From: Tomitella fengzijianii
Lineage (GTDB): Bacteria > Actinomycetota > Actinomycetes > Mycobacteriales > Mycobacteriaceae
Direction of reading: 5' to 3'
Assembly (NCBI RefSeq): GCF_007559025.1
Contig: NZ_CP041765.1
Coordinates: forward strand, 3,717,501-3,781,500
DNA: 64,000 nt
Every line of letters starts with the position of its first letter. Within the stretch, counting starts at the first letter, position 1. The notes below the pieces were generated by a model that had not been told where the DNA came from, made no database searches, and saw only the letters and a list, made by a program, of their open reading frames with translations. The position numbers were made by a program, and so were the translations under genes. Below, in pieces: positions 1 to 64,000 of the stretch.

Positions 1-419
1 TCAACGACGACCTGACGGTGGCCGGGCACGACGGCGTCTACGCGCTGGGCGACATCGCGCTGATCCCCGACACCCACGGCGGCAATGGCGGCAAGCCCGC
101 GTCGCTGCCGCAGCTGGGCTCGGTGGCGCAGCAGTCGGGGCAGCATGCCGCGCGCAACATTCTCGCGGACCTCGCGGGCCGCGACCGCACCGGATTCCGG
201 TACCGCGACAAGGGGATCATGGCGATGATCGGCCGCGGGGCGGCGGTCGCGGAGATCGGGCGCAGCCGTCGGCAGATCCAGGGGCACGTCGCGTTCCTGG
301 CGTGGCTGGGCGTGCACGTGATGCTGCTGCCCAGCGCGTGGCAGCGGGTCGCGGCGGTGACCTCGTGGGTCACCGACTACGGCACGTCGCTGCGGCCCCG
401 GCGCATCAATCTGGGCTGA
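1..419 (+). CDS. ndh: type II NADH dehydrogenase, C-terminal part
   Basis: Partial gene cut by the window start, read in frame from base 3. Type II NADH:quinone oxidoreductases pass electrons from NADH through FAD to menaquinone at the inner face of the membrane without pumping protons. Visible are the second FAD-contact motif VYALGDIA near the start, the PQLGSVAQQSGQHAARNI helix, and the family signature YRDKGIMAMIGRGAAVAEIG. A hydrophobic C-terminal stretch (AFLAWLGVHVMLLP) fits the membrane-anchoring helix. The N-terminal Rossmann fold lies outside the window, so other FAD-dependent disulfide-reductase-fold enzymes are not fully excluded. Confidence 0.85.
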   Translation, partial: NDDLTVAGHDGVYALGDIALIPDTHGGNGGKPASLPQLGSVAQQSGQHAARNILADLAGRDRTGFRYRDKGIMAMIGRGAAVAEIGRSRRQIQGHVAFLAWLGVHVMLLPSAWQRVAAVTSWVTDYGTSLRPRRINLG

Positions 420-474
420 CGGCAGCGCAATAATCACTCCCGGCCCGCGGCGCTCTGTCCCGGGCCTGCGCCAC

Positions 475-978
475 TCAATCCAGGGCAGCCCGTTCGGCGT
501 TCGCCGTCACGCGGCGCAGCAGGTCCAGCAGGACGGCGCGCTCTTCGTCGTCGAGCCCCGCCAGGAGGCGCCGGTCGCGTTCGACGCGCGCGGGGAAGAC
601 CTTCCGGACCAGTTCCCGGCCCGGGACGGTGATCCGCAGAAGCACCACCCGTTTGTCCTGATCCCACGTGTCGCGCTCCACGAGTCCCTTGCGCACCAGC
701 GCGTCGACGTACTTGGTGGTGGCGGCGGGACTGACCATCGTGGTGGTCGTGACCTCGCCGGGCCGCAGCGGATGGTCGCTGCGCACCAGCGCGCCGAGCA
801 CCTCGTACTCCCCGCGCGAGACCTCCGTGTGCGCCAGCTCGTGCTCGAGCGCGCGGAGGCTCAGCGTGCTGATGCGCGCGATGCGGACGATCACCTCGAC
901 GGGAGCGAGGCCGACGTCCGGGAACGCGGAATCCCATTCGTCGACGATCCTGTCGACCAGGTCGCCGTCGGGTTGCAT
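475..978 (-). CDS. MarR-family transcriptional regulator
   Basis: 167-residue winged-helix regulator. The wHTH spans about residues 50-125, with the recognition-helix region PAATTKYVDALVRKGLVER followed by the beta-wing DQDKRVVLLRIT, typical of MarR. It is divergent from the FUSC membrane protein that starts 72 bases away, so it most likely represses itself and that gene from the shared spacer. The spacer holds two TTTACTTGTG copies in direct repeat. Ligand unknown; an aromatic or phenolic compound would fit the neighbour, by inference only. Confidence 0.88.
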   Translation of the reverse strand: MQPDGDLVDRIVDEWDSAFPDVGLAPVEVIVRIARISTLSLRALEHELAHTEVSRGEYEVLGALVRSDHPLRPGEVTTTTMVSPAATTKYVDALVRKGLVERDTWDQDKRVVLLRITVPGRELVRKVFPARVERDRRLLAGLDDEERAVLLDLLRRVTANAERAALD

Positions 979-1011
979 ACGGACAGGTTAACGCATCGCA
1001 GCTCCAGTTAC

Positions 1012-1032
1012 TTTACTTGTGTTTTACTTGTG
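1012..1032. promoter_or_regulatory. direct repeats, candidate MarR operator
   Basis: Two identical 10-mers TTTACTTGTG at 1012-1021 and 1023-1032, one helical turn (11 bp) apart, in the divergent spacer between the MarR gene and the FUSC gene. They sit inside a larger imperfect palindrome running from AGTT at the left to AACT at the right. Position and spacing suggest the MarR binding site. The downstream FUSC start at 1050 has no obvious Shine-Dalgarno. Confidence 0.55.
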
Positions 1033-1049
1033 AACTATCATGATCGGCG

Positions 1050-2165
1050 ATGCGCACTCCGACCCCCGCTCCCGGCCTCTCCGCCCCCGACCCCACCGCA
1101 CTCCGCAGCCACGTGCACCGCGCGCGCACTGCGGCCCGGCATTCCCGCGACCGGTCGACGTGGCGCCGCGCGTTCACCCTCAACCCCGCGTCCCCGAGCC
1201 TCGTCCCGGCGCTGCGGGTGGGCGTCGCCACCGCGCTCGTCCTCGTCGTCGGCGGCGCACTGGGGCACACGGAGCTGGCCGCCCTGGCCGGCCTGGGTGC
1301 CATCACCGCGGCTTTCGCCCGCGGAGAGCCGTACCGGCGGCGCGCGGGCAAGACGGCCGTGGCCGGGTCGACGATCATCGGGTCGATCCTGCTCGGCTCG
1401 GCCCTCACCGGCACACCCATGCTCCTGCAGATCGCGGTGCTGTCGGTTGCCGGCGGCGCGGGAGCCTGGCTGCTCGCGTCCTTGCGCATCATCGGGCCGG
1501 GCGCCGTCGTGATCGTGTTCGCGGGGTCGGCGGCCGCGATGACCGGCGACCTGCCCCGGGCCGCGCTGGCGACGGCGCTCGGCGTCGCGGTCGGCTGGTT
1601 GTGCGCGATGGCGCCGGTGACCCGGGCTCCCGAGCACGGCACCGACGAGGAACGCCGGTGGATCCGATCCGGCCTGACGCGGCTGGCCTCGGCCGAGTTC
1701 CTCGGCGCCGGGGCGCGGATCACCGTCGCCGCCCTCGTCGCCGGCCTGGTGGCCTTGGGGGTGGGCCTCGAGCATCCTCTGTGGGCATCGATGGGCGCCA
1801 CTGCGGCGCTGCAGTCCATCACCTTCGCCAGCACGGTGCAGCGCTCGATCCAGCGGCTCGTCGGCAACGTCACCGGCGCAGCGGTGGCGCTGGCCTTCAT
1901 CGCGGCGGGATTGGGGTTCTGGCCGACCGCCGCCGCCATCGTCGCCCTGCAGGTCCTCACCGAGCTGACGATCGCCCGCAACTACGCGGTGGCCACCACC
2001 GCGATCACCCCGATGGCGCTGCTCATGATGGGACTCAGCGGCGGGCTGACCACTTCGATGGCGCTCAGCCGCGTCGCCGACACGGCGATCGGCGTGATCG
2101 TGGGCGTGGTGATCGCGGCCATGACCATCCACCCCGACGACACGCAGCATCTCGCTCGCGCGTAG
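1050..2165 (+). CDS. FUSC-family membrane protein, putative aromatic-acid/drug exporter
   Basis: 371-residue integral membrane protein. After a basic 50-residue N-terminus, hydrophobic segments begin near residue 55 and continue to about 190. A second hydrophobic block starts near residue 222, giving the duplicated membrane layout of fusaric-acid-resistance (FUSC) proteins. Known members export aromatic carboxylates, but many actinobacterial paralogues are uncharacterised. It is divergent from a MarR gene whose candidate operator overlaps its promoter, consistent with inducible efflux. The start is chosen at ATG 1050; the transcript may be leaderless or nearly so. Confidence 0.75.
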   Translation: MRTPTPAPGLSAPDPTALRSHVHRARTAARHSRDRSTWRRAFTLNPASPSLVPALRVGVATALVLVVGGALGHTELAALAGLGAITAAFARGEPYRRRAGKTAVAGSTIIGSILLGSALTGTPMLLQIAVLSVAGGAGAWLLASLRIIGPGAVVIVFAGSAAAMTGDLPRAALATALGVAVGWLCAMAPVTRAPEHGTDEERRWIRSGLTRLASAEFLGAGARITVAALVAGLVALGVGLEHPLWASMGATAALQSITFASTVQRSIQRLVGNVTGAAVALAFIAAGLGFWPTAAAIVALQVLTELTIARNYAVATTAITPMALLMMGLSGGLTTSMALSRVADTAIGVIVGVVIAAMTIHPDDTQHLARA

Positions 2166-2510
2166 AGGTGCGCCGCCGTCGGCAGGCCCCATCCGGACGT
2201 CCGAAGGTGATACACATCACGATTCCACAACGATTCAGTTCACCCGCGAAGTTCCGTCGCCGACCCTGGTGGACCTTGTGAAACACTCCGAATCCGGATG
2301 CATGGGAACGGCCACCCCGGCATTCGCATGATTGGCCACGGCAGGTTCGCATACGTAACGTCGGCCACCCGACGGTGACCGCGGCCCCCGCACCGGCATG
2401 AAGGAGACAGGACCGCCGGTGAACGGCCCAGACCCCTGGGCGCGGCACCCGCAACGCCGATCGAGATCGCGCCGCACGCCCGCGCGGACGACATCGACGG
2501 AGGAGGACCT
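2166..2510. other. gene-free spacer with a CRP-like site
   Basis: 345 bases between the FUSC gene and the MHS transporter. No convincing gene is seen. It contains the palindrome GTGATACACATCAC (listed separately) and, at its end, a strong Shine-Dalgarno (GGAGGAGG) for the transporter. The long leader (about 290 bases from the palindrome to the start codon) could hold the promoter, but no clear -10/-35 pair stands out. Confidence 0.6.
2207..2220. promoter_or_regulatory. CRP/GlxR-type binding site
   Basis: Perfect palindrome GTGATACACATCAC, i.e. GTGA-N6-TCAC, the core of the site bound by actinobacterial CRP/GlxR cAMP receptors. It lies upstream of the MHS-family carboxylate/osmolyte transporter, suggesting carbon-status control of uptake. 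No CRP gene is in the window. Confidence 0.65.
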
Positions 2511-3980
2511 ATGCGCACAGACGCAGGGCTGCCCGACGACGCCGACGGGACGGGCGCACAAGGCCCACGGCCGGGCGGCGCGTCCGGAGGCTCCGAGACA
2601 GTCCCGGACGGCGGGGTCGTGGCCACGGACGAGGTCACCGGCACGCCCGATCCCGAGACCCCGGAGGGGCGGCGCCTGCTGCGCCGGGTGATCGCGGCGT
2701 CCGCGATCGGCAATGCCACCGAGTGGTACGACTACGGCGTCTTCGCCGCCACGGCCACCTACATCGGCGACGCGTTCTTCCCCGGCGAGCTCTCGACCCT
2801 GTCGACGATGCTCACCTTCGCGATCTCCTTCGTGCTCCGCCCGATCGGCGGCATGATCTGGGGGCCCATCGGCGACCGGATCGGCCGCAAGGCCGTGCTG
2901 GCGACGACGATCCTGCTGATGTCGGCGGCGACGTTCCTGATCGCGTTCATCCCGTCGCACGCCAGCATCGGCGTGGCGGCCCCGATCCTGCTCGTGCTCC
3001 TGCGCGTGATCCAGGGCTTCTCCACCGGCGGCGAGTACGGCGGCGCCGCGACCTTCATGGCGGAGTACTCGCCCGACAAGCATCGCGGCAAGTACGGCAG
3101 CTTCCTGGAGTTCGGCACCCTCGCCGGCTTCGTCATGGGCGCCGCAGTCGTGCTGATCTGCCAGACCGCGATGACCGAGGCCGCGATGGGCGACTGGGGC
3201 TGGCGCATCCCGTTCCTCATCGCCGCGCCGCTGGGCCTGGTGGGCTGGTATCTGCGGTCGAAGATGTCGGACACGCCCGTGTTCACCGAGGCCGAGAGCA
3301 GCGAGTCCACCGAGATGGAGGGCTCCGCCTGGCAGCGGATGGTCGACCTGGTGCGCGACTACCGTGGGCCGATCTTCACCATGTTCGGCATGGTGATCGC
3401 GCTCAACGTGGTGCAGTACACGCTGCTCACCTATCAGCCGACCTACCTCGAGAACAAGATCGGCATGAGCGAGGACTCGACCACCCTGCTGATCCTCATC
3501 GGCGAGCTCGTCATGATGGCGGTGATCCCGTTCATCGGCCGGTGGTCGGACTCGACGGGTCGAAAACCCATGTGGCGGGCGTCGCTGATCAGCCTGTTCA
3601 TCCTGGCGATACCCATGTATTGGCTCATGGGGCAGGGCTTCGGCTGGGCGCTGCTGGGGTTCGCCGTGCTGGGGCTGCTGTATCTGCCGCAGCTGGCGAC
3701 GATCTCCGCGACGTTCCCGGCCATGTTCCCCACCCACGTGCGCTACGCCGGCTTCGCGCTGAGCTACAACGTGGCGACGGCGGCCTTCGGCGGCACCGCC
3801 CCGTTCATCAACGACGCGGCCATCAGCGGCACCGGATGGGACCTGTTCCCGGCGCTGTACATGATGATCGCGTGCGTGATCGGCATGGTGGCCGTGCATT
3901 TCCTACGCGAGACCGCCGGCTGTTCGATCCGCGGCACCGGGATCCCCGGTGCGGCGCCGGAGCCCGTGGCCGCCCGCTGA
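2511..3980 (+). CDS. MFS transporter, metabolite:H+ symporter (MHS) family
   Basis: 489-residue major facilitator of the ProP/ShiA/KgtP type, which imports osmolytes or organic acids with protons. A hydrophilic, Gly/Asp-rich extension of about 55 residues precedes the first membrane helix. The motif NATEWYDYG (residues 68-76) and RVIQGFSTGGEYGGA are hallmark MHS sequences, and the loop motif GDRIGRKAVL follows helix 2. The start ATG 2511 has a strong Shine-Dalgarno GGAGGAGG 4 bases upstream. A CRP-like site lies upstream and a clear hairpin terminator at 4004-4031. The substrate cannot be read from sequence; the long acidic N-terminus is unusual for the family. Confidence 0.88.
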   Translation: MRTDAGLPDDADGTGAQGPRPGGASGGSETVPDGGVVATDEVTGTPDPETPEGRRLLRRVIAASAIGNATEWYDYGVFAATATYIGDAFFPGELSTLSTMLTFAISFVLRPIGGMIWGPIGDRIGRKAVLATTILLMSAATFLIAFIPSHASIGVAAPILLVLLRVIQGFSTGGEYGGAATFMAEYSPDKHRGKYGSFLEFGTLAGFVMGAAVVLICQTAMTEAAMGDWGWRIPFLIAAPLGLVGWYLRSKMSDTPVFTEAESSESTEMEGSAWQRMVDLVRDYRGPIFTMFGMVIALNVVQYTLLTYQPTYLENKIGMSEDSTTLLILIGELVMMAVIPFIGRWSDSTGRKPMWRASLISLFILAIPMYWLMGQGFGWALLGFAVLGLLYLPQLATISATFPAMFPTHVRYAGFALSYNVATAAFGGTAPFINDAAISGTGWDLFPALYMMIACVIGMVAVHFLRETAGCSIRGTGIPGAAPEPVAAR

Positions 3981-4003
3981 CGGCCCCGCCCCGACCGGAG
4001 GAG

Positions 4004-4037
4004 CCCGGCACGTCCACTGGGACGTGCCGGGTTCTTC
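4004..4037 (+). terminator. rho-independent-type terminator
   Basis: Perfect 12-bp stem CCCGGCACGTCC / GGACGTGCCGGG with a 4-base loop (ACTG), followed by a short pyrimidine run TTCTTCC. It sits 23 bases after the MHS transporter stop codon. Confidence 0.85.
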
Positions 4038-4097
4038 CGTCTGCGCGCACTTCCTCGCCGACCCCCCGTCGCCGTGTCGGGACTCACACGCGAATTG

Positions 4098-4143
4098 TTA
4101 GTTGTATTGCGCAACCAGTTGTATGGTTGACGAAAGCAACTAA
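4098..4143. promoter_or_regulatory. nested inverted repeats, candidate MarR operator/promoter
   Basis: Outer inverted repeat TTAGTTG (4098-4104) / CAACTAA (4137-4143) encloses a second palindrome centred on TTGCGCAA (4107-4114, with GTTG/CAAC arms). The region is AT-rich against its surroundings and lies 70 bases before the exporter start. The MarR gene at the end of this operon is the likely ligand-responsive repressor. Confidence 0.6.
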
Positions 4144-4212
4144 TACCGCCGGGCGCGTCCTCGCTGCCCGGCGCTTGGACCTCTTACACGTTCTTTCGAG
4201 GGATGCACCTGG

Positions 4213-5946
4213 ATGAGTACCGCCGAAACCACACGAAACGCCCCGCCCGACCCCCCTTCCGCAGGCACCGCACCGATGAGCCACCGCGCTGTGCTGCTGG
4301 CTCTGTCCGGACTGCTCATGGCGATGTTCGTCGCCATGCTCTCGTCCACCGTCGTGTCCACGGCCCTGCCGCGGATCGTCGCCGACCTCGGCGGCAGCGA
4401 AGCCGGCTACACCTGGGTCGTCACCGCGTCGCTGCTGACGATGACCGCGACCACGCCCATCTGGGGCAAGTTCGCCGACCTGTTCAGCAAGAAGGCCCTC
4501 ACGCAGTTGGCGCTGCTGATCTACCTGGCCGGCTCGATCGTCGCCGGCCTGGCGGACGGGATCGGCGTCCTCATCGTCGCCCGCCTCATCCAGGGCATCG
4601 GCATGGGCGGCCTGTCCGCGCTGGTGCAGATCGTGATCGCGAGCATGATCACGGCGCGTGACCGCGGCAAGTACTTCGGTTACCTCGGCGCCGTCTTCGC
4701 GGTGGCCACGGTGAGCGGACCGCTGCTGGGCGGGTTGCTCGTGGACGCGACGGCGCTCGGCGACGCGCTTCCCGGCTACATGTCCGGCGACGCCTGGCGC
4801 TGGTGCTTCTACGTGGGCGTGCCGTTCGCCGTCATCGCGTTCGCAGTGCTGCAGAAGACACTGCACCTGCCCACCGTCAAGCGCGACGTGTCCATCGACT
4901 ACGTGGGCGCCACACTCATCACGGCCGGCGTGTCCGTGCTGCTCGTCTGGGTTTCGCTGGGCGGCTCGCAGTTCGAGTGGGGCTCGGCGCTGAGCATCGG
5001 CATGCTCGTCGGCGGCCTCGCGCTGCTGGCGCTGTTCGTGTGGGCGGAGACCCGTGTCCGCGAACCGATCATCCCCCTGCACCTGTTCAAGGACCGCACC
5101 ACCAGCCTCGCCGTGTTCGCGTCGGTGATGGTGGGCGTGGCGATGTTCGCCGGAACGGTCTTCCTGGTGCAGTACTTCCAGCTCTCCCGCGGCATGAGCC
5201 CCACCAAGGCCGGCCTGATGACCCTGTTCCTCGTGGGCGGCGTCCTGGTGTCGTCGGTGGTGTCCGGCCGTCTCATCGCCGCCAAGGGCAAGTGGAAGCG
5301 CTTCCTCATCTTCGGCTCGGTCGTACTGATGGCGGGCACGATCCTGCTGAGCACGATCAACTCCACCATGCCGGTCGTCGTCGTGGGCATCTACATGACG
5401 GTCCTCGGCATCGGCGTCGGCTGCCTCAACCAGAACCTGGTGCTGGCGGTCCAGAACAACGCGGCGCAGAAGGACATCGGGTCGGCCAGTTCGCTGGCAT
5501 CGTTCATGCGCACCATGGGCGGGGCCATCGGCGTCTCCGCGCTGGGGACCGCGCTCGGGCACAAAGTCGCGGCCTCGATCTCCGGCGCCGCCCACTCCGA
5601 CCCCGAGGTCGGCAAGGCCATGATGAGCGTCGACACCCACCAGATCCCCGACGTCACCACGCTCGGTGATGTGCTGCGTCCCGTGTACGAGCATGCCTAC
5701 GGGTCGGGCGTCGCCCAGGTGTTCCTGTTCTCGGTCCCGTTCGCCATCCTGGCGTTCGTCGCCGTGCTGTTCATCAAGGAGGTGCCGCTGCGCGAGACCA
5801 TCGAGCGCGAGGACGAGCTCGCCGACCTGGAGGCGGAGTCCGGCGATGCCCCCGGCGACGGTGACGACGGGCCGGACGCTGACCCTGCTGCAACGCCGGG
5901 AGCCTCCGGTCCCGCGGACACCCCCTCCGGCGTAAAGGTAAGCTGA
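4213..5946 (+). CDS. MFS multidrug exporter, DHA2 (EmrB/QacA) family
   Basis: 577-residue, probably 14-helix drug:H+ antiporter. The N-terminal half shows the DHA2 pattern: STVVSTALPRIVADLGGSEAGYTWVVTASLLT after helix 1 (about residues 45-77), KFADLFSKKALTQL loop, RLIQGIGMGGL, and GPLLGGLLVD at the end of helix 5. A hydrophilic Asp/Gly/Pro-rich tail fills the last 45 residues. It is followed after 6 bases by a MarR gene, so the two are one transcription unit, and an inverted-repeat operator lies upstream. Substrate unknown. Confidence 0.88.
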   Translation: MSTAETTRNAPPDPPSAGTAPMSHRAVLLALSGLLMAMFVAMLSSTVVSTALPRIVADLGGSEAGYTWVVTASLLTMTATTPIWGKFADLFSKKALTQLALLIYLAGSIVAGLADGIGVLIVARLIQGIGMGGLSALVQIVIASMITARDRGKYFGYLGAVFAVATVSGPLLGGLLVDATALGDALPGYMSGDAWRWCFYVGVPFAVIAFAVLQKTLHLPTVKRDVSIDYVGATLITAGVSVLLVWVSLGGSQFEWGSALSIGMLVGGLALLALFVWAETRVREPIIPLHLFKDRTTSLAVFASVMVGVAMFAGTVFLVQYFQLSRGMSPTKAGLMTLFLVGGVLVSSVVSGRLIAAKGKWKRFLIFGSVVLMAGTILLSTINSTMPVVVVGIYMTVLGIGVGCLNQNLVLAVQNNAAQKDIGSASSLASFMRTMGGAIGVSALGTALGHKVAASISGAAHSDPEVGKAMMSVDTHQIPDVTTLGDVLRPVYEHAYGSGVAQVFLFSVPFAILAFVAVLFIKEVPLRETIEREDELADLEAESGDAPGDGDDGPDADPAATPGASGPADTPSGVKVS

Positions 5947-5952
5947 CGTGCG

Positions 5953-6423
5953 ATGACGGCCACTGATGCGGGGATCTCACCTGCCGATGCACTCGAGTTC
6001 AGCGCGGTGCGCGGCATCGAGTACGAGTTGCGCACACTGGTGCGGCGGATCCGCCTGAGCAAGGCCGAGGTGGCCCGCAAGATCCACGAGGAGATGCCGC
6101 CGTCCACGTACACCGTGTTCGTCGTCGTCGCGGAGCACCAGCCCACGCGGGCGGGCGAGATCGCCGAGGTGCTGGACATGGACAAGAGCGTGATCAGCCG
6201 GCACCTCGCCGCGCTGACGGAGCTGGGCCTGATCCGCCGCGACTGCGATCCGGACGACCGCCGCTCGCACACCGTCTCGCTGACGGAACTCGGCGTCGGG
6301 AAGGTGCGCGAGGCGATAGCCATGCGCTGGGAGGACATCTCCGCGCGGCTCGAGGGCTGGACCCGTCAGGACCTCGACGCGTTCGTCGCGCAGTTGCAGC
6401 GGTTCAACGCGGCCATCGAATGA
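5953..6423 (+). CDS. MarR-family transcriptional regulator
   Basis: 156-residue winged-helix protein. The recognition region AEVLDMDKSVISRHLAALTELGLIRRD is followed by the wing CDPDDRRSHTVSLTELG, with a dimerisation helix at each end. It starts 6 bases after the DHA2 exporter stop and is therefore cotranscribed with the pump. This arrangement is typical of an autorepressor released by the pump's substrate. The nested palindrome at 4098-4143 is the likely target. Confidence 0.88.
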   Translation: MTATDAGISPADALEFSAVRGIEYELRTLVRRIRLSKAEVARKIHEEMPPSTYTVFVVVAEHQPTRAGEIAEVLDMDKSVISRHLAALTELGLIRRDCDPDDRRSHTVSLTELGVGKVREAIAMRWEDISARLEGWTRQDLDAFVAQLQRFNAAIE

Positions 6424-6445
6424 GCCGCGGCCATAGGGTGGGGGA

Positions 6446-7333
6446 ATGAGCAGTCCCCGTCCCGCGTCTCCGCTCGTCGGAGCGCGTGTGCTCCGAGACC
6501 TGGTCGCGTCGGCCACGCCGCCGGTGCTGCTGGACGTGCGCTGGGCCCTGTCGACGGGGTCCGACCGTGCCGCGTTCGACGACGGGCACATCCCGGGCGC
6601 CCGGTTCATCGACCTGGACGCGGAGCTCGCCGGACCGCCCGGGCCCGGCGGGCGCCACCCGCTCCCGTCGGCCGGGGCGTTCGGGGAGTCGATGCGCGCG
6701 GCCGGTGTCGGCCGCGGATCGACCGTCGTCGCCTACGACGCGGGCCCGGCCACGGCCGCCGCGCGCGTGTGGTGGCTGCTCCGGCACTTCGGGCATGAGG
6801 ACGTTCTGGTGCTCGACGGCGGCCTGGCGGGGTGGCGTGCGCAGGGGTATCCCGCCGAGTCATCCGGCGACGGAACCGAGAGCGGCCTCCCCGCGCCACG
6901 CGGCGACTTCCGTTGCGGGCCCGCACCGTCCGCGGGACCGGGCTCGGCGCTCGAGGCGGAGGACGTCCCGGCCTTCACGGCACGCGGCCTGCTGATCGAC
7001 GCGCGGGCGGCGGAACGGTTCCGCGGCGACGCCGAGCCCGTCGACCCCGTCGCCGGGCACATCCCCGGCGCCGTGAACCGGCCGACCACCGACAACGTGC
7101 GCGACGACGGGACGTTCCTGCCGGCGGAGGAGCTGCGGCGGCAGTTCGGCGCACTGTTCGACGGAATCGGCAGCGGGCCGGACGAGCTGGCCGCCTACTG
7201 CGGCTCGGGCATCACTGCCGCACACGAGGTGCTGGCGCTGCAGATCGCGGGGATCCCGGCACGCCTCTACCCCGGTTCGTGGTCGCACTGGATCACCGAT
7301 CCCGCGCGGCCCGTCGCCACCGGCGACCGCTGA
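6446..7333 (+). CDS. thiosulfate/3-mercaptopyruvate sulfurtransferase
   Basis: 295-residue protein made of two rhodanese domains. The N-terminal inactive one begins with VLLDVRWAL...HIPGARFIDLD, and the catalytic one carries GHIPGAVNRP and the loop CGSGITA with the sulfur-accepting Cys252. A CGSG(I/V)TA loop is the form usual in 3-mercaptopyruvate sulfurtransferases (SseA type); thiosulfate activity is also possible. Cytoplasmic, moving sulfane sulfur to cyanide or thiols. It starts 22 bases after the MarR stop, but no functional link is evident. Confidence 0.88.
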   Translation: MSSPRPASPLVGARVLRDLVASATPPVLLDVRWALSTGSDRAAFDDGHIPGARFIDLDAELAGPPGPGGRHPLPSAGAFGESMRAAGVGRGSTVVAYDAGPATAAARVWWLLRHFGHEDVLVLDGGLAGWRAQGYPAESSGDGTESGLPAPRGDFRCGPAPSAGPGSALEAEDVPAFTARGLLIDARAAERFRGDAEPVDPVAGHIPGAVNRPTTDNVRDDGTFLPAEELRRQFGALFDGIGSGPDELAAYCGSGITAAHEVLALQIAGIPARLYPGSWSHWITDPARPVATGDR

Positions 7334-7454
7334 GCGCCCGGCGCACCCGCCGGCCTCCCGCGCGGTGCCGACTCGATCACGCCGGCGGCGACGCACACCC
7401 CCGGTAGGTATCGTGGCGGTCGACGTGACCATGAATGCCGGCGGGAGGATCCGG

Positions 7455-7901
7455 GTGCAGCAGGATCGATCGGCAGGGCGGCGCGGCGCGATGCACCCGG
7501 GGCGCGGACTGCTCGCGCTCATCGCCGCCGCGCTCATGGTCCTGGCCGCCCCGGCGGGCGTCGCCGCCGCGCAGTGCCTCGGCGCGCCGATGACACACGC
7601 GCAGGGCCACTCGGGTACTTCGATCCCCGTGGATGCCTCCGGGACGGCGAATGCGATCGATCACGGCGCGCATGAGCCCTGCGGCGCGGTGCACGAGTGC
7701 TGCACCCACCAGTGCATCGCGCCGGGGACGACGGCGCCCGCCGCGCTTCCGCTCGGAACGCCGGTCCCCGCGGCGCCCCTCACCCCCTACGCCCAGCTGC
7801 ACGGTGGCCCCGCCGCCGTCGGCGACTCGGGCCCGGCGATACGGCCGGTGCCGCCATGGGCGCATCCCACATTGGAACTCCTGGCGATCCTGCGCGTGTG
7901 A
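7455..7901 (+). CDS. exported Cys/His-containing protein, DUF6153-like
   Basis: 148 residues from GTG 7455, chosen because GGGAGGA lies 5 bases upstream; longer in-frame versions lack a ribosome site. A basic start, a hydrophobic segment (LLALIAAALMVLAAPAGVAAAQ) and an AAA-Q border look like a signal peptide. The mature part has a compact Cys/His patch (HEPCGAVHECCTHQC) and a Pro/Ala-rich C-terminus. Small proteins of this kind commonly precede DUF305 lipoproteins in actinobacteria, as here. A metal, possibly copper, role is inferred from that pairing and from the Cys/His patch. Confidence 0.6.
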   Translation: MQQDRSAGRRGAMHPGRGLLALIAAALMVLAAPAGVAAAQCLGAPMTHAQGHSGTSIPVDASGTANAIDHGAHEPCGAVHECCTHQCIAPGTTAPAALPLGTPVPAAPLTPYAQLHGGPAAVGDSGPAIRPVPPWAHPTLELLAILRV

Positions 7902-8004
7902 TGGGCGCGCCCCGCCCCGGACACACCCCGGGCGGCCCCCTATCGACTCTCGCGTGCGGCGCCGCATTCGGCGCCGCCCACCATCGTGATCCAGGAGGAT
8001 ACCC

Positions 8005-8748
8005 ATGCGTACCACCACCTTCCGCCGTTCCCTGCAGTCGAAGCCGGTCCTCGCCGTCTCGGCGGTCGCCGTGTCCGCGCTGGTGCTCGCCGGCTGCGGC
8101 TCGGGCGACGCGGACTCCGACGCCGCCGCCACGCCCACCGCGAGCGTCGGTGCCACCGCCGCCGAGGGCGACGGAAACGAGGGCACCGACGCCGCGCAGG
8201 CGCAATTCAACGACGACGACGTCGCCTTCGTCGAAGGCATGTACCCGCACCACGCCCAGGCCATCGAGATGACCGACATGGTCGACGGCCGCACCGACAA
8301 CGCCGACCTGATCGCGCTCGCGCAGCAGATCGACGCCGCCCAGGGCCCGGAGATGGACACGATGACCACGATGTTCGAGCAGTGGGGCCTGCCCGCCCCC
8401 ACCGCGGACGGCGGCCACGACATGGGCGACATGGGCGGCGGGCACGACATGGGTGACGGGGCCGACTCGAGCGACTCGGCCGACAACGGCCAGGACCAGG
8501 GCGGCCACGAGATGACCGGCATGATGACGGACGAGCAGATGGACCAGCTCATGGCCGCCTCCGGCCCGGAGTTCGACCGCATGTGGCTGGAGATGATGAT
8601 CCAGCACCACGAGGGCGCCGTCGAGATGTCGCAGGAGGTGCTCGGCTCCGGGACCAACCCGCAGGTGCAGAAGATGGCGCAGGCGATCATCGACGGCCAG
8701 GAGGCCGAGATCGGGCAGATGCAGGAGATGCTGCAGAGCGGCTCCTGA
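8005..8748 (+). CDS. DUF305 lipoprotein
   Basis: 247-residue lipoprotein. The signal peptide ends in lipobox LAGC (Cys31), followed by an Ala/Asp/Thr linker and then the DUF305 ferritin-like helical domain. The domain signature FVEGMYPHHAQAIEM recurs near the C-terminus as MMIQHHEGAVEMSQ. Between them lies a His/Met/Asp-rich insert with three HDMG repeats, a plausible metal-binding stretch. Cell-surface location is expected. DUF305 proteins often occur with copper genes; here only the DUF6153-like neighbour supports that. Confidence 0.85.
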   Translation: MRTTTFRRSLQSKPVLAVSAVAVSALVLAGCGSGDADSDAAATPTASVGATAAEGDGNEGTDAAQAQFNDDDVAFVEGMYPHHAQAIEMTDMVDGRTDNADLIALAQQIDAAQGPEMDTMTTMFEQWGLPAPTADGGHDMGDMGGGHDMGDGADSSDSADNGQDQGGHEMTGMMTDEQMDQLMAASGPEFDRMWLEMMIQHHEGAVEMSQEVLGSGTNPQVQKMAQAIIDGQEAEIGQMQEMLQSGS

Positions 8749-8754
8749 TGCCGT

Positions 8755-8794
8755 GCGCCGTGGCCTCCCCCTCCGCCGGGGGCGGCCACGGCGC
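8755..8794. terminator. hairpin between convergent genes
   Basis: Perfect 11-bp stem GCGCCGTGGCC (8755-8765) / GGCCACGGCGC (8784-8794). The right arm touches the stop of the minus-strand DUF4185 gene and the left arm lies 7 bases after the DUF305 stop. No T-run, so it is probably a GC hairpin blocking transcription from both sides. Confidence 0.65.
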
Positions 8795-9840
8795 TACGCC
8801 GCGACGGAAGTCCGGAACTGCAACACGTGGTACGGCGCGCCTTCCGCCGTGTTCCACTGCGACACCAGCAGATGCAGGTCGTCGAGCGTCGAGTCCGGGT
8901 GGATGAAACCCCCGTAGATCTGCGCAAAGGTGCCGTCGCCGGCGCCCCATTCGCCGCCCGCCACCTGGACGACCGGCTCCGACCACGGGCCCGTCGGATC
9001 CGGGGCGGTGCGCGTGGTGATCGCGTACGCGGCCGGGTCGAACCCGGCCAGCACCCAGGTGCCGTCGATGCGGCGCAGGCTCAGCTCGCCGACCGGCCCG
9101 GGCAGCACGGGGACCACGGGCGCGGACCGCACCGACATCCATACGCCGCTGGGCATCTCGTCGCGCTCCGGCACCCACGCCTCGTATGCCCAGGGCTCCT
9201 CGATCCGGTGCTCGGGCACGCGGCGCAGGATCACCCCGCCCGGGTTGGCGCGGTCGAACGCCGACGACATGATGTACACGTACCCGTCGGCGCGGTCCAT
9301 CGTCCACATCTGGTCCAGGGCGCCGCCGGTGTTGTCCCAGCGCGCGTCGGTGCGTTGCCAGGTCACGCCCAGGTCGTCGGAGCGCGCCAGGTAGGTGAAG
9401 TTGGTGGGCGCGGCGGCGGAGTTCCACGAGTGCACGCTCACCACGGACAGGTACACGCGCCGGTCGACGGTGATGGCGTCGCACGGGATCACCGTGAACT
9501 CGCTGCCCGGGGTCTCCGGGTCCGGCCGCTCGGACGGTTCGTGGGCGTTGGGCAGGATCTCCCGCGCGTAGCGGCCGCCGCATGCGCCGTCGAAGACGAT
9601 GCCGTCCTCCAGCGCGCCCCCGTCCAGCGCCCCCGCGGCCGAGCGCAGCATCACCGGGCTGCGCCAGCCGGGCCCGCCCGCGGCCGACGACTCGAAGGTG
9701 TCGCCGAAGAAGTACGCGACCGCGCCCGAAGACAGCTGCGCTGGAATGCCCAGGTCGGTGCCGGCCACGCCCCACCTGTCGGTGCGCAGGCGGCCGGTCA
9801 GTGTGGCCACGTACCGCGCGCGGCCGGGCGGTGGGGTCAT
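8794..9840 (-). CDS. DUF4185 domain protein
   Basis: 348 residues. The sequence begins with a propeller-like blade (GIPAQLSSGAVAYFFGDTF), repeats strands such as YLARSDDLGVTW and GYVYIMSSAF, and ends QIYGGFIHPDSTLDDLHLLVS. This matches DUF4185 proteins, which resemble five-bladed beta-propeller glycoside-processing enzymes. No signal peptide is evident. The active-site role is unknown and no pathway neighbour helps. Confidence 0.7.
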   Translation of the reverse strand: MTPPPGRARYVATLTGRLRTDRWGVAGTDLGIPAQLSSGAVAYFFGDTFESSAAGGPGWRSPVMLRSAAGALDGGALEDGIVFDGACGGRYAREILPNAHEPSERPDPETPGSEFTVIPCDAITVDRRVYLSVVSVHSWNSAAAPTNFTYLARSDDLGVTWQRTDARWDNTGGALDQMWTMDRADGYVYIMSSAFDRANPGGVILRRVPEHRIEEPWAYEAWVPERDEMPSGVWMSVRSAPVVPVLPGPVGELSLRRIDGTWVLAGFDPAAYAITTRTAPDPTGPWSEPVVQVAGGEWGAGDGTFAQIYGGFIHPDSTLDDLHLLVSQWNTAEGAPYHVLQFRTSVAA

Positions 9841-9969
9841 CGCGCATCACCTCCCGGCGCCGCCGACGGGTGCCGACGTCCTGTTCCGACCCCGAGGCTA
9901 CTGGCCGCCGGCACCAGGAGTCGGCACCCGCGGCCTGGGCGCGCCGCGGATCGCCTGTGCCCGCGCCTG

Positions 9970-10039
9970 AGCCCGCCGAGCAAGCAATTTCTGCCGGTTT
10001 GGCGGCGCAGACGTGCACTGGATGCTTGCTCGGCGGGCT
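9970..10039. repeat. palindromic intergenic element, copy 1
   Basis: 70-bp element with a perfect 16-bp terminal inverted repeat (AGCCCGCCGAGCAAGC at 9970-9985, complement at 10024-10039). The interior contains the conserved motif GGCGGCGCAGACGTGCACTG. It lies in the divergent spacer between the DUF4185 gene and the ABC exporter operon. Confidence 0.85.
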
Positions 10040-10119
10040 GCTCGGTGAGGTGCACGGCGGGGGCTACTGCGCCTGCACGGCTCTTGACGCGGCCGCAGCG
10101 CAGGCGCACAATTCACCAC

Positions 10120-10890
10120 ATGATGAGTTCATCGCTCGGTGAATTACCGGACCCGGCGATCGACGTCCGCGGGCTCACGGTGCGGCGCGGCGGCAATCCG
10201 GTGCTGCACGGCGTCTCACTCGCCGTCCGCGCGGGGGCGATCACCGGGCTGCTCGGCCCGTCGGGGTGCGGCAAGACCACCTTGCTGCGCAGCATCGTCG
10301 GGACGCAGATCGTGCAGTCGGGGACGGTGTCCGTGCTCGGCAGCCCGGCCGGGGCGCGCCGGCTGCGCTCGCGCGTCGGCTACGTCACCCAGGCCCCGAG
10401 CATCTACGGCGACCTCACCGTGCGCCGCAACGTCGCCTACTTCGCTGCCCTCGCCGGGGCAGCACGCTCGGCGGTGGCGGAGGCCCTCGACGCGGTCGGC
10501 ATGGGCGAGTATGCGGGCCGGCGCGCCGACGCGCTGTCCGGCGGGCAGCGCACCCGCGTCTCACTCGCCTGCGCGCTGGTGGCCGACCCGGACGTGCTCA
10601 TCCTCGACGAGCCGACGGTGGGCCTGGACCCGGTGCTGCGCGCCGAGCTGTGGGAACGGTTCCGCCGCCTCGCCGACGACGGCCGCACCCTCGTCGTGTC
10701 GAGCCACGTGATGGACGAGGCCGACCACTGCGACGAGCTCGTCCTCCTGCGCGACGGGCACATGCTCGCGCAGCTCACCCCGGCCGCGCTGCGCCGCACC
10801 ACCGGGGAGGACCGGCTCGAGGACGCGTTCCTGGCTCTCGTACGGAGCGGCCCGGGCGGGCGGCACATGGCGGAGGAGGCGGCGGGATGA
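10120..10890 (+). CDS. ABC transporter ATP-binding protein (ABC-2 exporter)
   Basis: 256-residue ATPase. Walker A GPSGCGKTT at residues 46-54, Q-loop region GYVTQAPSIYGDLTVRRN, signature LSGGQRTRVSLACAL, Walker B VLILDEP, D-loop GLDP and switch His in VVSSHVMDEA. The class is that of drug or polyketide export ATPases. ATGA overlap with the permease gene and GTGA overlap of that with a TetR gene make a tight three-gene operon. Tandem ATG codons open the gene; the first is used here. Confidence 0.92.
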   Translation: MMSSSLGELPDPAIDVRGLTVRRGGNPVLHGVSLAVRAGAITGLLGPSGCGKTTLLRSIVGTQIVQSGTVSVLGSPAGARRLRSRVGYVTQAPSIYGDLTVRRNVAYFAALAGAARSAVAEALDAVGMGEYAGRRADALSGGQRTRVSLACALVADPDVLILDEPTVGLDPVLRAELWERFRRLADDGRTLVVSSHVMDEADHCDELVLLRDGHMLAQLTPAALRRTTGEDRLEDAFLALVRSGPGGRHMAEEAAG

Positions 10891-11642
10891 GTGCACGCGC
10901 ATACGGGGCCACGAGCGTGCGGGTGCTGGGGCAGCTCGGGGCGGACAGGCGCACCGTCGCCATGATCGTCGCCGTCCCGTCGCTGCTGCTGACGCTGCTG
11001 TACTTCGTCTACCAAAACCAGCCCGGCCCGCCGGGGATGCCGTCGGTGTTCGACAGGGTCGGTGTGAGCATGCTCGGCATCCTGCCGTTCGTCGCGATGT
11101 TCCTTGTCACCGCCATCGCCATGCAGCGCGAGCGCACGTCCGGCACCCTCGAGCGCCTCATGACCACGCCGCTGACCAAGCTCGACCTGCTCGGCGGCTA
11201 CGGCACCGCGTTCTCGCTGGCCGCGATGGTGCAGGCGGTGGTCGCGTGCGTCGTCTGCTTCTGGCTGCTGGGCCTCGACGTGGCGGGCGGCGTGGCGCTG
11301 GTGGTGCTCATCGCCGTGGTGGTCGCGGTCCTCGGCGTGGCGCTGGGCCTGCTGTGCAGCGCGTTCGCCCGCACCGAGTTCCAGGCGGTGCAGTTCATGC
11401 CGCTCATCGTCGGCCCGCAGCTGTTCCTGTGCGGGCTGCTGGCGCCCCGCGAAACCCTGCCCGGCTGGCTGGAGGCGATCAGCAATGTGCTGCCGCTGAG
11501 CTACGCGGTGAGCGCGATGAAGCAGGTGGCGGCGCACCCGTCCCCCACCGGCGCGATGTGGCGGGATCTCGCGGTGGTCGCCGGTTTCGCCGTGGTGTCG
11601 CTGTGCCTGGCGGCCGCGACGATGCGGCGGCGGACCACGTGA
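10887..11642 (+). CDS. ABC-2 type permease
   Basis: 251-residue membrane subunit with about six helices: residues 25-40, 60-75 and several between 105 and 250. The motif QRERTSGTLERLMTTPLTKLDLLGGY is characteristic of ABC-2 permeases, as is LPLSYAVSAMKQV before the last helix. Start ATG 10887 overlaps the ATPase stop (ATGA). It forms the membrane half of the exporter encoded with the upstream ATPase; substrate unknown. Confidence 0.9.
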   Translation: MSARAYGATSVRVLGQLGADRRTVAMIVAVPSLLLTLLYFVYQNQPGPPGMPSVFDRVGVSMLGILPFVAMFLVTAIAMQRERTSGTLERLMTTPLTKLDLLGGYGTAFSLAAMVQAVVACVVCFWLLGLDVAGGVALVVLIAVVVAVLGVALGLLCSAFARTEFQAVQFMPLIVGPQLFLCGLLAPRETLPGWLEAISNVLPLSYAVSAMKQVAAHPSPTGAMWRDLAVVAGFAVVSLCLAAATMRRRTT

Positions 11643-12226
11643 GCGGCGGGCGCAGGCCGGGCAAGTCCGGTACCCGCGAGCAGATCCTCGCCGCGGCGCG
11701 GACGCGGTTCGCGGAGTCCGGGTTCGACGGGGTGAGCGTCCGCGCCATCGCCGCCGACGCCGCCGTGGACCCGGCCCTGGTCCACCACTACTTCGGCACC
11801 AAACGGAACCTCTTCGCCGCCGCTCTGGCCCTGCCCGTCGACCCGGAGACGGTGCTCGCGCAGGTCCGGGCGGTGCCCGTCGACGAGATCGCCCGCGCCG
11901 TCCTGCGTGCCGTGGTGGGGCTGTGGGATTCTCCGCAGGGGGCGGCGGTGATCGGCGCGTTCCGCACCGTGCTCGGCGGCGGGGATCCGCAGCTGATCCG
12001 CTCGTTCATCCTCGAGGTGGCGCTCAAGGAGGTGCGCGCTCGCGTCGACACCCCGCCCGGGTCCGCCGAGGTGCGCGTGAGCCTCGCGGCCTCGCACATG
12101 ATCGGGATCCTCGTGGCCCGCCGGATCCTCGAGATCGAACCGCTCGCCTCGATGCCCCTCGACGAGCTGGTGGAGCGGTGCGCACCGCAGATCCAGCACT
12201 ACCTCACCGGGCCGATTGAAGTGTGA
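11639..12226 (+). CDS. TetR-family regulator of the ABC exporter
   Basis: 195-residue TetR from GTG 11639, overlapping the permease stop (GTGA). The N-terminal HTH reads TREQILAAARTRFAESGF then VSVRAIAADAAVDPALVHHYFGTKRNLF, a canonical TetR recognition helix. The C-terminal ligand domain is the form common in exporter-linked regulators. As the last gene of the operon it probably controls the exporter; no clear operator was found before the ATPase gene apart from the palindromic repeat. Confidence 0.9.
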   Translation: MSGGRRPGKSGTREQILAAARTRFAESGFDGVSVRAIAADAAVDPALVHHYFGTKRNLFAAALALPVDPETVLAQVRAVPVDEIARAVLRAVVGLWDSPQGAAVIGAFRTVLGGGDPQLIRSFILEVALKEVRARVDTPPGSAEVRVSLAASHMIGILVARRILEIEPLASMPLDELVERCAPQIQHYLTGPIEV

Positions 12227-12624
12227 GAGGCGGGGCGCAGTGCGGAACGCGCCGAGCCGACTCCCGCCCCGCCGAGCAAGCGGATGCTGCCGTTCCGGCG
12301 GCGCACACGTGCACTGGATGCTTGGTCGGCGGCATCCGCACCGGCCACGACGCACACCCCCTGCACCACCAGCTCCAGCGCTGCGGCAAACGCGGAGTCG
12401 GGAGGCGGTGAGCATTCGACTGTCCGGGGTGCCAGCCGATCCCATCTCACCGGGCCGGGCGCGTTCATCCTCGACGCGCTGACCGGTACCGCCATGGCGA
12501 CGGGGGCCGGTGCTGCGTGATCAGAACCTGACTGCCGACGACATGCTCCTGTTCACCCGGCTGCAGATGACCGTATTCGGTGAAGCAGTCCCCGCCTCAT
12601 CGGTGCGGCCCTGGCTACAACCGA
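12227..12624. other. gene-poor spacer with repeat and possible gene remnant
   Basis: About 400 bases with no supported gene. It contains palindromic element copy 2 (12269-12332). From GTG 12510 a frame reads plausibly for about 40 residues (LRDQNLTADDMLLFTRLQ...) and then runs antisense through the next gene, so it may be the 5' fragment of a lost gene; this is weak. Confidence 0.4.
12269..12332. repeat. palindromic intergenic element, copy 2
   Basis: 64-bp element with ends CCGCCGAGCAAGC / GCTTGGTCGGCGG (13 bp, one mismatch). The interior TTCCGGCGGCGCACACGTGC and GGATGCTTGGTCGGCGGCAT are almost identical to copy 3 at 15516, more alike than to copies 5 and 6. Located 43 bases after the TetR stop. 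Confidence 0.82.
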
Positions 12625-13566
12625 TCACTGCTGATCCTGCGGTATCGATTCGATTACGCGGGCGAGGTCGTCATCGCTCAAGGGCGTGTCGACCAGCAGT
12701 GCCCACTGCCAGCGTTCGTCGTCCCACCGGTGCACCGGATGGGTGCGGAAACCGTCCTTCCATGAATCCGGAAGCTCGGAGCCACATGGCCACCGCAGCA
12801 GCACGGCCAGGCTATTCACGTCGAGCACCGCCCGGAAAGCGCCGGTATCCGGGTCGCCTTCGTTCGCGTAGTAGTGCACGCCCCGGGGCCACCAGCGAGG
12901 TACCGGGAGCTGCTGCTCGCGGGCCCAGTTCTGTCCGGCGCGGCGATGTTCGTGTGCGTCGCGTGTGGCCGTGGAAACCGCACCATGCCAGGCGAATACG
13001 TCGGGCGGTAGCGCGGCATCTAGGTCGATGGCGACGATCTCGCGCACGTGCCGCTTTTCCGGGACGGCGATGCGCAGCGGTAGGCCGCTTTGGTCGTCTG
13101 CTGCGACTCGCAACGGGTACGGCTTGTCCGCATACCTGCCAGGGCTGGCTGCGAGCTGGAATTCGGTCGCCTGGCGGCCGGCGACTGTGACGGGAGTGCC
13201 TGAGTTGAGTGGCCGCGGGAAATCTTCCGCCCACCCGAACATGCGACCCGCACCGAACGCATTACCGAGCACAGTGCGTGGATGCTGCGATCGCCGTGGC
13301 CCGAGGTGGCCGGTCAACGAAACGTGCTCGATGCCGTTGTCGGTGCGCAGTAGCACACGGTCACCGTCGTCGAGGTACCACAGGCCGTACTCGTCCTCGA
13401 TACGCCACCGGTCGGGTGCTTCGTGCCAGAACTCGATTTCATAGGTGTTCGTAGCATCGCCCGCGGGCGACTCGCAGCGCATGCGGCCGTGGATCGTGGT
13501 GACCGCAGCCGTCTTCATACGGCCGAACGCCTCGGCCCAAGCCTGCTCGGGTGACATCGAGATCAC
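12625..13566 (-). CDS. hypothetical protein, 313 aa
   Basis: Unrecognised cytoplasmic-looking protein. The first third (YEIEFWHEAPDRWRIEDEYG, then DGDRVLLRTDNG) resembles the convex-sheet lipid-carrier-like or RseB-like proteins that start with a short helix and a long antiparallel sheet, but there is no signal peptide. The C-terminal part is Trp-rich (WPRGVHYY, WKDGFRTHPVHRWDDERWQW). The start may be GTG 13566 or ATG 13557; neither has a clear Shine-Dalgarno. Base composition is slightly lower in GC than the neighbours, and transposase remnants lie just upstream. Confidence 0.6.
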   Translation of the reverse strand: MISMSPEQAWAEAFGRMKTAAVTTIHGRMRCESPAGDATNTYEIEFWHEAPDRWRIEDEYGLWYLDDGDRVLLRTDNGIEHVSLTGHLGPRRSQHPRTVLGNAFGAGRMFGWAEDFPRPLNSGTPVTVAGRQATEFQLAASPGRYADKPYPLRVAADDQSGLPLRIAVPEKRHVREIVAIDLDAALPPDVFAWHGAVSTATRDAHEHRRAGQNWAREQQLPVPRWWPRGVHYYANEGDPDTGAFRAVLDVNSLAVLLRWPCGSELPDSWKDGFRTHPVHRWDDERWQWALLVDTPLSDDDLARVIESIPQDQQ

Positions 13567-14077
13567 GATATCCGATCACGATCACAAACGGCGTCAACCT
13601 GGCCCGTGACCGGTATTCATACGCAAACGCAATTGCTCGAGTTCGAATCGTGGCCACGACGGCTTTTTCACCGCCACCCGGACGCCACTATGGCCTGTCG
13701 CGAACAGTGAAGACCGTGACCGGCGTGGCGGCCGGTGACAGGTGAGGCTTCCGGAGTATCGCAGGCGGTGTCAAAGCAACAACGACACCGCCGGAGGCCT
13801 CATGTCCACGGTAAAAACTGCCGCCCGTCACGATCTGACCGACGCGCAGTGAAAGGTACTCGAACCGCTCCTACCTGCACCGCCTCGCTTGGGCCGGCTG
13901 CGTGTGTGGCCTGTGCGCCAACTGGTCGACGGGGTACGACAACCTTGCCCAGTATGGGGCCGACATTGGCGTTGCCGGCGAAAGGCTCAGCATCGCGAAA
14001 CCGTTCCTCGTCGTGGCATTCGGAACAGAGCAGGGCTGGTCCGGACTCCGCTGAGCGTGCCGTGCCACCCTGGGACC
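13567..14077. other. non-coding stretch with transposase remnant
   Basis: About 510 bases without an intact gene. It holds an IS5-type end and transposase fragment (listed separately) at 13745-13941. Nothing recognisable remains from 13941 to the small membrane-protein gene at 14078. Confidence 0.6.
13745..13941 (+). pseudogene. degenerate IS5-family transposase fragment
   Basis: From ATG 13802 the reading MSTVKTAARHDLTDAQ is followed by an in-frame TGA at 13850, where the IS5 family has Trp (TGG), then KVLEPLLPAPPRLGR and RQLVDGV. This is the known N-terminal pattern DLTD.QW..LEPLLP...GRP...RQ..DG of IS5-group transposases. Upstream, nested inverted repeats (GGCGGTGTC 13764-13772 / GACACCGCC 13784-13792, with outer GAGGC arms) fit an insertion-sequence end. 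The catalytic domain is gone, so this is a dead fragment. Confidence 0.7.
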
Positions 14078-14437
14078 ATGCCTGCCGCAGCTACACCCCC
14101 CACCCGCCACTCTCCGCGTTGTAGCGCCGGGTGGGGTGTCATTGCGGCGAGCATCATCGCCGTATTCGTCTTTGTCCCCGCAACATTCAGAATCCAGAAC
14201 GCCCTGAACGTGCCACCAATCAACCCCACCCCCGGAAGCACTGCGCCGATCTCCGCGTCGTACTGGTGGACGTGGGCCCTCTGCTTCGCGCTGCTGCTCA
14301 CGCCGGCACTGGTGATGGCCGTGTTCCGCAGGTCCAGGCGTGCCGCCGCCGGCTACGCGGTCACCGCGACGGTGCTCGGCGGACTGCTCGCCGCGGCGTT
14401 CATCAGCGTCGATCTGGGCGGCTTCGCCCCCTCCTAG
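14078..14437 (+). CDS. small hypothetical membrane protein
   Basis: 119 residues from ATG 14078. Three hydrophobic segments: about residues 19-36 (GVIAASIIAVFVFVPATF), 63-83 (WWTWALCFALLLTPALVMAV) and 92-112 (AGYAVTATVLGGLLAAAFI), with the basic RRSRR turn between the last two. No family recognised. It lies directly downstream of the IS5 remnant and the same frame extends into it, so the start rests on the ATG alone. Confidence 0.5.
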   Translation: MPAAATPPTRHSPRCSAGWGVIAASIIAVFVFVPATFRIQNALNVPPINPTPGSTAPISASYWWTWALCFALLLTPALVMAVFRRSRRAAAGYAVTATVLGGLLAAAFISVDLGGFAPS

Positions 14438-14480
14438 CCGGCGGACTACCGCTCTGGCTGCCGGTTACCCGCCACGTCGA

Positions 14481-14831
14481 CTACCGGCGGTAGCGGTCCA
14501 CCACTGCGGTCAGCGGCTCCCCCTGCCGACACACATAATCGTGCGCGATCGCGCTGACGTCGAGTTCGGTGTGCCCGATGCGCACCACGGGATGCCCGTT
14601 CGGCCACACGATCCACCGCGCCCCATCCACGGCCGTAACCAGTACTGCGCCCAGCAGGAGTGCGGCCTCGTTTTCGACCATGGGCCCGAGTTCCGGATCG
14701 GCCAGCGCTTCCGGCAAACGACGCTCCACCGCGGCGAGCGCCGCACGCGCGTCCCCGCACGGCTCCCCGCGGTCGGCCAACCACTGCCGCAGCCCGTCCG
14801 GAGCCAGCACCCCAGCCGGGCCCACCTCCAT
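14481..14831 (-). CDS. hypothetical protein, 116 aa
   Basis: Small soluble protein, no signal or membrane segment. The central part reads like a two-layer fold: LGPMVENEAALLLGAVLVTA then ARWIVWPNGHPVVRIGHTELDVSAIAHD, ending EPLTAVVDRYRR. This resembles small actinobacterial proteins of unknown function of the DUF6278 kind, but I am not certain. It is encoded opposite to its neighbours and has no operon partner. Confidence 0.5.
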   Translation of the reverse strand: MEVGPAGVLAPDGLRQWLADRGEPCGDARAALAAVERRLPEALADPELGPMVENEAALLLGAVLVTAVDGARWIVWPNGHPVVRIGHTELDVSAIAHDYVCRQGEPLTAVVDRYRR

Positions 14832-15038
14832 ATCGACGTCGATCGCGACACCCGGCCCTTACACAGCCATCCCACGCGCCACGCCGAAGCAGGGCCCGAC
14901 CCTCGCGAGCCGCTGCAAGGACCGCGGCAGCCACGCGGCGACAGGGTCCGGCAGCATCCTGTCCCACCACTGCATCACCGCACCCTACGGCGACCATCTC
15001 CCCACCCCTTCGGCGTGCGCGTGTGTTTCACTCGCCCC

Positions 15039-16133
15039 ATGCGGTGGGCGCACTGGCGGCGGGTGGAATCGGTGATGGAGACGTGGGGCCCGTTCGTGCT
15101 GCTGCCGGTGCTCGGCGTCCTCGTCGGCCCCGACTACGTCCGCGAGATCATCGACGACCCGACGCCCTGGCACTGGTTCGTCTTCCTCGTGTGGGTCTTC
15201 GTCATCACCACCCTGGTGTGGACGTGCGCGAGCCGGATCCGCCACCGCGGCCGCACACCGCGGCCGCACGCCGTCGCTCCGGGAGACGTGCCGGCCGCCG
15301 ACGTCACCGCCGCGGTCGCCGCCCATCCCGATCGGATAGCGGCGATCCGAGCGCTCCGCGAACAGCACCGCGGACTCGGCCTCGCCGACGCGGCCGCCCT
15401 CATCGACGGCGCCGCCCGGCAATGGCCGCCCCAGTGCCGTCATGCCCAGTGTCGTCATGCCCGGCGCCGCGCAACGCAGCACCTCCCCCGCCGGATCCCC
15501 GGTCCGCTCTGCCGCGCCGAGCAAGCGGATTCCGCACTTCCGGCGGCGCATACGTGCACTGGATGCTTGGTCGGCGGCATCCGCGCCGGCCCGATCCCCG
15601 CCGTCCCGCCGTGGGTGTCGGCCCCGTGCGGCAGGATGTATACCACGGTGCAGGAGCAAGGGGAGGCGGTTGCTGATGAGTCGGCGCAGCAAGTCGGGCC
15701 AGGGCGAGAGTCGGGGCGTTCGGGCGTCAGGGAAGACACTGCTCGCCAGGGCTGTTGCGGCGGCGGGCGCGCTGGCGGTGGCCGCGGCCGGTACGGCGGC
15801 ACTGGGTGTCCCGGCGGCCGCCGCGCCGCCGTCCTCGCTCGACGGCACCACGCAGGTGGTGGACTGCGCGCGCGAGCTCGTCAAGGAGCCCGCGGACATC
15901 ATCATCTTCTGCGGCGACGCGAACGGCGGCTTCACCGACATCACCTGGTACCTGTGGACGGACCAATTGGCCGTGGGCACCGCCAACAAGTATTGGAACG
16001 ACTGCGACCCCGCCTGCTATCAGGGCACCTTCCACGAGGAGCCGGTGTGGATCGCCCTGCACGATGTGGCCGCCACCGACGACGGCCCGGCGTTCCGCAC
16101 GCTCACGTCCGTCGACGACTCCGGTCCGCATGA
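15039..16133 (+). CDS. membrane protein with L7/L12-like tail; probable stop-loss
   Basis: The credible part is residues 1 to about 130. Two hydrophobic helices (FVLLPVLGVLVG, WFVFLVWVFVITTLVWTCA) are followed by a basic linker and a helix pair, DRIAAIRALREQHRGLGLADAAALIDG. The latter has the pattern of ribosomal L7/L12 C-terminal-like motifs seen in small actinobacterial membrane proteins. The frame has no stop there. It runs through a 15-bp tandem repeat (15432-15461), then through palindromic element copy 3, and overlaps the next gene by 458 bases. The tail is Arg/Pro/Cys-rich and out of character, so the original stop was probably lost. Confidence 0.5.
   Translation: MRWAHWRRVESVMETWGPFVLLPVLGVLVGPDYVREIIDDPTPWHWFVFLVWVFVITTLVWTCASRIRHRGRTPRPHAVAPGDVPAADVTAAVAAHPDRIAAIRALREQHRGLGLADAAALIDGAARQWPPQCRHAQCRHARRRATQHLPRRIPGPLCRAEQADSALPAAHTCTGCLVGGIRAGPIPAVPPWVSAPCGRMYTTVQEQGEAVADESAQQVGPGRESGRSGVREDTARQGCCGGGRAGGGRGRYGGTGCPGGRRAAVLARRHHAGGGLRARARQGARGHHHLLRRRERRLHRHHLVPVDGPIGRGHRQQVLERLRPRLLSGHLPRGAGVDRPARCGRHRRRPGVPHAHVRRRLRSA
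15432..15461 (+). repeat. 15-bp tandem repeat, two units
   Basis: CAGTGCCGTCATGCC followed at once by CAGTGTCGTCATGCC (one mismatch). It lies exactly where the preceding membrane-protein frame stops looking like a protein, 54 bases before palindromic element copy 3. Confidence 0.8.
15516..15575. repeat. palindromic intergenic element, copy 3
   Basis: 60-bp element with ends GCCGAGCAAGC / GCTTGGTCGGC (11 bp, one mismatch). It shares with copy 2 the interior TTCCGGCGGCGCA-ACGTGCACTGGATGC and the flank GGCATCCGC. It is read in frame by the extended membrane-protein gene that crosses it. Confidence 0.82.
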
Positions 16134-16182
16134 CGTGCCGCTGCCCGGGTTCCCCGTCTCCGGACCCATCGAATTCCCGTAG
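15676..16182 (+). CDS. hypothetical secreted protein
   Basis: 168 residues from ATG 15676, with Shine-Dalgarno AAGGGGAGG 8 bases upstream. A long basic n-region is followed by a hydrophobic core (LLARAVAAAGALAVAAAGTAAL) and AAAAPP, a typical secretion signal. The mature part contains four Cys (DCARELV, FCGDANG, DCDPACY), probably two disulfides, and short strand-like segments such as ITWYLWTDQLAVG. Similar small exported proteins of unknown function are common in actinobacteria. Confidence 0.75.
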   Translation: MSRRSKSGQGESRGVRASGKTLLARAVAAAGALAVAAAGTAALGVPAAAAPPSSLDGTTQVVDCARELVKEPADIIIFCGDANGGFTDITWYLWTDQLAVGTANKYWNDCDPACYQGTFHEEPVWIALHDVAATDDGPAFRTLTSVDDSGPHDVPLPGFPVSGPIEFP

Positions 16183-16270
16183 CAGCGTGCCGGCGGCGGG
16201 CCACGTGATCCACCGCCCACCGCGCGGCACCACCCGCCCCGCGCCACGGGCGCCCTGACACCCTGAGCGG

Positions 16271-17740
16271 ATGACCGGCACTTCGCACGACGACGCGGCG
16301 CCCCGCGACGAGGCACCCGCGCAGCAGAACGCGCGGATCGGCGCGGGCACCTGGCGTGAGCTCTTCGGCCCCGCATACCGCGCGTCGGCCGTGGTCCTCG
16401 CGGGCGGGGTCGCCGCCTACGCCACCAACATCTACCTCACCACCAGCCTGCTCCCCAACGCCGTCGAGGACATCGGCGGCGAGCAGTACTACGCGTGGGC
16501 GATGACGGTGTTCCTGCTGGCGTCGGTGATCACGTCGATGTTCGTCGGCGTCTCGCTGCGCAACAGCGGTCCGCGCCGCAGCTACCTGATCGGGTTCGCC
16601 GTGTTCGCCGTCGGGTCGCTGGTGTGCGCGGCGGCGCCGACGATGGCGGTGATGCTCGCGGGCCGCGCGGTGCAGGGCCTCGGCGGCGGCCTGCTCACCG
16701 GCCTGGCGTTCGCGGTGCTGCGGTCGGCGCTGCCGGAACGCCTGTGGCCGCGGGCCGTCGCGCTCATCTCGGCCATGTGGGGTGTCGGCAACATCCTCGG
16801 CCCCGTCCTGGGCGGGCTGTTCGCACAGTTGGGCGCGTGGCGCGGGGCGTTCATTCTGCTCACGGTCTTCGTCGCGGTGCTGTGCGTGATGTCGCAGCGG
16901 GCGCTCCCCCGCCGCCGCCCCGACGAGGGCGGCGAGCGCGCCGGGGTGCCCATCGTCAGCCTGGTCGTGCTCACCGGTGCCACCGCGGCGGTCTCCATCG
17001 CGAGCATCGCCTCGTCCACCGCCGTCATCGTGACGCTCGCCGCGGTGGGTGTCGCAGCGCTGGCGGTGTTCGTCGCAGCCGAGCGGCGCACGCGCGTCAC
17101 GGTGCTGCCGCGGTTCGCCTATTCGCTGCGCTCGCCGCTGCCGTGGGTGTACCTGGGGATCGTGGCGCTGGCCATCGGGTCGACCACCGAGACGTTCGTG
17201 CCGCTGTTCGGCCAGCACCTGGGCGGCATGGAACCGTTCGTCGCGGGCATGCTCGGCGCGGCGATCTCCTGGGGCTGGTCCATCGCGTCGATCCTGTCCA
17301 CCTACGCCACCGCCGAGCGCTCCACCACGGCCATCAAGATCGCCGGCCCGCTGGTGCTCGCGGCCGGGCTCCTGGGCTACGGGCTGCTGCAGGCCGACGA
17401 CCCGTCCGCGCTGACGGTGACCGGCTGGTTCGTCACGCTCGCCATCGCGGGGGCGGGAATCGGGATGGCGTTCGCCCACTTCATCACCGCCGCCATTTCC
17501 AGCACCGACGACGAGGCCGACGCCGCGAAGGCCTCCGCGGGAGTGAACACGGTGCAGCTGATCTCGAACACGTTCGGGTCGGCGCTGGCCGGGCTGCTGG
17601 TCGCGGTCGGCGGGCCGTCGCTGGTGGGGTCGGCGCGGCTGCTCAACTTCGGGTTCGCCGGGGTCGCCGCGGTGGGCGTGCTGTTCGCGGTGGCGGCGGC
17701 CCGGCGGGGGCGGAGCGCGGCACGCTCGGCAGACGCGTGA
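16271..17740 (+). CDS. MFS exporter
   Basis: 489-residue major facilitator. Motifs: EDIGGEQYYAWAMTVFLLASVIT between helices 1 and 2, a variant loop LRNSGPRRSYLIG, GRAVQGLGGGLLTGLAF, and GVGNILGPVLGGLFAQLGAWRGAF (antiporter motif C region). Helix count from hydrophobicity is 12 to 14, so it belongs with DHA-type drug exporters. There is no adjacent regulator. The gene ends in an AT-rich spacer with a GAATATTC palindrome, which belongs rather to the downstream acetyltransferase. Confidence 0.83.
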   Translation: MTGTSHDDAAPRDEAPAQQNARIGAGTWRELFGPAYRASAVVLAGGVAAYATNIYLTTSLLPNAVEDIGGEQYYAWAMTVFLLASVITSMFVGVSLRNSGPRRSYLIGFAVFAVGSLVCAAAPTMAVMLAGRAVQGLGGGLLTGLAFAVLRSALPERLWPRAVALISAMWGVGNILGPVLGGLFAQLGAWRGAFILLTVFVAVLCVMSQRALPRRRPDEGGERAGVPIVSLVVLTGATAAVSIASIASSTAVIVTLAAVGVAALAVFVAAERRTRVTVLPRFAYSLRSPLPWVYLGIVALAIGSTTETFVPLFGQHLGGMEPFVAGMLGAAISWGWSIASILSTYATAERSTTAIKIAGPLVLAAGLLGYGLLQADDPSALTVTGWFVTLAIAGAGIGMAFAHFITAAISSTDDEADAAKASAGVNTVQLISNTFGSALAGLLVAVGGPSLVGSARLLNFGFAGVAAVGVLFAVAAARRGRSAARSADA

Positions 17741-17846
17741 TCGCGCCCGTAGCAGAATCTACAATGTTCTAGCGTTGACTATAGATATAGGAATATTCGT
17801 CTGACTTCGCGCGCTTCTTCCGGCGCGGGCCGCTACCGTCGCTGTC

Positions 17847-18422
17847 ATGGGTGAGATGAAGCGGCGCATGCTCTCCGGCGAGTCCTACCGCGACGACGAC
17901 GGCGAACTGCTCGCCGAGCGCCTGGCCTGCCGCCGCGCTCTCGACGAGTTCAACGGCGCGCCCGCCGACGACGAGGAGCGCCGCATCGAGATCCTGCGGT
18001 CGCTGCTCGGGTCGCTGGGCGAGCGGACGCGCATCATGCCGCGGCTGACGTGCGACTACGGCGCGCAGATCCACATCGGCGACGATTCCTTCCTCAACTA
18101 CGACGCGATCCTGCTCGACTGCGCACACATCACCATCGGCAGCAACGTCTTCATCGGGCCCCGCGCCCAGCTACTCACCGCGCTGCACCCGATGGAGGAT
18201 CATGCGGCGCGGCGCGCGGGGTGGGAATCGGCCGCGCCCGTGACGATCGGCGACGGGGTGTGGCTGGGCGCGGGGGTGATCGTGTGTCCGGGGGTGCGCA
18301 TTGGGCCGGATACGGTGATCGGAACGGGGAGCGTGGTCACCCGCGACCTGCCCGCGCGGGTCTTCGCCGCCGGCAACCCGTGCCGCGTCATCCGCTCGCT
18401 CGAGGGCGAGGCGCCGGCGTGA
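17847..18422 (+). CDS. maltose/galactoside O-acetyltransferase-like protein
   Basis: 191-residue hexapeptide-repeat enzyme of the LacA/Maa/NodL group, which moves acetyl from acetyl-CoA to a sugar hydroxyl. The family start MKRRMLSGESYRDDDGEL is present. The left-handed beta-helix includes YGAQIHIGDDSFLNYDAILLD and ITIGSNVFIGPRAQL. The catalytic His in LLTALHPME and the C-terminal coils IGDGVWLGAGVIVCPGV and IGTGSVV complete the fold. Length matches the family. Sugar acceptor unknown. Confidence 0.9.
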   Translation: MGEMKRRMLSGESYRDDDGELLAERLACRRALDEFNGAPADDEERRIEILRSLLGSLGERTRIMPRLTCDYGAQIHIGDDSFLNYDAILLDCAHITIGSNVFIGPRAQLLTALHPMEDHAARRAGWESAAPVTIGDGVWLGAGVIVCPGVRIGPDTVIGTGSVVTRDLPARVFAAGNPCRVIRSLEGEAPA

Positions 18423-18485
18423 GGCGCCGGTGCCCTCGCACCGAGTTCGGTCGACAGCCAAAGACTTTAGAAGTACTTTGTAAGT

Positions 18486-18959
18486 ATGCAGGTTGATGAG
18501 GTGCCATTCTCCGAGCTCCAGTTGCACGGCAAGGCCACGGTCGCACGCCTGCAGAGCACACGTGGCCAGTCGCTGCTGATCCGGCGCCGCGACGGCGACA
18601 ACCTCGTACTGACCACCGCCGAACGGGCCGGTCGCGACCGCGAAGTCTCCTCGGTCGCCATGCGGGTACTCGCTACGCTTCTCTCACGCGACAGGAATGC
18701 GCAGGACTCGATCTCCGGCGCCATCACCGACGTCTTTCCGTGGGCCGTCTTCCTGCCCCCGGAGGACTTGCGCAGGTTCGTCGACGAGCTCGCCGAAACG
18801 CTGCGGGCCGCCGATGCTCTCGATAATCCGAATCCCCTGGCCCAATCGATCGCGGCCTGGCGCAACACCGCCGAGGCCCACGCCGATCCGGCGGTCGCCG
18901 CGCAGCTGAGCACTGACACCGGCGACGACCACGGCACCGTGCCTGCGCCCGCCGCGTGA
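18486..18959 (+). CDS. antitoxin-like protein of a RelE-type pair
   Basis: 157 residues. The N-terminal part (ARLQSTRGQSLLIRRRDGDNLVLTTAERA) resembles Phd/YefM-like prevent-host-death or DUF6247-type antitoxins, whose first sheet reads a DNA operator. A helical middle (PEDLRRFVDELAETLRAA) and a disordered tail, probably the toxin-neutralising part, follow. The toxin gene overlaps by 4 bases (GTGA). The AT-rich sequence just upstream (TTTAGAAGTACTTTGTAAGT) contains AGTACT and probably serves promoter and autoregulation; no Shine-Dalgarno is visible. Confidence 0.72.
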   Translation: MQVDEVPFSELQLHGKATVARLQSTRGQSLLIRRRDGDNLVLTTAERAGRDREVSSVAMRVLATLLSRDRNAQDSISGAITDVFPWAVFLPPEDLRRFVDELAETLRAADALDNPNPLAQSIAAWRNTAEAHADPAVAAQLSTDTGDDHGTVPAPAA

Positions 18960-19312
18960 GCCCGAAGCGCGGAGACCGCGTCGCCCCACCCGCGGACCCC
19001 GCCGGCGGTTGGGATCTGCGTTTCGCGACGGCGGAGGCTGCAAGGGGCTGGGAGGCTCTTTGCCGACAGGCACCGGGAAACACGCTCACCGCCTGGAACA
19101 CCTTGCGCGACCGTGCCACTGCGCCGACACCGACACCTCGGCACCATCAGCTCAAGGGCTCACTCGCCACAGCTACTCATCGGGGAACCGTCATGGAGCA
19201 ATGGCAGTACGAGGTCACCGGAGGCGGGCGGATCTGGTATCTCGTAGACATCGAACGCAGCACGCTGTGGGTGAAGGCAGCAACGACCGGGCACCCGAAA
19301 TCCACCGAGTAG
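18956..19312 (+). CDS. RelE-like toxin of a type II toxin-antitoxin pair
   Basis: 118 residues from GTG 18956 overlapping the antitoxin gene. The pattern WDLRFATAEAARGWEALCRQAP at residues 19-40, a helix, RHHQLKGSLA, then QWQYEVTGGGRIWYLVDIERSTLWVKAATTGHPKSTE is that of actinobacterial RelE-superfamily translational repressors: helix, basic patch and a central sheet ending in HPK. Such toxins cut mRNA at the ribosome. Order antitoxin-toxin with coupling supports the call. Confidence 0.8.
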   Translation: MSPKRGDRVAPPADPAGGWDLRFATAEAARGWEALCRQAPGNTLTAWNTLRDRATAPTPTPRHHQLKGSLATATHRGTVMEQWQYEVTGGGRIWYLVDIERSTLWVKAATTGHPKSTE

Positions 19313-19395
19313 CAGCGTTCACCATCGGCCCACACCGGGGTGGGAGCAGCTCGCGCCACGCGCCTTATCCGGCTGCCCCTATTCGTATTACGATT

Positions 19396-19662
19396 ATGCA
19401 TATGGAGCGGAAGATCCGGGGGCAGGAAGTATCGGACCGCCAGATTGACGAGCGGGTTGCCGAGGCCGAGGCCGGCTACAACCCTCAGTGGCTGAAGAAA
19501 CGCATGGGCCGCCCCTCACGGTCCGAGCACGCGGCCAAGGTGGTTCCCGTGCGCTTGACCGACGCTGAACTCGAGGCAGTCATGGCCCGGGCCGAACGCG
19601 AGCACCTCAACCGCTCCGATGCGATTCGGCAGGCACTGGCCCAGTGGGCCGCCGCGTCGTGA
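19396..19662 (+). CDS. ribbon-helix-helix (CopG-like) protein, orphan antitoxin-like
   Basis: 88 residues. The C-terminal half VVPVRLTDAELEAVMARAEREHLNRSDAIRQALAQW is a ribbon-helix-helix DNA-binding domain (beta strand, then two helices with the NRSDAIRQAL pattern). The N-terminal half is hydrophilic. Two ATGs, 19396 and 19402, lie immediately after TATTACGATTAT, so a leaderless transcript is possible. No toxin gene follows; the next recognisable coding sequence is a truncated pentapeptide-repeat fragment. It may be an orphan or may act on the RelE-like pair just upstream. Confidence 0.75.
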   Translation: MHMERKIRGQEVSDRQIDERVAEAEAGYNPQWLKKRMGRPSRSEHAAKVVPVRLTDAELEAVMARAEREHLNRSDAIRQALAQWAAAS

Positions 19663-20022
19663 TCATCCGGCGATCAGCACGCAAGCACGACATCACCGAT
19701 GGGTGCCATCCCTCGACATCGTTCTCTACCCTTTTCTAGCCTCGCGCACAGATTACCCTAGCGAGCCATGACGTCGACCTAACCGGCGCCGACCTGCGCG
19801 CCGCGACGCTCCACGGGGCGGACCTCGACAGGGCGCTGTTTCTCACCGCATCGCAGGTCGGCGCCACCCTGGACGACGAGCACACGCTCCTGCCGCCGGA
19901 CATCGACCGCCCGTCCCACTGGGGCCGATGAGCCTCCATCGCTCTCTATATCGCAATCTAACGCATATGATAGATAGCGGAATAGTCGCCGATCGTGCCG
20001 GCCGGCGCGCGGCGGGTGTTCA
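19663..20022. other. spacer with pentapeptide remnant and AT-rich promoter region
   Basis: 360 bases without an intact gene. It contains the pentapeptide-repeat gene fragment (19741-19931). It then holds an AT-rich stretch (19937-19987) with CTCTATAT ... GATAGATAG half-symmetry in front of the GNAT gene, likely its promoter. Confidence 0.55.
19741..19931 (+). pseudogene. C-terminal fragment of a pentapeptide-repeat protein
   Basis: An open frame bounded by TAG at 19738 and ending at TGA 19929-19931 reads LASHDVDLTGADLRAATLHG, then ADLDRALFLTASQVGATLDD and ends DRPSHWGR. The A(D/N)LXX repeats and the closing ALFLT...QV.A...T.LP....RP.HW pattern are the normal end of actinobacterial pentapeptide-repeat proteins. 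No ATG, GTG or TTG start exists in frame, so only the 3' end of a lost gene remains. Confidence 0.75.
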
Positions 20023-20634
20023 ATGGCGGAGGTGGACTCCCCGTGGCGCATCGACCCTGTGACACTCACCGGCAGCCTGGTGGAACTGGTGCCGCTGGCG
20101 CCCGAACACCACGACGGCCTGGTCGACGCCGCCCGCGACGGCGAGATGTGGGACCGCTGGTACACCTCGGTGCCGGAACCGGACGGCATGCGCGCCGAGG
20201 TCGACCGCCGCCTGAGCCTGGCCGAGCGCGGCGAGATGGTGCCGTTCACCGCCGTGCGCAGGTCCGACGGGGCGGCGCTCGGCATGACCACCTACTACGC
20301 GCTCGACCCCGTCGTGCCGCGCCTGGAGATCGGTTACACCTGGAACCGGCAGTCCGCGCACGGCGCCGGCACCAACGCGGAGTCCAAGCTGCTGCTGCTC
20401 ACCCACGCGTTCGACGTGCTCGGCTGCCAGTGCGTGGGGTTCCGCACCCAGTGGCAGAACCGTCAGTCGCAGGAGGCGATCGAGCGGCTCGGCGCCCGGC
20501 GCGACGGGGTGCTGCGCGCGTACGGCCGGCACCGCAACGGCGTGCTCAAAGACGTGGTCATGTACTCGGTGCTGGCGCACGAGTGGCCCGAGGTGCGCGC
20601 GGGACTGGAGCACCGGCTGCGGCACCGGCGCTGA
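20023..20634 (+). CDS. GNAT-family N-acetyltransferase (RimJ/RimL type)
   Basis: 203 residues. LTGSLVELVPLAPEHHDGLVDAA at the start, GMTTYYALDPVVPRLEIGYTW in the central sheet, SAHGAGTNAESKLLLLTHAFD as the acetyl-CoA-binding helix, and QWQNRQSQEAIERLGARRDGVLR near the end match GNATs related to ribosomal-protein acetyltransferases. Substrate not deducible. It is convergent with the kinase-like gene 11 bases downstream. Confidence 0.86.
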   Translation: MAEVDSPWRIDPVTLTGSLVELVPLAPEHHDGLVDAARDGEMWDRWYTSVPEPDGMRAEVDRRLSLAERGEMVPFTAVRRSDGAALGMTTYYALDPVVPRLEIGYTWNRQSAHGAGTNAESKLLLLTHAFDVLGCQCVGFRTQWQNRQSQEAIERLGARRDGVLRAYGRHRNGVLKDVVMYSVLAHEWPEVRAGLEHRLRHRR

Positions 20635-20645
20635 CGGACGGGCCT

Positions 20646-21434
20646 TCAGTCGATCAGCGCCGCAACGGCCGCCCGGGCCGACGCGGCGTACCCACCACCG
20701 AACAGCAGCGCGTGCACCAGCAGCGGGAAGAGTTGGTGCAGGCCTATGCGGTCCGTCCAGTCGCCCGGCAGCGGCGCGGCGTTCGCGTAGCCGTCGACGA
20801 TGGACTCCAGGTGCGGCGCCCCGAACAGGCTCAGCATTGCCAGATCCGCCTCCGGGTGCCCGCCGCACGCGGCCGGGTCGATGAGCACCGCGCCGCCGTC
20901 GTCCCACAGCACGTTTCCGGCCCACAGGTCGCCGTGGATGCGGGCCGGACGCACCGGCCGGCCGTCCGCGCCGAGGTCCCACCGGCCCGCGCGCAGATCG
21001 GCGCACACGCGCTCCACCCCGTCGGACATCGCCCCGTCGATCGCCCCCTTTCCCCGGCACCAGAGAGCCACGGGCTCGACGCGCGCCGCCGCGTAGAACT
21101 CTCCGAAGTGTGGCGACGGCGCGTGCGGCAGCGCCAACGGGTGGCACATCGGGCCGAAGAAGTACTGCTTCGCGCCCGGCGGGAGCGCCCCGAACGCGTC
21201 CGCCCCGGCGGCGTGCGTGCGAGCGAGCCCGCGGCCCATCGCCCAGGCGGCATCACGTCGCGGAGCCGTCTCGTCGACCCGCTCGAGCATCATCCCGTGC
21301 TCGGACTCCTCGCGCACGCCCACGATCCGTGCACCACCGGACTCGGCCAGCCAGCGCAGCCCTGCCGCCTCGGTGGCGAAGAACCCGGGCGGCGCGTGCG
21401 GGTCGGACTTGGTGAACTCGCCCGGCACCCCCAT
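20646..21434 (-). CDS. fructosamine kinase-like phosphotransferase
   Basis: 262 residues. The start ATG 21434 overlaps the stop of the upstream gene (TGATG), so translation is coupled. The aminoglycoside-phosphotransferase fold is shown by the catalytic loop RPARIHGDLWAGNVLWDDGGAVLIDPAACGGHPEADLAM, with HGDLWAGN as the Brenner motif. KQYFFGP and EFYAAARVEPV are further fructosamine-kinase features. Known homologues phosphorylate protein-bound ketoamines, allowing deglycation. The N-terminal nucleotide-binding lobe is shorter than usual (family about 290), with only FKSD-like remnants, so activity is not assured. Confidence 0.78.
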   Translation of the reverse strand: MGVPGEFTKSDPHAPPGFFATEAAGLRWLAESGGARIVGVREESEHGMMLERVDETAPRRDAAWAMGRGLARTHAAGADAFGALPPGAKQYFFGPMCHPLALPHAPSPHFGEFYAAARVEPVALWCRGKGAIDGAMSDGVERVCADLRAGRWDLGADGRPVRPARIHGDLWAGNVLWDDGGAVLIDPAACGGHPEADLAMLSLFGAPHLESIVDGYANAAPLPGDWTDRIGLHQLFPLLVHALLFGGGYAASARAAVAALID

Positions 21435-21964
21435 CACCCCAGGTAGGGCGTCGACATTCCGGCGCCCGCGAACGGCCCGAGCGGCCCGGCCAGCACGCTC
21501 ACCATCCGCAGGTTCTCGCCCAGGGGCAGTTGCTCCAGTGTCACCGGATCGGCGGGCACGATGAGCCCCGAGGGCACGCCCGGCTGCTCCCACGCCTGCG
21601 CCACCACGAACGCCTCCGGCAGAGGGGCCCCGACGAAGGCGAACCTGGGCGCACCCGGGATCCCGTCGCCGGCGGAGTGCACGCGCCGCAGCACGAGCTC
21701 ATCGGCCGGAGGCGAGGTGTTCTCGGCCGGACGCACTTCCGCCACCTCGTACACCTGCAGGCCCGACTGGTAGAGGACCACGTCGCCGAGGTGCTCGATG
21801 GACGCCGTCACCGGGTCGGCGGGCACTGGGCCGGCGGCCACGGAACCGGCCGCCGATGCCGTGCCGGCACCGAGCATCGCCCCGGACGTCAGCACTGCTC
21901 CACCCAGCAGCACCGCCGCCGCCCCGACGGCCGCCGCCCCGCGCGTCAACACCTTCGCCGACAT
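21434..21964 (-). CDS. hypothetical secreted protein
   Basis: 176 residues from ATG 21964, with GGAGG 7 bases upstream. An Ala/Gly/Val-rich hydrophobic segment (GAAAVGAAAVLLGGAVLTSGAML, residues 9-31) followed by ASAAGS is a signal peptide. The mature domain has alternating short strands (VVLYQSGLQVYEVAEVRPAE, FAFVGAPLPEAFVVAQAW, ENLRMVSVLAGP) and no Cys. No family recognised. It is translationally coupled to the fructosamine-kinase-like gene, an odd partnership for an exported protein. Confidence 0.65.
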   Translation of the reverse strand: MSAKVLTRGAAAVGAAAVLLGGAVLTSGAMLGAGTASAAGSVAAGPVPADPVTASIEHLGDVVLYQSGLQVYEVAEVRPAENTSPPADELVLRRVHSAGDGIPGAPRFAFVGAPLPEAFVVAQAWEQPGVPSGLIVPADPVTLEQLPLGENLRMVSVLAGPLGPFAGAGMSTPYLG

Positions 21965-22048
21965 CCCGCACCTCCGGTCGCCATCCCCGTCACCCCCGTG
22001 GTGCACCGATGATCCCACGCGGGGCCGCGGGCCACGGGGGTTTCCACC

Positions 22049-23749
22049 TCACGTCACGTCCGGCAGCCGCACGGGCGCGAGCTCGGCGAACCGGTCGCCG
22101 GGGCCCGGGTTCGCCGCCGCGCACGCCCCGCCCAGGTGGTGCATCACGCCCCACACCGCGTTGAGCGCCGTCTGTACCGCGCCCTCCGCCCAGCCTGCGG
22201 TCCACGAGATGTCGTCGCCGGCGAGGAACACTCCGCGGTGCCCGTCGGCGAAGCCGTCCTGCATGAAGTGGGTGAACAGCCGCTCCTGGTAGCGGTAGTG
22301 CCCGGGCAGGTTGGCGCGGAACGCCCCCATGAAGTTGCGTTCGACCTCCCAGGAGATGGTGAGCGGCGACGCGATGACGTGCGAGCGGATGTCGACGTCG
22401 GGGTAGATGGCGGACAGCGAGTCCAGCATGAGGTCCATCCGCTCGGCGGCGCCCAGGGGCACGAGCTTGAGCGAGTCGTCGGTCCAGGTGTAGGACAGGC
22501 AGATCGCGGCGGGCCCGTCCCCCGGCGCGCCCGCCCCGGCCAGCGGACCGTCGAGCAAGTAGGTGCCGCGCGGCATGCGGTCGGTGAGCGTCATGCCCAT
22601 CACCGGCCGGCCGGTCGCGGGGTCGACATCACGCCAGAACGGCCGGTCCACCAGCACGAACACCTTGGACGAGCCCATGTAGTGGGTGCGCTCGATGGCG
22701 CTCCAGCGGAGCGGGTCGAACAGCGACTCGTCCGTCCGGATCGTGTTGAGCAGCAGCCACACCGGCGCCGTGTGCACCACTGCCGGGTAGGTGGCGATGG
22801 CTCCGTCGGCGTCGGTGATCGTGATGCGGTGCGGGTGGGTGCGCCGGATCCCCGTCGCCGCCGGCCGGGGCAGGCCACCGGGGTGCAGCGCGGCGAGCGA
22901 GGTGCCGGCCGGCCAGTGCGCCGTCCCCGCGGGCGCCGACGACCACAGGCGCAGCGGCAGTTGCTGTGCGCCGCCGTCGATCCCGCGGTGCTCCTCGTCG
23001 GCCGCCGTCGCCACCACGCGCAGCACCTCGAGGATGGAGTTGGAGAAGTCGGTGTCCCAGCCGCCGGTGCCGAAGCCGACCTGCCCGAACAGTTCCCGGT
23101 CCGCGAACGAGCGCAGGTGCGGCGAGTCGACGAGGAACCGGTAGAAGGTGGTGTCGTCGTAGCGGCGGACCAGCGGATGCCACAGCGCCGCGATCGCCTG
23201 CGGATCGCGCGCCCGGATCGCGTCGCGCAGGGCGGACAGGCCCGCCCTGTCTTCGAGGGTCGCCGCCCAGGCGCGCGCCACCCGCCGGAACACCGCGGGC
23301 AGCTCGTCGAGCGTCCGGCCGCGGACCGTGGCGCCCTTGAGGTCGATGACGGTCTCGGGGGTGGCGGGCGAGAGCGGGTTGGGGAACGGCGACGTGCGCA
23401 GCCCCGTCTCGCGCAGGTATCCGTAGAGGGTGGTCGACGACCGCGGGAACCGCATCGCGCCCAGCTCGGCGACGGTGCCCGGGTGCCCGTCGAACGCGGC
23501 CGATCGCATGCGCCCGCCGATCTGCTCGGCCTCGTACACCACCGGCCGCAGCCCCATGCGCAGCAGCTCGTAGGCGGCGACGACGCCGGACAGGCCCGCC
23601 CCGATCACCGCCACCTCGGTGCCGTGCGCCGCCGCTGGCACCGCGCCGATGCCCGCGGGATGCTCGCGGAACGTGTCGTACGGGAAGGGGAAGTCGGGGC
23701 CGACCATCGACAGCGGGCTGCCGGGCCCGGGCGCGACGGGGATGCTCAC
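22049..23749 (-). CDS. FAD-dependent L-amino-acid 2-monooxygenase (DavB/IaaM family)
   Basis: 566 residues, the length of lysine and tryptophan 2-monooxygenases, which oxidatively decarboxylate an amino acid to its amide. The FAD dinucleotide motif VAVIGAGLSGVVAAYELL is at residues 47-64, then YEAEQIGGRMRS and ELGAMRFP. The family block FGQVGFGTGGWDTDFSNSIL is followed by EVLRVVATAADEEHRGIDGGAQQLP, and the C-terminal AGDDISWTAGWAEGAVQTALNA closes the FAD site. Its stop overlaps nothing, but the upstream nitrilase-type amidase gene overlaps its start by 4 bases. This is the davB/davA logic of lysine to 5-aminovaleramide to 5-aminovalerate. Oxidase activity or another amino acid remains possible. 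Confidence 0.8.
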   Translation of the reverse strand: MSIPVAPGPGSPLSMVGPDFPFPYDTFREHPAGIGAVPAAAHGTEVAVIGAGLSGVVAAYELLRMGLRPVVYEAEQIGGRMRSAAFDGHPGTVAELGAMRFPRSSTTLYGYLRETGLRTSPFPNPLSPATPETVIDLKGATVRGRTLDELPAVFRRVARAWAATLEDRAGLSALRDAIRARDPQAIAALWHPLVRRYDDTTFYRFLVDSPHLRSFADRELFGQVGFGTGGWDTDFSNSILEVLRVVATAADEEHRGIDGGAQQLPLRLWSSAPAGTAHWPAGTSLAALHPGGLPRPAATGIRRTHPHRITITDADGAIATYPAVVHTAPVWLLLNTIRTDESLFDPLRWSAIERTHYMGSSKVFVLVDRPFWRDVDPATGRPVMGMTLTDRMPRGTYLLDGPLAGAGAPGDGPAAICLSYTWTDDSLKLVPLGAAERMDLMLDSLSAIYPDVDIRSHVIASPLTISWEVERNFMGAFRANLPGHYRYQERLFTHFMQDGFADGHRGVFLAGDDISWTAGWAEGAVQTALNAVWGVMHHLGGACAAANPGPGDRFAELAPVRLPDVT

Positions 23750-24684
23750 GCCGGGCCCGCGGCGCTGCGGGGACCGGCCCCCTCGCCCGCCGTCTCGCCG
23801 CCCTCCGTTCCGGAGCCTGACGCCCCGTACAGGTCGGTGCGGCGGTCGCGCAGGTAGGTGTTGCGCCGCCGCGAGCGGGCCAGCAGCTCCGGGTCGAGGT
23901 CCACCACCAGCAGCTCGGCCTCGTCGCCGGCACGGGCGAACTCGGTGCTGTCCGGGGCGACGGCGCAGGTGTGGCCGCAGTAGTAGGTGACCGGCGAGCC
24001 CTCGAACGCGCCCGGCTCCTGGCCGATGCGGTTGACGTAGGAGATGAACAGCTGGCTCTCCACGGCGCGCGCGGGCACCAGGATGCGGGCCACGTGGTCG
24101 TCCGGGTAGGCGAGGGCGGTGGGCACCAGCAGCCAGTCGGTGCCGGCCAGCGCGTGGGCGCGCACGGCCTCGGGGAACTCGACGTCGTAGCAGATCAGGA
24201 TTCCGCAGGTCAGGCCGCCGAGAGCGAACTGCACCACGGGGTCGTCGCCCGGGGTGAAGGCGGCGTCGTCGGGCCCGCCGCCGGCCGCAGGACTCGTATC
24301 GTCTTCCCGTGGGACGTACAGGTGGGTCTTGCGGTAGTGGGCGAGCAGTTCGCCGTCGGCGCCCACCACGGCCACCGCGTTGTAGAGCGGCAGATCCTTA
24401 CCGCCACCGCGCTTCCCGACCCGCCCTTGCTCCACGTACCCGTACGCGATGGCGATGCCGGTTTCGCGCGCGGCCTGCGCCATCGTCCTCGCTATGGGAC
24501 CAGGAGCCGTGCCGCCGGGCCCCGGTTCGGGGCGCAGCGGCCGCCTGAATCCGGTGCAGGTGAGCTCCGAGCACACGAGGATCACCGCGCCGGACTCCGC
24601 GGCGGAGCGCGCCGACGCGGCGACCTCGGCCAGGGCGCCGTCGATGTCGGTCGACTCGGGACCCTGCAGCAGTGCCACCCGCAT
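23746..24684 (-). CDS. carbon-nitrogen hydrolase (nitrilase superfamily), DavA-like amidase
   Basis: 312 residues with the complete catalytic triad: Glu40 (VCSELTCTGF), Lys119 (HYRKTHLY) and Cys165 (GILICYDVEFPE). These enzymes hydrolyse linear amides or carbamoyl groups through a thioester. Its gene comes first in a two-gene operon with the FAD amino-acid monooxygenase (4-base overlap), so the natural substrate is probably the amide made by that enzyme. 5-Aminopentanamide is the precedent. There is no signal peptide, so it is cytoplasmic. N-carbamoylputrescine-type or general aliphatic amidase activity is the alternative. Confidence 0.85.
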   Translation of the reverse strand: MRVALLQGPESTDIDGALAEVAASARSAAESGAVILVCSELTCTGFRRPLRPEPGPGGTAPGPIARTMAQAARETGIAIAYGYVEQGRVGKRGGGKDLPLYNAVAVVGADGELLAHYRKTHLYVPREDDTSPAAGGGPDDAAFTPGDDPVVQFALGGLTCGILICYDVEFPEAVRAHALAGTDWLLVPTALAYPDDHVARILVPARAVESQLFISYVNRIGQEPGAFEGSPVTYYCGHTCAVAPDSTEFARAGDEAELLVVDLDPELLARSRRRNTYLRDRRTDLYGASGSGTEGGETAGEGAGPRSAAGPA

Positions 24685-24706
24685 GACGCACCTCCATCGT
24701 CGACGG

Positions 24707-25192
24707 CTACCCGGCCGTGTCGGCGGCGGCGTCGGGCTCGTCCGCCGCCGACGCGCAGCAGCTCTTACGGGACAGTGCGGCGTCGATCAGCAGGCTCGCA
24801 CCGATGCCGAGCAGCCACGAATCCTTCGCGATGGCCGTGCCCTGCTGGGTGGGCCGCGGCGAGCCGTCCTCGTGCATGCCGGGCGTGCGGGCGTACATCG
24901 TCAGCAGCCCGGAGCTGAAGGCCACGAGCCCGGCGCCCGCCACGGCCGTGGGAACGAACGGCGCCAGCAGCGCCGAACCCAGCGCGATCTCCGCGCCCGC
25001 GAGCGTCTTGCCGAACGTGCCCGGGCTCAGGCTCTTGACGGGCGGGACGGCGTTGGCGGCCATCGATTGCAGCCCCGCCGCGCCGTCGTCGTCCAAGGCC
25101 AGCTTGCCGACGCCCGAGTTGAGGATGAACGCGCCCGTCACGGCCCGCAGCGGCAGGCGGCGTAGGCGGGCATTGCGTGGCTTCAGGTTCAC
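24707..25192 (-). CDS. DoxX-like membrane protein
   Basis: 161 residues from GTG 25192, with AGGAG six bases upstream. Four hydrophobic segments (about residues 17-32, 63-82, 83-98 and 124-140). The first carries the DoxX-type AFILNSGVGKL, and PGTFGKTLAGAEIALGSALLAPF follows. The C-terminus has a CC pair (SRKSCCASA). DoxX-family proteins act in redox or detoxification complexes in mycobacteria; here no partner is adjacent. Confidence 0.7.
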   Translation of the reverse strand: MNLKPRNARLRRLPLRAVTGAFILNSGVGKLALDDDGAAGLQSMAANAVPPVKSLSPGTFGKTLAGAEIALGSALLAPFVPTAVAGAGLVAFSSGLLTMYARTPGMHEDGSPRPTQQGTAIAKDSWLLGIGASLLIDAALSRKSCCASAADEPDAAADTAG

Positions 25193-25358
25193 TGGTGGCT
25201 CCTCGATTCAGATCGACCATGGTCTCCTGGGAGGCCTCTTCCATCCCACCAGAACACCCGCCCGCTCGGCACTATTTCCACGAAGCCGCAGCGAACGTCG
25301 AATTCCTACCGCTCCGAGCACCCGTGTCCGCCGTCGGCAATCCCGGTAGCATCGGGCC

Positions 25359-25661
25359 ATGGCCACAGCGAGCGCGGCGCAGACCTACGACCTGCCGCAT
25401 GAGGGCGAGGTGCGTGCTGTACTGCGTCGCTACGGGGTGCGCCGCGCGCAATTGTTCGGCAGCGCCGCGCGCGGAGAGCTGACGCCGACGAGCGACATCG
25501 ACATGCTCATCGACCTCCCCGGCCCGCTTGATTACGCAGTACTGCTGCGCCTCTCCGAGGAACTCGAGGCTGCGACTGGTCGGCGCGTCGATCTACTGAC
25601 CTCGATCAAGCCGGTGTTCCGCCCCTACATCGAGCCGGACCTGGTCGAGATCGTCCTGTGA
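25359..25661 (+). CDS. mntA: MNT-domain nucleotidyltransferase antitoxin
   Basis: 100 residues. The minimal nucleotidyltransferase motif is exact: GS-X10-DXD in LFGSAARGELTPTSDIDML, with a third acidic residue in RRVDLLT. In characterised MntA/HepT systems this enzyme AMPylates the HEPN toxin on a tyrosine and so neutralises it. The downstream HEPN gene overlaps by 4 bases (GTGA), giving the standard pair. Confidence 0.9.
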   Translation: MATASAAQTYDLPHEGEVRAVLRRYGVRRAQLFGSAARGELTPTSDIDMLIDLPGPLDYAVLLRLSEELEAATGRRVDLLTSIKPVFRPYIEPDLVEIVL

Positions 25662-25999
25662 AGTCACCTCGTCCGTACTTGCAGTTGGTGGTCGCGGCGG
25701 CAGATCGCGTGGCAGAGTATCTCCCTGCCTCCGAGGACGAGTTCCTCCGCACGCAGCTCGTACAGGATGCCGTATGCATGCGCCTGCAGGAGATGGGCGA
25801 GAAACTCGGCAAGATCCGCCGCCAGTTCCCGGACTTCTACGCGGACAACAGCTCTGAGAGCTGGCAACGGCTGATCGGGCTCCGCAACGTCATCTCGCAT
25901 GGCTATGGCGAACTCGACATGCGCGTCGTCTGGCAGATCGCCTCAGTCCACCTGGATCCGCTGACCGAAGACCTCCAGGCCCTCCTCGATCCGCCCTGA
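25658..25999 (+). CDS. hepT: HEPN-domain RNase toxin
   Basis: 113 residues, all-helical DUF86/HEPN fold. The catalytic RNase motif RX4HXY is intact as RNVISHGY near residue 85, so the active Arg and His and the tyrosine modified by MntA are all present. QDAVCMRLQEMGEKLGKIRR is the preceding HEPN helix. Start GTG 25658 overlaps the mntA stop. It cleaves RNA when not AMPylated, according to characterised homologues. Confidence 0.9.
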   Translation: MKSPRPYLQLVVAAADRVAEYLPASEDEFLRTQLVQDAVCMRLQEMGEKLGKIRRQFPDFYADNSSESWQRLIGLRNVISHGYGELDMRVVWQIASVHLDPLTEDLQALLDPP

Positions 26000-26019
26000 A
26001 GGGTCCATAAGTCCGCCTT

Positions 26020-28443
<2,424 letters not shown>

Positions 28444-28560
28444 GGCTCACGATGCTACCGGCGCGCCGCCCCCTCGAGTGGGTGGTTCTTCGGTGCTCCA
28501 CTGGCGGTCGCGCACCCGAAAACCGCCAACTCGGCGGGCGCGAGGGGGACAATCGACCCC

Positions 28561-29520
28561 ATGACGGATCCCGTGGGTCCCGTGGACGCCACGCGGGTGC
28601 CGCGGTTCGCGGGCCCGCCCACGTTCGCGCGGCTGCCCCGCATCGACCAGGTGGCGCCGGAGTCGCTGCCCGCGGCCGTCGCGATCCTCGGCGCACCGTT
28701 CGACGCGGGCACCAGCTACCGGCCGGGCGCGCGGTTCGGGCCCGGGCACGTCCGCGCGTCGTCGCGGCTGCTGCGGCCGTTCCACCCGGGGCTCGGGGTG
28801 TCGCCGTTCGCGGCGCGGCAGGTGGTGGACGCGGGCGACCTGGCTCTGAACCCGTTCGACATCGCCGCCGCGCTGGGCGACGTGGAGGCGGGCGTGGGGT
28901 CGCTGCGCGCGTCGGGCGCGCGGGTGGTGACGCTCGGCGGGGACCACACCATCGCCCTGCCGATCCTGCGGGCGGTGGCGCGCGACGCGGGCCCGGTGGC
29001 GGTGGTGCACTTCGACGCGCACCTGGACACCTGGGACACGTACTTCGGCGCCCCGTACACGCACGGCACCCCGTTCCGGCGGGCCAGCGAGGAGGGGCTG
29101 ATCGACCTGCGCCGCTCGGTGCACGTGGGCACCCGCGGCCCGCTGTATTCGGAGTACGACCTGCGCGACGACGCGGTCCTGGGCTTCCAGGTGATCCCCG
29201 CGGACGCCTACGAGTCCGCCGGCGTGGCGGGCGTGGCCGGGGCGATGCTGCGGCGCCTCGGCGACGGCCCGGTCTACGTCTCGGTGGACGTGGACGTGCT
29301 CGACCCGGCGCACGCCCCCGGCACCGGCACCCCCGAGGCGGGCGGGCTCACCTCCCGCGAGCTGCTGCTGACGCTGCGGGCACTGGCGGGCCGGGAGCTG
29401 CTGGGCGCGGACGTGGTGGAGGTGGCGCCGGCCTACGACCACGCGGAGATCACCGGCATCGCCGCAGCACACGTCACCTACGAGCTGCTGGCGCTGATGG
29501 CGACGAGCCCCTGGCACTGA
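28561..29520 (+). CDS. speB: agmatinase (ureohydrolase family)
   Basis: 319 residues from ATG 28561. All binuclear-manganese ligands are present: GGDHT (His129), FDAHLDTWD (Asp152, His154, Asp156) and [17 protein letters not shown] near residue 245. These enzymes hydrolyse agmatine to putrescine and urea; guanidinobutyrase or other guanidino hydrolase activity cannot be excluded. It is divergent from the UvrA-like gene with a 117-base spacer. No polyamine genes lie next to it. Confidence 0.85.
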
Positions 29521-29596
29521 CCGCGGGTCGGCCTGCTGCGGCACCCCGGCACCCCCGCGCGCCGTCGCACCGCCCGCCCGTCACACTGCCCGCCCG

Positions 29597-30337
29597 CTAC
29601 ACCACCCGAGCCGCCCACTGCGCGATGATCCGCCCCGCCCGCGCCGCCGAGCCGGGCCGGGTGAGCAGGTGGTTGGCGGTGTCGTCGAGGGTGACGAGCT
29701 CCCTGGGTTCCCGGGCCGCGGCGTAGAGGCGTTCCGCGTCGGCGAGGGGGACCTCCCGGTCGCCGGGGGCGTGCACGAACAGCACCGGCACGCCCAGGCG
29801 CGCGACGCTGCCCGCGATGTCGTGGCGGTCCAGGTCGTGGACGAACTCGCGGGTGATCGTCAGCGGACGGCCGGCCAGCGGCACATCGGCCTCGCCGTCG
29901 CGCTCGATCCGCGCGCGCTGCGCGGTGAAGTGACGGTGGAGAGCGGTGACGGTGCAGGGCGCGGCGACGGTGGCCACGCCGCGCACGCCGGGGATGTGTG
30001 CGGCGGAGGCGAGCACGGCCGCGCCGCCCAGCGAGTGCCCCACCAGCAGGTCGGGCGCGGAGCCGAGGCCGGCGAGGTGTTCGGCGGCGAGCACCAGGTC
30101 TTCGATGTTCGTGTTGAACGAGGTGTCGCGGAACGCGCCGCCCGATTCGCCGAGCCCGGTGAAGTCGATGCGCGCCGCCGCGAACCCGGCGTCGACCAGC
30201 TCCCGGCAGATCCGCGCGGAGGCGATGGTGTCCTTGGAGCAGGTGAAACAGTGCGCGTAGAGGACGGTGCCGCGGGGCGGGCCGTCGGGCAGGTCGAGGA
30301 TGCCCGCCACGGGCGCGTCGACAGCGCCGGGGAACAT
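29597..30337 (-). CDS. alpha/beta hydrolase
   Basis: About 246 residues. Nucleophile elbow LLVGHSLGGAAVL (GHSLG), the preceding AARIDFTGLGESGG, catalytic Asp region VLFVHAPGDREVP and C-terminal His in DDTANHLL. YAHCFTCSKD near the N-terminus is typical of the hydrolase half of actinobacterial hydrolase/OsmC fusions, but no OsmC domain follows here. The start is uncertain: ATG 30337 is used, though homologues begin a few residues earlier and an in-frame ATG exists at 30415. It is convergent with the agmatinase gene. Confidence 0.8.
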   Translation of the reverse strand: MFPGAVDAPVAGILDLPDGPPRGTVLYAHCFTCSKDTIASARICRELVDAGFAAARIDFTGLGESGGAFRDTSFNTNIEDLVLAAEHLAGLGSAPDLLVGHSLGGAAVLASAAHIPGVRGVATVAAPCTVTALHRHFTAQRARIERDGEADVPLAGRPLTITREFVHDLDRHDIAGSVARLGVPVLFVHAPGDREVPLADAERLYAAAREPRELVTLDDTANHLLTRPGSAARAGRIIAQWAARVV

Positions 30338-30505
30338 CAACCGCTCACGTGCAGGCAATCGACGACTGTCCTTCCACCTCGCCGACCGACGACGGCCGGC
30401 CGTTGTCGGTCCCATGCCACTATCCGTGGTCCGCGCGCAAGCCACGGGTCCCGATAATTGAAACCCGCCCTGCCCGGGCCGTGCCCCGGGCATACCCTAT
30501 GGACC

Positions 30506-32662
30506 GTGGCGACGACAACTCAGACCTACCCCCACCTGCTCAGCCCCGGCCGCATCGGCCCCGTGGAGCTGAAGAACCGCGTGACGCTCTCCGCGATGGA
30601 TATGAACGTCTCCCACGACGGTGTCATCGAGAAGGAGGACATCGACCACTTCGTCGCCCGCGCCGCCGGGGGGACGGGGATGATCATCACCGGCTGCTGC
30701 TCGGTGGCCTACCCCAAGGGCAGCACCAGCACCAAGGAGCCGGGCCTGTCCGAGGACCGCTTCATCCCCGGGCTCACCGCACTGGCCGAGGCGGTGCACG
30801 AGGCCGGCAGCAAGCTGTGCATCCAGATGGTGCACCACGGCCGCGTCGCCCGCATCGACACCATCCAGGACCGGCCCATGCTGGTGCCGTCCGCGCCGCA
30901 CGTCAAGCGCGACATGAGCGCGCTGGCCGACAACACCCCCACCGAGCTGGCCAAGATGGCCGCGGTGACCGGCGGCAAGAAGGACACCTACCACGAGGCC
31001 ACCGCCGAGGACCTGGCCGAGGTGGTGCAGATCTACGCCGACGCCGCCCGCCGCGTCAAGCAGGCCGGCGCCGACGCGGTGGAGATCCACTGCGCGCACG
31101 GCTACCTGCCGGGCGGGTTCCTCAGCCGCGCCGACAACCTGCGCACCGACGAGTACGGCGGCTCGCTGGAGAACCGGGCCCGCCTGGCCTGCGAGATCAT
31201 CGCCGCGGTCAAGAAGGTGGTGGGCGACGACCTCGCCATCATCGTGCGCGTCGCCGGCCGCGAGTTCGGCGGCACCGAGGAGCCGAACGCCCTGAGCACC
31301 CCCGAGGCCGTCGCCGCCGCGCAGCTCTTCGAGGCCGCGGGCGCCGACGCCATCGACGTCACCGGCTGGGGCCGCAACCCGTTCTCCAACTTCACCGACG
31401 GCCCGCTGCCCGATCAGATCGGCGCCTACACCGACTTCGCCGGCCAGGTGAAGCAGGCCGTGGCGGTCCCTGTGATCACCGTGGGCCGCGTGCTGCCCGA
31501 GACGGGCGAGCAGGCCATCGCCGAGGGCAAGGCCGACTTCGTCGCCATGGGCCGCCAGCTGCTGGCCGACCCGGACCTGGTCAACAAGCTCAAGGCCGGG
31601 ACGCCCGAGCGGGTGCGGCCGTGCATCAACTGCTACGTGTGTGTGCAGGAGAACTTCTGGGACGACACGCCCATCTGCGCCGTGAACCCCGCGCTGGGCA
31701 ACGAGACGCTGCTGCCGTTCCCCACCGCGAAGACGGGCAAGCGCGTCGTGATCGTGGGCGCCGGGCCGTCCGGGCTGGAGACGGCGCGCATCGCCACCGA
31801 GCGCGGGCACCGGGTGACGGTGCTGGACAAGACGGATCGGCTCGGCGGCACGCTGTGGTTCTCCTCGCTCACCACGCCGGCGAACTATCCGCTGCTGGAG
31901 TGGCTGAAGAACGAGACGGCGCGCCTGGGCGTGGACATCCGGCTGAACACCGAAGCCACCCCCGAGCTCATCGCGTCGCTGCGCCCGGACACCGTCGTGC
32001 TCGCCACCGGCGCGGTGCGGGACCGCCCGCAGATCCCCGGCGGCGACCTGCCCCACGTGCACACGGGCGACACCATGCGCGCGCTGATGACCGGCGTGGG
32101 TGATACGGCCGGGCAGTCCTGGTACCTGCGTGTGGCCGGCAAGCTGGGCAAGCTTTCCGGCATCACCAAGAGCCCGAAGCGGATCCGCGAGATCACCAAG
32201 AAGTTCCTGCCGATGGGCAAGGACGTCGTGGTGATCGGCGGTTCGCTGGTGGGCCTGGAGCTGGCCGAGTTCCTCGCCGAGCGCGGCCGCCGGGTCACCC
32301 TGCTGCACGACGAGCAGCAGCTGGGACTTCCGATGGCGCTGCCCCGCCGCTGGACCGCGGTACGCCACACCCGCGAGGCAGGCGTGACCATCCACCGCAA
32401 CACCACCGCCACGCGCATCACCAAGGACCGCGTGGACTTCGAGGTGGCCGTGACCGACCGCAAGGGCACGGTGGTTGAGACCAAGGCGATGTCCGCGCCC
32501 GCGTCGATGGTGATCCACGCGCTCGGCACCGACGCCGCCGCGCCCCTCGAGCAGCAGCTCGCGGGAGTGATTGATGACGTGCGCGTGGTCGGCGACGCCG
32601 GCTCCGTCGACTACATCGAAGGCGCCATCCACACCGCGTGGAAGGTGGCGGCGGGGCTGTAG
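30506..32662 (+). CDS. old yellow enzyme/2,4-dienoyl-CoA reductase-like oxidoreductase
   Basis: 718 residues from GTG 30506; TACCCT lies 8 bases before it, so the transcript may be leaderless. The N-terminal FMN TIM barrel (LSPGRIGPVELKNRVTLSAM, CAHGYLPGGFLS, NLRTDEYGGSLENR) is followed by an iron-sulfur cysteine cluster (CINCYVC...ICAVNP). The C-terminal FAD and NAD(P) domains carry VVIVGAGPSGLETAR and VVVIGGSLVGLELAEFLAERG. The plan is that of FadH/BaiCD enzymes reducing enoyl compounds with NAD(P)H. The cysteine spacing CX2CX2C differs from the usual CX2CX3C. The chain is about 50 residues longer than FadH, with insertions before 170 and around 560. Confidence 0.87.
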   Translation: MATTTQTYPHLLSPGRIGPVELKNRVTLSAMDMNVSHDGVIEKEDIDHFVARAAGGTGMIITGCCSVAYPKGSTSTKEPGLSEDRFIPGLTALAEAVHEAGSKLCIQMVHHGRVARIDTIQDRPMLVPSAPHVKRDMSALADNTPTELAKMAAVTGGKKDTYHEATAEDLAEVVQIYADAARRVKQAGADAVEIHCAHGYLPGGFLSRADNLRTDEYGGSLENRARLACEIIAAVKKVVGDDLAIIVRVAGREFGGTEEPNALSTPEAVAAAQLFEAAGADAIDVTGWGRNPFSNFTDGPLPDQIGAYTDFAGQVKQAVAVPVITVGRVLPETGEQAIAEGKADFVAMGRQLLADPDLVNKLKAGTPERVRPCINCYVCVQENFWDDTPICAVNPALGNETLLPFPTAKTGKRVVIVGAGPSGLETARIATERGHRVTVLDKTDRLGGTLWFSSLTTPANYPLLEWLKNETARLGVDIRLNTEATPELIASLRPDTVVLATGAVRDRPQIPGGDLPHVHTGDTMRALMTGVGDTAGQSWYLRVAGKLGKLSGITKSPKRIREITKKFLPMGKDVVVIGGSLVGLELAEFLAERGRRVTLLHDEQQLGLPMALPRRWTAVRHTREAGVTIHRNTTATRITKDRVDFEVAVTDRKGTVVETKAMSAPASMVIHALGTDAAAPLEQQLAGVIDDVRVVGDAGSVDYIEGAIHTAWKVAAGL

Positions 32663-32677
32663 TTGCGACAGTCAACC

Positions 32678-32704
32678 GGCCCCTGTCGCAGCGCGACAGG
32701 GGCC
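32678..32704. terminator. bidirectional hairpin terminator
   Basis: Perfect 12-bp stem GGCCCCTGTCGC / GCGACAGGGGCC with a 3-base loop, 15 bases after the stop of the plus-strand oxidoreductase and 15 bases after the last small gene on the minus strand. It closes both converging units. Confidence 0.85.
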
Positions 32705-32719
32705 GAATTCACTTCCCGA

Positions 32720-32812
32720 CTACTTCGGAATCATCACGCTTCCGATCGGGATCAACTCAGGCAGGTTGATCGAATAGAAGGTCAGAAAGTCTAGAGAGAA
32801 CGTTTCCAACAT
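32720..32812 (-). CDS. small acidic peptide E, 30 aa
   Basis: ATG 32812 follows an excellent Shine-Dalgarno (AAGGAGGGG, 4-6 base spacing) that overlaps the stop of the preceding small gene. The peptide starts MLETFSLDFLTFYSINL and ends SVMIPK: hydrophobic, one Lys against three acidic residues, no Cys or His. The first four residues, MLET, match those of peptide D. It is the last gene before the hairpin terminator. It is too short for any known domain, and without signal sequence or processing site. Confidence 0.65.
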   Translation of the reverse strand: MLETFSLDFLTFYSINLPELIPIGSVMIPK

Positions 32813-32823
32813 GGTTCCCCTCC

Positions 32824-32940
32824 TTACGTCGTCTCGGGCGTCGATGAGAGCGCATCGAGGTACTCTCCGAAGACCCCCACAAGATCCACTAGCATGAAGT
32901 TCACAATATTCGATAGTGAAGCTGTCGATGTTTCAAGCAA
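32824..32940 (-). CDS. small acidic peptide D, 38 aa
   Basis: Start TTG 32940, chosen because AAGGGAGAG lies 5 bases upstream; no ATG in frame has a ribosome site. It reads MLETSTASLSNIVNF, then a hydrophobic stretch with acidic residues every three or four positions (MLVDLVGVFGEYLDAL), and a Ser/Thr tail. Five acidic residues and no Lys, Arg, Cys or His. Drawn as a helix, it is amphipathic. Its stop codon TAA is the first part of the next gene's Shine-Dalgarno. Confidence 0.65.
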   Translation of the reverse strand: MLETSTASLSNIVNFMLVDLVGVFGEYLDALSSTPETT

Positions 32941-32961
32941 TTACTCTCTCCCTTCAGAGCA

Positions 32962-33153
32962 TCAAGCACTGGCTGAAGATGCCAGGCCGCTATCGATCAA
33001 TCCCGCCAGAGCCCCCGAGCCGCTAACACCAACCTCCAGAGCGCCGGAAATCGCGGCAAATACGTTCTCGACGATGCCGACGCTCCCCCTGCCGAGCGGG
33101 GCTAAGGACGATGCATCGATACTCCCGAGAGCATCCAGAATGCTTCCTGTCAC
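32962..33153 (-). CDS. small acidic peptide C, 63 aa
   Basis: GTG 33153 with AAAGGAGAG upstream at about 5-7 bases. Composition is Ala/Gly/Ser/Leu/Val/Ile-rich, with five acidic residues and one Arg, no Cys, aromatic content nearly nil. It opens MTGSILDALGSIDASSLAPL, and the middle VGIVENVFAAISGALEVG would form a hydrophobic helix. No signal-peptidase motif with a charged n-region. Size and character recall mycolata PorH-type channel peptides. Confidence 0.65.
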   Translation of the reverse strand: MTGSILDALGSIDASSLAPLGRGSVGIVENVFAAISGALEVGVSGSGALAGLIDSGLASSASA

Positions 33154-33205
33154 AGCAACTCTCCTTTGTGCATTTCGTACCTAACGATTAGAAATCGATA
33201 CACCT

Positions 33206-33337
33206 CTAAGGCTGTTTCCATTCGGAGTCCATCGACAGGGTCAATGGCTTGATTGACATCGCCCCGAGCATTGGAGCCACCAAGAGATCCCACATCGGGT
33301 TGTTGACGGCGTCGACAACCGATCCAAAAGAGCCCAT
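33206..33337 (-). CDS. small acidic peptide B, 43 aa
   Basis: ATG 33337 preceded by AGGAAGG (9-base spacing). Reads MGSFGSVVDAVNNPMWDLLV, then APMLGAMSIKPLTLSMDSE and WKQP. Third codon positions are mostly G/C in this frame, unlike the overlapping 65-codon frame from GTG 33347. Net charge about -2, no Cys or His, two Trp and five internal or initial Met. Hydrophobic with scattered Asp and Lys, fitting the other small genes of this string. Confidence 0.6.
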   Translation of the reverse strand: MGSFGSVVDAVNNPMWDLLVAPMLGAMSIKPLTLSMDSEWKQP

Positions 33338-33378
33338 AACTAGTCACCTTCCTGCTAAGTTCGGCAATTTACAAATAG

Positions 33379-33501
33379 TCAGCTCATCGTGACGACCCCG
33401 TCCTTGAACACATCAAGACTCGGCATTATTGAGCCCGACCACGTGGCATTCAGCAATCCCGAAATGAGATCGATCGTAGCTCGTAAGAAATCCGTAGACA
33501 T
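33379..33501 (-). CDS. small acidic peptide A, 40 aa
   Basis: ATG 33501 with GGAG 5 bases upstream; another ATG at 33505 in a different frame is too close to the ribosome site. Reads MSTDFLRATIDLISGLLNAT, then WSGSIMPSLDVFKDGVVTMS. Four Asp against one Arg and one Lys, no Cys. The first 20 residues form an amphipathic helix (DFLRATIDLISGLLNA). It lies 35 bases downstream of the exported-protein gene and is probably in the same operon. Confidence 0.65.
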   Translation of the reverse strand: MSTDFLRATIDLISGLLNATWSGSIMPSLDVFKDGVVTMS

Positions 33502-33536
33502 GCATTCTCCATTCTCTTCTTAGCCGGTGACTCGCA

Positions 33537-34033
33537 TCAATTTGCTACCGCATCGATATCCTTTGCCGAAGCGACAATGAGATTGAAGGGATCGGCGTAG
33601 AGGTGGCTGTTGAACTCTGCCTCATAAATGTCGACACAGTCGGAACCGGAGCCGAGGAAACTGAACGGCTTTCCATTCACCGCAGCCGGGTCCACGCAGA
33701 CGGTAACGTACCCGCCGTTGTAGATCGTATCCGCCAGAGTCGCATCCCCCTGGATGCACCAACCACCACCCGAATTGGTTTCGTCCTGGTATGGACCGGT
33801 CACCAGGTTACCTGTGGAATTGTAAAGATTGCCCGTCACTGTTGCACCCTCAACCGCCGAATCCGGGGAGACATACACGTTTCCGCACATTTCCAGATTT
33901 GCCGTGGGGACCTCGTCTACTACGGATTCTGGCCCATGCACGATAACGGCCGCGCTCGCCGCCGTTGCAAGACCCACCGTAAGGCCGGCGGCGGCCGTTA
34001 CCATTACGATGTACGCACGCTTCGCTTAAACAC
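33537..34033 (-). CDS. exported Cys-containing protein, signal peptide split by frameshift
   Basis: From ATG 34004 the frame gives 155 residues starting MVTAAAGLTVGLATAASA, a hydrophobic core and signal-peptidase site without the usual positive n-region and without a Shine-Dalgarno. Directly upstream, AGGAG (34039-34043) and GTG 34033 begin MFKRSVRTS, a perfect n-region, but in another frame that ends at TAA overlapping the ATG (TAATG). One missing base would join them. The mature part has four Cys (EMCGNVY, WCIQGD, VTVCVD, SDCVDIYE), probably two disulfides, and strand-like repeats. No family recognised. It is the first gene of the small-peptide string. Confidence 0.6.
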
Positions 34034-34088
34034 AACAACTCCTAAACAAACTGATCGCAAAAACTAGCATCCACAATTTACCGAAACA

Positions 34089-34099
34089 GATCAGTGATC
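34089..34099. promoter_or_regulatory. palindrome upstream of the peptide operon
   Basis: GATCAGTGATC, a perfect 11-base palindrome in an AT-rich region about 45 bases upstream of the AGGAG/GTG start of the exported-protein gene. Possible operator; no cognate regulator is adjacent. Confidence 0.35.
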
Positions 34100-34282
34100 A
34101 GCCCAGGCCTCATAGACGCAAGGGGGCGCCAACCGAACGTCGTCCCCATCCTCACCTCCCCTGCCGTACCGCACGCTGACTGCGTGATGCAGGTCACCGT
34201 AGAACAGTAGTGTGGAACACGTAACCCCTCCGGTCAATACGTTTAGCGCTGGATGCCCCGACTCCGTGCAACAACAGGTTCA

Positions 34283-35397
34283 CCAAGTGAACGGCGGTGT
34301 CATAGCGTCGTAGCAATGATGCTGGTGACACGGTAGGAGTGGTGGGTTGGGGCGGCGGCAGCTGACGCTGGACGACAGAGTGCAGATCGCGGTCGGGATC
34401 AAGGCCGGTCTGTCCGACGCGGAGATCGGTGAGGACATCGGCCGGAACCCGACGGTGATCTGGCGCGAACGCAAACGCAACGCCAGCGCGGCCGGCGGCT
34501 ACCGGCCAGTGGCCGCCGACCGCGCAGCACGAGGGCGCCGTAGCAGACCACAGACCCGCAAGATCGACGCGGACCCGCAGCTTGAGCTGCGGGTCCGCAC
34601 CGATCTGCGCCACTCACGCACGCCCCGCCAGATCGCCGGCAGGTTGCACCGTGAAGCTACCGACGACAGCGTGGACACCATGGTGCATTCCCCTGACGCC
34701 GGAGGCCGAACCATCTCACACGAGGCCATCTACCAGTGGATCTACGCGCTGCCCAAGGGCGAGCTCGCCAAGTCCGGGATCCTGTTGCGCTCCAAGCGCA
34801 CCCGCCGCAAGCCCCGTAAGGCGCTCGGCGAGCGCACCGGCGCGAAGATCGTCGGCATGGTCTCGATCGACGACCGGCCCGAGCAGGCCTCCGACCGCAG
34901 GGTTCCTGGATCGTGGGAAGGCGATCTGATCATCGGGAAGGGCGGCAAGTCCGCGGCCGCCACCTTGGTCGAGCGCACCAGCAGGTTCACCCTGATCTGC
35001 GGTCTTCCCGCAGGTAAGAACGCCGACGGCCTCGCAGATGTGCTCATCGATACGGTCAGCGGCATGCCCCGGCACATCCTCGGTTCCCTGACCTGGGATC
35101 AGGGGACCGAGATGGCCCGGCATGCCGCGCTGACCACGGCCACGGACCTGAAGGTGTACTTCGCTCATCCGCACTCGCCGTGGGAGCGCGGCACCAACGA
35201 GAACACGAACGGGCTGATCCGCGAGTACCTGCCGAAGGGCATCGAGATCACCGACCACCAGCCCTACCTGGACACGATCGCCGACGAGCTCAACGACCGG
35301 CCACGCGCGGTACTCGGCTTCCTCACCCCGCGGGAGGTGTTCACGAAGCTACTGGCCGAGCCGATTGCTTCCACGAGTTGACACTGCCAACTCTTGG
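34283..35397 (+). mobile_element. IS30-family insertion sequence
   Basis: About 1.1 kb, bounded by imperfect inverted repeats: CCAAGTGAACGGCGGTGTCA at 34283-34302 and the complement of CCAAGAGTTGGCAGTGTCA at 35379-35397 (CCAAG and GGC-GTGTCA conserved). It contains one intact transposase gene. Size matches IS30 elements. It abuts the 5' side of the AT-rich peptide island. No clear target duplication is visible, so exact ends are provisional. Confidence 0.72.
34347..35381 (+). CDS. IS30-family transposase
   Basis: 344 residues from TTG 34347 with AGGAG 7 bases upstream. The N-terminal HTH reads LTLDDRVQIAVGIKAGLSDAEIGEDIGRNPTVIWRE. The catalytic triad is complete with IS30 spacing: Asp193 in SWEGDLIIG, Asp251 in TWDQGTEM and Glu285 in WERGTNENTNGLIREYLPKG, i.e. 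DD(33)E. Full length, no frameshift, so the element may be active. GC content is like the chromosome, unlike the adjacent peptide island. Confidence 0.93.
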   Translation: MGRRQLTLDDRVQIAVGIKAGLSDAEIGEDIGRNPTVIWRERKRNASAAGGYRPVAADRAARGRRSRPQTRKIDADPQLELRVRTDLRHSRTPRQIAGRLHREATDDSVDTMVHSPDAGGRTISHEAIYQWIYALPKGELAKSGILLRSKRTRRKPRKALGERTGAKIVGMVSIDDRPEQASDRRVPGSWEGDLIIGKGGKSAAATLVERTSRFTLICGLPAGKNADGLADVLIDTVSGMPRHILGSLTWDQGTEMARHAALTTATDLKVYFAHPHSPWERGTNENTNGLIREYLPKGIEITDHQPYLDTIADELNDRPRAVLGFLTPREVFTKLLAEPIASTS

Positions 35398-35723
35398 GGG
35401 GGTATTCTTTGGTAGCGACATGCCTCTACGGTGACGGAAGCTGACGATCCGACACGGCCGGATCATGCTTCAATACGCTGTCCACGCAGTCCGCACATAC
35501 CTGAGACGGCGAAGCTGGGTCCACGGGCCGTAGGCTTCGATCGGCATCTACTGTGCCTCGCCTGCAAGATCTTCCAATTGCGGATCTACGTATTCAGACG
35601 CCGGATCAATCGGCATACATCCTGACTGAGTCCGGAATCTGGCCACGCAACGTTCGCGCTTCGCACTGCTTGGACCCCGCATCCGGGTGCCTTTCACCGC
35701 CCCCCCGTTCAGCAGTGTGCCCG
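35398..35723. other. gene-free spacer downstream of the IS
   Basis: About 325 bases between the right end of the IS30 element and the stop of the oxidoreductase. No convincing gene, repeat or hairpin found. Mixed composition with AT-rich patches near 35405-35420 suggests it belongs to the same foreign segment as the left side of the IS. Confidence 0.5.
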
Positions 35724-36758
35724 CTACTCCTCCGCCACCCGAACCACGAGCTTGCCGAAGTTCCGCCCCTCCAACAGGCCCATGAACGCGGCCGGCGCGT
35801 TCTCCACGCCGTCGACTATGTCCTCCCGGTAGCGCACCCGTTTGCTCTGCACCCAGTCGGACATGTCCATCAGGAAGCCCGGATACCAGTCGTCGACGAA
35901 CTCGCTCTGGATGAACCCCCGCACGGACAGGCTCTTCGTGAGTACGTAGTTCATGAATGCGGGGAGCCGGTCCGGGCCGTCGGGGCGGCCGGGCAGGTTG
36001 TACTGCGACACCAGCCCGCACACCGGCACCCGCGCGTACGTGTTGAGCAGCGGCATCACCGTGTCCGTCACGGGGCCGCCGACGTTCTCGAAGTACACGT
36101 CGATCCCGTCGGGCACCACGTAGGCCAGCTGCTCCGCGAACTCGGGCGAACGGTGGTCCACGGCCTCGTCGAACCCCAGCCTGCCGCGCACGTAGTCGCA
36201 CTTGTCGGGCCCGCCGGCGATGCCGATGGCCCGCGCCCCCTGCAGCTTCGCGATCTGCCCCACCACCGACCCGACCGGCCCGCTGGCCGCCGCCACCACC
36301 ACGGTCTCGCCCGCGACCGGTCTGCCGATGGCCAGCAGTCCCGCGTAGGCCGTGAAACCGGGCATGCCCAGCACCCCCAGCGCCGTCGACAGCGGCGCCC
36401 GCCGGGCGTCGAGCTTGCGCACGCGTGCGCCGTCCTCCACCGCGTGCGTCTGCCAGCCGGAATAGGACAGAACGTAGTCGCCCGCGTCCACGCCCGGGTA
36501 CCGCGATGCGAGCACTTGGGCGACGGTGCCGCCCACCATGACGTCGTCGATCTCCATCGGCTCCGCATACGACTCGGCGGTACTCATACGTCCGCGCATG
36601 TACGGGTCCAGCGACAGGTAGATGATCCGCAGCAGCACCTGGCCGCGCCCCACCGGCGGCAGTTGCGCCGTCTCCAACCGGAAGTTCTCCTCGACGGGGG
36701 CGCCGTGCGGGCGGGACGCGAGAACGATGCGGGTGCTCTGGACGATCTGGTCGGTCAT
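35724..36758 (-). CDS. NADP-dependent oxidoreductase, CurA/leukotriene-B4-reductase type
   Basis: 344 residues, medium-chain reductase without zinc ligands. N-terminal LLRIIYLSLDPYMRGRMS, the substrate-domain end GMPGFTAYAGLL, the NADPH-binding loop VVAAASGPVGSVVGQIAKLQGARAIGIAG, and DVYFENVGGPV are diagnostic of the CurA/PTGR group. These reduce the C=C bond of alpha,beta-unsaturated ketones or aldehydes. ATG 36758 chosen at the start of the conserved domain. The 260 bases upstream hold no gene. Confidence 0.9.
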   Translation of the reverse strand: MTDQIVQSTRIVLASRPHGAPVEENFRLETAQLPPVGRGQVLLRIIYLSLDPYMRGRMSTAESYAEPMEIDDVMVGGTVAQVLASRYPGVDAGDYVLSYSGWQTHAVEDGARVRKLDARRAPLSTALGVLGMPGFTAYAGLLAIGRPVAGETVVVAAASGPVGSVVGQIAKLQGARAIGIAGGPDKCDYVRGRLGFDEAVDHRSPEFAEQLAYVVPDGIDVYFENVGGPVTDTVMPLLNTYARVPVCGLVSQYNLPGRPDGPDRLPAFMNYVLTKSLSVRGFIQSEFVDDWYPGFLMDMSDWVQSKRVRYREDIVDGVENAPAAFMGLLEGRNFGKLVVRVAEE

Positions 36759-37017
36759 CGACGGGTACCTCGTGTTGGCGGCCGGGCGCGGTGCTCGGTA
36801 CCACCATAGGAGCACCAGTTGGTCGTGCGCCCGAATACCGCGGACTCCGCCCGCGAAATCACCGTCGCACCCCGGACGGGCCGGCCAGGAGGCGCCCGCA
36901 ACCGGGGGAACGACCGGCGTCCTGTGGGGGCAGGAAGCGATCGGCCGGTAGCAGCAGCCGGCTTCATCGCACTCCAGAGGGCCGTTGCACATACTCCTGG
37001 CCCTTCTGCGTGATTGG

Positions 37018-37251
37018 TCAGGCGGGGCGGCGCAGTTCGTGTTCGGCGGCGCGGCGCAGCCACGCTGATACTGAACGGTCGTCGGCCTCGGCGGCACGGC
37101 GGATCTGCTCGAGCAACTCGGGCGGAAACCGCACCGGCACCGGATCCGACAGCCGGGGCCGGCGACGCACCGCCGGGCCTTGGGGCTTTTGGTTTTCCGG
37201 CTGCGCGTAGAAGTCGTATTCCTGCTCTGGAGTCATCGGCTTGGTGGTCAT
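37018..37251 (-). CDS. BrnA-like ribbon-helix-helix antitoxin
   Basis: 77 residues. A hydrophilic N-terminus (MTPEQEYDFYAQPENQKP) is followed by SDPVPVRFPPELLEQIRRAAEADDRSVSAWLRRAAEHELRR, a ribbon-helix-helix DNA-binding domain. It overlaps the upstream toxin-like gene by 4 bases (ATGA). Toxin-first, antitoxin-second order with a C-terminal RHH is the BrnT/BrnA arrangement, in which the complex represses its own promoter. Confidence 0.75.
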   Translation of the reverse strand: MTTKPMTPEQEYDFYAQPENQKPQGPAVRRRPRLSDPVPVRFPPELLEQIRRAAEADDRSVSAWLRRAAEHELRRPA

Positions 37252-37571
37252 CGGTCCCTCCGATACTGGTCGGCGAGGTTGCGTGAGGCTTGGTAGCACC
37301 CGATGGGGCGGCAGCGGCGGGGATCGCCCGACCGCGCCGGGGCCAGGGGAACGACGAGCACCGTCCCTGCCACCTCGGCGCACATTAGCCAGTGCGCGGG
37401 TGGCTTCGCCGGATAGAACAACGGATCGGTCGCCCACACGTCGGCGATGTCGTCGACACCCAGGCGCGGGTGCTTGAACAGGTGTGCGGCCTGAACGTCG
37501 ATCTCGAACGGATCCTCGTCATCGAGCCGGTTCGGATCGAAGAGTTCACCCACACCCAAAGTGTAATACAA
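37248..37571 (-). CDS. BrnT-like toxin
   Basis: Up to 107 residues; start TTG 37571 is the longest option and GTG 37553 is equally possible, neither with a clear ribosome site. The order FEIDVQAAHLFKHPRLGVDDIADVWATDPLF, a central strand WLMCAEVAGTVLVVPL, then RCRPIGCYQASRNLADQYRRD follows the BrnT fold: F-D--A--NL-KH--L---D---V--DPL, then RPI--Y-A-R----Y. BrnT toxins are RelE-like ribonucleases. Identification rests on pattern and on the coupled RHH gene. Confidence 0.65.
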   Translation of the reverse strand: MYYTLGVGELFDPNRLDDEDPFEIDVQAAHLFKHPRLGVDDIADVWATDPLFYPAKPPAHWLMCAEVAGTVLVVPLAPARSGDPRRCRPIGCYQASRNLADQYRRDR

Positions 37572-37659
37572 ACGAGTACGTTCTGCTCCCCTCGAAGTTC
37601 ACCGTACTCCGTCGAACTTCGACGGGCCCGTCTGTGCGCAGACCCCGGAGCGGAATCCC

Positions 37660-39252
<1,593 letters not shown>

Positions 39253-39350
39253 GCGTACCTCCGCTCCGCGCCCCCTCACCGGCAGCCTAGGCAGCGCGGG
39301 CGGCGTCCGGCCCCGAATCGGCGGCGCAGGTGAGGGAGCGCGCCGGGGGA

Positions 39351-39418
39351 GCGCGCCGACCAGGCGAAAACTGTCACCGCGGCGCCCGGAACGTGCGGAG
39401 AACGCTTGCTCGGCGCGC
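39351..39418. repeat. palindromic intergenic element, copy 4
   Basis: 68 bp with ends GCGCGCCGACCAGGCG / CGCTTGCTCGGCGCGC (14 of 16 positions pair). The most divergent interior of the family, but the right end GAGAACGCTTGCTCGGCGC matches copy 5. Lies between the copper ATPase stop (39450) and the esterase start. Confidence 0.72.
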
Positions 39419-39449
39419 GGACGGCGCACCGTCGGCCGGGACGGGGCGG

Positions 39450-41624
39450 TCACCGCGCGGCGACGGCCGCCGGCACCCGCTCCTCGTCGGCCCGCACCGC
39501 GCCCGCCACCGTGGCCGGGTCCAGGTCGAGCCGGCGCAGCAGCTGCGCGTTGAGCGCCACCACCACCGTGGACAGCGACATGAGCACCGCGCCCACCGAC
39601 ATCGGCATCGTGAACCCGATCGGCGCCAGCACCCCGGCGGCCAGCGGCACGCTGACCAGGTTGTAGCCGGCCGCCCACCACAGGTTCTGCTTCATCTTGC
39701 GGTACCCGGCGCGCGAGAGCGCGATCACCGACAGCACCGCGCGCGGGTCGTCGCCGGCCAGGACCACCCCGGCCGAGCCGATCGCCACGTCGGTGCCCGC
39801 GCCGATCGCGATCCCGACGTCGGCCTGTGCCAGTGCGGGGGCGTCGTTGACCCCGTCGCCCACCATGGCCACCACGCGGCCGTCGTCCTGCAGCCCCTTC
39901 ACGCGGGCCGCCTTGTCCTCCGGCCGCACGCCCGCGAAGACGCCGTCGATGCCCAGGTCGTCGGCCACGCTGCGGGCCACCGACTCTGCGTCGCCGGTGA
40001 TCATCACGACCTCCACGCCCGCGCGGTGCAGCGCATCCACCGCGGGCTGCGACTGCGGCCGCACCGCGTCGGCCACCGCGATGGCGCCGATCACCTCGCC
40101 GCCGCGCAGTACGTGCAGCACCGTGTCACCGTGGTCGCGCCACCGCCGGGTGCCGTCGAGCGGGTCGCGCCCGGCCTCGCCCAGCAGGTGCGGACCTCCC
40201 ACACGCACCTCGGCGCCGTCGACCAGAGCCGTCACACCCACCGCAGGCGACGACGAGAACTCCGCCGCGCCGGGCACCGCGACGCCGTCCGCCTCGGCGC
40301 GGCGCACGATCGCCCGGGCCAACGGGTGCTCGCTGGGCGACTCGGCGGCCGCGGCCAGCGCCAGCACCCGCTGCTCGCCGCCCTCGTCGACGGCGATCAG
40401 GCCGGTGACCTCCGGCTCGCCCTCGGTGAGCGTGCCCGTCTTGTCGAACACCACCACGTCCACCGACCGCATGCGCTCCAGCGCCAGCCGGTCCTTCACC
40501 AGCACCCCGGCGCGCGCCGCCCGCTCGGTGGCGATGGCCACCACCAGCGGGATCGCCAGGCCCAGGGCGTGCGGGCAGGCGATGACGAGGACCGTGATCA
40601 CCCGGACCACCGCGTCATCCCCCGACCCCGCGACCGCCCACGCGATCGCCGTGAGCACCGCCGCGCCCAGAGCGAACCAGAACAGCAGCGCCGCCGCCCG
40701 GTCCGCGATGCGCTGGGCCCGCGACGACGACCCCTGCGCCTCCTCGACCAGCCGCCGGATGCCGGAGAGCGCCGTGTCGTCGCCCGTGGCCGTGACGCGC
40801 AGGCGCAGGCCCGAGTCGGTGGCCACCGTGCCCGCCACCACCGTGTCGCCCACGCCGCGGCGGACGGGGCGGGACTCGCCGGTGATCATCGACTCGTCCA
40901 CGTGCGCGGAGCCGTCGATCACCGCGCCGTCGACGGGGACGCCGCCGCCGGGGCGCACCAGGACGACGTCGCCCACGCTCAGGTCGGCCGGGTCGACGGC
41001 GGTGGCCTCGCCGGTGTCGGGGTCCACCCGCTCGGCCTCGTCGGGCAGCAGCGACGCCAGCGACTCCAGGGCCGAGGTGGTGCCGGCGAGCGAGCGCATC
41101 TCGATCCAGTGGCCCAGCAGCATGATCACCACCAGCAGCGCCAGCTCCCACCAGAACTCCAGGCCCGAGTCGAGGATCGACAGCGTCGCGCCCCACGACG
41201 ACAGGAACGCCACGGTGATGCCCAGCGAGATGAGCAGCATCATGCCGGGCTGCCGCTTGCGCAACTCGTCCCAGCCTCCGGTGAGGAACGGGCGTCCGCC
41301 CCAGACGTACATGACGGTGCCCAGCACGGGCGCGATCCAGCCGACGCCGCCCGGCAGGTGATAGCCGATCAAGTGCGCGAACGCCCCGGAGAACGCCACC
41401 ACCGGCACCGCCAGCACCAGATTGAACCAGAACAGGCGGCGGAACTGGGCGACATGGTCGGCGTGGCCGCCCGCGCCGTGGCCGGCGTGGGATTGGGATC
41501 CGTGGGATCCGTGGCCGGCGTGGCCGGAGTTGTCAGAGTGCTCGGCATGCTCGTCGTGCTGTCGGTGGTCCCCGTGTGCCGCAGTGCCGGCGTGGCCGTG
41601 GTGCCCCGCCTCGTGTCCGTTCAT
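39450..41624 (-). CDS. copB: copper-translocating P-type ATPase, CopB type
   Basis: 724 residues. The N-terminus (residues 1-57) has 16 His, a metal-binding tail, in place of the CXXC domains of CopA. The membrane motif CPH (Cys350-Pro-His352 in VIACPHALGL) defines the P1B-3/CopB group. Phosphorylation motif DKTGT (Asp394), TGES in the actuator and GDGVNDAPAL in the hinge are intact. It exports copper across the cytoplasmic membrane. A CsoR-type operator lies 39 bases upstream of the start, indicating copper induction, but no csoR gene is in the window. ATG 41624 begins the His tail. Confidence 0.92.
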   Translation of the reverse strand: MNGHEAGHHGHAGTAAHGDHRQHDEHAEHSDNSGHAGHGSHGSQSHAGHGAGGHADHVAQFRRLFWFNLVLAVPVVAFSGAFAHLIGYHLPGGVGWIAPVLGTVMYVWGGRPFLTGGWDELRKRQPGMMLLISLGITVAFLSSWGATLSILDSGLEFWWELALLVVIMLLGHWIEMRSLAGTTSALESLASLLPDEAERVDPDTGEATAVDPADLSVGDVVLVRPGGGVPVDGAVIDGSAHVDESMITGESRPVRRGVGDTVVAGTVATDSGLRLRVTATGDDTALSGIRRLVEEAQGSSSRAQRIADRAAALLFWFALGAAVLTAIAWAVAGSGDDAVVRVITVLVIACPHALGLAIPLVVAIATERAARAGVLVKDRLALERMRSVDVVVFDKTGTLTEGEPEVTGLIAVDEGGEQRVLALAAAAESPSEHPLARAIVRRAEADGVAVPGAAEFSSSPAVGVTALVDGAEVRVGGPHLLGEAGRDPLDGTRRWRDHGDTVLHVLRGGEVIGAIAVADAVRPQSQPAVDALHRAGVEVVMITGDAESVARSVADDLGIDGVFAGVRPEDKAARVKGLQDDGRVVAMVGDGVNDAPALAQADVGIAIGAGTDVAIGSAGVVLAGDDPRAVLSVIALSRAGYRKMKQNLWWAAGYNLVSVPLAAGVLAPIGFTMPMSVGAVLMSLSTVVVALNAQLLRRLDLDPATVAGAVRADEERVPAAVAAR

Positions 41625-41662
41625 CGTGCTCCACCTCGTCCGTGTCGCGCCCCGCCGTTTTG

Positions 41663-41679
41663 ATACCCCCATAGGGTAT
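41663..41679. promoter_or_regulatory. CsoR-type copper operator
   Basis: Inverted repeat ATACCC-N5-GGGTAT (spacer CCATA), the G-tract palindrome bound by CsoR-family copper sensors. It is placed just upstream of the CopB-type ATPase. Repression without copper and derepression with Cu(I) is expected from the family. Confidence 0.75.
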
Positions 41680-41737
41680 ATGACATCGACTCCATTGGTA
41701 ACCCATGCGCGGGGGTTCGTCAAGAGGGCGGCAGCCG

Positions 41738-41801
41738 GCGCCGAGCAAGCGGATTCTGTACGCGGGGGCGCCGAAACCGGCAGAGAATGCTTGCTCGGCG
41801 C
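41738..41801. repeat. palindromic intergenic element, copy 5
   Basis: 64 bp with a perfect 13-bp inverted repeat (GCGCCGAGCAAGC at 41738-41750, complement at 41789-41801). Its right half GCGCCGAAACCGGCAGAGAA matches the reverse complement of copy 1's left half (GCCGCCAAACCGGCAGAAA), so the element occurs in both orientations. Located in the divergent spacer upstream of the copper ATPase. Confidence 0.85.
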
Positions 41802-41917
41802 ACGCGGATCGCGAGTGCCGGAGCGGTCGTCCACAACCGCCACCGCTCTCCACAGGATTCTGCATTTCCCCAGGTCGCAGCGAGCCGGCAGAGGGAGCGC
41901 CGCCAGGCCGGTCGGCC

Positions 41918-42808
41918 ATGCTCGGGGCCGTGGACATCGACGACGCGCCGTTCCGGGGCACCGAGGCGCTGGCATCCGGGGCCGTCTCCCGGCGGCGCCT
42001 GGCAGAGCAGCACCGGCGGATCCTGCCCGGCGTGTACCTGCACACCGCGGCGGCGCTGACCCCGCTGCAGCGCGCCCGGGCGGTGTGGTTGTGGTCGCGG
42101 GGACGCGCGGTGCTGGCCGAGGTGTCCGCGGCGGCGGTCCTGGGCGCGCACTACCTGGGCGACCACACGCACGCCTGCTGCATCCGCGCCGCGCCCTGCC
42201 ACCTCGCGCCGCGGTACGGCTGGCTGCACGTGCACCAGGACCGCCTCGACCCCGAGGACGTGCAGCGGGTGCGGGGCATGGCCGTCACCTCGCCCGCCCG
42301 CACCGCGTTCGACGTGGCGCGCCGGATGCCGTATCCCGCGAACGTCGAGGTGATCGACCAGATCTATCAGGCCACCGGGCTCACCCGCCGCGGGCTCGCC
42401 GAGTACGTGGCCGAGCATCCCGGTTTCCGCGGCGTCGCGCAGGCGGCCGCGGCCGTCGAGGCATCCGACGAGGGCGCCGAGTCCGTGTGGGAGACGCGGG
42501 CGCGCATGGCCGTCGTCGCCGCCGGGCTCCCCCGCCCCGAGGCCCAGGTCGACATCCGCGACGCCGACGGCGCCTTCCTCGCCCGCGTCGACATGTGCTG
42601 GCCGCAGTACCGGGTGATCTTCGAGTACGACGGCGACGGCGCGCACTCCACCGTCCGGCAGCGCGACCGCGACATCACCCGGTGGAACGACCTCACCGAC
42701 GCGGGATACACAGTCATCCGGGTGCGCGCGCCGCACCTGCGGGGCGCCATGCCGCGGGTGCTGGAGCAACTGCGGGCGGCGCTCCGAAAGGCCGGCGCGG
42801 GCGTGTGA
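41918..42808 (+). CDS. AbiEi-like N-terminus with DUF559-type nuclease-fold C-terminus
   Basis: 296 residues. The N-terminal part (ASGAVSRRRLAEQHRRILPGVYL) resembles the winged domain of AbiEi-type antitoxin-like proteins common in actinobacteria. The middle (LTPLQRARAVWLWSRGRAVLAEVSAA) is helical. The C-terminal part has an endonuclease-like core: SVWETRARM, DGAFLARVDMCWPQYRVIFEYDGDGAH and RWNDLTDAGYTVIRVRAPHL, like DUF559/Vsr proteins. These occur in many copies per genome; a nuclease role is plausible but undemonstrated. Convergent with the FadB-like gene. Confidence 0.72.
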   Translation: MLGAVDIDDAPFRGTEALASGAVSRRRLAEQHRRILPGVYLHTAAALTPLQRARAVWLWSRGRAVLAEVSAAAVLGAHYLGDHTHACCIRAAPCHLAPRYGWLHVHQDRLDPEDVQRVRGMAVTSPARTAFDVARRMPYPANVEVIDQIYQATGLTRRGLAEYVAEHPGFRGVAQAAAAVEASDEGAESVWETRARMAVVAAGLPRPEAQVDIRDADGAFLARVDMCWPQYRVIFEYDGDGAHSTVRQRDRDITRWNDLTDAGYTVIRVRAPHLRGAMPRVLEQLRAALRKAGAGV

Positions 42809-42823
42809 AAGGACCGGCCCCGC

Positions 42824-42879
42824 CGAGCAAGCGGATTCGGCACGTCTTCGAGCTGTGATGTGCCGAATCCGCTTGCTCG
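42824..42879. repeat. palindromic element, copy 6, as a perfect 20-bp hairpin
   Basis: CGAGCAAGCGGATTCGGCAC (42824-42843) and its exact complement (42860-42879) with a 16-base loop. The outer ends match the family, while the interior has become fully self-complementary. It sits between two stop codons of convergent genes (42808 and 42888) and probably serves as a bidirectional terminator. Confidence 0.88.
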
Positions 42880-42887
42880 CGCAGGTG

Positions 42888-44963
<2,076 letters not shown>

Positions 44964-45050
44964 GTGCGTGCCTTTCTCGATTCGTGGGCCTGCGGCCCCT
45001 GCGTCCCCGTCCCCCTGCTGCTCAGTCGCCCCGTGACCGCGCCCGGCCGG

Positions 45051-46283
45051 TCACGCGCGCGGCTCCCGGTGCCTGCGCAGCTCCTGGCGGGCGATGGCTC
45101 GTTTGTGCACCTCGTCGGGGCCGTCGGCCAGCCGCAGGGTGCGTACGCCCGCCCAGGTGCGCGCCAGCGGGAAGTCGTCGGTGACGCCGCCGGCGCCGTG
45201 CACCTGCACCGCGCGGTCGAGCACCTTGAGCGCCATCTGCGGCGCCGCCACCTTGATGGCGGCGATCTCGGTGCGGGCCGCCTTGTTGCCCACCGTGTCC
45301 ATCATGTGCGCGGCCTTGAGGGTGAGCAGGCGGACCATCTCGATCTCGATGCGTGCCTCGGCGATCCAGTCCTGGATGTTGGCGTTCTCCGCGATGGGCT
45401 TGCCGAAGGTGACGCGGTGCAGCGCCCGCTCGCACAGCAGGTCCAGGGCGCGCTCGGCCATGCCGACCATGCGCATGCAGTGGTGGATGCGGCCGGGCCC
45501 CAGGCGCGCCTGGCTGATCGCGAAGCCCTCGCCCTCGCCCTTGAGAACGTCCTCGGCGGGCACCCGCACGTCGGCGAAGTCGATCTCCGCGTGCCCCTCA
45601 CGGTCCTGGTATCCGTACACGGGAAGCCCGCGCAGGACGGTCACGCCGGGGGCGTCGATGGGCACGACCATCATCGACTGCTGGCGGTGCACCTGGGCCG
45701 ACGGGTCGGTCTTGCCCATGACGATCATGACCTTGCAGTTCTTGTGCAGGGCGTTGGACGCGAACCACTTGCGGCCGTTGAGGACGTAGACCGCGTCCGC
45801 ACCCTCGCCCTCGCGCACCATGGACATCTCGATGTTGGTGGCGTCCGAGCTGGCCACGGCGGGCTCGGTCATCGCGAACGCCGAGCGCATGGTGCCGTCC
45901 AGCAGCGGCGCCAGGTACTTCGCCTTGTGCTCGTCGGTGCCGAAGAGCTCGAGCACCTCCATGTTGCCGGTGTCGGGCGCGTTGCAGTTGCACGCCTCCG
46001 GCGCCAGGTGCGGGCTGCGGCCCATGACCTCCGCGAGCGGCGCGTATTCGAGGTTGGTCAGTCCCACGCCCGACGACGGGTGCGGGTGGAAGAGGTTCCA
46101 CAGGCCGCGGCGGCGGGCCTCCGCCTTGAGCTCCTCGATGATCGGCGGGTGGAAGTGCGGGTCGCCGGACTCGCGCATCTGCTGCTCGTACACCGGCTCG
46201 GCCGGGTAGACGTGGGTGTCCATGAACTCGAGCAGGTCCGCGCGGATCCGTTCGGCGCGTTCGGAGATGTCGAACATCGGCAT
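45051..46283 (-). CDS. acyl-CoA dehydrogenase (ACAD10/11-like)
   Basis: 410 residues; ATG 46283 has AGGAG 5 bases upstream. FAD/substrate motifs [19 protein letters not shown] and [11 protein letters not shown], then [21 protein letters not shown] and, near the end, [17 protein letters not shown]. The start [29 protein letters not shown] is that of the ACAD10/11-like branch rather than FadE short-chain enzymes. It oxidises an acyl-CoA to enoyl-CoA. Probably cotranscribed with the FadB-like gene 87 bases downstream. Confidence 0.9.
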
Positions 46284-46335
46284 TGTCGCTCCTGACGGTG
46301 GATGGGTTGGGGCGTGCGGCGGGACGGGTTTCCGC

Positions 46336-47157
46336 TCAGCTCTCACCGTCCAGCAGCGATTCCTGGTAGCGCTGCATGCCGCGAAGCCACCTGTCGTAAT
46401 CGGATCCCTTGCGCCGGTACATGTCCAGCACCTCCGGGTGCGGGAGGATGAGGAACCGCTCCTCCTCGACGGCCGCCAGCACCCCGGCCGCGACCGTCGC
46501 CGGGGTGAGCACCTCGCCCGCGCTGGTGACGGCGCGGGTGGCGGCGGCGCCCAGGCGGCCTCCGGAGCGTTCCCCCTCGCGCAACAGTGCTGTCTCGACG
46601 CCCATCGGGCACAGGCAGCTCACGTGCACGCCGCTGCCGCCGTACGTGACGGCGAGCCACTCGGCGAACCCCACCGCCGCATGCTTGCTCACCGAGTAGC
46701 CCGCGGAACCGATCTGCGTGAGCAGGCCGGCCGCCGACGCGGTGGACACGAAGCAGCCGTCGCCGCGTTCCGCCCACCCCGGCACCAGCAGCCGTGCCGC
46801 ACGGATGTGGGCGCGCAGGTTGACGTCCAGCACCTGGTCCCACTGGTCCTCCGACAGGTCCAGGCCGGGCGCACCGGCGATGCCCGCGTTCGCGAAGTAC
46901 ATGTCCACCGGGCCGAACTCCGCCGCGGCGCGCGCGATGAGTCGTTCGATCACCTCGGTGCGGGCGACGTCGCCGCCCTCGGCGACCGCGGTGCCCGGGT
47001 GGGCGGAGTCGATCTCCGCGGCCACCCGTTCCGCCGCGGCATCGTCGAGGTCCGCGACGACGACGCGGGCCCCCCGGTGCACCAGCCCCCTCGCGACAGC
47101 CGACCCGATACCCCCGCCGCCGCCGGTGACGACGGCCGTCCTGCCCTGGATCTTCAC
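46336..47157 (-). CDS. short-chain dehydrogenase/reductase
   Basis: 273 residues, classical [11 protein letters not shown] cofactor loop at residues 11-18, acidic residue in VVVADLDD favouring NAD(H), NAGIAG, Ser in VSTASAAG and YSVSK with the catalytic Tyr and Lys. The C-terminus carries an extra helical extension ending in [18 protein letters not shown]. Part of the acyl-CoA degradation cluster; a hydroxyacyl or alcohol substrate is inferred from context only. Confidence 0.88.
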
Positions 47158-47180
47158 GCCCGGTCCTCTCGTGGTGTTCG

Positions 47181-47966
47181 TCAGCTGTCCGTGGGTGCGT
47201 GCGCGCGCCGCGGCGGCATCCGCAGCCCGTTGGCCCAGATGCGGGTCACGGTGTCGACGATCTGCTCGAAGGTCTCGGGGTCGACGCCGTCCCGCGGTCC
47301 GTCCGCCTGGACGCCCTCGCCGTGCCCGATCATGAGGAAGGCCAGCCGACTGACCATGCTCGACAGCGCCCGCGAGGCCAGCATCGGATCGAGCCCGGGG
47401 TCCGCGACCCCGCGCCGTTGCAGGTCGGCGATGGCGCGCGCGTTGCGGGCGATGAACACCTCGCCGCGGCGGTTCCGCAGCTCCCGGAAGGCGGGGTCGA
47501 TGCCCGCCACCTGCTCCATCAGCACCATCAGTTCCGCGTTGCGGCGGTAGGCCTCGAGGTAGGCACGGTTGCTGGCCTCGAGCACCGCGTAGGCGTCGTC
47601 CGGGTCGGCCACGCGGCCCATGCCGGGGTGCAGCATCTCGTCCTGCGCCTGCTCGAGGACCGCAGCGAACACCTCCTCCTTGTTCTTGAAGTAGGTGTAG
47701 AACGAGCCCGTCGAACAGTGGGCCTCCCGCGTGATGTCGGTGAGGCGGGTGTCCAGGTATCCGGACCTCTCGAACACGGTGCGGGCGGCGGTGATGAGCG
47801 CGGCGCGGGTCCGTGCCCCGCGCTCGGTGACGGGCGGTTCACGCAGCAGCTCCGGCGCGGCCATCGAGGGCGGCTCGACGTCGTCGTGCCCGGGACCCCC
47901 GCGCCCCGTCGTGCCGCCACCGTCGTGGCCGTCCTCGACGGCGTTCCGGGACCGGGTGTGACTCAT
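47181..47966 (-). CDS. TetR-family regulator
   Basis: 261 residues from ATG 47966. A hydrophilic extension of about 40 residues, Asp/Gly/His-rich, precedes the HTH (RTRAALITAARTVFERSGYLDTRLTDITREAHCSTGSFYTYFKNKEEVFAAVL). It has a long helical ligand domain. Its own promoter region carries a TTGACGTCAA palindrome 20 bases before the start. Likely controls the surrounding SDR and acyl-CoA dehydrogenase genes, perhaps sensing an acyl-CoA. Confidence 0.88.
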   Translation of the reverse strand: MSHTRSRNAVEDGHDGGGTTGRGGPGHDDVEPPSMAAPELLREPPVTERGARTRAALITAARTVFERSGYLDTRLTDITREAHCSTGSFYTYFKNKEEVFAAVLEQAQDEMLHPGMGRVADPDDAYAVLEASNRAYLEAYRRNAELMVLMEQVAGIDPAFRELRNRRGEVFIARNARAIADLQRRGVADPGLDPMLASRALSSMVSRLAFLMIGHGEGVQADGPRDGVDPETFEQIVDTVTRIWANGLRMPPRRAHAPTDS

Positions 47967-47980
47967 GCCCTCTTTATACT

Positions 47981-48000
47981 TGAACTTGACGTCAATTCCA
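47981..48000. promoter_or_regulatory. TetR-type operator
   Basis: TGAACTTGACGTCAATTCCA, a 20-bp imperfect palindrome (8 of 10 half-site positions) with a perfect TTGACGTCAA core at 47986-47995, immediately upstream of the TetR start. TTTATACTTGAAC beside it may overlap the promoter. Autoregulation is the simplest reading. Confidence 0.65.
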
Positions 48001-48048
48001 ACTGGTGCCACTGGTTTCGCCGGCCGAGCAGCGGCGCGGCGGCGTCTC

Positions 48049-48810
48049 CTAGGTGATCGTCACACCGCCGTCGACGGGGATCGTCTGGCCCAGAACGTAA
48101 CCGGCGGCGTCGGATGCCAACCACACTGCGGTGGCCGCGAGTTCCTCGGGATCGCCCATGCGGCCCAGGACGATGCGCTTTCGCATCTCCTCCAGGTACC
48201 CCGGCTGGTAGGTGTCGGTCATCTCCGATGCGAAGAATCCCGGCGCGATGGCGTTGACGCGGACGCCCTTGCGCCCGCCCCACTGCTGGGCCAGGTCGCG
48301 GGTCAGCCCGATGACCCCGGACTTGCTCGCCGAATACGCCGCCTGCGGCAGCCCCGCCGTGGTGAGGCCCAGGACGCTGGCGATGTTGACGATGGCGCTG
48401 CCCGGCTCCATCACCCGCCCGCACGCCTGCGCGGCCCAGTACGAGCCGGACAGGTTGATGTCGACGACCCGCCGGAACTCCTCGGGTGTCTCCTTCGTGG
48501 CGGGGACCGCGGTGCCGATGCCCGCGTTGTTGACCAGCACGTCGATGCGGCCGAACTCCGCCATCGCCGCGTCCGCCATGGCCTGGCAGGCGGCCGGATC
48601 GGCCACGTCGGTGGCCACGCACAGCGCAGTGCGGCCGGCGGCGCGCACCAGCTCGGCGGTGTCTTCGAGCTTGTCGGCGCGACGGGCGGCGAGCACCACG
48701 TCGGCACCCGCCTCGGCGAAGCCGCGCGCGAACGCGACGCCGAGGCCCGATGACGCGCCGGTGACGATGGCGACGCGGCCGTCGAGCCGGAACCTGTCGA
48801 GAACGGTCAT
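48049..48810 (-). CDS. short-chain dehydrogenase/reductase
   Basis: 253 residues. TGASSGLG loop at residues 18-25, LAARRADKLE (basic residues favouring NADP(H)), NNAGIG, Ser in NIASVLG and YSASK. The usual C-terminal LASDAAGYVLGQTIPVDGG ends the fold. Resembles 3-oxoacyl reductases and glucose/alcohol dehydrogenases. Lies between the acyl-CoA dehydrogenase (48872) and the TetR gene on the same strand. Confidence 0.9.
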   Translation of the reverse strand: MTVLDRFRLDGRVAIVTGASSGLGVAFARGFAEAGADVVLAARRADKLEDTAELVRAAGRTALCVATDVADPAACQAMADAAMAEFGRIDVLVNNAGIGTAVPATKETPEEFRRVVDINLSGSYWAAQACGRVMEPGSAIVNIASVLGLTTAGLPQAAYSASKSGVIGLTRDLAQQWGGRKGVRVNAIAPGFFASEMTDTYQPGYLEEMRKRIVLGRMGDPEELAATAVWLASDAAGYVLGQTIPVDGGVTIT

Positions 48811-48871
48811 GATGAAGTCTCCTCAGAGGTGCGGGAAGTGCGGGATTGGCAATGGACCGGCCCGGCCGGGC

Positions 48872-50719
48872 TCACAACCAGGCCGGATCGAGGTCCACCG
48901 TGGTGCGATCGCGGCGCGCCAGCAGGTCGAGCTGCGGGCCGGTGCGCGGCAGCTCGTAGCGATAGAAGTAGCGGGCCGCCGCGCGCTTGCCCTCGTAGAA
49001 GGCGCCGTCCTTGCCCTCGGCGGCGAGCAGCTGTTCGAGCCACATCCACGCGATCACGACGTGCCCCGCGGCCTCCAGGTAGATCGACGAGTTGGCGAGT
49101 GCCACCTGCGCGTCTCCGTCGGCCCACAGCGTGCCGGTGACCTCGGCGAGCCGTTCCACCGCGGCGGACAACTCCGCGGCATGGCCGGCCGCTTCCCCGC
49201 CGGCGGCGCGTCCCCGCTCGGCCGTGGCGGCGATGGTCTGCGCCAGCAGCACCAGCCCGGCGCCGCCCTGCATGATCATCTTGCGGCCCAGCAGGTCCAG
49301 GCCCTGAATGCCGTGCGTGCCCTCGTGGATGGGGTTGAGCCGGTTGTCCCGGTAGTACTGCTCGACGTCGTAGTCGCGGGTGTACCCGTATCCGCCGAGC
49401 ACCTGGATGGCGAGGCTGTTCGCCTGCAGGCACCACTGGCTGGGCCAGCTCTTCGCGATGGGGGTGAGCACGTCGAGCAGCAGCGTGGTGCGAGCGCGCT
49501 CCGCGTCGTCGTCCGCCGTGTGCTGCTCGTCGACGAGCTTGGAGCAGTAGAGCCCCAGCGCCAGCGCGCCCTCCGCATACGCCTTCTGCGCCAGCAGCAT
49601 CCGCCGCACGTCGGCGTGCTCGATCAGCGCCACGGGCGGCGCCGACGGGTCCTTCTCGCCGGGCCGGCGGCCCTGGGTGCGGTTGCGTGCGTACTCCAGC
49701 GAGGCCAGGTAGCCGGCGTATCCCAGCGCCACTGCCCCGAAACCGACCCCGATGCGCGCCTCGTTCATCATGTGGAACATGTAGGCGAGACCCTTGTTCG
49801 CCTCGCCCACCAGGTATCCCACCGCGCCCGCCCGGCCGCCCGGCGCGTACGTGCCGTCGCCGAACTGGAGCAACGTGTTGGTGGTGCCCCGGTTGCCCAT
49901 CTTGTGGTTGAGGCCCACCAGGACCACGTCGTTGCGTTCACCCCGCCGGGCCGCGCCGCCGCGCTCGGCGTCCGTGGCGACCCCGCCCTCCGGCACGTAT
50001 TTGGGCACGATGAACAGCGAGATCCCCTTGACGCCGTCCGGCGCGCCCGGCACCTTGGCCAGCACGAGGTGCACGATGTTCTCGGTCAGCTCGTGGTCGC
50101 CCCCGGAGATCCACATCTTGGTGCCGGACAGGCGGTACCGATCCGGCTCCGGGCCGTCGTCCTTGACCGCCTTGGTGGTCACGTCGGCCAGGGACGAGCC
50201 CGCCTGCGGCTCCGACAGGCACATGGTGCCGAACCAGCGTCCGGCGAGCATCGGCCGCACGAACGTGTCGACCTGTGCCGGGGAGCCATGCGCTGCAAGC
50301 AGATTCGCGTTGCCAATGGTGAGGAACGGATAGCCCGACGTGGAGACGTTCGCCGCCTGGAACCAGGCGGTGGAGGCGCGCGCGACGACGGTCGGCAGCT
50401 GCATCCCGCCGAGTTCCTCGTCGAACGAACCGGCGATCAGCCCCGCCGCGGAGAACGCGTCGAGCGCCTTCTTGATCTCCGGGATCGTCTCGACGGTGCC
50501 GTCGGGGCGCATGCGCGGCTCGTGGGCGTCGGAGAGCTTGTTGTGCGGCGCGAACAGGCTCATCGCCATGTCCTCGGACAACTCGAGGACCGCGTCGAAC
50601 GTCTCCCTCGAATGCTCCGCGAAACGGCGGCGGGCCGTGAGGGTTTCGACGTCCAGCCACTCGTAGAGCAGGAACGCGAGGTCCTCGCGGGACAGCGGGC
50701 GGGCGGCGGTTCCGGTCAC
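48872..50719 (-). CDS. acyl-CoA dehydrogenase, FadE5-like long form
   Basis: 615 residues, about 200 longer than classical acyl-CoA dehydrogenases because of N- and C-terminal extensions. The core shows TMCLSEPQAGSSLADVTTKA, TKMWISGGDHE, and the catalytic glutamate in the loop NPIHEGTHGIQGLDLLGRK. EARIGVGFGAVALGYAGYLASLEYARNRTQGR precedes the acyl pocket. FadE5-type enzymes accept a broad range of acyl-CoA chain lengths in mycobacteria. It overlaps the upstream FabG-like gene by 4 bases, so the two are coupled. Confidence 0.92.
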   Translation of the reverse strand: MTGTAARPLSREDLAFLLYEWLDVETLTARRRFAEHSRETFDAVLELSEDMAMSLFAPHNKLSDAHEPRMRPDGTVETIPEIKKALDAFSAAGLIAGSFDEELGGMQLPTVVARASTAWFQAANVSTSGYPFLTIGNANLLAAHGSPAQVDTFVRPMLAGRWFGTMCLSEPQAGSSLADVTTKAVKDDGPEPDRYRLSGTKMWISGGDHELTENIVHLVLAKVPGAPDGVKGISLFIVPKYVPEGGVATDAERGGAARRGERNDVVLVGLNHKMGNRGTTNTLLQFGDGTYAPGGRAGAVGYLVGEANKGLAYMFHMMNEARIGVGFGAVALGYAGYLASLEYARNRTQGRRPGEKDPSAPPVALIEHADVRRMLLAQKAYAEGALALGLYCSKLVDEQHTADDDAERARTTLLLDVLTPIAKSWPSQWCLQANSLAIQVLGGYGYTRDYDVEQYYRDNRLNPIHEGTHGIQGLDLLGRKMIMQGGAGLVLLAQTIAATAERGRAAGGEAAGHAAELSAAVERLAEVTGTLWADGDAQVALANSSIYLEAAGHVVIAWMWLEQLLAAEGKDGAFYEGKRAAARYFYRYELPRTGPQLDLLARRDRTTVDLDPAWL

Positions 50720-51471
50720 GCCTTGGGCCCTCCCGCCACGTAGAGCACCTGGCCGGAAACGTACCCGGCGCCCTCGCTCGCGAAGAACGACACCGCGTGC
50801 GCAATGTCCGCGGGCATGCCGATGCGGCCCACCGGGGTCTCCTTGGCGATGCCCTCCTTGAACTGCTCGAAAGGCACCCCGATGCGCTCGGCCGTCGCCT
50901 GCGTCATCTCGGTCTCGATGAACCCGGGCGCGATGGCGTTGGCCGTCACCCCGAACTTGCCCAGCTCCAGCGCGAGGGTCTTGGTGAAACCCTGCATGCC
51001 GGCCTTCGCGGCGGAGTAGTTGACCTGGCCGCGGTTGCCCAATGCCGACGTGCTGGACAGGTTGATGATGCGCCCCCAGCCGGCCTTGGTCATGTGCGCC
51101 TGCGCGGCGCGGGTCATGAGGAAGGCGCCGCGCAGGTGCACGGCCAGCACCGAGTCCCAGTCGTCGACGCTCATCTTGAACAGCATGTTGTCGCGGATGA
51201 TTCCCGCGTTGTTGACCAGGACGGAGGGCGCGCCGAGTTCGGCGGCCACCCTGTCGACCGCGGCGGCGACGGCGGCCTCGTCGGAGACGTCCGCCCCCAC
51301 GGCCAGTGCGCGGCCGCCCGCCGCCTCGATCCGGGCCACCACCTTTTTGCAGGCGGCCTCGTCGAGGTCCAGAACTGCTACCGCGTAGCCGTCCGCCGCC
51401 AGCCGCTCGGCCACGCCGGCGCCGATGCCCCGGGCCGCGCCGGTGACGATGGCGATCCTGGTGTCGTTCAT
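50716..51471 (-). CDS. 3-oxoacyl reductase-like SDR (FabG family)
   Basis: 251 residues. TGAARGIG loop at residues 10-17, AVGADVSDEAAV, NNAGIIRDNMLFKMSVDDWDSV, Ser in NLSSTSALGN, YSAAKAGMQGFTKTLALELGKFGVTANAIAPGFIETEMT. FabG-like, NADP(H)-dependent reduction or oxidation of a 3-keto/hydroxyacyl group. First gene of the minus-strand cluster, preceded by a TetR-type palindrome shared with the divergent TetR gene. Confidence 0.92.
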   Translation of the reverse strand: MNDTRIAIVTGAARGIGAGVAERLAADGYAVAVLDLDEAACKKVVARIEAAGGRALAVGADVSDEAAVAAAVDRVAAELGAPSVLVNNAGIIRDNMLFKMSVDDWDSVLAVHLRGAFLMTRAAQAHMTKAGWGRIINLSSTSALGNRGQVNYSAAKAGMQGFTKTLALELGKFGVTANAIAPGFIETEMTQATAERIGVPFEQFKEGIAKETPVGRIGMPADIAHAVSFFASEGAGYVSGQVLYVAGGPKA

Positions 51472-51587
51472 GCGGTTCCTCCTGTGGTGTGCCGGCCCGC
51501 GATCGGCCCTTGCAGACGGAGGCGCCGCCTCACGGCCGGTGGAGGGATCGCGGTGATCCGCATCGCGATCCGCCGGACAGATGGTTA

Positions 51588-51603
51588 CTAAGCGCTTGCT
51601 TAG
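51588..51603. promoter_or_regulatory. TetR-type operator CTAAGCGCTTGCTTAG
   Basis: 16-bp palindrome with arms CTAAGC / GCTTAG around GCTT, in the divergent spacer between the FabG-like gene and the TetR gene. Sites of the form CTAAGC-N4-GCTTAG are typical for TetR regulators of fatty-acid or branched-chain degradation genes in actinobacteria. It differs from the palindrome at 47981, implying two separate regulons within the cluster. Confidence 0.7.
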
Positions 51604-51672
51604 AGTTATAGTGACCTACACCATGCGCCGAGTCAAGACCCGCAGACGACGAGAGACCGGAGAGGAACCGCG

Positions 51673-52359
51673 ATGAGCGACGATGCAGTGTCCGCCCGGG
51701 CGACGCATGGCGGGCACGCACAGGACCGCACGGCCGACGACCGCGCACGGGTCACCCGCGCCCGGCTGGCCGAGGCCGCCACCGCCGCTTTCGCTGAGAA
51801 GGGCTTCAACGGCACCACCACCCGGGACATCGCGTCGGCGGCCGGCATGAGCCCCGCCGCCCTGTACGTGCACCACAGCTCCAAAGAAGAACTGCTGTAC
51901 CAGATTTCGCGAGCCGGCCACGAGGAGACCCTGCGCACCGTGCGCGCCGCGGCCGCATCGGAAGACGACCCCGCAGAGGTCCTGTGCGCGGTGATGCACG
52001 ATTTCGCCCTGCAGCACGCCCGCACGCGGACGCGGGCGCGCATCGTCAACTACGAGCTGGCCGCGCTCACCCCCGAGCACTTCGCCGAGATCCGGGAGCT
52101 GCGCCGCACCATCGAGCACGAGTTCCGCACCATCGTCGAACGGGGCGTGGCGTCCGGGGATTTCGATGTTCCCGATCCCGAGTTCGCCGCGGTGGCGCTG
52201 CTGTCGCTGGGCATCGACATCGCCCGGTGGTTCCGCTCGCACGGCCGGTGGAGCCCCGAGCACGTCGCGCAGAGCTACGCCGCGATGGCGCTGCGGATCG
52301 TCGGGGCCGACCCGCACTCCGGGAATGCGCATTCCGTCGGGGAATCCCCTGGCGGATGA
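51673..52359 (+). CDS. TetR-family regulator
   Basis: 228 residues; GAGAGGAAC upstream of ATG 51673. HTH: RARLAEAATAAFAEKGFNGTTTRDIASAAGMSPAALYVHHSSKEELLY. A long helical C-terminal ligand domain. Divergent from the FabG-like/FadE5-like operon, with the CTAAGC palindrome between them, so it probably represses both. Followed after 7 bases by an amidohydrolase gene that may be cotranscribed. Confidence 0.9.
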   Translation: MSDDAVSARATHGGHAQDRTADDRARVTRARLAEAATAAFAEKGFNGTTTRDIASAAGMSPAALYVHHSSKEELLYQISRAGHEETLRTVRAAAASEDDPAEVLCAVMHDFALQHARTRTRARIVNYELAALTPEHFAEIRELRRTIEHEFRTIVERGVASGDFDVPDPEFAAVALLSLGIDIARWFRSHGRWSPEHVAQSYAAMALRIVGADPHSGNAHSVGESPGG

Positions 52360-52366
52360 TGGCGGG

Positions 52367-54028
52367 ATGACCGACAACCGAGCTGCATCCCACGACGGCA
52401 CGGCGACCGCGGACACCGTGTTCACCGGCGGCACGGTCCTCACCGTCGACGAGGACTTCTCCACGGCCGAGGCGGTGGCCGTCGCCGGCGGGCGCATCCT
52501 GCGGGTGGGCACGCGCGCGGAGGTCCTCGCCCTTGCCGGGCCGCACACCGAGACCGTCGACCTGGCCGGGGCCGCCCTGCTCCCCGGCTTCATCGAGGCG
52601 CACGGCCACCCCACCGGCGAGATGGTGATGGCGGGTCCCGATTCCGTGGACCTGCGCGCCTCGGTGTGCCCCACGGCGGAGGCCGTGCTGACGAAGCTGC
52701 GCGCGGCGGTCGACGCGGCGCCGTCCGACGGCTGGGTGGCGGCCTCGGGCTGGGATCCGCTGCTGCTCTCCGACCTGCCGACGCTGTCCCGCGCACTGCT
52801 CACCGAGCTCTCGCCCCGCGTCCCCCTGTCGGTCATGCACTATTCGGGCCACGCCGCATGGGCCAACGACGCCGCGATGGAGCGCCTGGGCATCACCCGC
52901 GACACCCCCGACCCGGCCGGTTCCGTCTACGTGCGGGACGCCGACGGCGAGCCCACCGGCGAGGGGCGCGAATACCCCGCCGCCGGCGTCATCATGGGCC
53001 CGGGCCGCCTGGTGCCACAGGGGGAGTTCGGCCCGCGGCTCGAGGCGGCGTTGCGGATCTCCGCCGCGGCCGGCGTGACGATGACCGGCGACCTCGCCTT
53101 CAGCCCCGCCGCCGAGTCGACGGTGCGCGAGTACTTCGCGGCGGGCACCGCCCCCGTGCGCATGCGGTCCTACGAGATCTCCGGCATCCGCGACACGATC
53201 CCCCGCGCGGAGGAGACCGACCCGTTCTTCCGCCCGGTGGGCGTGAAGATCTGGAGCGACGGCTCGCCGTGGGTCGGCAACATCGCCACCAGCTTCACCT
53301 ATCAGGGCGGCCACGCCGCGGACGTCATCGGCGTCTCCGAGGGCCACCGGGGCTGCAGTAACTACACGTCCGAGCAGCTGCTGGAGCTGTGCCGGCGGTA
53401 CATGGTCCAGGGCTGGCAGGTCGCCTGTCACGTCCACGGCGACGTCGCCGTGGACGAGGTGCTGGACGTGTACGAGACGGTGCTGGGCGAGAACCCCGGC
53501 ACGGAGTTCCGCCTGCGCATGGAGCACTGCGGAAGCATCACCCCGGAGCAGGTGCGCCACGCGCACGGTCTGGGCGTGACGATCTCGTTCTTCCCCGCGC
53601 ACATCCACTACTACGGCGAGGTGCTGCGCGAGTTCTTCGGCGAGCGCGCCGACGCGTGGGTGCCCGCCGGCGCCGCCGAGGAGTGCGGCATGCGGTTCTC
53701 GCTGCACAACGACCCGCCGGTCACCCCGGAGAACCCGCTGCTCAACATGCAGACGGCCATCGACCGCACCACGCGCAACGGGATGGTGCTGGGCGCGGAG
53801 TACGGCGTCTCGGTGCGCGAGGCGATCCGCGCACAGACGATCCACGCGGCGTGGCAGCTGCACTCCGAGCACGAGGCGGGCTCCATCGAGCCGGGCAAGC
53901 TCGCCGACTTCGTCTTGCTCAGCGACGACCCGACGCGCGTCGACCCGGGTGGGATCGGCGCGATCCGGGTCCTGGGCACCTGGGTGGCCGGCCGGCAGGT
54001 CACCGGCGGTGCACCCGTCAGGCGGTGA
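52367..54028 (+). CDS. YtcJ-like amidohydrolase
   Basis: 553 residues. Composite-domain strand VFTGGTVLTVDEDFSTAEAVAVAGGRILRVG, metal motif LLPGFIEAHGHPTG (HXH), VKIWSDGSPWVGN, ACHVHGDVAVDEVLD, MEHC and the C-terminal SIEPGKLADFVLLSDDP. This is the TIM-barrel amidohydrolase 3 branch, whose YtcJ-type members act on N-acyl or imidazole-like substrates. The specific substrate is unknown. Its stop overlaps the convergent HAD gene by 11 bases. Confidence 0.87.
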   Translation: MTDNRAASHDGTATADTVFTGGTVLTVDEDFSTAEAVAVAGGRILRVGTRAEVLALAGPHTETVDLAGAALLPGFIEAHGHPTGEMVMAGPDSVDLRASVCPTAEAVLTKLRAAVDAAPSDGWVAASGWDPLLLSDLPTLSRALLTELSPRVPLSVMHYSGHAAWANDAAMERLGITRDTPDPAGSVYVRDADGEPTGEGREYPAAGVIMGPGRLVPQGEFGPRLEAALRISAAAGVTMTGDLAFSPAAESTVREYFAAGTAPVRMRSYEISGIRDTIPRAEETDPFFRPVGVKIWSDGSPWVGNIATSFTYQGGHAADVIGVSEGHRGCSNYTSEQLLELCRRYMVQGWQVACHVHGDVAVDEVLDVYETVLGENPGTEFRLRMEHCGSITPEQVRHAHGLGVTISFFPAHIHYYGEVLREFFGERADAWVPAGAAEECGMRFSLHNDPPVTPENPLLNMQTAIDRTTRNGMVLGAEYGVSVREAIRAQTIHAAWQLHSEHEAGSIEPGKLADFVLLSDDPTRVDPGGIGAIRVLGTWVAGRQVTGGAPVRR

Positions 54029-54707
54029 GCCCGAACCGCTCGGCGAGTTGCCGCCGTGTGTCGTCGGCTGCGGTGTGCAGCACGCCGGCGATGCCCAGGC
54101 GGGCCGCGCCGTCGAGGTTCTGCTGCAGGTCGTCGACCATCACCGCCTGCTCGGGAGCGACGCCCAACCGCTCGCATGCGACGGCGTACATCTTGCGCGA
54201 GGGCTTGCGCACGCCGAGGTCCGAGGAGATCACGACCACATCGGCGATCGAATCCAGGTCGACGCCCGCATAGCAGTCGTGGCCGAACGCGTTGGAGACC
54301 AGTGCCACCGGCACCCCGGCCTTCCGCAGCCCGGCCACCAGGCCCAGCATCTGCTCGTCGGGCCGGAGCCCCGCCATGAGCCCCGCCTGCAACCCGTGCG
54401 CCGCCACCTCCGCACCGTGCGCGCGCAGGCGCTCGGCGAATCGCGCCTCGAACTCGCCGGCGGCGATGACGCCCTTCTCGTGATCGGAGATCAGCCCACG
54501 CGAGACGTCATCGGTGGAGAGCAACCGCGCGGGCAGGTCAGGCTGCCCGAACCCCGCTCCGAAGGCCCGGAACGAGTCCAGGACGCTGGTGGTGAGCACG
54601 CCGCCGAAGTCGACGAGCACCGCACACACCCTCGCCCCCGCCTGGTCCCCGGCGGCGTCTGCCTCATTCTCGGAAGCGTCGGCCCGGTCCCCGGCAACGC
54701 CGGTCAC
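54018..54707 (-). CDS. HAD-superfamily hydrolase
   Basis: 229 residues from GTG 54707, which overlaps the stop of the YbjQ-like gene (GTGA). Motif I is VDFGGVLTTS, keeping the nucleophile Asp but with Gly where most phosphatases have the second Asp, as in the epoxide-hydrolase/dehalogenase-like HAD branch. Motif II VALVSNA, motif III SSDLGVRKPSRKMY and motif IV VMVDDLQQN are present. The substitution makes phosphatase activity less certain. Confidence 0.85.
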   Translation of the reverse strand: MTGVAGDRADASENEADAAGDQAGARVCAVLVDFGGVLTTSVLDSFRAFGAGFGQPDLPARLLSTDDVSRGLISDHEKGVIAAGEFEARFAERLRAHGAEVAAHGLQAGLMAGLRPDEQMLGLVAGLRKAGVPVALVSNAFGHDCYAGVDLDSIADVVVISSDLGVRKPSRKMYAVACERLGVAPEQAVMVDDLQQNLDGAARLGIAGVLHTAADDTRRQLAERFGLTA

Positions 54708-55030
54708 TGCACGGGCGCGTCGACGACCACCGCGGTGCCGTACGCGCACACCTCGACCCCCGAGGACTCGTATTCGTTGGTCTCGAAACGGAAGGCCACC
54801 ACGGCGTTGGCCCCGCGCTTCTCGGCCTCGGCGGACAGGCGCACCAGAGCCTCCTCCCGCGCCTCGTGCAGCAGCTTGGTGATCCCCTTGAGCTCGCCGC
54901 CCGCGAGGGACTTGAGCCCGGCGCCGATGTTCGAGCCGACGTGCCGCGAACGGACGGTCAGACCGAAGCACTCGCCGATGGTGCGGGTGATGGTGGAGCC
55001 GGGCACGTCGTTGGTCGTGACGATGATCAT
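54704..55030 (-). CDS. YbjQ/UPF0145 heavy-metal-binding family protein
   Basis: 108 residues, full family length. MIIVTTNDVPGSTITRTIGECFGLTVRSRHVGSNI, then GGELKGITKLLHEAREEALVRLSAEAEKRGANAVVAFRFET is the conserved pattern of this small pentameric family. The biochemical role is unknown. Coupled by a 4-base overlap to the HAD gene. Confidence 0.92.
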   Translation of the reverse strand: MIIVTTNDVPGSTITRTIGECFGLTVRSRHVGSNIGAGLKSLAGGELKGITKLLHEAREEALVRLSAEAEKRGANAVVAFRFETNEYESSGVEVCAYGTAVVVDAPVQ

Positions 55031-55079
55031 GTGGCGCAGACTACTCTCCGCACGGACGGGTATCGGATACTCTGGCGGC

Positions 55080-55484
55080 ATGCCGCACCCGATCATGTTC
55101 GACGACGGCGATCCCGTGCTGGCCCGCGTGCGCGCCGTCGCGCTGGCACTGCCGGGGGCGGCGGAGAAGATCTCGCACGGCCGCCCCAATTTCTTCACGG
55201 TCAAGGTCTTCGCCACCTACAGCGGCTCCCTCCGCGCCGGCGACGGCCGGCGGTTCCCGCAGTCGATCCTGGTCAAGCCCGACGAGGGCGAGTTTCCGGC
55301 GCTGCTCCAGCACCCGCGCTACTACGAGCCCAAGTACATGGCCCCGTACGGCTGGATAGGCATCGACCTCGCGCCCGGCGACGCGCCGCCCGTCGATTGG
55401 GACGAGGTGGCCGAGCTGCTGGACATGTCGTACCGGATGACCGCGCCCGCCAAGCTCATCCGGGAGCTCGACGGGCGCGGATGA
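55080..55484 (+). CDS. MmcQ/YjbR family protein
   Basis: 134 residues. VRAVALALPGAAEKISHGRPNFFTVKVFATYSG, FPQSILVKPDEGEFPALLQHPRYYEPKYMAPYGWIGIDL, and a C-terminal helix WDEVAELLDMSYRMTAPAKLIREL match the YjbR/MmcQ double-wing DNA-binding-like fold. Function unknown. Divergent from the YbjQ-like gene with a 49-base spacer containing TATCGGATACT. Confidence 0.88.
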   Translation: MPHPIMFDDGDPVLARVRAVALALPGAAEKISHGRPNFFTVKVFATYSGSLRAGDGRRFPQSILVKPDEGEFPALLQHPRYYEPKYMAPYGWIGIDLAPGDAPPVDWDEVAELLDMSYRMTAPAKLIRELDGRG

Positions 55485-55515
55485 CCGGCCGGCACTCCGG
55501 GCCGGTCAAGTCCCG

Positions 55516-56118
55516 TCACCCGCCCAGCAGCTCCGCGAACGGCACCGGGTCGGCGAAGCCGTCGCGCACCGGCTGCCGCACCGGGCCGCCGGCCACCATC
55601 GCCGCGAACTCGCCTGCGGCACGCCCGATCCGCTGGTCCAGCCCGGCGGCGCCCCAATCCGTCGACGCCGCATACACGCCCGTGGGGGCGGGCATGGCGC
55701 GCAGGTAGGCCATCAGCGGGCGCATCGCGTGGTCGATCATCAGCGAATGCCGCTCGGTGCCGCCGGTCGCGCCCAGGAGCACCGGCTTGCCTTGCAGCGC
55801 ATCCGGGTCGAGGACGTCGATGAACGACTTGAACAGACCGCTGTAGGACGCGGTGAACGTCGGCGTGACGAGGATGAGCCCGTCGGCCGCCGCGACATCG
55901 TCGACCACCTCGCGCAGCGCGCCTGATGGGAATCCGCTGAGCATCGCGTCGGCGATGGCGTGCGCGTGCCCGCGCAGCTCGACGGTGCGGACCTCGGCGC
56001 CGCCCGTTTCCCCACCGTTCAGCGCCTCCGCCGATTCGCGCGCCAGCCGGTCGGCCAGCAGGCGCGTGCTCGACGGCTCCGACAGGCCGGCGGAGACGGC
56101 GATCAGCCTGCGGGTCAT
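55516..56118 (-). CDS. NADPH-dependent FMN reductase, CE1759 family
   Basis: 200 residues. Flavodoxin-like start LIAVSAGLSEPSSTRLLADRLA, VTPTFTASYSGLFKSFIDVLD (FMN loop) and LLGATGGTERHSLMIDHAMRPLMAYLRA. It overlaps the luciferase-like monooxygenase gene by 4 bases. Family pairing is established: CE1759-type reductases supply reduced FMN to a CE1758-type monooxygenase. Substrate of the pair unknown. Confidence 0.88.
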   Translation of the reverse strand: MTRRLIAVSAGLSEPSSTRLLADRLARESAEALNGGETGGAEVRTVELRGHAHAIADAMLSGFPSGALREVVDDVAAADGLILVTPTFTASYSGLFKSFIDVLDPDALQGKPVLLGATGGTERHSLMIDHAMRPLMAYLRAMPAPTGVYAASTDWGAAGLDQRIGRAAGEFAAMVAGGPVRQPVRDGFADPVPFAELLGG

Positions 56119-57230
56119 GCCGGCACCTCCACCTTCTCGTCCGCCGATTCCGCCGCAGCTTCCCGCGCCGCCACGAGCGACGCGTGCGTCGGCGCCTCGG
56201 GCACATGCGCGGGCCGCAGCGCGTCGAACTCCTTGCGCAGCACCGGCACCACTTCCCCGCCCAGCATGTCCAGCTGCTCGAGGACGGCCTTGAGGGGCAG
56301 CCCGGCATGGTCGACGAGGAACATCTGGCGCTGGTAGTCGCCCACGTAGTCGCGGAAGCCCAGCGTCCGGTCGATCACCTGCTGCGGGCTGCCCACGGTG
56401 AGCGGCGTCTGCTCGGAGAAGTCCTCCAGCGACGGGCCTCCGCCGTAGACGGGGGCGTTGTCGAAGTAGGGCCGGAACTCACGCATCGCGTCCTGCGAGT
56501 TCTTCGCCATGTACACCTGCCCGCCGAGGCCCACGATGGCCTGGTCGGCGGCGCCGTGCCCGTAGTGCTCGTAGCGGCGACGGTAGAGCTCCACCATCCG
56601 CTTGGTGTGCTCCGGCGGCCAGAAGATGTGGTTGTGGAAGAAGCCGTCGCCGTAGTAGGCGGCCTGCTCGGCGATCTCGGGGCTGCGGATGGAGCCGTGC
56701 CACACGAACGGCGGCACATCGTCCAGCGGCCGCGGCGTCGAGGTGAATCCCTGCAGCGGGGTGCGGAACCGGCCCTTCCAGTCCACCACGTCCTCGCGCC
56801 ACAGCCGGTGCAGCAGGTTGTAGTTCTCCACGGCCAGCGGGATGCCCTGCCGGATGTCCTGTCCGAACCACGGGTACACCATGCCCTGGTTGCCGCGACC
56901 CAGCATGAGGTCCACGCGCCCGCCGGCAAGGTGCTGCAGGGTCGCGTAGTCCTCGGCGATCTTCACCGGGTCGTTGGTGGTGATCAGCGTGGTGGAGGTA
57001 GAGAGCATGATGCGCTCGGTGCTCGCCGCGATGTAGGCGAGCGTGGTGGTGGGCGACGACGGCACGAACGGCGGGTTGTGGTGCTCGCCGGTCGCGAAGA
57101 CGTCCAGGCCCACCTCCTCCGCCTTCTTCGCGATGGCGACGGTCGCCTGGATGCGCTCGTGCTCGGTGGGGGTGCGCCCCGTGGTGGGGTCGGCGGTCAC
57201 ATCGCCGACGGTGAAGATGCCGAACTGCAC
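56115..57230 (-). CDS. FMN-dependent luciferase-like monooxygenase, CE1758 family
   Basis: 371 residues from GTG 57230, with GGGAGG 6 bases upstream. TIM-barrel bacterial-luciferase fold: GEHHNPPFVPSSPTTTLAYIAASTERI, VDLMLGRGNQGMVYPWFGQ, FVWHGSIRSPEIAEQAAYYGDGFFHNH and MFLVDHAGLPLKAVLEQLDMLGGEVVPVLR. Works with the FMN reductase encoded 4 bases overlapping downstream. Expected to oxygenate a carbonyl, sulfonate or similar small substrate. Confidence 0.9.
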   Translation of the reverse strand: MQFGIFTVGDVTADPTTGRTPTEHERIQATVAIAKKAEEVGLDVFATGEHHNPPFVPSSPTTTLAYIAASTERIMLSTSTTLITTNDPVKIAEDYATLQHLAGGRVDLMLGRGNQGMVYPWFGQDIRQGIPLAVENYNLLHRLWREDVVDWKGRFRTPLQGFTSTPRPLDDVPPFVWHGSIRSPEIAEQAAYYGDGFFHNHIFWPPEHTKRMVELYRRRYEHYGHGAADQAIVGLGGQVYMAKNSQDAMREFRPYFDNAPVYGGGPSLEDFSEQTPLTVGSPQQVIDRTLGFRDYVGDYQRQMFLVDHAGLPLKAVLEQLDMLGGEVVPVLRKEFDALRPAHVPEAPTHASLVAAREAAAESADEKVEVPA

Positions 57231-57389
57231 TGGGAACCTCCCGGATCGCCTGCTTCTGATGCCCACGGTACAGGTATTTGCGTGAGCAACTACCAACCGT
57301 AACCGTGGTCGGCGGCCGGATATTCCGGAAGTGTCCCCGCTGGGCGCGCCGACGACCGACGGCGCACTACGTAACGCCGGAGGCGGGTC

Positions 57390-58040
57390 TCAAAGAACGA
57401 TCATGCTGTAGTCGACGTCCACGGAGAGCGGGATGTCCAGCCCCGCCTCCGGGTAGGCGATCGTCACCTTCACCACGCTCGATACCGGCAGTGACGGGCT
57501 CAAGAAATAGGACGCCGACGTCTCCGTCGAACTGCTGCGAGACGAACCCCCGTAAAGCCACGCGGTCGTACGGTCTTCATCCTCAGGCGCATCGTGCAGG
57601 TGGCTTCGCTTGTTGCTGACCACGGTGCCGTCCGGAAGGATCACCCCCAAGTACACCCGGCCCACACTGCGGTTCTTGATGCGATGACTGAGATTCCACC
57701 GGTCCCCGAGCATCCCCTGCGCGGCGCCGTCGCCGCGCGCAGTCAACGTGAAAGCCAGCCCGGAATCGCACACACGGACATCGCGGAGCGCGAACTCGAC
57801 ACCACACTGCGGCCCCGGCGGGAACGCGAGCTCGTCGAGGCGGCCCAGGACTCGCTCCTCGCCGGCGGGCGGCTTCCTATGCTCGGGAACATCCCTGCGC
57901 GCACGCCTCCGTGCCATGTTCTCGGCTTGCTCGGCCTCGGTTTTCGCAATCTGCGCCACCATCCACGGCGGAAGTTCATCGGCGAATGCGAAATTGATGC
58001 GGCCTTCATAGCCTGGAGTGGACGGCATGTGACTCATCAT
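57390..58040 (-). CDS. hypothetical protein, about 216 aa
   Basis: Start uncertain: ATG 58040 or 58037 is used, upstream ATGs at 58067 and 58121 are also open, and no ribosome site stands out. An N-terminal helical part (DELPPWMVAQIAKTEAEQAENMARRRARRD) is followed by a beta-rich domain: FALRDVRVCDSGLAFTLTARGDG, GRVYLGVILPDGTVV and PVSSVVKVTIAYPEAGLDIPLSVDVDYSMIVL. No membrane or signal segment. Reads like an immunoglobulin-like sandwich; no family recognised. Divergent from a small lipoprotein gene. Confidence 0.6.
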   Translation of the reverse strand: MMSHMPSTPGYEGRINFAFADELPPWMVAQIAKTEAEQAENMARRRARRDVPEHRKPPAGEERVLGRLDELAFPPGPQCGVEFALRDVRVCDSGLAFTLTARGDGAAQGMLGDRWNLSHRIKNRSVGRVYLGVILPDGTVVSNKRSHLHDAPEDEDRTTAWLYGGSSRSSSTETSASYFLSPSLPVSSVVKVTIAYPEAGLDIPLSVDVDYSMIVL

Positions 58041-58185
58041 GTCACTGCACCGGCGGCCGTCATCCATGCACGAAACGGGCGGCGAACGTCGATATTGCCG
58101 AGCAGCGAGCACCGATCGCATCGAATAACCCCCGGGAAGCCAGCGCGGAGTTCGGGTACAAGGACACGATGGGTATAAAGACACG

Positions 58186-58608
58186 ATGACCCGTTCCGCC
58201 GCGGCGATCGCGGTTCTCGCTATCGTGTTCTTCGCCTCGGGATGCTCCCGGTCGGGGTCCGACGCTCCGCCTCCCCCGGAGTTCCTCAGATTGGCAGCGT
58301 TGCCCAGCTGTGGTGAGGCGACGTTGGAGAAACCGCCCATGCCGCTCACCGACGTATTCCCACCCGCCACGACCGATTGCCTGATCGCCTCGAGGCGATC
58401 GCACGGCGCCGGCTATGTGGTCAAAGGATCGACAACGGACGGCGATCCCATCGAACACCACTTCTTCACCGACCCCGATTCCGATTCAATCACGCTGTTC
58501 GTCGACACCACGCGCGACGAGTACAGCAAGCAGGGATGGATCCACCGCGTGTGCTCGATTCCCGAAATATCGGCAGCGGAGTTGGCCGCCTGCATGCAGG
58601 GCAGGTGA
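58186..58608 (+). CDS. hypothetical lipoprotein
   Basis: 140 residues. Signal peptide SAAAIAVLAIVFFASGC ending in a lipobox (FASGC, Cys20). The mature part has four more Cys (PSCGEA, DCLIAS, RVCSIP, ACMQG) probably in two disulfides, and strands AGYVVKGSTTDGDPIEHHFFTD and SITLFVDTTRDEY. Surface-anchored. No family recognised. The start region has two ACACGATG copies in direct repeat (58168 and 58182 areas), the second one containing the ATG. Confidence 0.7.
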   Translation: MTRSAAAIAVLAIVFFASGCSRSGSDAPPPPEFLRLAALPSCGEATLEKPPMPLTDVFPPATTDCLIASRRSHGAGYVVKGSTTDGDPIEHHFFTDPDSDSITLFVDTTRDEYSKQGWIHRVCSIPEISAAELAACMQGR

Positions 58609-58694
58609 TGGCGAAAGCCTCCCGCAGGCCGCACGGCATCGAGTCGACCCTGAATCGCTCACGCACCGACTAGTCGCCGTGGCACGATGCGAGC

Positions 58695-59945
58695 ATGACC
58701 CTGCTGGCGGCCGCCACCGCGGATGCCGCCGCGTCCGGCCCGTCGGACATCGTCTCGCTGTTCTGGGTGGCGCTCGCCGCCGTCGCCGCGCCGCTGCTGG
58801 CCCGGGCCGTCCGCGGATACGTCCCCAGCGTCGTGTTCCTGCTGGTGCTGGGGATGCTCATCGGACCGTCCGTGGCGGATCTGGCGTCGTCATCCGGGGG
58901 TCTGGAGCTGATCAACGAGCTCGGCCTGGGCATGCTGTTCCTGCTCGCCGGCTACGAGCTGGATCCGGCCCTCACACGCGGGAGGACGGGGCGGGTCGCC
59001 GGGGCCACGTGGCTGATGAGCCTGCTCATCGCGCTGGGGCTGGTCGCGCTGGTGGCCACCGACGACACGTCGGTCACCTCGATCATCGCGGTGGCCATCG
59101 CCATGTGCTCCACCACGCTGGGCACCCTGGTGCCGATCCTCAAGACCGAGCGGCAGATGGACAAGCCGCTCGGCCGGGCGGTCATGGCCCACGGGGCGAT
59201 CGGCGAGTTCGGGCCGGTGATCGCGATGGCGCTGCTGCTCACCGGCCGGCAGGCGTGGGCCGCGGTCGCGGTGCTGGCGACCTTCGCCGTCGCCGCCATC
59301 GTCCTTGCCCTCGTGCCCGAGCACCTGGCCAAACGGTTCCCGGCGATCGGGCGGATGCTCAATTCTCTGCAGGGCGGCACCGAGCAGCTGCCGGTGCGCG
59401 TCGTATTCCTGCTGTTGGTGGTGCTGATGGCCGTCGCCACCGAGTTCGATCTGGATGTGGTGCTCGGCGCGTTCGCGGCGGGCATCATCCTGCGTCGGCT
59501 GGTCGGCGCGGCGCGGCCTGACCTGGACGAGCCGCTGGAAGCGATCGGCTACGGGGTGCTCATCCCGGCGTTCTTCGTGGTCTCCGGCATGGGGATCGAC
59601 CCGGCGGCGGTCGCCGACGCTCCCGGCACCTGGCTGGTGTTCGTCCTGATCATCCTCGTCGCGCGCGGTCTGCCGGTGTGGCTCAGCGATCGGATCTTCC
59701 GCCACAGCGCCAGCGTCGACACCGCCGCCGACCGCGTGCAACTGGGGCTCTACGCGGCGGCCGGGCTGCCGATCATCGTCGCGGTCACCGAGGTCGGCAC
59801 CCGCACCGGGCTGCTGGAGGAGGACCTCGCGTCGACGATGGTGGCCGCCGGTGCCACCACAGTGCTGCTGTTCCCCCTGGCGGCGAAGATCATCGGGCGA
59901 CGGTACGCGGGCGGGACGGCGGAGCCTGTCGTGGAGCCGGACTGA
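58695..59945 (+). CDS. cation:proton antiporter, CPA2 family
   Basis: 416 residues with about 12 membrane helices. LINELGLGMLFLLAGYELDP (helices 2-3), the fourth-fifth helix region CSTTLGTLVPILKTERQMDKPLGRAVMAHGAIGEFGPVIAMALLL, VLGAFAAGIILRRL, and FFVVSGMGIDPAAV are family signatures of KefB/GerN-type Na+/H+ or K+/H+ antiporters. No C-terminal TrkA-N regulatory domain, so it is the short form. Ion specificity unknown. Confidence 0.88.
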   Translation: MTLLAAATADAAASGPSDIVSLFWVALAAVAAPLLARAVRGYVPSVVFLLVLGMLIGPSVADLASSSGGLELINELGLGMLFLLAGYELDPALTRGRTGRVAGATWLMSLLIALGLVALVATDDTSVTSIIAVAIAMCSTTLGTLVPILKTERQMDKPLGRAVMAHGAIGEFGPVIAMALLLTGRQAWAAVAVLATFAVAAIVLALVPEHLAKRFPAIGRMLNSLQGGTEQLPVRVVFLLLVVLMAVATEFDLDVVLGAFAAGIILRRLVGAARPDLDEPLEAIGYGVLIPAFFVVSGMGIDPAAVADAPGTWLVFVLIILVARGLPVWLSDRIFRHSASVDTAADRVQLGLYAAAGLPIIVAVTEVGTRTGLLEEDLASTMVAAGATTVLLFPLAAKIIGRRYAGGTAEPVVEPD

Positions 59946-59976
59946 GGAATACCAGGGGAGCGGTCCCAGCGTGTTC

Positions 59977-61179
59977 TCACGCCGACGACGGCACGTCCCG
60001 CCTGCTGCGCCCGTCATAGTGGGCCAACGGCCTGATCAGGTGGTTCGACCGACGCTGCTCGATGATGTGCGCCGCCCAGCCCGCGACGCGCGCCATCGCG
60101 AAGATCGGCGTGAACATCTCGATGTCGATGCCCAGCAGGTGGTAGGCGAGGCCCACCGGGTAGTCGACGTTGGGCTTGAGCCCGGTCGCGTCGTCCATCT
60201 GCCGCTCGAGCTCGTCGTAGACCGCGAGCAGCCGTCGCCCGTCCCGCCGCTCTGCGATCTCCCCGAGCGCGGCCCGCATCGTCGGCACCCGCGAGTCGCC
60301 GTTCTTGTACACCCGGTGCCCGAAGCCCATCACCTTGCGGTGGGCATCCAGCTCGCCGCGCAGCCATTGGCCGACGCGCTCCGGGCCGCCGATCTCCAGG
60401 AGGTTGCGCATGGACGCCTCGTTGGCGCCGCCGTGCAGCGGGCCCTTCAGCGCTCCGATCGCGCCCGTCACCGCGCTGTACAGGTCCGACTGCGTGGACG
60501 TGATCACCCGCGCGGCGAAGGCCGAGGCGTTGAAGCTGTGCTCGGCGTACAGGATCAGCGACGTCTCGAAGGCGCGCGCCGGTTCCGGGTCCGGCGCCGC
60601 ACCGTGGCACATGTGCAGGAAGTTCGCCGCCAAGCCCAGTCTTTCGTCGGGCTCCACCGGATCGAGGCCGCGCCGCCGGCGCATGTCCGCCGCCACGACG
60701 GTGGGCATGAGCGCCATGAGCTGCAGCGCCTCGTCCTGCTGGCGCCCCTCCTGCAGCGCCTCCGCGTCGCGCGAGCCGCCGGCGTCGACCATCGCCGCGT
60801 CCTCGTCCGGGTCGCGGGCGCCCAGGTATCCGACCACGGTGCGCAGCACATCCATCGGATGGCACCGTCGCGGCATCAACGCGAGCAGGGCGTCCAGCGG
60901 GCGGTCCGTGCGGCGGTGCTCGCGTTCCCGCTCGATGAACCGGTGCAGCCGCGCGGGCTCCGGCAGCTCGCCGTTCCACAGCAGGTAGGCGACCTCCTCG
61001 AAGCCGCACTCCCGGGCCAACTGCTCCACCGGGTAGCCGCGGTAGGTGAGCGACTGGGTCGCGGGGTCGATCGCCGCGATCTCCGTGGAGTCGACGACCA
61101 CGTCGGCCAGGCCCTTGTGGATGTCCGGCGCCGCCCCCCGGCCGTCGAGCGCGGCGCCGTCGGCTTGCTCCGGCATCAT
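59977..61179 (-). CDS. prpC: 2-methylcitrate synthase
   Basis: 400 residues. Citrate synthase fold with catalytic residues in LKGPLHGGANEASM (His), MGFGHRVYKNGDSRVP (His) and EMFTPIFAMARVAGWAAHIIEQ. FAARVITSTQSDLYSAVTGAIGALKGP is typical of the bifunctional methylcitrate/citrate synthases of actinobacteria. It condenses propionyl-CoA with oxaloacetate in the methylcitrate cycle. It overlaps prpB by 4 bases and is the last gene of the prpD-prpB-prpC operon. Confidence 0.93.
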   Translation of the reverse strand: MMPEQADGAALDGRGAAPDIHKGLADVVVDSTEIAAIDPATQSLTYRGYPVEQLARECGFEEVAYLLWNGELPEPARLHRFIEREREHRRTDRPLDALLALMPRRCHPMDVLRTVVGYLGARDPDEDAAMVDAGGSRDAEALQEGRQQDEALQLMALMPTVVAADMRRRRGLDPVEPDERLGLAANFLHMCHGAAPDPEPARAFETSLILYAEHSFNASAFAARVITSTQSDLYSAVTGAIGALKGPLHGGANEASMRNLLEIGGPERVGQWLRGELDAHRKVMGFGHRVYKNGDSRVPTMRAALGEIAERRDGRRLLAVYDELERQMDDATGLKPNVDYPVGLAYHLLGIDIEMFTPIFAMARVAGWAAHIIEQRRSNHLIRPLAHYDGRSRRDVPSSA

Positions 61180-62090
61180 GCGCCTCCTTCCAGCGTGAAG
61201 TTGAACAGCGAGGTGTCGAAGGCGTTGTAGCCCTCGTAGTCGAGCAGCTCGTAGAGCCGGCTGCGGTGCTGCATGCGGTCGAGCATCCCGGCCTGGGTGC
61301 CTTCGGCGGCGAGCTCGCGCAGACCCTCCTCGGCGGCGAACATGGCCAGGCGCAGCGTGGTGACCGGGTAGATGACCGCGTTGTAGCCGATGTCCTGGAG
61401 CCGGCGTGCGGGGATGAGCTCGGACTTGCCGAACTCGGTCATGTTCGCCAGCAGCGGCACGTCGACGGCCTTGCGGAAGGCCTCGAACTCGGCCTCGTCG
61501 GCCAGCGCTTCGGTGAAGATCATGTCGGCGCCCGCGTCCGCGTAGGCCTTGGCCCGGTCGATGGCGGCATCCAGCCCCTCGATGCCGCGGGCGTCGGTGC
61601 GCGCGCAGATCACGAAGTTCTCGTCGCGGCGGGCGCCGACGGCGGCGCCGAGGCGGCGGACCATGTCGGCGGCCGGCACCACGGCCTTGCCGTCGAGGTG
61701 CCCGCAGCGTTTGGGGTTGACCTGGTCCTCGAGGTGGCAGCCGGCCACCCCGGCCTCCTCGAGGTGGGTGATGGTGCGCGCCGCGTTCATCGGCTCGCCG
61801 AAGCCGGTGTCGGCGTCGACGAGCGTGGGCAGGGACGTGACGCGGGCGATCTGGCGGCTGCGGTCGGTGACCTCGCTCAGGGTGGTCAGGCCGATGTCCG
61901 GCAGGGCCAGGTCGGCGGAGACGACGGCGCCGGAGACGTAGACGCCCTCGAAGCCGACCTCCTCGATGAGCGTGGCGGTCAGCGGGTTGAAGGCGCCGGG
62001 CAGCCGCACGATGCTGCCCGACGTCAGGCCGGCGCGCAACGCCGTGCGCTTGTCGGCGGCGGGCACGTCGGAAGTGATCAATCCGGTCAT
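61176..62090 (-). CDS. prpB: 2-methylisocitrate lyase
   Basis: 304 residues. Isocitrate-lyase superfamily TIM barrel: GVYVSGAVVSADLALPDIGL, the substrate loop LVDADTGFGEP, EDQVNPKRCGHLDGK with the active Cys, and ICARTDARGIEGLD. It splits methylisocitrate into pyruvate and succinate. ATG 62090 overlaps the prpD stop (TGATG), and the stop overlaps prpC. Confidence 0.95.
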   Translation of the reverse strand: MTGLITSDVPAADKRTALRAGLTSGSIVRLPGAFNPLTATLIEEVGFEGVYVSGAVVSADLALPDIGLTTLSEVTDRSRQIARVTSLPTLVDADTGFGEPMNAARTITHLEEAGVAGCHLEDQVNPKRCGHLDGKAVVPAADMVRRLGAAVGARRDENFVICARTDARGIEGLDAAIDRAKAYADAGADMIFTEALADEAEFEAFRKAVDVPLLANMTEFGKSELIPARRLQDIGYNAVIYPVTTLRLAMFAAEEGLRELAAEGTQAGMLDRMQHRSRLYELLDYEGYNAFDTSLFNFTLEGGA

Positions 62091-63631
62091 CAGAGCAGTC
62101 CTTCCGGGATTGCGGGAACGCGGGCCTCCGCCTCGTCGGTCACCGTGAACCCCAGCCGGTGCAACTGCCCGGGCGGCAGGTCGGCGACGGTGTCCACCGC
62201 GCCCAGAAAGCGGTCCTGCTCGTCCGGGGCGACGACGCCGTCGGCGAGCGACCGGAACTTGGCCACGTACTCGGAACGGCCGAACGGGCGGGCGCCCTGC
62301 GGGTGCGCGTCCGCCACGGCCAGCTCGTCGACGATCGTCTCCCCGGAATCCAGCGTGATCTCCGCGCGCGCGCCGAACGCCTTCTCCGCCGGGTCCGGGG
62401 CGTGATACCGGCGGGTCCACTCGGGGTCCTCGGCGGTGGCGACCTTCCGCCACAGCTCGACGGTGTCGGGGCGCTGTGCCCGCTCGGGGGAGTAGGAGCG
62501 CTCGTGGTGCCACGTTCCGTCCTGCAGGGCGACGGCGAAGATGTACATCACCGAGTGGTCGAGGGTCTCGCGGCTGGCGTGCGGGTCGAACTTCTGCGGG
62601 TCGTTCGCGCCGGTGCCGATCACGGTGTGCGTGTGGTGGCTGGTGTGCAGGGTGACGGTGGCGATCCGAGACAGGTCGCCGATGCGCCCGCGCAGCCGGA
62701 AGGCCAGGTCGATGATGGCCTGCGCCTGGTATTCGGCCGAATGCTCCTTGGTGTAGCTGTCGAGGATGGCGCGCTGCGGGGCGCCGGGCGCGGGCAGCGG
62801 AATCTCGTAGACGGCGTCGGGCCCGCCGAGGAGCCGGGCGATCACCCCGTCCTCGCCCTCCCAGATCGGGGCCGGGGCGCCCTCGCCGCGCATCGCCCGG
62901 TCCACCGCCTCGATGGCGGCCTTGCCCGCGTAGGCGGGGGCGTAGGCCTTCCAGCTGGAGATCGCGCCCTTGCGGGACTGCCGGGTGGCGGTGGTGGTGT
63001 GCAGGGCCTGGCCGATCGCCTGGTAGATCACCTCGGGATCCAGGCGCAGCGCGGCGCCGATGCCGGCGGCGACCGACGGGCCGAGGTGGGCGACGTGGTC
63101 GATCTTGTGCTCGTGCAGGCACATCCCGCGCGCCAGGTCGATCTGGATCTCGTACCCGGTGGCAATACCGCGCACCAGGTCCGCGCCGGATGCCCCTGCG
63201 TGCTGGCAGGCGGCGAGGATCGGCGGGATGTTGTCGCCGGGATGCGAGTACTCGGCCGCCAGGAACGTGTCGTGGAAATCGAGCTCGCGCACCGCGACAC
63301 CGTTCGCCCACGCCGCCCACTCGGGCGCGAACCGGCCGTGCACCCCCCACACCGAGCCGCCGGGGGAGTAGGGGCGCACCCGCGCCTGCGCCCGCGCCGC
63401 CGCGACCGGCCGCCGCGCGAACGACGCGGCAGCCACAGCGGCGTCGTCGATGATCCGGTTGACCACCATCTCGCGCACGTCCTCGTCGACCTCGACGGGA
63501 TCGGCCGCGACCTGCGCGATCTTCCACGCCAGGTGCTCGTCGCGAGGGAAGTCCTCGGCGGATCTGTGGGTGCGGACGGTGTGGACGGAATGCAATCGCA
63601 GCGACGATGCCGGCATCTGCTCTCCAGCCAT
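62090..63631 (-). CDS. prpD: 2-methylcitrate dehydratase
   Basis: 513 residues from ATG 63631, which has AGGAGG 4 bases upstream. MmgE/PrpD fold: [84 protein letters not shown], and [23 protein letters not shown]. It dehydrates methylcitrate to methylaconitate, first gene of the operon. No prpR regulator is adjacent on either side. Confidence 0.95.
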
Positions 63632-63681
63632 GGGGCCTCCTGCACCTGATTCGGCGGTCGCGGGGCGGGCCGCCGCCAACA

Positions 63682-63708
63682 CTTCCGGGGTGGGGCTTCC
63701 GGGGTGGG
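63682..63708. repeat. 13-bp direct repeat upstream of prpD
   Basis: CTTCCGGGGTGGG at 63682-63694 and again at 63696-63708, followed by CCACCCC which gives a short inverted repeat with the second copy. In the prpD/AEC divergent spacer; possible regulator-binding sequence. Confidence 0.45.
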
Positions 63709-63805
63709 CCACCCCTACTTCGGACGTTACTCGCGCAGTGCCGCGGGGCCGCCGGATCTAAACTTGCGGAGATCCCCTGCAGCCGCGCTCCCGGAGGTGC
63801 CCCGC

Positions 63806-64000
63806 GTGTCCGGTGTGCTGTCGGGGTTCGTGGTGATCTTCGTGGTGATCGCCGTCGGCTACCTGCTGGGCCGGCGCGGAACGCTGGGGGACCAGGGCCG
63901 GATCGTGCTCACCCGCCTGGTGTTCTACGTGGCCACCCCGGCGCTGCTCATCGACGTCGTGGCGCACGCCGACCTCCAGACGCTGTTCTCCTCGGGTCTC
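63806..64000 (+). CDS. AEC-family permease, N-terminal part
   Basis: Partial gene running off the window; 65 codons visible. GTG 63806 has GGAGG 8 bases upstream. Reads MSGVLSGFVVIFVVIAVGYL, LGRRGTLGDQGRIVLTRLV, FYVATPALLIDVVAHADLQ, the standard first two helices of auxin-efflux-carrier (AEC) family transporters: GY-LGR----- then L-R--FYVATPALL. Divergent from prpD; transport of a carboxylate such as a propionate-related acid is conceivable but unproven. Confidence 0.8.
   Translation, partial: MSGVLSGFVVIFVVIAVGYLLGRRGTLGDQGRIVLTRLVFYVATPALLIDVVAHADLQTLFSSGL

Follow-up and report, generated by a model that had tools for sequence, protein, structure and literature searches.

Conserved cassettes of four or five signal-less micro-peptides in Tomitella, Rhodococcus and relatives: candidates for a lipid-anchored envelope assembly

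Five adjacent micro-genes of the actinobacterium Tomitella fengzijianii belong, on the evidence of sequence conservation, to a real gene set that is common to this genome, Rhodococcus and relatives, and that comes in a four-peptide and a five-peptide class. They lie in a stretch of 64,000 nucleotides (contig NZ_CP041765.1, positions 3,717,501 to 3,781,500), henceforth the window, whose own numbering is used throughout. We tentatively propose that the peptides form a lipid-anchored hetero-oligomeric assembly in the mycomembrane, with a channel as its likeliest form; it would be like PorA and PorH of Corynebacterium in action, with no shown relation to them; we give this reading a little less than an even chance.

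The cassette of the window and the reality of its genes

The five genes are adjacent and co-oriented on the minus strand, and their small products appear from the sequences to be signal-less. In order they are A (P1, 33379..33501, 40 aa, ATG start), B (P2, 33206..33337, 43 aa, ATG start), X (P3, 32962..33153, 63 aa, GTG start, found in the five-peptide class only), C (P4, 32824..32940, 38 aa, TTG start) and D (P5, 32720..32812, 30 aa, ATG start), the last being the least certain. The coordinates and lengths given in the first-pass annotation are correct, as is the absence of Cys; a Shine-Dalgarno-like sequence stands upstream of each micro-gene as claimed, and the reported AT-rich dip is real (GC 52% versus 72% in the flanks). 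The GC content of the cassettes lies below that of their own flanks at all 12 loci measured (0.51-0.58 versus 0.57-0.73). The minus-strand hairpin 3' of the cassette (32678..32704) has the perfect stem ascribed to it (-33.8 kcal/mol, z -7.5) and no T tract, and is likely a terminator between convergent genes. Acidity, which had been put forward as a common property, holds for the window copy (net charges of P1-P5: -2, -2, -4, -5, -2) but not as a trait of the class: the net charges of four-peptide relatives lie between 0 and -4, and peptide D at one five-peptide locus (L071) has a charge of +2, judged by eye. Likewise, the MLET opening common to P4 and P5 is present but is weak evidence of kinship, the C and D profiles giving 1.9% in hhalign; on the D profile, the C peptide of a congener reaches 10.4 bits. 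Compared with Pfam up to E 1, P1-P6 had no match. The pepB profile matched TALE repeats in the PDB; these matches contained no single passing stretch and were set aside as a repeat artefact.

As the earlier reading had it, the gene of an exported protein (33537..34004, minus strand) precedes the cassette, but its N terminus is doubtful. The best Shine-Dalgarno sequence and start (AGGAG with a GTG at ~34033, spanning 34031..34046 on the minus strand) are not in frame with the ORF of the exported protein; therefore, the gene either opens at the ATG at 34004 or is damaged. The start is also ambiguous in a congener (L003/L009). At 4 of the 20 places at which the gene was retained in our searches (the window, L011, L013 and L022) the frame looks broken while the adjoining peptides stay open, and decay, phase variation or sequencing error may each account for these breaks. 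The protein has a weak CarboxypepD_reg/transthyretin-like match: 6 of 14 members match CarboxypepD_reg at E <= 0.1, the best at 3.1e-5. It is predicted to be a beta-sandwich (pLDDT 81.9, pTM 0.74), with weak fold matches to dioxygenase, pilin and prealbumin-like structures (best E 0.0022).

Taken alone, the string of ORFs is unexceptional: under a strict rule (Shine-Dalgarno sequence of at least 5 bases, ORF of 25-75 aa) it yields a chain of three, and the longest one in the rest of the window has three as well, as might be expected if the frames were spurious. We accept the cassette genes as real because they are conserved and not because of the string. Profiles of peptides from outside the genus recognize P1 (38.8 bits, profile of 16 A peptides), P2 (26.9 bits, B), P3 (52.3 bits, X) and P4 (44.0 bits, C), none of 1000 shuffles reaching the score in any of these cases. 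P5 attains 2.9 bits on the D profile (18 of 1000 shuffles) and 4.5 bits on the C profile; it is supported by its position, its Gly-Ser pair and the D peptide of the congener, which scores 13.5 bits. The remaining peptides of the congener score 33.8 (A), 28.2 (B), 29.6 (X) and 36.5 bits (C), and none of 1000 shuffles reaches the score of any of its five. With the exception of P5, every peptide of the window and the congener scores highest on its own profile. A test with shallow profiles of three or fewer sequences, weaker for X and D than the deeper ones, gave 7.5 bits for P3 (5 of 1000 shuffles), 2.3 for P5 (6 of 1000) and 2.4 for the D peptide of the congener (39 of 1000).

With the deeper profiles, 22 of the 23 five-peptide loci are complete and ordered, the sole gap being the window, which has no formal D match at E 0.5. 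The five peptides show conserved synteny: all 21 loci outside the genus keep the order A-B-X-C-D, although these loci also supplied the profile sequences and include some near-duplicates (for example L143/L144, L149/L150, L148/L155 and L071/L072). The sequences drawn from them number 16 for A, 16 for B, 14 for X, 17 for C and 15 for D, a set that omits near-duplicates and ORFs absent from the script's listing. Ten species pairs were compared across A-D, X being excluded from this test: nine have a dN/dS of 0.17-0.38 and the tenth a saturated dS, and the values in frame-shifted controls are 0.91-2.47; the pairs ARC-G120 (dS saturated) and window-G004 (nearly so, dS 3.2) carry little weight. As far as comparative evidence reaches, these profile matches, the kept order and the dN/dS values show that the cassette peptides are translated, under purifying selection and fixed in order. 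Conservation and codon evidence refute the reading of P1-P4 as spurious ORFs and leave P5 less certain; for the cassette overall, we regard that reading as extremely improbable.

Distribution, neighbors and a variable site

The exported protein was found in 4 of 61 genomes searched, its own included, and at the congener locus L003 its gene is followed by counterparts of all five small ORFs, ordered as in the window. An alignment of the protein matched 23 of 401 genomes family-wide at E <= 0.01; dropping the 7 of 27 places with E above 3.1e-8, and with them 5 of the 23 genomes, leaves 20 places in 18 genomes. Twelve of these adjoin a four-peptide cassette (A-B-C-D), five a five-peptide cassette (A-B-X-C-D, the window among them) and two a divergent four-peptide set; the last has merely two candidate small ORFs. 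One genome harbors three loci of the exported protein (L075, L076 and L077), of which two adjoin divergent four-peptide sets. An order-wide sample gave 2 matches in 249, the window's own and a weak one (E 4e-5) within a 575-aa frame of another family.

Searches with the peptides themselves find both classes within the family. The profile of peptide B of the four-peptide class has strong matches (E <= 7.5e-12) in 13 of 401 family genomes, 18 of the 31 genomes matched having been dropped (E 0.0024-0.098, 13 of them within frames of at least 179 aa). That of peptide C of the five-peptide class has strong matches (E <= 3.8e-13) in 23 of 401, with 3 of 26 genomes dropped (E 0.0014-0.018). At least one class is thus present in 27 genomes of the family samples and both in 9, as in the genome with loci L086 and L151; these class counts are lower bounds because a single peptide profile was used for each. 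Carriers of the four-peptide B include two Rhodococcus sp., R. tukisamuensis, Speluncibacter jeojiensis and four Prescottella species, among them P. equi (L066), and a complete four-peptide cassette was confirmed among the named carriers at L063 and L070. A class-wide search found 0 in 296, using a profile of the four-peptide class that misses even the genome of the window. Between the two classes, hhalign relates A to A (93.8%) and D to D (44.7%), and the B peptides (2.4%) and C peptides (4.8%) are linked by position and resemblance only. The N termini of the A and D families resemble each other (hhalign 37%, E 3.5e-4), and this likeness suggests an old duplication.

The neighbors of the cassettes differ between the classes. 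The gene of the exported protein is close to 12 of 13 four-peptide cassettes; among the 23 five-peptide cassettes, 5 have it within ~3.5 kb. At 20 of the 21 five-peptide loci outside the genus (the exception is L158), a gene for an acyltransferase of the WS/DGAT family adjoins the cassette on its downstream side, in the same orientation; L154 has it in pieces, at L155 the contig end cuts it and at L149 it is short, and L143, L144, L149 and L150 have a second such gene further on. No WS/DGAT gene stands beside the cassette of the window or its congener, nor, within the sequence examined, at any of the 16 loci of the four-peptide or divergent kind. A representative matches PF03007 (1.2e-31) and PF06974 (2.4e-10), and of the 26 matching ORFs 24 have the HHxxxDG motif; those without it are two pieces at L154. 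Of the five-peptide loci, nine share one set of other neighbors and nine a second one; the WS/DGAT link has therefore outlived a change of surroundings. Known members of this family acylate alcohols and diacylglycerol, and we know of none that acylates peptides.

The cassette of the window sits in a variable island (32662..35719) between two conserved genes. In DNA-level comparisons of the window with each of two congeners, the island has no blastn match (E <= 1e-3), and its flanks are 96-97% identical on one side and 89% on the other. At this site in the two congeners (loci L088 and L089), G003 carries a four-peptide set and G004 a distant set of five. With matching flanks and unlike cassettes, the site has either received different cassettes or diversified very fast. 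The island also holds an IS30-family transposase gene (34347..35381, plus strand) upstream of the operon, between the cassette and a neighboring reductase gene; a simple search shows no inverted repeat at the ends of the element. In two other genomes (G001 and G002), the reductase of the other flank was not found near the oxidoreductase.

Peptide features and comparison with known systems

A feature of the five-peptide class is the Gly-Ser pair, which is present in all 78 of its peptides from outside the genus, at 1.1-4.4 per peptide versus 0.2-1.3 in shuffled sequences (~three- to six-fold). Invariant or near-invariant pairs occupy positions 23-24 and 34-35 of A, 5-6 of B, 16-17 of C and 24-25 of D, and the X family has three pairs, each in 12 or 13 of 14 sequences. 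In addition, the core of family A ends in Ser in 15 of 16 sequences, and family C has an invariant Ser at position 32, preceded by Leu. In the window, P1, P2, P3 and P5 contain Gly-Ser and P4 does not. The four-peptide class is less uniform: pairs occur in 11 of 12 A, 5 of 10 B, 8 of 10 C and 6 of 10 D peptides, D falling below its own shuffles. Neither PorA nor PorH is enriched over shuffles. The pairs may be sites of acylation or, alternatively, structural turns. As regards the former, the available text of PMC11066868 places O-mycoloylation sites mostly on Ser near Gly, Ala or Ser, with no strict motif, and that of PMC5310785 reports modification of PorH at Ser56 of its terminal NFSS and of ProtX at the penultimate Ser. 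Average amphipathicity is elevated in each of the families (mean z 0.95-2.03), the values for PorA and PorH being 2.3 and 2.6. For P1-P5 of the window, 14, 67, 43, 49 and 379 of 500 shuffles match the observed amphipathicity, so P1 alone is clear.

The first-pass annotation had likened the string to PorA and PorH. The analogy holds in the mycolic-acid-bearing host, the size (~38-57 aa in PorA, PorH and ProtX), the lack of a signal, and adjacency, as of the PorA and PorH genes, and it extends to a Cmt1-type enzyme; it is not supported as membership in the same family. Ten peptide alignments compared by hhalign with 13 PorA and 14 PorH sequences gave at most 6% probability, and kinship was set aside for want of detectable homology, though the test has limited power because hhalign also missed the relation of the B and of the C peptides between the two classes. 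Further differences are the number of peptides, four or five instead of two, the Gly-Ser pairs of the five-peptide class, and a neighbor that is either a beta-sandwich protein or a WS/DGAT enzyme. As for enzymes, the genome of the window encodes eight PF00756 proteins above the cut-off; matches are also found in 12 of 14 control genomes, and therefore the count alone says little. When three of these proteins were compared with solved structures, two best matched Cmt1 and one PS1.

The MspA-like channels (PF09203) of Rhodococcus and Nocardia come from the same bacterial group and possibly do the same job, but they are ~20 kDa proteins with a signal peptide according to the available portion of PMC9233653, whereas the cassette peptides have 30-63 aa and no Pfam match. 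A search of titles and abstracts in the openly licensed literature returned no paper describing these cassettes.

Possible functions and their implications

Our preferred reading runs as follows. The peptides of a cassette, five in the window, would be co-expressed as signal-less, hydrophobic molecules that exit the cytoplasm by a route we do not specify. They would then be O-acylated on serine, candidate sites being the Leu-Ser of peptide C and the Gly-Ser pairs that are conserved in the families. The acylated peptides would come together in the mycomembrane as a lipid-anchored hetero-oligomer, of which a channel is the likeliest form, with the secreted beta-sandwich protein as a putative extracellular partner. 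The fixed A-B-X-C-D order, the recognition of P1-P4 and the purifying dN/dS are consistent with such an assembly, as are the average amphipathicity of the families, the Gly-Ser content, the Cmt1-like enzymes and the secreted-protein gene near four-peptide cassettes; variability at one site is expected of exposed parts of the envelope. Against it are the lack of detectable homology to PorA and PorH, the absence of Gly-Ser enrichment in these two, the partial enrichment of the four-peptide class, the absence of a pair from P4, clear amphipathicity in no peptide of the window but P1, and the WS/DGAT neighbor elsewhere, which points to cytoplasmic lipid chemistry. Moreover, the Rhodococcus channels characterized in the available text of PMC9233653 are MspA-like proteins with a signal peptide.

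The WS/DGAT gene can be accommodated in more than one way. The enzyme might itself O-acylate all five peptides at their invariant Gly-Ser pairs inside the cell, the acylated set then assembling in the mycomembrane; in the genus of the window, it would have to act from elsewhere in the genome or to have been replaced, and we consider this version unlikely. Alternatively, the peptides might stay in the cytoplasm and coat, or help to form, the wax-ester or triacylglycerol droplets of the neighboring enzyme. The persistence of the gene at 20 of 21 loci, which represent no fewer than two distinct chromosomal settings, the absence of signal peptides and the average amphipathicity would agree with a droplet role, but the enzyme is missing beside the cassettes of the window, the congener and all four-peptide or divergent loci, a secreted protein lies near the four-peptide and some five-peptide cassettes, and one-site variability is unexpected for a storage protein; such a role therefore seems to us rather improbable.

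Two further possibilities would take the peptides out of the cell without a channel or as weapons. Neutral to acidic, hydrophobic peptides that occur several together with a secreted protein nearby could be surface-active or sheath material released to the surface with that protein as partner, yet the strict five-part order suggests a defined complex and no recurrent transporter was recognized, and we judge this doubtful. Leaderless bacteriocins likewise comprise several peptides without a leader, and the variability of the cassettes at one site would suit a multi-peptide bacteriocin. Such bacteriocins are, however, cationic and accompanied by an adjacent ABC transporter or immunity gene, whereas the peptides of the window and the four-peptide class range from 0 to -5, and clustering of the neighbors, some of which are unannotated, revealed no recognized recurrent gene of either kind. 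PADLOC gave no match, PHROGs gave two (both E ~0.09) of unknown function, and nine genomes carry both classes. The initial preference for channel peptides over cationic bacteriocins was thus reasonable, and a bacteriocin is very unlikely.

Returning to the envelope assembly, three elements are new relative to the original reading: the WS/DGAT gene next to five-peptide cassettes, the Gly-Ser pairs and the variable site. To our knowledge, signal-less helical channel peptides are established in Corynebacterium only; if rhodococci use other sets, of four or five peptides, the strategy would be wider than thought. How the Corynebacterium peptides cross the inner membrane is described as unclear in the available part of a preprint (PMC12632848), and ProtX and PorA are required for infection of C. 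glutamicum by phage Cog, as stated in the accessible text of PMC9671496. Two channel-forming proteins, one of them anion-selective, were reported from Rhodococcus equi (Riess et al. 2003, as cited in the available text of PMC9233653), and the cassettes offer gene candidates for them. The Gly-Ser pairs and the acyltransferase neighbor together make for a precise prediction for mass spectrometry. If the WS/DGAT reading is true, a family of storage-lipid enzymes would here O-acylate ribosomal peptides, and the five-part assembly would be independent of PorA and PorH.
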